The position numbers and the translations under genes were made by a program. Under the pieces are notes generated by a model. It saw only the letters and a list, made by a program, of their open reading frames with translations, made no database searches and was not told the DNA's origin. A DNA stretch of 32,831 nucleotides from an uncultured Verrucomicrobia subdivision 3 bacterium. Its GTDB lineage: Bacteria; Verrucomicrobiota; Verrucomicrobiia; Limisphaerales; UBA11358. Numbering within the stretch: the first letter of the stretch is position 1; each line of letters starts with the position of its first letter. The DNA is taken from assembly GCA_903842235.1 (NCBI GenBank), contig CAIMLG010000220.1:1-32831 (forward strand), given 5' to 3'. Below are positions 1-32,831 of the stretch, piece after piece.

Positions 1-298
1 CATGGCCGTTCCCTTGGCCCCGGACGGCGCAAGCGCGACCGTCCCTACCGCATGGCCGTTCCCTTGGCCCCGGACGGCGCGAGCGCGACCGTCCCTACCG
101 CACGGCCGTTCCCCAGGCCCCGGACGGCGCAGCGCGACCGTCCCTACCGCATGGCCGTTCCCTTGGCCCCGGACGGCGCAAGCGCGACCGTCCCTACCGC
201 ACGGCCGTTCCCCAGGCCCCGGACGGCGCAAGCGCGACCGTCCCTACCGCACGGCCGTTCCCTTGGCCCCGGACGGCGCGGCGCGACCGTCCCTACCT
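1..298 (+). repeat. Tandem array of six ~50-bp units, each with a REP-like imperfect palindrome (GGACGGCGC-loop-GCG-A-CCGTCC)
   Basis: Direct reading: catggccgttcccttggccccGGACGGCGCaagcGCGaCCGTCCctaccg repeated at 1, 51, 101, 150, 200, 250 with small changes. Confidence 0.95.
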
Positions 299-444
299 GC
301 CCGCTGCGTCTTCCGCGCCTGGCGCAGCCGGTGGTCAATTGCAAGTTTCAGATTTCAGGTTTCAGGTTTTAAGTTTTCGGTCTGGTCCCCGAAACTTAAC
401 GGCCCCGCTGGTGTTTTTGTTGGGAGCCGATTATATTAAAAATC

Positions 445-1224
445 ATGAGAAGCATTGGACAATACACCGTGGCCGTGGCCGGGCTGACGTGGCTGGCGGT
501 GCTGCTGCCCGCTTCGGGCGCCGAACCCGGGGCGGCGGCGGCCGCGGGCAAGCCGTATGCCGTCATTGTGGAGCGCAATATCTTTGGCCTGGTGCCGATC
601 CCGGAGGTGGATCCGGCCAGTCTGGCGCCGGCCATTCCGCTGCCCGTCATCACGCCCAACGGCATCATGAATCTGTTCGGCCAGTTGCAGGCGATGTTCA
701 AGGTGGCCGCCAAGCCGCCCGCCAAGGAAGCCTCCTATGTTTTAAGCGTGGGCGAGCGCCAGGATGAAATTGAAGTGCTCAAGATTGATGAAACCAACGG
801 CGTGATTACGTTTAACAATCACGGCGAGGTGCAGGAGCGGCCCTTGATCGCGGCCGCGCCCACCGGGGCCGTGCCGCCGCCGGCGCCGGGCGGCAACCTC
901 CCGCCGGGCTTTCCCCGGGTCACCCCGGCCGTGACGGGTGGAATCCCGGTACCGATGTCACCGGCCGCCGCCGCCGCCGTGGCCGCCCTCAAACGGGGCA
1001 ACCTGAATTCGGGCGGGAATCCCGGAGCCTTTGTTTCCGGTGCCAGCGCCCCCAGCGCCCCCAGCGACTCATCCCCGCAAGAGCATCTTACGCCCGAGGC
1101 GCAAGTCATTGCTTTGGAAACCCAGCGGGCAAAATGGTTGGATGAAGGTAATCCGGCGGCCGCCATCATTCCGCAGACGCCGTTGTCCTCCCAGCTATTG
1201 GACAGCATCGAGGGAAAAAAATAA
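445..1224 (+). CDS. Secreted/membrane-anchored protein with GspC/PilP-like features
   Basis: ORF with N-terminal hydrophobic signal, then VERNIFGL motif typical of the GspC/PilP region, and Pro/Ala-rich linker. Confidence 0.65.
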   Translation: MRSIGQYTVAVAGLTWLAVLLPASGAEPGAAAAAGKPYAVIVERNIFGLVPIPEVDPASLAPAIPLPVITPNGIMNLFGQLQAMFKVAAKPPAKEASYVLSVGERQDEIEVLKIDETNGVITFNNHGEVQERPLIAAAPTGAVPPPAPGGNLPPGFPRVTPAVTGGIPVPMSPAAAAAVAALKRGNLNSGGNPGAFVSGASAPSAPSDSSPQEHLTPEAQVIALETQRAKWLDEGNPAAAIIPQTPLSSQLLDSIEGKK

Positions 1225-1238
1225 GTATCTGCCCGGGG

Positions 1239-1441
1239 TGGTAGGGACGGTCGCGCTGCGCCGTCCGGTCTGGGACGGGGTGGTAGGGACGGTCGCGCTG
1301 CGCCGTCCGGGCTGGGACCGGGGTGGTAGGGACGGTCGCGCTGCGCCGTCCGGGCTGGGAACGGGATGGTAGGGACGGTCGCGCTGCGCCGTCCGGGCTG
1401 GGGAACGGGGTGGTAGGGACGGTCGCGCTGCGCCGTCCGTG
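1239..1441 (-). repeat. Tandem array of five 42-44 bp units of the same palindrome, opposite orientation to the 1-298 array
   Basis: tggtaGGGACGGTCGCGCTGCGCCGTCCgggctggga.. starting at 1239, 1281, 1324, 1367, 1411. Confidence 0.95.
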
Positions 1442-1485
1442 GGGCCCGGCCCCGAAACCTTCCGCGCCAGTCGCGGCTGGTGGAT

Positions 1486-1608
1486 ATGTCGGCGGGCGTT
1501 CCGCCCTCCGCTTTCGCTTCGGGCGGGGACGGCGCGGCGCGACCGTCCCTACCGCCCGGCCATGCCCCAGGCCCCGGACGGCGCGGCGCGACCGTCCCTA
1601 CCGCATGG
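1486..1608 (+). repeat. Composite repeat: GTCGGCGGGCGTTCCGCCCTCCGCTTTCGCTTCGGGCGG module plus two GGACGGCGCGGCGCGACCGTCC palindromes
   Basis: Near-identical module recurs at about 2845-2912. Confidence 0.9.
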
Positions 1609-1711
1609 CTGCTGCAACCTCTCCCGGGGGAGGTGAGGGCGGTGGTCAAACGCTATAGCAGTGGTTGTCTTGGGTGGTTGAAAACCGGGTTGCTTCCGGG
1701 CTTATCCGTGG

Positions 1712-1753
1712 CCATAAAACGCGCCGCCGCCGCTGGCGGCGGGCCCTTTATGG
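1712..1753. terminator. Hairpin CCATAAA-acgcg-CCGCCGC-loop-GCGGCGG-gccc-TTTATGG; possible terminator or processing site
   Basis: Two nested complementary arms visible; lies between the convergent genes 445-1224 (+) and 1811-2749 (-). Confidence 0.45.
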
Positions 1754-1810
1754 GGCGGTCAGAGCGGGTCTGAAAATTGTGAGCACCCCTCGGAATTTTC
1801 AGCCAGGCGC

Positions 1811-2749
1811 TCAGGGTTGCGCCGTCATGGGGTAGGGAATTTCAAACTGGCTGGCGGCGTTGGTCTGGTATTCGTGGGTCCACGGCGAATACGTTTTCAC
1901 CCGGATGACGTTGTGCGCGGGGGAGAATTGATAGAGCCGGAGAAAGCCGTTGCCGCCGTTGGTGTAGCTCTGGAAATCGCTGAGGCAGGTTTGGATGGGG
2001 TGGCCGGCAAAGGTGTCGGTCCGGCGGGCTTCGCCGTGGTTGTGGCCGGAGAGCATGAGGAAAAGATTGGGGCAGCTCCGGAGGTTGTTGTAAATCGCCC
2101 GGCCATGCACATCCCAATCGCCGGTCACGGCCAACAGATCGTGGGTAACCACGATCGCGCGCCGGTGGGCGTTGGTTTGGAGCACGCCGTAAGACCACTG
2201 ATCGAGGGCGGAATAATTCACGCCCGCATCCGGGCCGTTGAAATCCAGATAAAGCGCGATAAAATCCAGGCCGGCGGCGCTGAATAAATCGAAATGGTTT
2301 TGGTTGTCAGCCCCCAGATGACCGCCATAGTAGGCGTGCGGCGCAAAATGGTCCGGGCCGAAGTAGGTGTTATACAGCTTGGTGCCGCCGCGATGGTCGT
2401 GGTTGCCGGGCACCACGCCGTAGGGCAGCCCGTCCGGCCGGCCCGTGAGCGCCGAATCTTCCAGCCGATAGAGGGCGTTGGTCACGGCGCGCCATTGCTG
2501 GGGCTGCTTGTCGCCATCGTCGGTCAGATCGCCGAATTGGGCGACATAGACGATGTTCAGATTCGTGCGGTTGGCGATGATCCAGTCGGTTTGCGCCTGG
2601 AAAATGTCGGGAAAAGTGCGGGCGTAAAACTGGGTGTCCGGCAGTCCCACAATGGTGAAATCGCCATCCGGCAGCGCCGCTTGCGCGGGGGTGGAAAGCA
2701 ACGGGGCACTGCTCAAAATCGCGAGCAAGGCGAAGAGGGGCTTGTTCAT
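1811..2749 (-). CDS. Secreted calcineurin-like metallophosphoesterase
   Basis: Signal peptide MNKPLFALLAILSSAPLLSTPAQA; motifs GLPDTQFY, QFGDLTDDGD, VPGNHDHRGG, VVTHDLL, LSGHNHGE. Confidence 0.9.
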   Translation of the reverse strand: MNKPLFALLAILSSAPLLSTPAQAALPDGDFTIVGLPDTQFYARTFPDIFQAQTDWIIANRTNLNIVYVAQFGDLTDDGDKQPQQWRAVTNALYRLEDSALTGRPDGLPYGVVPGNHDHRGGTKLYNTYFGPDHFAPHAYYGGHLGADNQNHFDLFSAAGLDFIALYLDFNGPDAGVNYSALDQWSYGVLQTNAHRRAIVVTHDLLAVTGDWDVHGRAIYNNLRSCPNLFLMLSGHNHGEARRTDTFAGHPIQTCLSDFQSYTNGGNGFLRLYQFSPAHNVIRVKTYSPWTHEYQTNAASQFEIPYPMTAQP

Positions 2750-2810
2750 CCGCCCATTTAATCGAAATCCATCGGGAAAGGCAACCCTGCCGCCAGGGGC
2801 AGCTGGAGAC

Positions 2811-2840
2811 GGTTATTATCCGGCCGGAGGAAAGCTGGAA
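2811..2840. repeat. 30-bp dispersed repeat copy A (GGTTATTATCCGGCCGGAGGAAAGCTGGAA)
   Basis: Matches 18450-18479 (GGTTAATATCCGGCCGGAGGAGAGCTGGAA) at 28/30 positions. Confidence 0.85.
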
Positions 2841-2844
2841 GATC

Positions 2845-3000
2845 AATGTCGGCGGGCGTTCCGCCCGCCGCTTTCGCTGCGGGCGGGGACGGCGCGGCGC
2901 GACCATTCCCCTAGAGGCCCCCGGACGGCGCGGCGCGACCGTCCCTACCGCATGGCTGATCCCTAAAGCCCCGGACGGCGCGGCGCGACCGTCCCTACCA
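2845..3000 (+). repeat. Composite repeat: GGCGGGCG-TTC-CGCCCGCC hairpin module followed by three palindromic GGACGGCGCGGCGCGACC(G)TCC units
   Basis: Direct reading; one unit is degraded (ccattcccctagagg). Confidence 0.9.
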
Positions 3001-3051
3001 CACCCGCTTTTCCCCTCGCCCTGCGCCCGCCGCTTGCCTACTCTGCGCCGC

Positions 3052-4362
3052 ATGAACTTCCTCCCCCTCATCGAAGCCAAGCGCGAAGGCCAAAGCCTCA
3101 CGCCGGAACAAATCCAGGAATTCATCCGTGAATTTACGGCGGGGAAAATTCCCGATTACCAGATGGCCGCGATGCTCATGGCCATCTATTTTCGCGGCCT
3201 TAATACGGCCGAGACCACGGCGCTGACGCTGGCCATGCGCGATTCCGGCGACGTGCTGACATTTCCCCAGGACCGGCGCCCGCTGGTGGATAAACATTCC
3301 ACCGGCGGCATTGGCGACAAGGTTTCCCTGCCGCTCGCGCCGCTGCTGGCCGGCCTGGGCTTTCGCGTGCCGATGATTTCCGGCCGCGGCCTGGGCATCA
3401 CCGGCGGCACGCTGGACAAGCTGGAGGCGATTCCCGGGTTCCAAACGCTGCTGCCGGCGGCGCAAATCGTCCGGCAAGTGCAGCGCGTCGGCTGTGTCAT
3501 TTGCGGCCAGACGGACAAAATGGTGCCGGCGGACAAAAAGATTTACGCCCTGCGCGACGCCAGCGGCACCGTGCCGAGCATCCCGCTCATCACGGCCTCG
3601 ATTCTTTCCAAAAAACTGGCGGAGAAGCTGGACGCGCTCATCCTGGATGTGAAATTCGGCGGGGCCGCCTTCATGGCCACCCGGGCCGCGGCGCGTCAGC
3701 TCGCCCAAGCCATGGTGGCGCTGGGCAATCAATGCGGCACCAACACGCGCGCCATTTTGACCGACATGAACACGCCGCTCGGCCGCGCGGCCGGCAACTG
3801 GCTGGAGGTGAAGGAAAGCGTGGCCTGCCTGGAAGGCAAAGGCCCGCTGGATTTGCTGGAGCTGGTGGTGGATTCCGCCGCGCATTTGCTGGTGCAAACC
3901 CAGAAAACGAAATCGCTCGCGGCCGGGCGGAGGACGGCGACGGAATGTCTGGCGTCCGGCGCGCCGCGCAAAAAATGGGATGAGATGCTCGTCGCCCAAG
4001 GGGCGGATTTGAAAATTTTCAATCGCAAACTGGCGCGGGAGACGACGGCGAACGTGGTCGTGGCGGTGAAGTCAGCTCGGGCCGGCTACGTTGCCCAGAG
4101 CGATGCGCGCAGCATCGGCGAAGTCATTCGCGACCTCGGCGGCGGGCGGCTCACGAAGGAAGCCGCCATCAACCACGACGTGGGGGTGGATCAGCTGGCC
4201 AAGCCTGGTGTGCGCGTGGAAAAATCGGGCCGGTTATGCCGGGTCCATGCGGTGGATGCGGCCCAAGCCAAGGCCGCTGTCGAGCGGCTGAAAACCGCGT
4301 TCGTAATTTCGGCGAAGCGGCCGCGCCCGCTTCCGCTCGTCGGGGAAATCATCGCGCGCTAG
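3052..4362 (+). CDS. deoA: Thymidine / pyrimidine-nucleoside phosphorylase
   Basis: KHSTGGIGDKVSLPLAPLLAGLGFRVPMISGRGLGITGGTLDKLEAIPG family signature; ATG at 3052. Confidence 0.93.
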   Translation: MNFLPLIEAKREGQSLTPEQIQEFIREFTAGKIPDYQMAAMLMAIYFRGLNTAETTALTLAMRDSGDVLTFPQDRRPLVDKHSTGGIGDKVSLPLAPLLAGLGFRVPMISGRGLGITGGTLDKLEAIPGFQTLLPAAQIVRQVQRVGCVICGQTDKMVPADKKIYALRDASGTVPSIPLITASILSKKLAEKLDALILDVKFGGAAFMATRAAARQLAQAMVALGNQCGTNTRAILTDMNTPLGRAAGNWLEVKESVACLEGKGPLDLLELVVDSAAHLLVQTQKTKSLAAGRRTATECLASGAPRKKWDEMLVAQGADLKIFNRKLARETTANVVVAVKSARAGYVAQSDARSIGEVIRDLGGGRLTKEAAINHDVGVDQLAKPGVRVEKSGRLCRVHAVDAAQAKAAVERLKTAFVISAKRPRPLPLVGEIIAR

Positions 4363-4658
4363 GCGATCCGTTCCCAGATTTTTATCTCGGGCATGCCGAC
4401 GGCCAGTTTCGGCAGATGCGGCAACAGCGCCTTGATGTGCGGCGATTTCAAGTGCGCTTCCAGCAGCGCCTTGCTCGTCCAGTTTTCGTGGAACAAAAAC
4501 TTTCCGGGATCATCCGGCAGCCCGTGCAGGTCGTAGTTGAGACAGCCCGCTTCCTGGCGGGTGGGCGCCACCAAACCGGTCAGCACCGCGCGTAATTCCG
4601 CTTCTTTGCCGGGTTTCGCCTGAAACGTGGCGACGACGGTGACGGTTTTGGCGTTCAT
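4359..4658 (-). CDS. Antibiotic biosynthesis monooxygenase (ABM/YgiN-like) domain protein, putative quinol monooxygenase
   Basis: Pattern VVATFQAKPGKEAELRAVL..GCLNYDLH...FLFHENWTSKALLEAHLKSPHIKAL. Confidence 0.85.
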   Translation of the reverse strand: MNAKTVTVVATFQAKPGKEAELRAVLTGLVAPTRQEAGCLNYDLHGLPDDPGKFLFHENWTSKALLEAHLKSPHIKALLPHLPKLAVGMPEIKIWERIA

Positions 4659-4682
4659 AAATCAAAAGGGGGTGGGCGGCGG

Positions 4683-5387
4683 TTAATAAATCGATGCCAG
4701 AATTTTCTCGGCCGCCTGGCGGGGGTTCTCGGCGGCATAAATCGGGCGGCCGATCACCAGCCAACGGGCGCCGGCCTGGATGGCCTCGCGCGGCGAGAGC
4801 GTGCGCTTCTGGTCGTCGGCCTTTTCCGCGCCCGTGCGGATGCCGGGCGTGACGAGCTGAATCTCCGCCGGCAGGATTTCCCGCAGATCGGCGATTTCCA
4901 GCGGCGAACACACCAGGCCGCGCAAGCCGGCCTTCACCGCCAGCGTCGCGAGCCGTTCCACTTGGTGGCCGACATTGGGCTGGCAGCCGATTTCGGTCAG
5001 AGCGTCGCTGTCCAGGCTGGTCAGCACCGTCACGCCGAGCACCAGCGGCGCGGGCTGGCCCAGCGCTTTGGCCGTGGCCAGCGCGGATTTCTCCGCCGCC
5101 CGCATCATCGCGCTGCCGCCGCTGGTATGAATGGTGAGCATCTGCACGTCCAGCCGCACGGCGGCGGCAACCGCCTGGGCGACGGTGTTCGGGATGTCGT
5201 GAAATTTCAGGTCGAGGAACACGCTCGCGCCGGTGGCGCGGATGCGCTTCACGATGTCCGGCCCGGCGGAGACGAATAATTCCTTGCCGATCTTGAACGC
5301 GCCGACCGCCGGGGCGACTTGTTCCGCGAGTTGCAGAGCTTGTTCCGCCGACGGCAGGTCGAGCGCCACAATGATGGGATTGCGCAT
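4683..5387 (-). CDS. pyrF: Orotidine 5'-phosphate decarboxylase
   Basis: IIVALDLPS, KIGKELF, VFLDLKFHDIPNTV, GIRTGAEKADDQKR, LVIGRPIY motifs. Confidence 0.95.
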   Translation of the reverse strand: MRNPIIVALDLPSAEQALQLAEQVAPAVGAFKIGKELFVSAGPDIVKRIRATGASVFLDLKFHDIPNTVAQAVAAAVRLDVQMLTIHTSGGSAMMRAAEKSALATAKALGQPAPLVLGVTVLTSLDSDALTEIGCQPNVGHQVERLATLAVKAGLRGLVCSPLEIADLREILPAEIQLVTPGIRTGAEKADDQKRTLSPREAIQAGARWLVIGRPIYAAENPRQAAEKILASIY

Positions 5388-5498
5388 GGCGTTAGCGTAG
5401 CAAAGCTTCCGTTGGAGAGTAAAAACTAAAACGGTCTGGCCAACGCGTTGCCGGCAAAAAAACTTGACGCCAGCATTCCGTCATGGATTGATGGGGCC

Positions 5499-6377
5499 AT
5501 GAAATTTGCCAAAGTTGGAATGGTTTTAGGGCTGGGGCTGCTGGCTTTCACCACGGTGCATCCGCGGGCGGCTTGCGGCGCCACGATTCGGGATGATGTG
5601 CCGGATAGTGGCTATTTGGCTTTGGGCGCCGATGCCGCCTTTGCGTCAGTGGGCCTATTAACGGGCGGGCTTTACACTGGCTGCGGCATCTTGATCGCCC
5701 CCAACTGGGTGCTGACGGCGGCCCATATGCTGGACTTTTCTTCTTCCGCCACGTTTACGCTGAATGGCACGGCTTACACCTCCACGGAATTGTATCGCAA
5801 CCCCGGCTGGAATGGGGATGTGCTTAATGGCAATGATTTTGGCCTGGTGCATTTCACTTCGTCTTTGACCGCTATTCCGCCCGCCCAATTCTACGCCGGC
5901 CCGACGGAAACCAATCTTACTGGCACTTTCGTGGGTTATGGTTTTACCGGCACTGGCCTGACGGGCTGGAAAACCCTCGACGGCCGGAAACGGGCCTTTC
6001 AAAACACTATCGATGGCGACTTCGACCTGCCCACGCTGCTGTTGGGTGCAGATTTTGATAATCCGGGCAACGCCGCTGACAGCTTGTTTGGCAGCGCCAC
6101 GCCTTTGCCCCTGGAAGGCTGCGTGGCCCCAGGCGACAGCGGCGGGGGCGTCTTTGTCCAGCAAGGCGGGCAGTATTATCTGGCCGGGGTCATTTCCGGC
6201 GTGCTGGCTACGGACGGCAACCCAAACTCCGACTACGGCGACATTACGGCTTACGGCCGGATTGCCGGCGCCCTGCCGTGGATCAATAGCATCGTCAGCG
6301 TGCCCGAACCCGCGGCCGGCGCCCTGCTGCTGGCGGCAGGACTGGCCATGCTGGGCTATCGCCGCGGGAAGAAATAA
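5499..6377 (+). CDS. Secreted trypsin-like serine protease with C-terminal PEP-CTERM sorting signal
   Basis: CGILIAPNWVLTAAHML (His), NDFGLVHF (Asp), APGDSGGGVFV (Ser); C-terminus VPEPAAGALLLAAGLAMLGYRRGKK. Confidence 0.9.
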   Translation: MKFAKVGMVLGLGLLAFTTVHPRAACGATIRDDVPDSGYLALGADAAFASVGLLTGGLYTGCGILIAPNWVLTAAHMLDFSSSATFTLNGTAYTSTELYRNPGWNGDVLNGNDFGLVHFTSSLTAIPPAQFYAGPTETNLTGTFVGYGFTGTGLTGWKTLDGRKRAFQNTIDGDFDLPTLLLGADFDNPGNAADSLFGSATPLPLEGCVAPGDSGGGVFVQQGGQYYLAGVISGVLATDGNPNSDYGDITAYGRIAGALPWINSIVSVPEPAAGALLLAAGLAMLGYRRGKK

Positions 6378-6446
6378 CCCAAGCGGTCGGCAATCCGCCG
6401 GTGCCGCGCTTTTGACTTCATCCGCCCATTCCTCTAGGCTGCGGGC

Positions 6447-7736
6447 ATGAAAACCGTCCGTTACACCGATAAGCATTTCCCGGCGAAACTCCGCGAGCTG
6501 GCCACCGGTGCCAGCCTCTTCGATGCCGAGATCGAAGCGCGCACCCAGGCGATTCTCCAAGCCGTTTGCCAGCGCGGCGACGCGGCGGTGCTGGAGTTCA
6601 CCGAAAAATTTGATGGCGCCAAGCTGGTGGCCGAGCAACTCGCCGTGACGCAGGCGGAATTATTCAGCGCCTCGCTCGCGGCCGATGAATCGCTCCGCGC
6701 CGCCGTGGCCGAGGCGGAGAAAAACATCGCGGGCTTTGCCAAGAAGTCCCTGCGCAAAGGCTGGCAGGCCAAGAATTCCCACGGCGCGAGCGTGGGGGAG
6801 AAGTTTGATCCGTTTCACCGCGTGGGCATTTACATTCCCGGCGGCACCGCGCCGCTCGTTTCCACCGCGCTGATGACCATCACGCTGGCCAAAGTGGCCG
6901 GGTGCAAGGAAATCGTCGTCACCACGCCGTGCGGCAAAGACGGCTCCATTAATCCGGCCATTATCTTTGCCGCCCGGGCAGCAGGCGCGACGGAGATTTA
7001 CCGCGTCGGCGGCGCGCAAGCCGTGGCGGCGATGGCTTACGGCACCAAGACGATCCGCCGCGTGCAGAAGATTTACGGCCCCGGCAACGCCTATGTCAGC
7101 ATGGCCAAGCGCCTGCTCGTCGGGCGCGTGGCGATTGACCTGCTCGCCGGCCCCAGCGATTTGCTGGTGGTGGCGGATGACACGGCGAATCCCCGGTTTA
7201 TCGCGTCCGACATGCTCGCGCAGGCGGAACACGGTTCCGGCCACGAACGCGTCTGGCTCGTGACGACGTCGGCGAAAATTCTCAAGGCCGTGGAAAAGGA
7301 AATTGCCCGGCAGCTGCCCAAGCTTGCGCGGCGCGCGCTCATTCAGCGGGTGCTCGACCGCAACGTCTGGCTCATCCACTTGCCCAGCGTGAACGATTGC
7401 GTGGAGCTGGCGAACGACATCGCGCCGGAGCATTGCGAAGTCATCACCCGCGACGCCCGCAAGGTGAGCGCCGGCATGGTCACCGCCGGGGCCATATTCC
7501 TCGGCAACTGGTCGCCCACGGTGCTGGGCGATTATATTGCCGGCCCGAGCCATGTGCTGCCGACGGATGGTGCCGGGGCGTCTTTTGCCGGCCTGACGGT
7601 GGATCAATTCCAGCGCCGCACCAGCGTGGTGGAATACGACCGCGTGGCGCTCCAGAAAGCGCTGAAGGGCGTGCAGAAGTTTGCCGAGCTGGAAGGCCTC
7701 GATGCGCATGGCCAAAGCGCCGAAATGCGGCAGTGA
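6447..7736 (+). CDS. hisD: Histidinol dehydrogenase
   Basis: YIPGGTAPLVSTALM, GPGNAYV, LAGPSDLLVVAD, SDMLAQAEHG, GPSHVLPTDGAGASFAGLTVDQFQRR. Confidence 0.95.
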   Translation: MKTVRYTDKHFPAKLRELATGASLFDAEIEARTQAILQAVCQRGDAAVLEFTEKFDGAKLVAEQLAVTQAELFSASLAADESLRAAVAEAEKNIAGFAKKSLRKGWQAKNSHGASVGEKFDPFHRVGIYIPGGTAPLVSTALMTITLAKVAGCKEIVVTTPCGKDGSINPAIIFAARAAGATEIYRVGGAQAVAAMAYGTKTIRRVQKIYGPGNAYVSMAKRLLVGRVAIDLLAGPSDLLVVADDTANPRFIASDMLAQAEHGSGHERVWLVTTSAKILKAVEKEIARQLPKLARRALIQRVLDRNVWLIHLPSVNDCVELANDIAPEHCEVITRDARKVSAGMVTAGAIFLGNWSPTVLGDYIAGPSHVLPTDGAGASFAGLTVDQFQRRTSVVEYDRVALQKALKGVQKFAELEGLDAHGQSAEMRQ

Positions 7737-7763
7737 TTTGTTCGGGTTGCAACGGTGCAAACG

Positions 7764-7798
7764 CAAACCGGCCAGCCCGCGCTGGCGGGTTTGGTTTT
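7764..7798 (+). terminator. Probable hisD terminator-like hairpin AAACC..CCCGC-gctg-GCGGG..GGTTTT
   Basis: Interrupted stem followed by a T-run, 27 bp after the hisD stop. Confidence 0.5.
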
Positions 7799-7821
7799 AA
7801 AGCTCGATTAGGCGGGCGATT

Positions 7822-8142
7822 TCAGGGCACCGGGTGGACCGGGAGGGAGGGAGCCGACCGGGAACGCGGGAACGCCGAATCTCGAACGACCGATTCCGCG
7901 CGCTTCACATTTTCGGTGATCAAGAGCAGTTCCGGGCGCAGGGCGGGGTTTTCGCCGTGCTTGATGATCATCCGGTCCGCATAGCCGCGGATAATGGTGA
8001 AGATGTTGTTCAGCTCATGGGCGACTTCACGTCCGACGTGGCGGCAGTGGTTGAGGGGCGGCGACTCGTGATGGAGGCTGGCCAAAGCGGCGGGTTCCAA
8101 GCCGGGGGCCATTTTCAGGTAAAGGTTGTCGAGAGAGGACAT
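7822..8142 (-). CDS. Small protein consisting of a histidine-kinase dimerization/phosphoacceptor-like segment, no ATPase domain
   Basis: MSSLDNLYLKMAPGLEP...HVGREVAHELNNIFTIIRGYADRMIIKHGENPALRPELLLITENVKRAESVVRD; ORF ends before any N/G boxes. Confidence 0.6.
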   Translation of the reverse strand: MSSLDNLYLKMAPGLEPAALASLHHESPPLNHCRHVGREVAHELNNIFTIIRGYADRMIIKHGENPALRPELLLITENVKRAESVVRDSAFPRSRSAPSLPVHPVP

Positions 8143-8313
8143 GGTCCTTGCAAAAGCAACCCGCTTGCCAACGCCATATTTTCCATCGTTTTTGGAAAAA
8201 ATGCCGGATACAGGACAGAACTTGATCGCAAATAGACACGCCGACCAGAAAGTGGACAGCAATTCGCGGCTGGATTCCCGCGCGACAATGGCTAAACTTC
8301 CCGCCCAAATCGC

Positions 8314-9135
8314 ATGCATCTTGCGCTCGAATCCATTGGCCTGATTGCCGGCAGCCGCTCGCTGCCGCTGGAATTCGCGCGCCTGGCCCGCGCCGCCGGC
8401 GTCCGCCGGATCGTTTGCACGGCGGTGGAAGGGGAAACCGATCCCGCTTTGGCGGCGTTGGTGGACGACATCGTCTGGCTCAAGGTCGGCCAGATCAACA
8501 AGATGATCGGCGCCTTCACCGAACGGGGCGTGAAGCAATGCGTCATGGCCGGTCAGGTGGCGCCCAAAAACCTGTTTGAGCTGCGCCCGGATTTGCGCGC
8601 CCTGGGCATGTTGATGCGGCTGAAAGAGAAAAATGCGCACACGATTTTCGGGGCAATTGCCGACGAACTTAAAAAAGACGGCGTGGAGTTGATCGCAGCC
8701 ACCCCGTGGCTGGCACCGCTGATGCCGCAAACCGGATTTGAACTGGGGCCCAAGCTTTCCGCCGCCCAAACGGAAGACGTGGCCTTTGGTTTTCGCATGG
8801 CCAAGGAAGTTTCCCGGCTGGAGATCGGCCAGCTCGTCGTGGTCAAAAACGGCACGGTGCTGGCTGTGGAAGGCTTTGAGGGCACGGATAAATGCCTGGC
8901 GCGCGGCGGCGAACTCGCCGGCAAGGATGGCGGGGCGGTGGCCGTGAAAGTCGCCAAGCGGAATCACGACCTGCGCTTTGACATTCCCTGCATGGGCGCG
9001 AAAACCTTGGAGACCTGCGCGGCGGCCCAAATCGCCGTCCTGGCGCTCGAATCCGGCCAGTCGCTCCTCCTCGAACGCGCAGCCTGCGCGGAGCTGGCGA
9101 AGCAAAACAAAATTTCCGTGACGACCGTTGCTTAA
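8314..9135 (+). CDS. lpxI: LpxI-family UDP-2,3-diacylglucosamine diphosphatase (DUF1009)
   Basis: IGLIAGSRSLPLEFARLAR, KQCVMAGQVAPKNLF, VVKNGTVLAVEGFEGTDKCLARGGELAGKDGGAVAVKVAKRNHDLRFDIPCMG. Confidence 0.88.
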   Translation: MHLALESIGLIAGSRSLPLEFARLARAAGVRRIVCTAVEGETDPALAALVDDIVWLKVGQINKMIGAFTERGVKQCVMAGQVAPKNLFELRPDLRALGMLMRLKEKNAHTIFGAIADELKKDGVELIAATPWLAPLMPQTGFELGPKLSAAQTEDVAFGFRMAKEVSRLEIGQLVVVKNGTVLAVEGFEGTDKCLARGGELAGKDGGAVAVKVAKRNHDLRFDIPCMGAKTLETCAAAQIAVLALESGQSLLLERAACAELAKQNKISVTTVA

Positions 9136-9167
9136 TATAAAATAAAAACCAAACCACAAAATTTCCC

Positions 9168-9674
9168 ATGCTGCAATCCCACGAACTCCTCGGTTTCATG
9201 TCGCCGGCGCTGGCGAATGATATATTGTCCTTCATTTTTGAATCGGACAAGCCGGCCTACCGCGCCGCGCTGGCCGCCGTGGCCGAAGCCAAGCGCGTCC
9301 GCCCCATTTTCCTCGAACGCCAGCCCCGGGCCGAGCGCCACACCACGATGCTGTCCGTGCTGACCAAGCCGAACTTGGACGCCGCCGCCGCCGCCTTCAT
9401 TCGCGCCTGGCTGGTGAAGAAGCACGTTGCGATGCTGGTGGATTTCCTCAACGCCCTCGGCGTGCCGCACGAAAACGGCGTGGTGGAAGACCTGCCCGGC
9501 ACCATGGACGAGGCCAAGCTGAAAGCCGCTGTGGAACTGCTGCTCGGCAAATATTCCCATGAAGTGGTGGCTGTGTATCTGAATGCCTTCAACGACATGA
9601 ACGCCGCCGGCTGGCCGAATCTGAAGGTGCTGCTGGAAACCGACACGCGGCTGCAGTTGGGCAACGCCGCCTGA
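9168..9674 (+). CDS. Conserved hypothetical protein
   Basis: Intact ORF between co-oriented lpxI-like and amgK-like genes; no recognised motif. Confidence 0.75.
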   Translation: MLQSHELLGFMSPALANDILSFIFESDKPAYRAALAAVAEAKRVRPIFLERQPRAERHTTMLSVLTKPNLDAAAAAFIRAWLVKKHVAMLVDFLNALGVPHENGVVEDLPGTMDEAKLKAAVELLLGKYSHEVVAVYLNAFNDMNAAGWPNLKVLLETDTRLQLGNAA

Positions 9675-9676
9675 TC

Positions 9677-10627
9677 GTGGCTGACGCCCGCGCATTTCCC
9701 GGCTTTGCGTCCTGGCGGACCGCCGCCTGCGAGCCGCTCACCGGCGACGCCTCGGCGCGGAAATATTTCCGCCTGCGCACCGCCTCGCAGTCAGCCATCC
9801 TGATGGACGCCTCGCAGGTGCCCGATTCCGTGGCACCGTTCATCCGCATCGCCAAGCATCTCCGAAAGATCGGTTTCAGCGCCCCGGATATTCTGGCGCG
9901 GGAAACCGAGAGCGGCTTGCTGTTGATTGAAGATTTCGGCGACGACACCTTTGCGCGCCGGCTGGAGAATCTGGCGCAGGCGGAACCACTCTTCACGCTG
10001 GCCACCGATGTCCTGATCGCGCTGCACCGGCATCCGCAAGCGGTGCCGGAAACCCTGCGGGACTATCATCCGGAAAAAATGCTGGAGGACATCGAGCTGT
10101 TTGTGCAATGGCGCACGCCGCAGGTGACCGCGCTGGAGAAAGAAGATTTCCGCGCCGCGTGGCGGGCGGTGCTGCCGCTGGCGCAGCAGGTGCCGGCGTC
10201 GCTGCTGCTGCGGGATTATCACGTGGCCAATCTCATGCTGCTGCCGGGGCGCGCGGGCTTGCGGCAGGCCGGCCTGCTGGATTTTCAAGACGCCTATCGC
10301 GGCCCGGTGACGTATGACCTGATTTCCCTGCTGGAAGACGCCCGGCGCGAGGTGCCCGAGGCGCTCCAGCGCAAACTTTTTGCCCGCTACCTCGCGGCTT
10401 TTCCCGACCTGGACCGCGAGAAATTTGAAAGGTCCGCCGCCATTCTCGCGGCGCAGCGGCACACGCGGGTGCTGGGCATTTTTGAGCGGCTCGCGCGCCA
10501 AGAGGGCAAGCTGGATTACCGCCGGCTGCATTCGCCGCGCGTGGAAAGATTATTGCGCCAGGCGTTGCACCACCCGGCGCTGAGCGAGGTCAAAGACTGG
10601 ATGGATCGCCATGCCATTACGGATTAA
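9677..10627 (+). CDS. amgK: AmgK-like sugar kinase (aminoglycoside phosphotransferase fold)
   Basis: GTG start 3 nt after upstream stop; GDASARKYFRL, LLIEDFGDDTF, LLLRDYHVANLMLLPG, GLLDFQDAYRGPVTYDLISLLEDARR. Confidence 0.85.
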   Translation: MADARAFPGFASWRTAACEPLTGDASARKYFRLRTASQSAILMDASQVPDSVAPFIRIAKHLRKIGFSAPDILARETESGLLLIEDFGDDTFARRLENLAQAEPLFTLATDVLIALHRHPQAVPETLRDYHPEKMLEDIELFVQWRTPQVTALEKEDFRAAWRAVLPLAQQVPASLLLRDYHVANLMLLPGRAGLRQAGLLDFQDAYRGPVTYDLISLLEDARREVPEALQRKLFARYLAAFPDLDREKFERSAAILAAQRHTRVLGIFERLARQEGKLDYRRLHSPRVERLLRQALHHPALSEVKDWMDRHAITD

Positions 10628-11330
10628 AACCGCCATGCTGCTGGCCGCCGGCTACGGCACGCGCCTCCAGCCGCTCACCGACCACACGCCCAAGCCGCTG
10701 GTGCCCGTCGCCGGCCGGCCGATGATCGCCTACGCGCTGGATAAACTCCGCGCCTACCGCATGGAGCACCTCGTCATCAACGTCTCCCATCTCAAGGCGC
10801 AACTGGTGGATTACTGCGCGGCGCAAACGGATTTTCGCATCACCATCTCCGACGAGGCCGAACCGCTCGAGACCGGCGGCGGCTTGAAAAAAGCCGAGCC
10901 GTTCCTCGGCGACGAACCCGTCTTTGCCATCAACAGCGACATCCTCTGGAGCGACACCGGCGACACTGCACTCAACCGGCTGACCCAAGCTTGGGAGGAT
11001 GATAAAATGGATTTTCTGCTGCTCGCGCAATCCAAGGCCCGGGCCATCGGCCACGACCAGGGGGAGGATCACCTGTTCATCAAGCCCGAGAACACCCTCG
11101 GTTGGACCGCTGCTGACGCGCCCTACATCATTTCCGGCATTGGCATTTTTCATCCGCGCGTGCTCCAGACCGTGGCGCCGGGTAAATTTTCCGTCAAAGT
11201 GCTTTGGCGGCAGGCGCTGGCTCAAAACCGGCTTTTCTGTCTGCCGCACCATGGCCGCTGGTATCAGACCGGCACGGTGGAGGACATCCAGCGCACGGAA
11301 ACCGAATTGAAGCAGTTACCGCTTAAATGA
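10611..11330 (+). CDS. murU: MurU-like N-acetylmuramate-1-phosphate uridylyltransferase / nucleotidyltransferase
   Basis: TAMLLAAGYGTRLQPLTDHTPKPLVPVAGRPMI; 17-bp overlap with the amgK-like gene. Confidence 0.85.
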   Translation: MPLRIKTAMLLAAGYGTRLQPLTDHTPKPLVPVAGRPMIAYALDKLRAYRMEHLVINVSHLKAQLVDYCAAQTDFRITISDEAEPLETGGGLKKAEPFLGDEPVFAINSDILWSDTGDTALNRLTQAWEDDKMDFLLLAQSKARAIGHDQGEDHLFIKPENTLGWTAADAPYIISGIGIFHPRVLQTVAPGKFSVKVLWRQALAQNRLFCLPHHGRWYQTGTVEDIQRTETELKQLPLK

Positions 11331-11522
11331 CGTTCGCCGCGTCGCTTTTCTCCAAGGCACGAGGGTTTTGAACAACGAAGTAACCAAGTGGAATCGGCTT
11401 GGTTCCTTCTTTGTTGTTCAATTCCTTTCCCGTTTTGGCATCTGTGGCAAAAACGCCCCGGCCAAAATCTTTCCCCAAAATCATTGTCTGGTTTGGGGCT
11501 TCCGTGAACATTATACCGGTAG

Positions 11523-13451
11523 ATGAGCGAACCGACCGATCACGAACTCCTGGCCGACTACGCCCGCACCGGGGCCGAGCGGCCGTTTGCTGGCCTCGTG
11601 GCGCGGCACTTGAACCTCGTCCATTCCGCCGCGCGCCGGTTTGTCGGCAACGAGGCGCAGGCCGAGGAGATCACGCAAGCCGTCTTTCTCATTCTGGCGC
11701 GCAAAGCGGGCCTATTAAGTGCTGCCACCGTTCTCTCCGGTTGGCTTTACCAGACCGCCCGGCTCACAGCGGCCAGCGCGCTAAAAGCCGAGCGGCGCCG
11801 GCAGCACCGCGAACAGGAGGCCTATATGCAAACCCGGGATAACGAAGCCGAGGCCGCCGTGTGGCGGGAGATTGCGCCGCTGCTGGACGCCGCCATGGGC
11901 AAGCTGGGGGAGACCGACCGCACCGTGCTGGTGCTGCGATTCTTTGAGCGGCAGACCAACGCCCAGGTGGCGGCGGCATTAGGGATGGCCGAGGGCGCGG
12001 TGCAACGGCGGGGGCTGCGGGCGCTGGAGAAACTGCGGGCCAACTTTGCCAAGCAGGGCGTGACGCACACCGCCCAAGCCATTGCCGGCACCGTGATGCA
12101 AAATGCCGTGCAGGTAGCCCCGGCGGGCCTGTTGGTGAAAGTTTCCCTGCTGGCCGCCAAGGGCGCGGCGACCACAACGGCAATAACAACCCTCGTGAAA
12201 GGAACCTTAAAAGTTATGTCATGGACAAAAGCAAAAACGGCGATTGTGGTCGGCGCGGGGGTTTTGTTTGCGACTGGGGCAGCAATAGTGATTTCGAGTT
12301 TTCCAGACGCTCCGCCGGCGAACCCGGCGATGGTGCGGCAAATTTTGTCGGGGGCATTCGCTCGCATCAGCGCACCGCTGTCGTCGCAAATGCGCTTTGT
12401 GATCGAGTTGGAAGAAGTGCCGAAACCTTTTACAGAAAAACAAGCGCGGGCGGAGGCAAAACAAATCCAAGATGACGTGAGAAAGCACGAATCCACGGTT
12501 CCAGGCCTGCGGCCCGAAGATTTGGCGAAACTCCCGCCACAAGTTCGGGCGGAACGCGAACGGAGGCAGGCCGAGACTTTGGACATTCAGACCGAGAGCG
12601 TGCGTTGGGCGCACCAACCCCGCCTGTATCAGGAACAGGAGTTTGTTTCCGGCGGACAGTGGCGGCTCGACCAGACAGAGATCTCACCCAAGCCGGAAAA
12701 ATTGCTGAAGTTGGACCGGCCGCTGGCCAAAGACATTGCTTACGAACGGACATACATCATGCTCGCGGAGACGAACGCTCCAGGCCAGCGCTCGTTTCAG
12801 ATAGATCATCGGATGCGAAGTGTTTGGTTTATAAATTCAGGGTGGTCGCAACCGCGTTGCTGGCAGGCTGGCACACTTGAACCGATGATTGCCTACATGC
12901 TCACGACAACGTTGAGTGATTTGAAGGACTTCGTCAAACTTGCCAAAGCCAGATCGCCGACGGAGAAAGACGTGGATTCCTTCGCTGGTGTAAAGCTGGA
13001 TACCGCCAAGCTCGAAACCCTTGTCCATGGTAAGAGCCTGCTATGGAAGGTCAAGACAGACGAAGTTACGGAGGGCGGACGCAAGCTCGCCGTGCTCCGG
13101 CTTAAGGCAAGAAAGACATCTTTGGTCAGCGGCATGGGCATCGCTTTGTATGGAGCGGAGCTTGCCTTCTTCGCCGACGCCGCCAATCCGGCTAATATCT
13201 ATCGCATCGAAATAATGAACCTGCCCTCGCTGTTCTCGCAGCCATCCACGCCTTGCATTTCGATCCGCGATGACTTCGACACCAACGGCTTCCCGCATAC
13301 CTGGATTGTTGAAACCCCCAACGACCCGCACACGACAAAAAAGACCATCAAGTTTAAAGAGATTGATCTCTCTGCGAAGTTTGACAGCCAATCTGTCTTC
13401 TGGTTGGAAATTCCAAAGAGTTACCAAATTAACGGGCGACTTCCCAAGTAA
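11523..13451 (+). CDS. ECF-type sigma factor fused to a TM segment and ~390-aa C-terminal extracytoplasmic domain
   Basis: N-terminal sigma-70 region 2/4 patterns (EEITQAVFLILARKA, LGWLYQTAR-like, VLVLRFFERQTNAQVAAALGMAEGAVQRR); TM AKTAIVVGAGVLFATGAAIVISSF; long unassigned C-terminus. Confidence 0.85.
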   Translation: MSEPTDHELLADYARTGAERPFAGLVARHLNLVHSAARRFVGNEAQAEEITQAVFLILARKAGLLSAATVLSGWLYQTARLTAASALKAERRRQHREQEAYMQTRDNEAEAAVWREIAPLLDAAMGKLGETDRTVLVLRFFERQTNAQVAAALGMAEGAVQRRGLRALEKLRANFAKQGVTHTAQAIAGTVMQNAVQVAPAGLLVKVSLLAAKGAATTTAITTLVKGTLKVMSWTKAKTAIVVGAGVLFATGAAIVISSFPDAPPANPAMVRQILSGAFARISAPLSSQMRFVIELEEVPKPFTEKQARAEAKQIQDDVRKHESTVPGLRPEDLAKLPPQVRAERERRQAETLDIQTESVRWAHQPRLYQEQEFVSGGQWRLDQTEISPKPEKLLKLDRPLAKDIAYERTYIMLAETNAPGQRSFQIDHRMRSVWFINSGWSQPRCWQAGTLEPMIAYMLTTTLSDLKDFVKLAKARSPTEKDVDSFAGVKLDTAKLETLVHGKSLLWKVKTDEVTEGGRKLAVLRLKARKTSLVSGMGIALYGAELAFFADAANPANIYRIEIMNLPSLFSQPSTPCISIRDDFDTNGFPHTWIVETPNDPHTTKKTIKFKEIDLSAKFDSQSVFWLEIPKSYQINGRLPK

Positions 13452-13543
13452 AGCGGGTGTCCCAAATGCGAGCCAGTTGAAATACTCGTCATCGAAAAGG
13501 CAAAATAGTATCGCCCCGCCCGGCCCGGTTCGGGAGCGGCCGG

Positions 13544-13561
13544 AAAATGCGCCAGCATTTT
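13544..13561. terminator. Small perfect hairpin AAAATGC-gcca-GCATTTT downstream of the sigma fusion gene
   Basis: Direct reading; possible bidirectional terminator. Confidence 0.4.
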
Positions 13562-13754
13562 GGCGTGCGGTGGCCCGGAGTGCTTCCCCACTCAGCCCCA
13601 AGGTTTGAACCACCAATGCACCGAGACACTAAGAAACACAACGCAGCCGTGGTTGCTAGTTTGTCTATTTTGAAACCCCTGGGTGTTTTTGTGGCTTTGC
13701 GGGAGCGGAAAAAGGTTTATTTGACGCTGGTCGCGACTCCGGCAAAACTGGCGC

Positions 13755-14087
13755 ATGGCAAATCTCGAATTGAAAATTGAAAAACTCCAGGCCGGCACCG
13801 GCGCCGCCCCCAAAAAAGGCGACACGGTGACGGTGCATTACACCGGCACCTTTACCGACGGCCTCAAATTTGACAGCTCGGTGGATCGCGCGGAGCCGTT
13901 TGCGTTCGTGCTCGGCGCGGGCCAGGTGATCGCCGGCTGGGATCTGGGCGTGGCGCAGATGAAGGTCGGCGATCAGGTGAAGCTCACCATCCCGCCGGAG
14001 CTGGCCTACGGCCGCGCGGGTTATCCCGGCGCCATCCCGCCGAATGCCACGCTGATCTTTGTGGTGGAGTTGTTGGGCATCAACTGA
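13755..14087 (+). CDS. FKBP-type peptidyl-prolyl cis-trans isomerase
   Basis: [65 protein letters not shown]. Confidence 0.95.
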
Positions 14088-14147
14088 CGGCGCGGGCGGG
14101 CCGGCAAAAGCCTTTCCATTTGCCGCCAATTTGGTTTAGTAGGCCGC

Positions 14148-15641
14148 ATGAAATCCATTCTGCGGTTGTGCTTGGCGCTGGTTTTTTTATGCTGGCACGC
14201 CGCCATGTCGCACGCCGCCACCAACCTGGGCCTGTTCACCGATCACACGGACGTCGGCACCGTCGCCCAAGCGGGCACCGTGCAATACCAGCCGGCGGAT
14301 GGTGTTTATCAGGTGACCGGCGGCGGCGAAAACATCTGGAGCACCAACGACGCCTTTCATTTCGTCTGGAAAAAGCTGACGGGCGAGGTGGCGCTCACGG
14401 CGGAGATCCGCTTTGCCGGCACCAACGGCAATCCGCATCGCAAAGCGTGCCTGATGCTGCGCCAGTCACTCGCGGCGGATGCGGTGTATGCGGATGTGGC
14501 GCTGCATGCCAGCGGGCTGACGGCGCTGCAATATCGGGCCGCCCCCGGCGCGCCGACCACGGAAATTCAATCAGATCTCGCCGCGCCGGAGCGCCTGCGG
14601 CTGGAAAAGCGTGGCGATTATGTGGCGCTGTTTCTGGCGTCGGCGGGCGGCGCGTGGCAACCGGCCGGGCAGTTGCGGCTGCCCTTCGCGGCGCCGTTCT
14701 ACGCGGGCCTGGCGGTGTGCGCCCATGACAATCAGACCAACGCCCAAGCCAGGTTTTCCAATGTGGAGCTGGTGACCTTGCCGCCGGCCGCCCAGGTCGC
14801 CCCGGCGCTGGCCAGCGTGCTGGAGGTGGTGAGCCTTGCGGATGGCCGCCGGCGCGTGGTTTACCAGACGACCAACCACCTTGAGGCGCCCAACTGGTCG
14901 CGCGACGGGAGCTATTTTCTGTTCAACGGCGGCGGGAAGATTTTCAAATTGCCGGTCACGGGCGGCGCGCCGCAGCCGCTCACCCTGCGCCCGGACGTGA
15001 AATGCAACAACGATCACGGCCTGTCGCCCGACGGCACGCAGTTGGTCGTCAGCGGCGAGGCCGCGCCCGGCGAAGGCTCGCGCATTTACCGGCTGCCGGT
15101 GGCCGGCGGCGCGGCGCAGTTGATCACGCCGCGCGCGCCGTCGTATTGGCATGGCTGGTCGCCGGATGGCGGAACGCTGGCCTACTGCGCCGCGCGCAAC
15201 GGGCAGTTTGACGTTTACACGATTCCCGCGGCGGGCGGCGAGGAAACCCGCCTGACCGACACGCCCGGCTTGGACGACGGCCCGGAGTATTCGCCGGATG
15301 GAAAACATATTTACTTCAACTCCGACCGGACCGGGCGCATGCAGATTTGGCGAATGAAAGCGGACGGCTCGGAGCAAACGCAAATCACGACGGACGATTA
15401 CAACAACTGGTTTGCGCATCCGTCGCCGGACGGCCAGTGGCTGGTTTTGCTCTCGTATCCCAAGGAGGTGACCGGTCATCCGCCCGGCAAAGATGTGAGC
15501 TTGCGGCTCCTCGCGCTGGCGGATGGCAACGTCCAGGTGCTCGCCACCTTTTTCGGCGGGCAGGGGACCATCAATGTGCCGTCATGGTCGCCTGACAGCA
15601 AAAGCCTGGCGTTTGTCAGCTATCAGCGGATTTACCCATGA
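14148..15641 (+). CDS. Secreted TolB/PD40-type beta-propeller protein with N-terminal jelly-roll-like (DUF1349/LamG-like) region
   Basis: Signal peptide; repeated WSPDG / SPDGTQLVVSG / YSPDGKHIYFNSDRTGRMQIWRM blades. Confidence 0.85.
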   Translation: MKSILRLCLALVFLCWHAAMSHAATNLGLFTDHTDVGTVAQAGTVQYQPADGVYQVTGGGENIWSTNDAFHFVWKKLTGEVALTAEIRFAGTNGNPHRKACLMLRQSLAADAVYADVALHASGLTALQYRAAPGAPTTEIQSDLAAPERLRLEKRGDYVALFLASAGGAWQPAGQLRLPFAAPFYAGLAVCAHDNQTNAQARFSNVELVTLPPAAQVAPALASVLEVVSLADGRRRVVYQTTNHLEAPNWSRDGSYFLFNGGGKIFKLPVTGGAPQPLTLRPDVKCNNDHGLSPDGTQLVVSGEAAPGEGSRIYRLPVAGGAAQLITPRAPSYWHGWSPDGGTLAYCAARNGQFDVYTIPAAGGEETRLTDTPGLDDGPEYSPDGKHIYFNSDRTGRMQIWRMKADGSEQTQITTDDYNNWFAHPSPDGQWLVLLSYPKEVTGHPPGKDVSLRLLALADGNVQVLATFFGGQGTINVPSWSPDSKSLAFVSYQRIYP

Positions 15642-15940
15642 ATCCGCCGGCGGCAACTTTTCTCCGCGAAACCGCCGCCGGCACGTTGCTGGCAGTGAAA
15701 CTCCAGCCGCGCGCCTCCAAGAATGAAATCGGCGAGCCGCTCGGGGATGAATTGAAAATCAAGGTCACCGCGCCGCCGGTGGACGCGGCGGCCAACCAGG
15801 CGCTCGTGGAGTTGCTCGCGGATCAACTGGGCTGTTCGCGTGGTAGGGTGGAATTAATCCGCGGCCATACCTCGCGCCACAAGACGCTGCTGCTGCATGG
15901 GTTCAAGCCGGAAGCGGTGCGCGCAAAAATCCGGCCGTAA
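15638..15940 (+). CDS. DUF167 (YggU) family protein
   Basis: LAVKLQPRASKNEI...LKIKVTAPPVDAAANQALVELLADQLG...VELIRGHTSRHKTLLLHG; ATGA overlap with upstream gene. Confidence 0.92.
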   Translation: MNPPAATFLRETAAGTLLAVKLQPRASKNEIGEPLGDELKIKVTAPPVDAAANQALVELLADQLGCSRGRVELIRGHTSRHKTLLLHGFKPEAVRAKIRP

Positions 15941-15986
15941 AATAGTTTGTCACCTCTTCGCGCTTTCCGGCCACCTAAGCAACGAT

Positions 15987-17591
15987 ATGATGACAGCGAT
16001 GACTGCTGCGCCCCCTGACAGTGACGCCACTTTGGTGCAAGCCACCTTGGCGGGCAACCGGGATGCCTTTGGGCAGATTGTTTCGCGCTACCAATCGCTC
16101 ATTTGCTCGCTGGCCTACAGCGCCACCGGCAGCCTCGGCCAAAGCGAGGATCTGGCGCAGGAAACCTTCATCACCGCCTGGAAGCGCCTCGGCCATTTGC
16201 GCGAACGGCACAAGCTCCGCGCCTGGCTCTGCGGCATCGCCCGCAACCGCATCAACAATTTTCTCCGGCGCGAAGGCCGTGAGCCGGTGGGCGGAGCCGA
16301 ACCGCTGGAAAATGCCGCCGAATCGCCGTGCCCCGAACCGCTGCCGTTGGATCACACCATCACGAACGAAGAAGCGGCGATTCTGTGGCGTTCGCTCGAG
16401 CGCATCCCGGAAATTTACCGCGAGCCGCTCGTGCTGTTTTACCGCGAGCACCAGTCCATTGAAGCGGTCGCCCAAAGTCTGGATCTGTCCGAAGACGCCG
16501 TGAAACAGCGCCTGTCCCGCGGGCGGAAATTGTTGCAGGAACAGATTCTCGCCTTCGTGGAAGGCGCGCTGGAGCGGACTCGTCCGGAAAAAGCATTCAC
16601 CCTCGGCGTCCTCGGCGCCCTGCCGTTGCTGGCCTCCACCCCGGCGGCGGCTTCCACGGCCACCGCCACCAAGAGTGGCTCGACCGCCTTTTCGGTGGCG
16701 AACCTCGGCTGGTATGGAATGCTCCTGAGTTTCCCGCTGATGTTTTTCGGCAACTTCATCGAGTATCGCATGGAACTCGACAGCGCCCGCTCGGAAGCCG
16801 AACGCGCCAGCATCCAAAATTTTCACCTCAAGCTCATGCTCGGTTTCCTGGGCGCGTTCGTGGTGATCTTTGGCCTGGTGTTCGCAGCACTGGCGGTTAC
16901 GCCCATCCCTCTGCGCCTGTTGAAAAGCCTGCTGATTGGGCTGTCATTCAGCTACGCGCTGGCGGCGGTTGTTTTTGTTCTCCGGATTTTCCGTCATCGC
17001 CAAAGAATTTTCCCGGCCGCCTCGCCCGGTGCGCGAGCGGCCAGACCCATCTGGGAATACCGCAGCCGCCTGACTCTGCTGGGCGTGCCGTTGGTCCACA
17101 TCTGCCTCGGCTGTAAAGGACCCAACACGGTCAAGGCTTGGATTGCCGTGGGCAATGTCGCCTACGGCTGGCTCTTCGCCTTTGGCAAGATCGCGGTGGC
17201 CCCCTTGAGTTGCGGCTGGCTGGCCTTGGGCGTGTTGCCGTTTGGCGCCTGCGCCGGCGGCTTGCTGCCCTGGGGCGGGTTCAGCCTCGGAGGCTGGGCG
17301 TCGGGATTTGTGGCCATCGGGTGGCAAGCCTACGGCAGTTGTGCCATCGCCTGGTCACAAGCCCTGGGCTGGCTAGCTTTCGCTCATGATTTTGCCAACG
17401 GCGAAATCGCCCGGGCGATCCAAGTAAACGGTCAAATCACCGATCCAACGATTTTTCAAAACTACTTTTTCCGGAGCGCCCAAATGCTCCTGCGTTATCT
17501 GGCCTGCCTGACCTTGCTGTGGGTGGTGCCGATTTTCTTTTTCTGGCGCCTGCAACGCGCCCACGACAAAACCAACCAATCAAGCTCATAA
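15987..17591 (+). CDS. ECF sigma factor fused to a multi-pass membrane domain ending in Gly/Ala-rich GxxAxG-like repeats
   Basis: Sigma region 2/4: SEDLAQETFITAWKRL, YREPLVLFYREHQSIEAVAQSLDLSEDAVKQRLSRGRKLL; several hydrophobic helices; GNVAYGWLFAFGKIAVAPLSCGWLALGVLPFGACAGG repeat tract. Confidence 0.88.
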   Translation: MMTAMTAAPPDSDATLVQATLAGNRDAFGQIVSRYQSLICSLAYSATGSLGQSEDLAQETFITAWKRLGHLRERHKLRAWLCGIARNRINNFLRREGREPVGGAEPLENAAESPCPEPLPLDHTITNEEAAILWRSLERIPEIYREPLVLFYREHQSIEAVAQSLDLSEDAVKQRLSRGRKLLQEQILAFVEGALERTRPEKAFTLGVLGALPLLASTPAAASTATATKSGSTAFSVANLGWYGMLLSFPLMFFGNFIEYRMELDSARSEAERASIQNFHLKLMLGFLGAFVVIFGLVFAALAVTPIPLRLLKSLLIGLSFSYALAAVVFVLRIFRHRQRIFPAASPGARAARPIWEYRSRLTLLGVPLVHICLGCKGPNTVKAWIAVGNVAYGWLFAFGKIAVAPLSCGWLALGVLPFGACAGGLLPWGGFSLGGWASGFVAIGWQAYGSCAIAWSQALGWLAFAHDFANGEIARAIQVNGQITDPTIFQNYFFRSAQMLLRYLACLTLLWVVPIFFFWRLQRAHDKTNQSSS

Positions 17592-17596
17592 AATTT

Positions 17597-18409
17597 ATGA
17601 AATCACTGACCATCATCCTGACTATCGGCCTCTTTGGCGGAACCATGTTTTACCTCGGGCGAAAAACCGCCCCGCCGCAGGCCCCGGTGAATTCACCGAC
17701 CGCCCCCACCGCTTTGGATCAGCCGCCGACCGCCCCGGTGGCGGTGGCCAAAGCGCGACCGCTGGCGGCGGTGTCACCCAAGCCGGCCCCCGCCGCTTCA
17801 GCCCCTGTTGTGGCGGTCAAGGACTCGGCCCCGATTGACCCGGCCATGGCCGCGTTTAATCAGACACTCGGAATGTTGATATCCACCAATGCGACCTACC
17901 GCGAGAAAGCCAAAATCTGGCAACAATTAAAAGCCTCGGGGCAACTGGAGCAGGCCCTGGAAGCTTTGAAAAATCAAGCGACTGACAACCCGGCCGCCCC
18001 CGTCTATCACATGGCGCTGGGCGAAGGCTATTACGCGAAGCTCCAGTCGGTTTACGGCCAGGCCGATTCCAGCACCGTGGCCATGCTGGCGTTGCAGACA
18101 GATAAGAGTTTCAATGATGCTCTCAAGGCGGATCCGGCAAGCTGGGAGGCCCAATATGTCAAAGCGGAAGCGTTGTCCCACTGGCCAGATGAAATGAACA
18201 AGGGCCCGGAAGTCATCCAGCAGCTTTTCAGCTTGATTGAACAGCAAGAAAGCCAGCCGGCGCAGCCGCAGTATGCCCAATCGTATGTTCTGCTGGGGGA
18301 TCAATATCAAAAATCCGGGCAAACCGAATACGCCGAAGCCACCTGGCGGCTGGGCGCCCAAAAATACCCGAACGATCCGGCGCTGCAGAGCCGGGTTAAG
18401 GGCCCTTAA
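17597..18409 (+). CDS. Membrane-anchored TPR-like protein
   Basis: N-terminal TM MKSLTIILTIGLFGGTMFYLG, Pro-rich linker, helical-repeat C-terminus (YVLLGDQYQKSGQTEYAEATWRLGAQKYPNDPAL); 5 nt after upstream stop. Confidence 0.8.
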   Translation: MKSLTIILTIGLFGGTMFYLGRKTAPPQAPVNSPTAPTALDQPPTAPVAVAKARPLAAVSPKPAPAASAPVVAVKDSAPIDPAMAAFNQTLGMLISTNATYREKAKIWQQLKASGQLEQALEALKNQATDNPAAPVYHMALGEGYYAKLQSVYGQADSSTVAMLALQTDKSFNDALKADPASWEAQYVKAEALSHWPDEMNKGPEVIQQLFSLIEQQESQPAQPQYAQSYVLLGDQYQKSGQTEYAEATWRLGAQKYPNDPALQSRVKGP

Positions 18410-18449
18410 ATTATTTCCACCCGGCCTGCGGGTCGGTGCAACTTGACAC

Positions 18450-18479
18450 GGTTAATATCCGGCCGGAGGAGAGCTGGAA
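18450..18479. repeat. 30-bp dispersed repeat copy B
   Basis: 28/30 identity with 2811-2840. Confidence 0.85.
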
Positions 18480-18486
18480 TACGCCT

Positions 18487-18550
18487 TCCGGCTCGTGCTC
18501 GTCCGCGCAATTCCCAGCCAAACCGAGGACGAGGACGAGAACGAGCCGGA
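18487..18550. repeat. Inverted repeat: 18-bp arms TCCGGCTCGTGCTCGTCC / GGACGAGAACGAGCCGGA (1 mismatch), 28-nt loop
   Basis: Direct reading; right arm overlaps hexamer tract GAGGAC-GAGGAC-GAGAAC-GAG. Confidence 0.85.
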
Positions 18551-18752
18551 GGACGACCTTCAGATCAGCAATAACCGGGTCAAGCGGCACCCGTTTTGGC
18601 TGAAACTAACACTTGCCATTCCTCCCGCATGAACTAATTTGGTAGTGCGTTTGTTTCCTTTGGAAAAACCAGCGAGGTGTGACTCGGAGCACCTTGGGCT
18701 GGAAAATCCTGTTCTCAACCGCAACTGACCCGTAAGTGGGCAGCATTTCCGG

Positions 18753-20228
18753 TTGAAAGTAATCATGTTATATCCAAAAATTATCCAGGGCGGAATGGGC
18801 GCAGGCGTCTCCGATTGGAAACTGGCGCGCGCCGTTTCGCTGACTGGCCAACTGGGGGTCGTCTCCGGCACCGCGCTGGGGGCCATTCTTGCCCGGCGCC
18901 TGCAAACCGGTGATCTTGATGGGCAGATGCGCCACGCGCTGAAGCACTTCCCGATTCCCGGCGTTGCTGAAAAAATCCTCGCGGATTATTATATTCCCGG
19001 CGGCAAGCCGGCGAACCAGCCTTTTAAACTCTCGCCGATGCCGGGCTTGCGCCTGCACCCCGACTTGCTGGCGATAACCGTGGCGGCCAATTTTGTGGAG
19101 GTTTTTCTCGCCAAGGAAGGCCATAACGGACTCGTTGGCATTAATTTCCTCGAAAAAATTCAGTTCCCCACGCTGCCCTCGGCTTTTGGCGCCATGTTGG
19201 CGGGCGTGGATTATGTGTTGATGGGCGCGGGCATTCCCCGCTCCATCCCCGGGGTGTTGGACGGACTATCGCGGGGTGAAGCGGTGGAGCTGAAAATTGA
19301 TATCGAAGGCGGCTTGTCCGGCGAGGAATATTTTTCAAAATTTGATCCGGTGGCTTTTTGTGGCGGTCCGGCCCCGGCGCTAAAGCGGCCATTTTTTCTG
19401 GGCATTGTGGCTTCCGCCACGCTGGCCATGACCCTCGCGCGCAAATCCAACGGCCAGGTCAACGGCTTTATTGTCGAAGGCGAAACCGCCGGCGGGCACA
19501 ACGCCCCGCCGCGCGGCCCGCTGCAATTGAATGCCCAAGGCGAACCGATTTACGGGGCGCGCGATGTGGTGGATCTTGAAAAAATCCGCGAATTGGGCCT
19601 GCCGTTCTGGCTGGCCGGTTCTTATGGGGCCGCCGGCAAGCTGGCCGAGGCCTTGAGCTGCGGCGCAGTTGGCATTCAGGTCGGCACCGCGTTTGCCTTC
19701 TGCGAAGAATCCGGGATTACGCCCGCCATCAAGCAGCAGGTTTTCCAGTTGAGCCGCGAAGGCAAACTCCGCGTGTTCACTGATCCGCTCGCTTCGCCCA
19801 CGGGTTTTCCCTTCAAGGTCGTGCAACTGCCCGGCACCTTGTCGGACACCCAGAATGTGCCGTTGCGAAAACGGCTCTGCGACATCGGCTATCTCCGGCA
19901 CGCCTATCGCAAGGCCGACGGGGCAACCGGCTACCGCTGTCCGGCCGAGCCGGTGGACGATTATATCCGCAAAGGCGGCACGCGGGAGGAAACCAAGGGC
20001 CGCGAATGTGTTTGCAACGGACTGACGGCCACCATTGGCCTCGCCCAGTTGAGCAAGGAAAATGTTTTTGATCTGGCGCTGGTCACCGCCGGCAACGAAG
20101 CCGCCCATGTCGCGCGCTTTCTGAAGCCGGGCCGGAACGCTTACAGCGCCGCGGAGGTGATCGCCCTCCTGCTGGGCAACGAGAACACCGCCGCCGCCGC
20201 CCCGTTGGAATTAGCCGCCGCGGCTTGA
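18753..20228 (+). CDS. Nitronate monooxygenase / FabK-like FMN TIM-barrel enzyme
   Basis: PKIIQGGMGAGVSDWKLARAVS, GFIVEGETAGGHNAPPRG, FWLAGSYGAAGKLAEALSCGAVGIQVGTAFAFCEESG. Confidence 0.88.
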   Translation: MKVIMLYPKIIQGGMGAGVSDWKLARAVSLTGQLGVVSGTALGAILARRLQTGDLDGQMRHALKHFPIPGVAEKILADYYIPGGKPANQPFKLSPMPGLRLHPDLLAITVAANFVEVFLAKEGHNGLVGINFLEKIQFPTLPSAFGAMLAGVDYVLMGAGIPRSIPGVLDGLSRGEAVELKIDIEGGLSGEEYFSKFDPVAFCGGPAPALKRPFFLGIVASATLAMTLARKSNGQVNGFIVEGETAGGHNAPPRGPLQLNAQGEPIYGARDVVDLEKIRELGLPFWLAGSYGAAGKLAEALSCGAVGIQVGTAFAFCEESGITPAIKQQVFQLSREGKLRVFTDPLASPTGFPFKVVQLPGTLSDTQNVPLRKRLCDIGYLRHAYRKADGATGYRCPAEPVDDYIRKGGTREETKGRECVCNGLTATIGLAQLSKENVFDLALVTAGNEAAHVARFLKPGRNAYSAAEVIALLLGNENTAAAAPLELAAAA

Positions 20229-20321
20229 TCGTTTCGGTCGGCGCCAGCCGCTGGCCCAGCTCGCCGGCCTCGTGTGCGGAATTTATTTGCCGCCCGGCGG
20301 AAATCCCCCGACAATGATTTC

Positions 20322-20999
20322 ATGAACCGCCTCCGGTTATTTTTGCTCGCCGGCCTTTTCGTCATGGCCCCGCTCCGCCCGGCGTTGGCGGCTGAAGCAG
20401 GGCATGACTTCGCCAAATGGGAAAAGGAAATCGCCGCGTTTGAGGCGGTGGATCGCACCAATCCGCCACCCACGAAGGCGCTGATGTTTGCCGGTTCCTC
20501 CACGATTCGCTTATGGACCACGCTGGCCCGGGATTTTCCGGACCAGCCGGTTATCAACCGCGGTTTCGGGGGGTCGGAAATCGTGGACTCCACCCATTTT
20601 GCCGATCGGATTATTTTCCCCTTTGCACCGCGAGCCATTTACTTCCGGGCGGGCGGCAATGACCTTGCCAATGGCCGGGCACCGGAACAAGTCGGCGAAG
20701 ATTTCAAGGAGTTTGTGGCTACGGTGCAGGCCAAATTGCCGGCCACGGACATTTTTTTTATCTCCTGGAATCCCACCCTTGCGCGCGGGCAGAACCGGGA
20801 CAAGGAAGCGACCCTCAACCGGCTGGTGGCAGCCTATGCGCGGAAGACGCCGCACGTTAAATACATCGATGCCAGTGCGTTTGTGCTGGGGGCTGATGGC
20901 AAGCCGCGCCCGGAATTGTTCCGGGACGACCAGCTCCATTTCAGCGCGGCGGGCTATAAATTGCTCGCGGAACAAGTCCGTCCCTATTTGCCGAAATGA
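20322..20999 (+). CDS. Secreted GDSL/SGNH-like hydrolase
   Basis: Signal peptide MNRLRLFLLAGLFVMAPLRPALA; MFAGSSTIRLW, VINRGFGGSEI, YFRAGGNDLANG, DDQLHFSAAGYKLLAE. Confidence 0.9.
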   Translation: MNRLRLFLLAGLFVMAPLRPALAAEAGHDFAKWEKEIAAFEAVDRTNPPPTKALMFAGSSTIRLWTTLARDFPDQPVINRGFGGSEIVDSTHFADRIIFPFAPRAIYFRAGGNDLANGRAPEQVGEDFKEFVATVQAKLPATDIFFISWNPTLARGQNRDKEATLNRLVAAYARKTPHVKYIDASAFVLGADGKPRPELFRDDQLHFSAAGYKLLAEQVRPYLPK

Positions 21000-21083
21000 T
21001 CGAGGGCGTGGTGACTGCCCGTGCCCGGCGGGAATGGTAATTTTTGCATTGCTAGGCCATGCGGGACGTTTCATCCTTTTTGC

Positions 21084-21509
21084 ATGAGCGAAATCATTTA
21101 TCCCCGGAGCCCGCGCGAAACCATGGACGGCTGGCATTATCTGCCGCGTTACATTGACAAAATCCGGCTGCACCTCGCCGGCAAACTCCCCGCCGACTAC
21201 CAGGAAAACCTCGGCCGAGCCTTCGATGGCATGTGGCTGAAGGCCGCCGGCCTCACCCACGAACAATTTCTGGCCGTCGTTAAGCAGGCCCTGACGGATG
21301 GCGAAGTTTATGACTGGGTGCGGAAAAACGTGAAGCGCACCCAAGCGGCAAAGGACGCGCACTGGCAGGATGTGCTGAGCCGCCCGCTCGCCGCCGACGA
21401 AGCCGCGCAAGCCCGCCTCCAGCTGCGCAAGGAGCAAGCCGGCATCGCCCACCGAGAGGATATCAAATGCTTCATTGATATGTTGGACGCGGACGAGAAA
21501 CGGATCTGA
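21084..21509 (+). CDS. DUF5069-like protein
   Basis: YPRSPRETMDGWHYLPRYIDKIRLHLAGKLP start; no signal peptide. Confidence 0.65.
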   Translation: MSEIIYPRSPRETMDGWHYLPRYIDKIRLHLAGKLPADYQENLGRAFDGMWLKAAGLTHEQFLAVVKQALTDGEVYDWVRKNVKRTQAAKDAHWQDVLSRPLAADEAAQARLQLRKEQAGIAHREDIKCFIDMLDADEKRI

Positions 21510-21563
21510 TTTTCATCGCCGAACTGGATCGGTCAATTTTGGGGTCTGGCAAAACGAACCCGG

Positions 21564-22451
21564 TTATTTCGCCGGATTCGCCCCGCGAACCCGCAGCGCA
21601 ATGGAAAAGAGCGATTTGCTCGCGGTGATGAACAGGGTTTTGTGCTCCGGACCACCGAAGCACACATTGGCTGTCCATTTTTCCGGCACGTCAATCTGCT
21701 CAATCTGCTTTCCGGTCTTGTCAAAGACCGTTACCCCGCCCCCAGTCAGGTAGATATTCTCTTCCTCGTCGATGGTCATGCCGTCCGATCCCTTGGCGCA
21801 GAAGAAGGTTTTATTGGTGAGCGCGCCATCCGGCAGGATGTCGTAACGCCAGGTCTGGCCGGCGCGGATGTCGGCCACATAGAGCCGTTGGCCATCCGGC
21901 GTGCCGGTGAGGCCGTTCGGCTGCAACAAATCCTCAGTGACGCGGAGCAGTTTTTTGCGATCGGGTGTGAGGAGAAAAACGTTCTCGGTTTTGAGTGCCT
22001 TGGTTTTGTGCTGCCACCAGGGCCGCTGATAATAGGGGTCGCTCAGGTAAATGCCGCCGTTGGGCGCAATCCAGACATCGTTCGGGCCGTTGAGGTATTG
22101 GCCTTCAAAATCCTTCGCCAGCACGGTGACGGTTTTGTCCGGCGCGATGGACCAAAGTTCATTGTGCTCGTCCGCGCAGGCGATCAAGTTGCGCTTCGCG
22201 TCAAAGGCCAGGCCATTCGCGCGGCCGGCCGGTTGCAGGAAAGTGGAAAGCTTGCCCTCCCCGCTCCATTTCAAAATGCGATCGTTGGGCTGGTCAGTGA
22301 AAAAGATATTGCCCTGCCCATCGCAGGTCGGACCCTCGGTGAACGCGAAGTCGCCGGCGAGCTTCTCCAGCTTGGCACCCGGGACCACGACGCTGGCGCC
22401 GACGGCGAGCAGGGACAAGAACAGCAAGCAGGCACTGGAAATGGATTTCAT
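21564..22451 (-). CDS. Secreted SMP-30/gluconolactonase/LRE family protein
   Basis: FTEGPTCDGQGNIFFTDQPNDRILKW, GPNDVWIAPNGGIYLSDPYY, LQPNGLTGTPDGQRLYVADI, DGMTIDEEENIYLTGGG. Confidence 0.92.
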   Translation of the reverse strand: MKSISSACLLFLSLLAVGASVVVPGAKLEKLAGDFAFTEGPTCDGQGNIFFTDQPNDRILKWSGEGKLSTFLQPAGRANGLAFDAKRNLIACADEHNELWSIAPDKTVTVLAKDFEGQYLNGPNDVWIAPNGGIYLSDPYYQRPWWQHKTKALKTENVFLLTPDRKKLLRVTEDLLQPNGLTGTPDGQRLYVADIRAGQTWRYDILPDGALTNKTFFCAKGSDGMTIDEEENIYLTGGGVTVFDKTGKQIEQIDVPEKWTANVCFGGPEHKTLFITASKSLFSIALRVRGANPAK

Positions 22452-22557
22452 GATGTCCGCAAATTTGCCGAGATGTCCGGCGCGAAGCCATCAAAATCAG
22501 CCAATTCGTTCCTTGTTTTTTGAATCCGCGTGCACCATCTTCCCAAAAATTGAATTG

Positions 22558-23016
22558 ATGAGTCCTCAAACCCGAAAAGCGGTGCGGTTTCTGCAGAGTT
22601 GGGTCATCAACACCGCAGCGGTGTTAGTGGCGGCCGCCATTTTGCACAACCATATCAGCTACGACAACCAGGTGGGCAACCTGCTCATTGCCTCACTATT
22701 GCTGGGCATTCTCAACGCTTTTGTGCGGCCCATCCTGCTGCTCATTGCGCTGCCGCTGCTCATTTTCACGCTGGGATTGTTCACGCTGGTCATCAATGCC
22801 TTGCTGCTCAGCCTGCTGACCATCCTGCTGCCGTTTTTCCACATTACCAGCAACGGGGTTGATTTTTCCTTTGGCTATGCGTTTCTCGGCGCAATGATTA
22901 TCAGTGTCATTTCCATGACGCTCAACGTTTTGACCGGCAATGCGCGGGTTTCGGGGCAAGCCCGCCCACCGCCGCGCCCCCCCCCAAGCCTCCGGGCGGC
23001 GGTGATGGGCCGGTGA
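22558..23016 (+). CDS. Phage-holin family IV (4-TM) type membrane protein
   Basis: Four hydrophobic helices; NLLIASLLLGILNAFVRPILLLIALPLLIFTLGLFTLVINALLL signature. Confidence 0.87.
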   Translation: MSPQTRKAVRFLQSWVINTAAVLVAAAILHNHISYDNQVGNLLIASLLLGILNAFVRPILLLIALPLLIFTLGLFTLVINALLLSLLTILLPFFHITSNGVDFSFGYAFLGAMIISVISMTLNVLTGNARVSGQARPPPRPPPSLRAAVMGR

Positions 23017-23034
23017 TTGACGTTTAAAGGATCG

Positions 23035-23673
23035 TTACGACAACGCGAGCTGGGTCAGGGGCCATTGTCGATAGGCTGCGCGCAGCGTGGGAATTCCCTG
23101 AGCATGGAAGTCGCGCTCGAAGTCCGTCGTGATTTCCGCCAGTCCAGATGGCGTTTCGATCGGCTTAAAACCGAGCGCTGAGCCAAAGACTTCGATCATT
23201 TGTTGAAAGTAATCGGGGTCGTCCGTTCGGAGAAAAACCGTGCCGCCGGGCGCGAGGGCTTGGCGGGCAAGCGCGGGGAAAGGCCCGCCAATCAGGCGGT
23301 GGCGCCGATGTTTTTTCTTAGGCCACGGGTCCGGGAAATAAATATGCAGCGCGGTCACGGAGTGCGGCGGCAGGAGATATCGCAGGAAATAGGCCGATTC
23401 AATGCGGATCCCCCGAAGGTTGGCGAGGCCGAGCCGGCGCCCCTTGCGATCCAATTTTTGGAGGCGACCGAGCAGCCGCTCGACGCCAATAAAATTGGTG
23501 GCGGGGTTCTGCCGCGCGTATTCGAGCAAGAAGGAGGCATCGCCGCTGCCTAGTTCCACCTCCAAGGGCTGCGGTTTTTGGAAAAGTTGCGCCAGTTGGA
23601 TCGGCTCCACTATAGAGCGCAATTCCACGAGCCGGCTTTCGGCTTCAGGGTTGGGGGTCTTCAAGTCGGTCAA
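23035..23673 (-). CDS. trmB: tRNA (guanine-N7-)-methyltransferase
   Basis: LEVELGSGDASFLLEYARQNPATNFIGVER, ALHIYFPDPWPKKKHRRHRLI. Confidence 0.94.
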   Translation of the reverse strand: MTDLKTPNPEAESRLVELRSIVEPIQLAQLFQKPQPLEVELGSGDASFLLEYARQNPATNFIGVERLLGRLQKLDRKGRRLGLANLRGIRIESAYFLRYLLPPHSVTALHIYFPDPWPKKKHRRHRLIGGPFPALARQALAPGGTVFLRTDDPDYFQQMIEVFGSALGFKPIETPSGLAEITTDFERDFHAQGIPTLRAAYRQWPLTQLALS

Positions 23674-23691
23674 TGGCGTTAAATCGCTGGA

Positions 23692-24147
23692 TTACTGGGG
23701 CGGAGTGGGATTGCCATCGAGCCGGAAATCATGCTGGCCCTTGGTTTTCCCGGCGCTGATGAAAAGCCGGTAAACGATGTTGGTTTCCAGGGGGCGCGGG
23801 CGCGCACCGGACACGGCTGGTTTCATGCCGCGAAGATAGCTGCCGTAGGCAAAGGCTTTGACGGGCACGGTGTTGGAAGTCGCAATGAGATGCCACACGG
23901 GCAGGATATTATGGTTGGTTTGCCAGGCGTCCAGGGAGACGATTTGGAGATCGGTCAGTTTGAGCGGACGGCTTAAACCGAACATCAGGACGGGGCCGGC
24001 CGGGCCGCGCGCGGAACGCGTTCGCTGGTAGCGGTTGGTATGAAAAATTTTGACCGTGTCACTCTGAAACCAGTCGGTGAACCAAATGGCATAGACCATC
24101 GCCAGCACCGCCAGGAGGACGATCAGGAACAAGTTTTTTTTTGACAT
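23692..24147 (-). CDS. Hypothetical single-pass membrane protein
   Basis: N-terminal TM KKNLFLIVLLAVLAMVYAIWF; otherwise unassigned. Confidence 0.7.
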   Translation of the reverse strand: MSKKNLFLIVLLAVLAMVYAIWFTDWFQSDTVKIFHTNRYQRTRSARGPAGPVLMFGLSRPLKLTDLQIVSLDAWQTNHNILPVWHLIATSNTVPVKAFAYGSYLRGMKPAVSGARPRPLETNIVYRLFISAGKTKGQHDFRLDGNPTPPQ

Positions 24148-24226
24148 ATCTTGGTTATTTTTGTAACGCGTTGGGTGGCCGCCGCGTCGAGCTACTAGGT
24201 CAGACGCATCAATGGGTTAACAGGTT

Positions 24227-25042
24227 ATGGTAAATTCAAGAAACGATCAACATTCAGCAACCGGCAGACCCCGCGTTGGCCGGGCTTCGCGGCGGGCCTT
24301 TACGCTGATTGAGTTGCTGGTGGTCATTGCCATCATTGCCATTCTCGCCGCCATGCTCCTGCACGCATTGAGCCGGGCCAAGGAGGCGGGGCGGCGCATC
24401 GCGTGCCTGAACAATCTGCGCCAGTTCGGCATCGCGTTGAAAATCTACGTCAACGACAGCCAGGATCAATTTCCGCGCCGCGGGGCTCAAGGGATGGGCC
24501 GCTGGCCCCAGCAGATGTATGACAGCTATGGCCGGAATACCAAGATGCTGCTCTGTCCCAGTGACGGCCCGAAGGCGCCGAGCACCATTGAGACCGACAT
24601 GGTCCATTTTCCGGCTGACGCCGCGCCGCGCAGCTACCTGATCAATGGTTTTGATGATTATTATGCCGACATTGTGGGCACCACCGATTGGGCGACGCTT
24701 GAGCCGAAAATGGTGACAATTCCGACGGCGGTCAAAGAACAGAGCGTGCGTTACACATCGGACACGGTGGTGTTGGGCGAGAAGCTTTCCGAGGCCGGCG
24801 ATTATTACATGGACCTATTTGAAAATCCAACGGTGGGCGGCAATGACGCTAGTATTGCCGAGCAATGTCGGCATGATAATCGCACCGCCAGTTCGAAGGC
24901 GTCCCAAAGCGGCTCCGGGGGCTCTAATTATGTGATGGCCGACGGCAGTTCGCGGTTCATCAAATATCCACAGGCCGTCTCCCCGATCCATCTTTGGTGC
25001 CTATCCGACATCAACCGGGCGGCAAACGCGTGGAAGTTTTGA
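24227..25042 (+). CDS. Prepilin-type N-terminal cleavage/methylation protein (type II pseudopilin-like)
   Basis: [46 protein letters not shown]-terminal [14 protein letters not shown]. Confidence 0.93.
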
Positions 25043-25079
25043 TTTTTTTTGGGGATAGGCTTCCCTTTCGATAAAATAC

Positions 25080-25122
25080 AACCGCCGCATTGCCTATTCG
25101 GCAGAGCGGCGGTTGCTTTTTA
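25080..25122 (+). terminator. Rho-independent terminator AACCGCCGC-loop-GCGGCGGTT-gcTTTTT
   Basis: 9-bp perfect stem and T-run between convergent genes. Confidence 0.85.
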
Positions 25123-25138
25123 AGATTAATAGCGTGAT

Positions 25139-26182
25139 TCAGGCGGCCGAACCGGCGGCCAATAGCTCATTCACCTTCGTGATCACCGCAAACGCATCGG
25201 CAACGTAGAGCACGTCCGCCTTGCCGCGAGCCCAGCCACAATTCGGGTCGAGGCTGATCGCGCGGCGCTCATTGATGAAACGCCAGCCGACGGTGTGGGG
25301 TTCTTCGCCGTGGCAGCAGGTGCTCAAACCTTTCGCGTGCCGCGGCGTCGCGCCGGTCTGGCCAATCTGGTTGAGGTGCGAGAGAAACGGCAGCACGGTT
25401 TGGCCTTCGCCGCCCAAATCCACCAGCGATTTGCTGCTGCCGAGGGAGGCGCGGGCCTGTTTCAAAAATCCCAGAATCAGCTTTTCGGCTTCCGGCACAT
25501 GCGTCTGGCCATCGGCTTGTTTCTTGGTCCAGCCCGCGCCCGTGACGAACAGCAGTTGCGCATCCGGGCGGATGGTCTGGGCGTCCGCCTGGGGCTCGCG
25601 AAGGCCAACGACCGTGGTGCGCCTGGCCGCGTCAGTCAGAGTTACTGCCACCATTTCGACCACGGCGGCGCCGGCACCGCAATCACACGCGGTCTGGCTG
25701 CCGGGATCAATGCCGATGACCCACGGTCGCAGGGTCCGGGTCAAAGTGCCTTCCATGCGCTGGCGGTAATACCAGCGGCTCACGGAGATTTTGCCATCCG
25801 CCGCCGCCACGCCGGTGACGTGTGTGTCCGCCCGGCCGCCGAGGCGTTGAGCCACGCCGGGCAACACCCGCGCCCAGCGCGACGTCGCGGGCGCGACGAT
25901 GACCGTGGCTTGGCCCGCTTGGGAAATGGCTTCCGCTGCCGCCACATCCGTGGCGTAGCGGGATTGGGTGAAATCGGCCCCGGTGACACCGAAATATTTG
26001 GTCGCCGGGCTGGCCGCAATGGAGTTGGCGGCCGTTTGGACCTTATCGCCGATCAGGCCGACCACGAGCTTGGAACCGGCGAGTGATTTATGCAGCGTGG
26101 CCGCCGCGTGCAAAGCTTCGCGCACCGATCGGGCGAGCGAACCGTCGGCTTCCGTGTGCGCAAGAACAAGAATGGTTTCCAT
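25139..26182 (-). CDS. etfA: Electron transfer flavoprotein alpha subunit
   Basis: METILVLAHTEADG start; C-terminal FAD-binding pattern LVDLGGEGQTVLPFLSHLNQIGQTG ... SLDPNCGWARGKADVLYVADAFAVITKVNELL. Confidence 0.88.
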   Translation of the reverse strand: METILVLAHTEADGSLARSVREALHAAATLHKSLAGSKLVVGLIGDKVQTAANSIAASPATKYFGVTGADFTQSRYATDVAAAEAISQAGQATVIVAPATSRWARVLPGVAQRLGGRADTHVTGVAAADGKISVSRWYYRQRMEGTLTRTLRPWVIGIDPGSQTACDCGAGAAVVEMVAVTLTDAARRTTVVGLREPQADAQTIRPDAQLLFVTGAGWTKKQADGQTHVPEAEKLILGFLKQARASLGSSKSLVDLGGEGQTVLPFLSHLNQIGQTGATPRHAKGLSTCCHGEEPHTVGWRFINERRAISLDPNCGWARGKADVLYVADAFAVITKVNELLAAGSAA

Positions 26183-26223
26183 AGGTTGAAATGTTTTCGT
26201 GGGTTTGGTGAATTTCGCGGTGG

Positions 26224-27033
26224 CTATTGCTTGATCCACGCCACGATTTCCTTCGCGATCGCGTCTGGCGCCTGATCCTTCACAATTTGCGTTTCGCGCC
26301 GTTGCTTTGGTAATGCCACGCTGGCGAAGCTCAAGCCTGCCCCGGCCAGCTGCGTGGGCTTGGCCTTTTGCAGCGCCGGCATCACCGTGCGCATGTTGAC
26401 CATGCCCACCTGGGGATTGTTTTTGGGTTCCGGCAGATTGCCGGTGGCCCAGCCGAGCACCGCCGGTGCGCTCGCGCACCTGGAAACCTGATGTTTGCCG
26501 CCTTCGATGCGCTCCAGAATTTCCAGCGAGCCGTCGGCGTTCACCTTCAATTCGTCCACGCCTTGAAATTGATCCAGGATGCCGAGCCGTTCGCCGACCA
26601 TCTGCAAGGTGGCCCCGGCGCCGCGCGAGGCGGATTCCCAACCGCCAAAGACGAGCAGCTTGGATTGGTCGAAGCCCGGAATCGCCGCAATGGCCTCGGC
26701 CAGCGCGGCGGCGGTTTCCGTGGCATCGGTAAAACCACTGGAAGAGCCATCGAGGGCCACCAGTTCAAAGGGCACTTTCTGCGCCACGGTCATCATGACT
26801 TGTTGGAGCTTGGCCTTGGGGCCGAGCGCGACCAGCCAGACTTTGCTGCCGGGCGAATTTTTGGCCAGATTGGCGGCCTCAAACAGGGCGTGCCCCGCCC
26901 AGGGATCAAGGACGGCGGGCAGCATCATCTCATTTTTCAGCGCCGGGCCGGTGGGCGAGGCGACGGGTTCCAGCGTTTGCAGCGGATCCGGCACAATGCT
27001 GCCGCAGACCACAATTTGGTAGGCGATACTCAT
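26224..27033 (-). CDS. etfB: Electron transfer flavoprotein beta subunit
   Basis: IVVCGSIVPDP...NEMMLPAVLDPWAGHALFEAANL, and C-terminal VNMRTVMPALQKAKP. Confidence 0.9.
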   Translation of the reverse strand: MSIAYQIVVCGSIVPDPLQTLEPVASPTGPALKNEMMLPAVLDPWAGHALFEAANLAKNSPGSKVWLVALGPKAKLQQVMMTVAQKVPFELVALDGSSSGFTDATETAAALAEAIAAIPGFDQSKLLVFGGWESASRGAGATLQMVGERLGILDQFQGVDELKVNADGSLEILERIEGGKHQVSRCASAPAVLGWATGNLPEPKNNPQVGMVNMRTVMPALQKAKPTQLAGAGLSFASVALPKQRRETQIVKDQAPDAIAKEIVAWIKQ

Positions 27034-27209
27034 ATAAAATCAGGTTGGCCAGCGGAGCCGGAAATGACGCAAACATTTTATGCGACACGGGCGCGGCTGG
27101 CGGCACAGGTGTTGAACCATTGATTTCCCAAAATAATCGGTTCATCCCCCGACGAAAAGCAATTTCAGCCATGGCTTGAATAAATTCGCAGATTGGTTAG
27201 TTTGGCAGT

Positions 27210-27604
27210 GGTTTTGGAAGGGTGGAGAATCGCTCCCGGCGCAAGTCGGGGGAGGAAAGTCCGAACTCCGCAGGGCGCGATGCTGCGTAACTCAAGCTTT
27301 TGGGTTTGAGATACACGCAGGAGCGGCGTTTCAAGACGCCGCGACGGAAAGTGCCACAGAAAACAGACAGCCGTTGGCGCAAGCCGGCGGTGATGGTGAA
27401 AAGGTGCGGTAAGAGCGCACCGCGTGCAGCGCAAGCAACACGGCATGGCAAACCCCATCGGGTGCAAGGCCAAATAGGAAACCGAGGAGTGGCCCGCTCC
27501 GCGTTTCGCGAAAGCGAACAGGTTTCGGGTATCGGTCGCTCAGACAAATGATTCTCTCCGCCGCAAGGCGCAGACAGAATTCGGCTTATAGCCCTTCCAA
27601 AACC
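27210..27604 (+). ncRNA. rnpB: RNase P RNA, bacterial class A
   Basis: GGGGGAGGAAAGTCCGAACTCC, AAGTGCCACAGAAAACAGAC, GGTAAGAGCGCACCGCG, GGCAAACCCCATCGGGTGCAAGGCC, ACAGAATTCGGCTTATAG; P1 GGTTTTGGAAGGG (27210-27222) pairs exactly with CCCTTCCAAAACC (27592-27604). Confidence 0.97.
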
Positions 27605-27608
27605 GCTT

Positions 27609-29087
27609 TTAAGGCTGCGTTGGCTTTGGCCCCGGCCAAGTGGTTGGCGCGCTCAAATTTCCGAGCCGATCCACGGCGCGCAGGGCCAGCGTGTCAAATT
27701 TGAGATTTTCAAAAACGCGGTTCATTTGGCCAGCGGGCAGAATTTCAGTCGTCCAAATATGGCGGTGGCAGACTTGGAGCAGCCACCATTGCGCCGGTTC
27801 GGCGCCGCCGTTGCCCCAGCGGACGGTGGTGGAAGACTTTCCGGCGGTCACGGCCAGTTTTGGCTGATCCGGCGGCGTGGCATCCAGCCAGGGCGTGGCC
27901 GGCACGAGCGCGGGCTGGGAATATTGCGTGCGGATAATGGCATTGAGGGCGGGATTATCTAAGATGCTGCGGAGGTGATAATGGATTGCCCCACGATCCA
28001 CAGATTGGCTGCGGAGCGCCGGGATTTGCCGGCCAATCTCTTCGGCCGGCAGCATGGCATCGTATAATCCGGCCCAGACGTGACGACCTTTGGGGTTCTG
28101 CTGCCGCCACCATTGCAACAAGGTGGTAAAACTCAATTCCTGCTGGGCAATGGGCCAATAGAGCTGCGGTGCCAGATAATCCACCCAGCCGTTGGTGAGC
28201 CAGCGGCGCCCGTCGGCATACAATTTATCGTAGGCATCAAGCGCTTTGGGGCTGATGCCGGCCGGCGTGCCGGGCCGCCAGATGCCGAACGGGCTGATGC
28301 CGAACAGAACCCCCGGCTTGGCGGCATGGACGGATTGCGAGATTTTCTGGACGAACCGGTTCACGTTGTCGCGCCGCCAATCGTTGCGGCTCAGGCCGCT
28401 GGCCCCGCCGTATTTCTTCCAACTGGCGTCATCGGGAAAGGGCAGCTCGCGCTTTTGCGAATCTTTCTGAGGATAAGGGTAAAAATAATCGTCAAACACG
28501 ATACCGTCCACATCGTAGCGTTTCAGCACATCGAGCACGGCGTTCAGCGCGCGGGCCTGGGCTTCCGGCTCGCCGGGATCGAACCAGGTTTCGCTGCCAT
28601 AATGGCGGATGAGTTCGGGATGGGTGCGGACGGCGTGGTTGGCTGCGGGCGGCGATTTCGCTTCCGGATGGCCGGCGCGGAAGGGATTAAACCAGGCATG
28701 CAATTGCAAGCCGCGCTGGTGCGCCGCGGTGACGGCGAGCGTGAGCGGATCGTAAAACGGCGACGGCATTTTGCCCTGGACGCCGGTGAGATATTCCGAC
28801 CAAGGTTCGTGGGGCGAAGCATAAAACGCGTCCGCCACCGGGCGCACTTGGAAGAAAATCGCATTCAAGTGCAACGCGGCCGCGCGGTCCAGCAAGGCGA
28901 TCAACTCCGCCTTTTGCTGGGCCACCGGCAGGCCCGGCTTGGAGGGCCAGTCAATGTTCGCCACCGTGGCGATCCACGCGCCGCGCAATTCCCGCACCGG
29001 GGCCGGCGGGAAAAAGGTTTCTTCCGCCGCCAACAAAAAGGTTGGCAGCAGCAAGACGCAGGCAAGAATGGCTTTGATGCGGCGCAT
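27609..29087 (-). CDS. Secreted GHL10 / DUF187 glycoside-hydrolase-like protein
   Basis: RELRGAWIATVANIDWPSKPGLPVAQQKAELIALLDRAAALHLNAIFFQVRPVADAFY, LHAWFNPFR, YDVDGIVFDDYFYPYP. Confidence 0.93.
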   Translation of the reverse strand: MRRIKAILACVLLLPTFLLAAEETFFPPAPVRELRGAWIATVANIDWPSKPGLPVAQQKAELIALLDRAAALHLNAIFFQVRPVADAFYASPHEPWSEYLTGVQGKMPSPFYDPLTLAVTAAHQRGLQLHAWFNPFRAGHPEAKSPPAANHAVRTHPELIRHYGSETWFDPGEPEAQARALNAVLDVLKRYDVDGIVFDDYFYPYPQKDSQKRELPFPDDASWKKYGGASGLSRNDWRRDNVNRFVQKISQSVHAAKPGVLFGISPFGIWRPGTPAGISPKALDAYDKLYADGRRWLTNGWVDYLAPQLYWPIAQQELSFTTLLQWWRQQNPKGRHVWAGLYDAMLPAEEIGRQIPALRSQSVDRGAIHYHLRSILDNPALNAIIRTQYSQPALVPATPWLDATPPDQPKLAVTAGKSSTTVRWGNGGAEPAQWWLLQVCHRHIWTTEILPAGQMNRVFENLKFDTLALRAVDRLGNLSAPTTWPGPKPTQP

Positions 29088-29189
29088 ACTGTTGGCCCAT
29101 GAGACGCGGCGACCGCCGGTTTGGCAACGAATTTTTGCGCGCGACCGGCAAATTGACTCCAAGCGACCGATTTGGTAGATTCCAATCAT

Positions 29190-29350
29190 TGCAGCCTAAG
29201 TCCGGCTTCCTTCCTGAGGCCGGATGCGGGGGAACCAGTTCCCGGAGTGATCCGGGGTGGGGCGCAGAAGGCTCGGTAACGAGTCGTCAGGCCACTTTCA
29301 AGGCCCAGCCCGTCAGCTAACCTCGTCGGCCATTGGAAGGGCGATCCGCT
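29190..29350 (+). promoter_or_regulatory. Probable cyclic di-AMP riboswitch (ydaO-yuaA family)
   Basis: Conserved ydaO-type blocks in order: GCCTAAGTCC, GGGGGAACCAGTT, GGGGTGGGGCGCAGAAGG, and AGCCCGTCAGCTAACCTCGTCGGCC; followed by perfect hairpin TTCCCGC-TTGG-GCGGGAA (29353-29370). Confidence 0.82.
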
Positions 29351-29447
29351 AGTTCCCGCTTGGGCGGGAAACCATGGTCACCCCACTGAAACCGGCTGCC
29401 TCGTCGCCCCAAAAATGGCGCCGCTGGCCGTCACAATGAAATGGGTT

Positions 29448-29924
29448 ATGAAAACAAATCAAGCGACCATCCACTATCAACATAGCCAGCGGGGCACGGT
29501 GATTCTCGTCACCCTGCTCGGCGCGGCGGCGGTGCTCGTGGGCCTGGGATTGGCCAAAGCCGAACTGAAAGTTCTTTGGGTCAGCCTGCCGGTTCTGCTG
29601 GGGTGCAGCTGGCTGTTCCATTCGCTGACGATCGAAATTACGGATTGCGAACTGCGCTGGCGTTTCGGGCCGGGACTGATCGGCAAACGGGTGCCGCTGG
29701 GCGAGATTATCGCTGCCGCGCCGGTGCGGACCGGCCCCAGCTGGGGCATCCACTGGAGTCCGGGCAAAGGCTGGCTTTACAACGTGTCGGGCTTCGATGC
29801 CGTGGCCATTACCCTGCGCAGCGGCAAACACTTGGCCATCGGCACCGATGAACCAGCCATCTTGGCCGGGGCTTTGAACCACGCCATGCAACGCTCTCCG
29901 CCGTCGGGTCTCCAGAGTTGGTAG
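29448..29924 (+). CDS. Small membrane protein: two N-terminal TM helices plus PH-like beta-rich domain, unknown function
   Basis: MKTNQATIHYQHSQRGTVILVTLLGAAAVLVGLGLAKAELKVLWVSLPVLLGCSWLFHSLTIEITDCELRWRFGPG..; immediately downstream of the riboswitch candidate. Confidence 0.75.
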   Translation: MKTNQATIHYQHSQRGTVILVTLLGAAAVLVGLGLAKAELKVLWVSLPVLLGCSWLFHSLTIEITDCELRWRFGPGLIGKRVPLGEIIAAAPVRTGPSWGIHWSPGKGWLYNVSGFDAVAITLRSGKHLAIGTDEPAILAGALNHAMQRSPPSGLQSW

Positions 29925-29942
29925 CATTCGGCAGGTTGTCTG

Positions 29943-29967
29943 CCCCGCCGTTGCGGGCGGGGTTTTC
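29943..29967 (+). terminator. Rho-independent terminator CCCCGCC-gttgcg-GGCGGGG-TTTTC
   Basis: 7-bp GC stem plus T-run after 29924 stop. Confidence 0.75.
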
Positions 29968-29968
29968 G

Positions 29969-31783
29969 TCAGCTGTGAATCACCAGCTGAATGTTTTCCG
30001 GCAGGTTCTTGGCGACTTCGGTGATGACATTACCCTTCAGCAGCCGGGCGAGGTTGGTGCGGTGCGTGGAGCCCAGCATCAGCACGTCGGCGCCGATCGT
30101 GGCGGAGATGTCGAGAATGGTGGCGGCGGGATTTTCGCTCACCACATAAACGGGAATGACGGTGACGCCGATTTCCTGGCCCAGCTTGATCATGGCATAC
30201 ATGATGAGGGCCGCCTGATGATCATCCTGCCAGCGCGGGCGTTCGAGGTTGGCCAGCGGGCCGGGGAGATTCACCGCGAGCTCCTTGATGTAAAGCACGT
30301 AGAGGTTGCCCTGCCGAAACTTGGCTTCTTCGATGGCAAACCGCAGCACCGGGGTGAGGCCGCGCGCGGCCACCAGAATGGACTGGCCCGGGGTGAGGTT
30401 GGGGCGGAATTGGGCGATGTGGTCAGCGCTGACGGCGGCGGCAAATTCCTTCTTGATGATGATCGTTTCGTAGCCGGCATGTTTCATCGCCCACCAGCGC
30501 AAGGCAAACCCGACGCCGAGCACGCAAACCACAAAGAACAGGGCGGCGGGCTTGGTTTTGGCAATGGTGATGCCCACGGCAAACAGGACGAGGAACGTGC
30601 CAATCATGATGAGCCGTTCCCAAGCTTTGAGTTTTAACCGGGCGTTAAAAGCGCACGAGCCGAGGTTGACGGTGATGGCCCCAACGACGCCGATGGCATA
30701 CAGATCAGCCAAGGAATGCAGATTATCGGAAATGACCACCAGAAAAACCGGCAGCAGCGTCGCCACGGCCAGCGGTAGCCACGGCACGCCGTGGGCGTTC
30801 AGCCTGGTGAACGGCTGGGGCATTTCGCGGTCGCGGGCCAACATGTAAAGCAGGCCAATCAGGGCGGCGATGGCGGTGTTGACCGCGCTCAACAATAACA
30901 AGCCGACGACTAGTCCGATGACCACGCCGAAGACTTGCCCGAGGTGCGGGCCCAGCGCCGCCGTGCCGTAGTGTTCCCCCAGAAAACGGAGCATATCCTC
31001 ATAGCGGCTCTTGATTTGCGGCGCCATCTCCGCGGGGAGCGAGAGCATGGCCCAAGCCAGCAGGGCAGTGATGAGGACAACTTCGATGGCGACGGGCCAG
31101 ATGGCTTTGCGCGCGGTGCTGGTGACCCGTGGATTTTCGGGGGTGGCGCCCTTGTCCAGCTTCATCACGCCGGTGAGGTTGGCGATGGCCTCTACGCCGC
31201 TCAACGCCAGGATGACCCCGGCGAAGGCCACCCAGTTCACGGCAAAACTATCATGCGGACGCTCCAGATGCACAAAGGTCAGGTGCGGGGCGCTCAGGGC
31301 AACGATGGCCAGCACGATGATCACCATGGGCATGGCCAACAGGACCGCCAGGCTGCCGGAATGTTTGGGCCCGAAATAATTGATGAAACCGACGAGCAGG
31401 ATGAAACCCAGGGTGGCCGCTTTAAGATATTCGCGCGAGATCCCGAAATACGCCATGGCATCCCAGCAGCTCATGGCGGCGGTAACCATGAAGTCCGCCA
31501 ACAGGAGCAGCGAGCCGAGCACGGCCAGCACCCGGCTTTGTTCCCGGGCCGCCGAATAGACGCCTCCGCCGTCCGGGAAGTTTTTGCAGACAATGGTGTA
31601 ATTGTAGGCCACCAGTCCCGTGAGCGCGCAGACGGCCAGGATGATCGGCAACGACGAGAAGCCGGCCGCGACAAACGCGAGGCCGATGACGTAGGCTTTG
31701 CTGGTGCCCCAGTCGCCATACAGCAGCGCGGCGGCGCGTGCCCAGCCCAGATTTCGCGGGCGATGTATTCCGACGCTGTCCAT
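29969..31783 (-). CDS. APC-superfamily permease with C-terminal Usp-like domain (KimA-like)
   Basis: About 12 hydrophobic helices; CKNFPDGGGVYSAAREQ, SGVEAIANLTGVMKLDKG, MLARDREMPQPFTRLN, LADLYAIGVVGAITVN; C-terminal Usp-like ATILDISATIGADVLMLGSTHRTNLARLLKGNVITEVAKNLP. Confidence 0.85.
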   Translation of the reverse strand: MDSVGIHRPRNLGWARAAALLYGDWGTSKAYVIGLAFVAAGFSSLPIILAVCALTGLVAYNYTIVCKNFPDGGGVYSAAREQSRVLAVLGSLLLLADFMVTAAMSCWDAMAYFGISREYLKAATLGFILLVGFINYFGPKHSGSLAVLLAMPMVIIVLAIVALSAPHLTFVHLERPHDSFAVNWVAFAGVILALSGVEAIANLTGVMKLDKGATPENPRVTSTARKAIWPVAIEVVLITALLAWAMLSLPAEMAPQIKSRYEDMLRFLGEHYGTAALGPHLGQVFGVVIGLVVGLLLLSAVNTAIAALIGLLYMLARDREMPQPFTRLNAHGVPWLPLAVATLLPVFLVVISDNLHSLADLYAIGVVGAITVNLGSCAFNARLKLKAWERLIMIGTFLVLFAVGITIAKTKPAALFFVVCVLGVGFALRWWAMKHAGYETIIIKKEFAAAVSADHIAQFRPNLTPGQSILVAARGLTPVLRFAIEEAKFRQGNLYVLYIKELAVNLPGPLANLERPRWQDDHQAALIMYAMIKLGQEIGVTVIPVYVVSENPAATILDISATIGADVLMLGSTHRTNLARLLKGNVITEVAKNLPENIQLVIHS

Positions 31784-31927
31784 GGCGCAAAAGTGTAGGG
31801 CGTGGCGGCGAAAAGTCGAGGTTGCTTGGATGGGCCGGCTCCAGCGTTTTTTGGGGTCATGGCCATGCCGTCGTTTAATAATTATCAGCGTAACTAAGCA
31901 CGCCCGCGGGTCGTCTGTGATTTCAGG

Positions 31928-32683
31928 ATGAAGATTGGCTTACAATCAGAGGGATGGAGAAAGTCCGCCTTTACGCTGATCGAGCTACTGGTGGTGATCG
32001 CCATCATCGGTATTCTGGCCGCCATGCTGCTGCCGGCGTTGAGCCGGGCCAAGGAAGCGGCTCAGCGTATCGCCTGTCTAAATAACCTGCGCCAGATCAA
32101 CCTTTCGTTCAAGATGTATGCGGATGACAACAACGGCTATCTCCTGCCACGGTCGCATCCCAATCGCTGGCCGCAGCGGTTGCTGGAGGGCTACCGGAGC
32201 GTGAGCGTCCTCGTCTGCCCGAGCGATGGGCCCAACCCCCGCACGGGCGAAATAGACACCAACCAATGGCCGGCCGATGCGGCTCCGCGCAGCTATATTT
32301 ATAACGCGTGGAATGATTTCTACCTGGCCCTGGCGAAGGGCACGCCCAACTGGCGGACGGCGGCCGCGACGAATGGAGTTGCCCCGCGCGAGAGTGCGGT
32401 TCAATTTCCCTCTGAGACTTGCTGCTTTGGCGAGAAGGATACGACCTCAATGCATTGGTATTTGGATTTCGAGACCAGCGAAGATATCACTCAACTGGAT
32501 CAATCCAAGCACGCCAACCCCCTGCGCCGGGGCGGCGATGCGACCGAGGGGTTCGGCGGCGCCAATTACGCTTTTGTGGATGGCAGCATCCGCTATCTAA
32601 AGTTCGGACAATGCATCAATCCCGTGAACCTCTGGGCGATTACGCCGGCTTGGCGTAACTCGAGCTTGGCTTTGGCTCCTTGA
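31928..32683 (+). CDS. Prepilin-type N-terminal cleavage/methylation protein, paralogue of 24227-25042
   Basis: [46 protein letters not shown]-terminal [15 protein letters not shown]. Confidence 0.93.
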
Positions 32684-32717
32684 TCGGTTCGTCAGCTTGA
32701 GGTGGTGGCGGAAAAGT

Positions 32718-32757
32718 AAAACCGCCCGCGACTAAAAATCGCGGGCGGTTTTTTTTG
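32718..32757. terminator. Strong bidirectional terminator AAAACCGCCCGCGA-ctaaaaa-TCGCGGGCGGTTTTTTTT
   Basis: Perfect >=12-bp stem with T-run (+) and A-run upstream (T-run on -) between convergent genes. Confidence 0.93.
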
Positions 32758-32767
32758 AATTGTAAGC

Positions 32768-32831
32768 TTACGCCGGCTCCGCGCCTTCGAGGAAGCCTTG
32801 CAAGTGACGCACCCGGGTCGGGTGACGCAGC
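32768..32831 (-). CDS. rpoD: C-terminus of RpoD-like (primary) sigma factor, truncated by window edge
   Basis: Reverse-complement reading ..LRHPTRVRHLQGFLEGAEPA* resembles sigma-70 C-terminal LRHPSRS.KL..FLE. Confidence 0.7.
   Translation of the reverse strand, partial: LRHPTRVRHLQGFLEGAEPA

Follow-up and report, generated by a model that had tools for sequence, protein, structure and literature searches.

A c-di-AMP riboswitch linked to a predicted PH-like membrane protein and to K+-uptake operons in Verrucomicrobiota

Introduction

The nucleotide c-di-AMP is a central K+ and osmolyte signal that has been studied mostly in Firmicutes. Riboswitches for c-di-AMP control kimA and other K+ transporters, and earlier predictions place them ahead of ktr, trk, kdp and kup genes in a set of phyla to which Verrucomicrobia belongs (PMC6488665). 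KimA, a K+/H+ symporter of the KUP family, is inhibited directly by c-di-AMP (PMC10284832). A c-di-AMP riboswitch acted as an OFF switch in vitro, and a pseudoknot of the aptamer has been mentioned (PMC9337991).

Here we analyzed a stretch of 32,831 nucleotides (the window) from an uncultured bacterium that, among named relatives, is closest to a Verrucomicrobia subdivision 3 MAG (source genome 4.32 Mb, 88.65% complete). The system in the window has in common with other RF00379 riboswitches the aptamer core, the helices, the pseudoknot and, in relatives, the K+-transport gene context. It differs from them in that its lineage carries a conserved composite hairpin without a U-tract 3′ of the aptamer, and in that its immediate target is an uncharacterized, predicted PH-like membrane protein. 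As in the kimA (ydaO) operon of Bacillus subtilis and its KUP-family symporter, a KimA-like or Kup transporter stands under RF00379 in the relatives; unlike that operon, the relatives place a predicted two-TM PH-like gene between riboswitch and transporter, and in the window this gene is the only one under the riboswitch.

Results and discussion

The aptamer is located between a divergent GHL10 gene on the minus strand and the PH-like gene, and the 5′ part of the locus comprises the following features.

29153-29181, plus strand: sigma-70-like promoter, TTGACT-N17-TAGATT (consensus scan, 9/12 matches)
29183-29346, plus strand: c-di-AMP (ydaO/yuaA) riboswitch aptamer, RF00379 (cmscan, full length)
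29295-29301, plus strand: pseudoknot strand 1, loop CUUUCAA, complementary to 29333-29339
29333-29339, plus strand: pseudoknot strand 2, UUGGAAG, complementary to 29295-29301

Judged by its sequence, the RNA is a standard c-di-AMP riboswitch, an ordinary member of the known class that would be expected to bind the ligand. The cmscan search of the window gave a score of 52.8 bits (E 1e-9), above the RF00379 gathering score of 38 bits, with an alignment covering model positions 1-134 of 134; the 4.32 Mb genome was matched by RF00379 only once, at this locus. The first-pass annotation, made from the letters alone, had recognized ydaO-yuaA-like blocks in a leader at 29190-29350 and had named this covariance search as the check. 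Both the riboswitch and all three blocks were recovered, the latter in order (GGGGGAACC at 29228-29236, GGGGTG at 29254-29259 and CCGTCAGCTAACCTCG at 29310-29325), but the 5′ edge had to be moved, as the aptamer begins a few bases upstream of 29190. Aligned to the model consensus, the window contains the conserved core blocks GGGGAACCA, GGGGYG and CCCGUCAGCUAACCUCG and keeps the RF00379 helices. The promoter, one found in a scan of the region against 0.1 expected, ends directly before the aptamer, and the start falls at about the first aptamer bases. Further upstream, an RNase P RNA of class A was matched at 27214-27604 on the plus strand (230 bits).

A pseudoknot outside the pairs of Rfam RF00379 connects the loop after the GGCC-like stem with the 3′ tail; it corresponds to the one that PMC9337991 mentions. 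Across 90 Verrucomicrobiota aptamers the two strands vary together, as judged by eye from the printed aptamer sequences rather than counted by a tool: CUUUCAA/UUGGAAG in the window corresponds to AUUUAAUG/CAUUAAA in L015, CUUCUAA/UUAGAAG in L006 and GUGGUG/CACCGC in L021.

Directly 3′ of the pseudoknot, the leader contains a putative expression platform.

29339-29383, plus strand: composite hairpin, with outer stem GGGCGAUC (29339-29346) / GGUCACCC (29376-29383) (pairing, individual folds)
29353-29370, plus strand: inner hairpin UUCCCGC-UUGG-GCGGGAA (covariation together with the outer stem)
29376-29384, plus strand: GGUCACCCC arm, with alternative complementarity to GGGGUGG of the aptamer core at 29254-29260 (duplex energy, fold)

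The leaders of the genus share the arrangement GGGCGAUC-CUCU-(variable GC-rich hairpin)-CCAC-GGUCACCC directly after the pseudoknot strand, independent of which gene follows, and the composite hairpin reappears in many of their single-sequence folds. The TTCCCGC/GCGGGAA hairpin without a T-run that had been noticed earlier is indeed present (arms 29353-29359 and 29364-29370, no U-run after it), but it is not peculiar to this locus; it forms the core of the conserved composite hairpin. The position of the inner hairpin differs by one base between two leader groups; pairing was therefore counted on sub-alignments of the 32 leaders, 22 for the outer stem and 13 for the outer stem with the inner hairpin. 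The outer stem is conserved more than it covaries: in the 22 leaders, 96.8% of cells were paired compared to 37-64% with slid partners, one pair was changed on both sides, and 15/500 pair shuffles reached the observed value, only moderately above chance because most of its pairs never vary. With the inner hairpin included (13 leaders), 98.2% of cells were paired and the covariation score was reached by 0/500 shuffles. Left free to choose the best partner for the outer stem, a search yielded 245/296 pairs vs. 225 ± 4 in shuffles; this is a weak test, since other 8-mers may be chosen.

We considered a standard intrinsic terminator as the platform and rejected it, as no U-run follows the composite hairpin, whereas the terminator at the end of the PH-like gene does carry a T-run. 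In this respect the platform also differs from that of the Dehalobacter c-di-AMP riboswitch, which is an intrinsic terminator (PMC9337991). The missing U-run concerns the platform only, because it is the aptamer that defines the riboswitch class. The GGUCACCCC arm was predicted to form a more stable duplex with the aptamer core (-11.9 kcal/mol) than with its hairpin partner (-9.0 kcal/mol), and in the unconstrained fold of the window leader the core pairs with this arm. The anti-aptamer pairing is less clear in relatives, and SPFH leaders favor the hairpin. A ligand-controlled choice between the hairpin and the anti-aptamer pairing is plausible from these predicted energies and folds.

The aptamer and platform are followed by the target gene, its terminator and a convergent gene.

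29448-29924, plus strand: predicted two-TM PH-like membrane protein, 158 aa, riboswitch target (homologs co-located with the riboswitch, model, fold search)
29943-29966 (core 29948-29960), plus strand: intrinsic terminator after the PH-like gene, GC-rich stem then TTTT (scan and sequence)
29969-31783, minus strand: convergent APC transporter with a C-terminal USP domain, putative distant KimA relative, outside riboswitch control (Pfam AA_permease_2, Usp)

The start at ATG 29448 is supported by homologs whose starts align there, and the protein is intact, with 63% identity to its nearest homolog and no frame damage. The earlier description of a protein without recognized family holds for Pfam and NCBIfam, neither of which has a family for it; no curated bPH model matched, and a PDB sequence search returned no match. 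Its description as a two-TM PH-like protein agrees with a low-confidence AF2 model (two-sequence input, pLDDT 61.6), weak Foldseek matches and sub-threshold Pfam matches, which tentatively suggest two membrane helices plus a PH-like domain. The model comprises a short strand, helices at 14-36 and 40-58, further strands and a C-terminal helix. Its best PDB matches in Foldseek were PH-domain proteins (GRK2, E 7.6e-4; Btk PH domain, E 0.015), and the only listed match spanning the whole protein was 8kei_D of the NOX2-p22phox-EROS entry (TM 0.47, E 0.036), a chain taken as EROS from its length. Predicted TM helices plus a PH-like domain are likewise characteristic of bacterial PH-domain membrane proteins (Pfam bPH_4 and bPH_10/YqeB-like); distant homologs gave sub-threshold matches to these models, whereas the window protein matched none of them. 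EROS is a membrane-protein chaperone with two TM helices inserted in a PH domain, and both EROS/CYBC1, the chaperone of gp91phox, and PIGH have this architecture (PMC9767466), which the window protein would share if its model is right. EROS/CYBC1 has no sequence relation to the window protein, and the low-confidence model is a lead for mechanism, not for membership.

We then turn to gene order in relatives. The PH-like protein was found in 7/49 genus genomes, and is dispensable in the genus because so few genomes carry it. All seven copies lie on the same strand as an RF00379 match and no more than about 350 bases 3′ of it, forming a riboswitch operon, and in 5/7 loci the next gene encodes a KimA-like K+ transporter, whose N-terminal 161 residues match KimA in the PDB (E 1.7e-16). 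A profile search identified the protein in 24/313 order genomes. In a second family (f139), the order riboswitch-PH-kup occurs with above-threshold riboswitches in L130, L132, L133 and L135, with Kup confirmed by Pfam at L130; the same order is probable in L131, where the riboswitch was recognized from core motifs only. A KimA-like or kup gene thus directly follows the PH-like gene in 10 loci of two families, and the recurrence of riboswitch and PH-like gene that the first-pass annotation had asked for as synteny is observed in both. In G513 (L129), the order is riboswitch-SPFH-PH. In a maximum-likelihood tree, a 99/99 branch set 13 linked copies, together with the unlinked L134, apart from the rest; the riboswitch-linked copies form one clade, with 13 of its 14 members linked. 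Copies outside this clade had no above-threshold riboswitch within the fetched flanks, and distant homologs occur without the riboswitch.

The window itself is peculiar in that the riboswitch has the PH-like gene as its sole target. The only PDB match of the convergent APC-USP protein was KimA (E 7.5e-11), it shares 24% identity with the riboswitch-linked KimA of relatives, and its N-terminal YGDWGTSKAY is, by eye, close to YGDIGTSPLY of Kup. Searches of this incomplete genome detected neither a KimA ortholog nor Kup or TrkH, so that, the convergent KimA-like gene aside, no partner transporter stands out.

Given what was observed here, namely the aptamer with its pseudoknot, a conserved platform and the linkage of the genes, we consider it fairly probable that the riboswitch responds to c-di-AMP as an OFF switch and controls an accessory protein of K+ uptake. 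A short mRNA would start with this riboswitch as its 5′ leader and encode the predicted two-TM PH-like membrane protein. At high K+, and hence high c-di-AMP, the aptamer would fold around the ligand and free the GGUCACCCC arm, allowing the downstream composite hairpin to close and expression to be lowered; at low c-di-AMP, the arm could base-pair with the core of the aptamer, which would permit expression of the gene. Candidates for the output step are attenuation without a U-tract, Rho-dependent termination or translational control. The protein itself would assist transporters of the KUP family (KimA/Kup), either in an accessory role or as a partner in their assembly, and the target is plausibly a new c-di-AMP-regulated component of K+ homeostasis. 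Of the envelope or osmotic role proposed earlier, the osmotic/K+ part is favored over the envelope, because in relatives the protein belongs to riboswitch K+-uptake operons (KimA-like, Kup). By analogy with EROS, we tentatively suggest that the protein may even be devoted to KUP-family transporters, as a c-di-AMP-regulated factor for their assembly or as a regulatory subunit; if true, it would be a kind of K+-transport component for which no bacterial example has yet been described. The main reading also draws on the diadenylate cyclase of the genome and on the surveyed downstream genes; weighing against it are the platform without a U-tract at a locus whose gene ends in a T-run terminator, the lone gene in the window, its presence in so few genus genomes, the distant homologs without a riboswitch and the uneven anti-aptamer pairing among relatives.

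The PH-like protein could also be a general envelope or osmotic-stress membrane protein of the c-di-AMP regulon, with the transporters merely co-regulated. Such a role, which we regard as rather doubtful, would fit the lone gene behind the riboswitch in the window, the riboswitches preceding non-transporter genes (SPFH/Band 7, PII), the position after an SPFH gene in G513 and the distant homologs without K+ context, but the KimA-like or kup gene immediately after it in 10 loci of two families speaks against it. It is unlikely that the gene is a passenger of a riboswitch that evolved for K+ transporters and persists here as a relic after transporter loss: the absence of a detected KimA ortholog in the genome and the sporadic distribution of the gene point that way, yet aptamer, pseudoknot and platform all remain whole in the window, and the conserved protein shows no frame damage. 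It is highly improbable that the RNA only resembles the class in structure and fails to sense c-di-AMP, because although 52.8 bits is moderate beside the phylum's best RF00379 score of 89.9 bits, the match is full length with invariant core blocks and pseudoknot all present, K+ genes lie downstream in relatives, and the genome encodes one diadenylate cyclase domain.

The preferred reading remains a c-di-AMP riboswitch controlling a probable K+-uptake accessory protein. To the extent that this could be checked, two things are new: a PH-like protein that recurs and a conserved platform that has no U-tract. The conserved PH-like family accompanies the riboswitch in Verrucomicrobiota K+ operons with two kinds of transporter. 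This widens the known target set of the c-di-AMP riboswitch, and the family can be tested as a candidate for an accessory part of K+ uptake that is still missing.

Finally, we surveyed the genes downstream of 90 Verrucomicrobiota riboswitches, chosen as best-scoring or from the window's genus and with a few present in duplicate. The downstream gene was recognized in 77/90 as Kup, KimA, KdpA, SPFH, PII, zinc-ribbon or PH-like, and in 13 none was recognized; the counts were 25 for Kup, 23 for KimA, 12 for SPFH, 7 for KdpA and 7 for PH-like operons, with few of the others. Riboswitch-regulated kdp has been described as seemingly restricted to Bacillales (PMC6488665); in Verrucomicrobiota, kdpA lies directly downstream of the riboswitch in L064, L067, L078, L084, L090 and L093. 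An SPFH/Band 7 protein of ~600 aa is a recurrent target (L074, L081, L082, L086, L091, L092, L010, L011, L054 and L055). A small zinc-ribbon ORF (CPECG...CADCG), with weak Pfam matches only, is the first after the riboswitch in L072, L083, L086 and L056. In L079, shortly before the end of the contig, a gene for a canonical PII nitrogen regulator (P-II) begins 262 bases after the riboswitch. Some genomes of the genus, G600 and G607 (L074-L076, L080-L081), contain two or three c-di-AMP riboswitches, each preceding a different gene (SPFH, KimA, PH-KimA).
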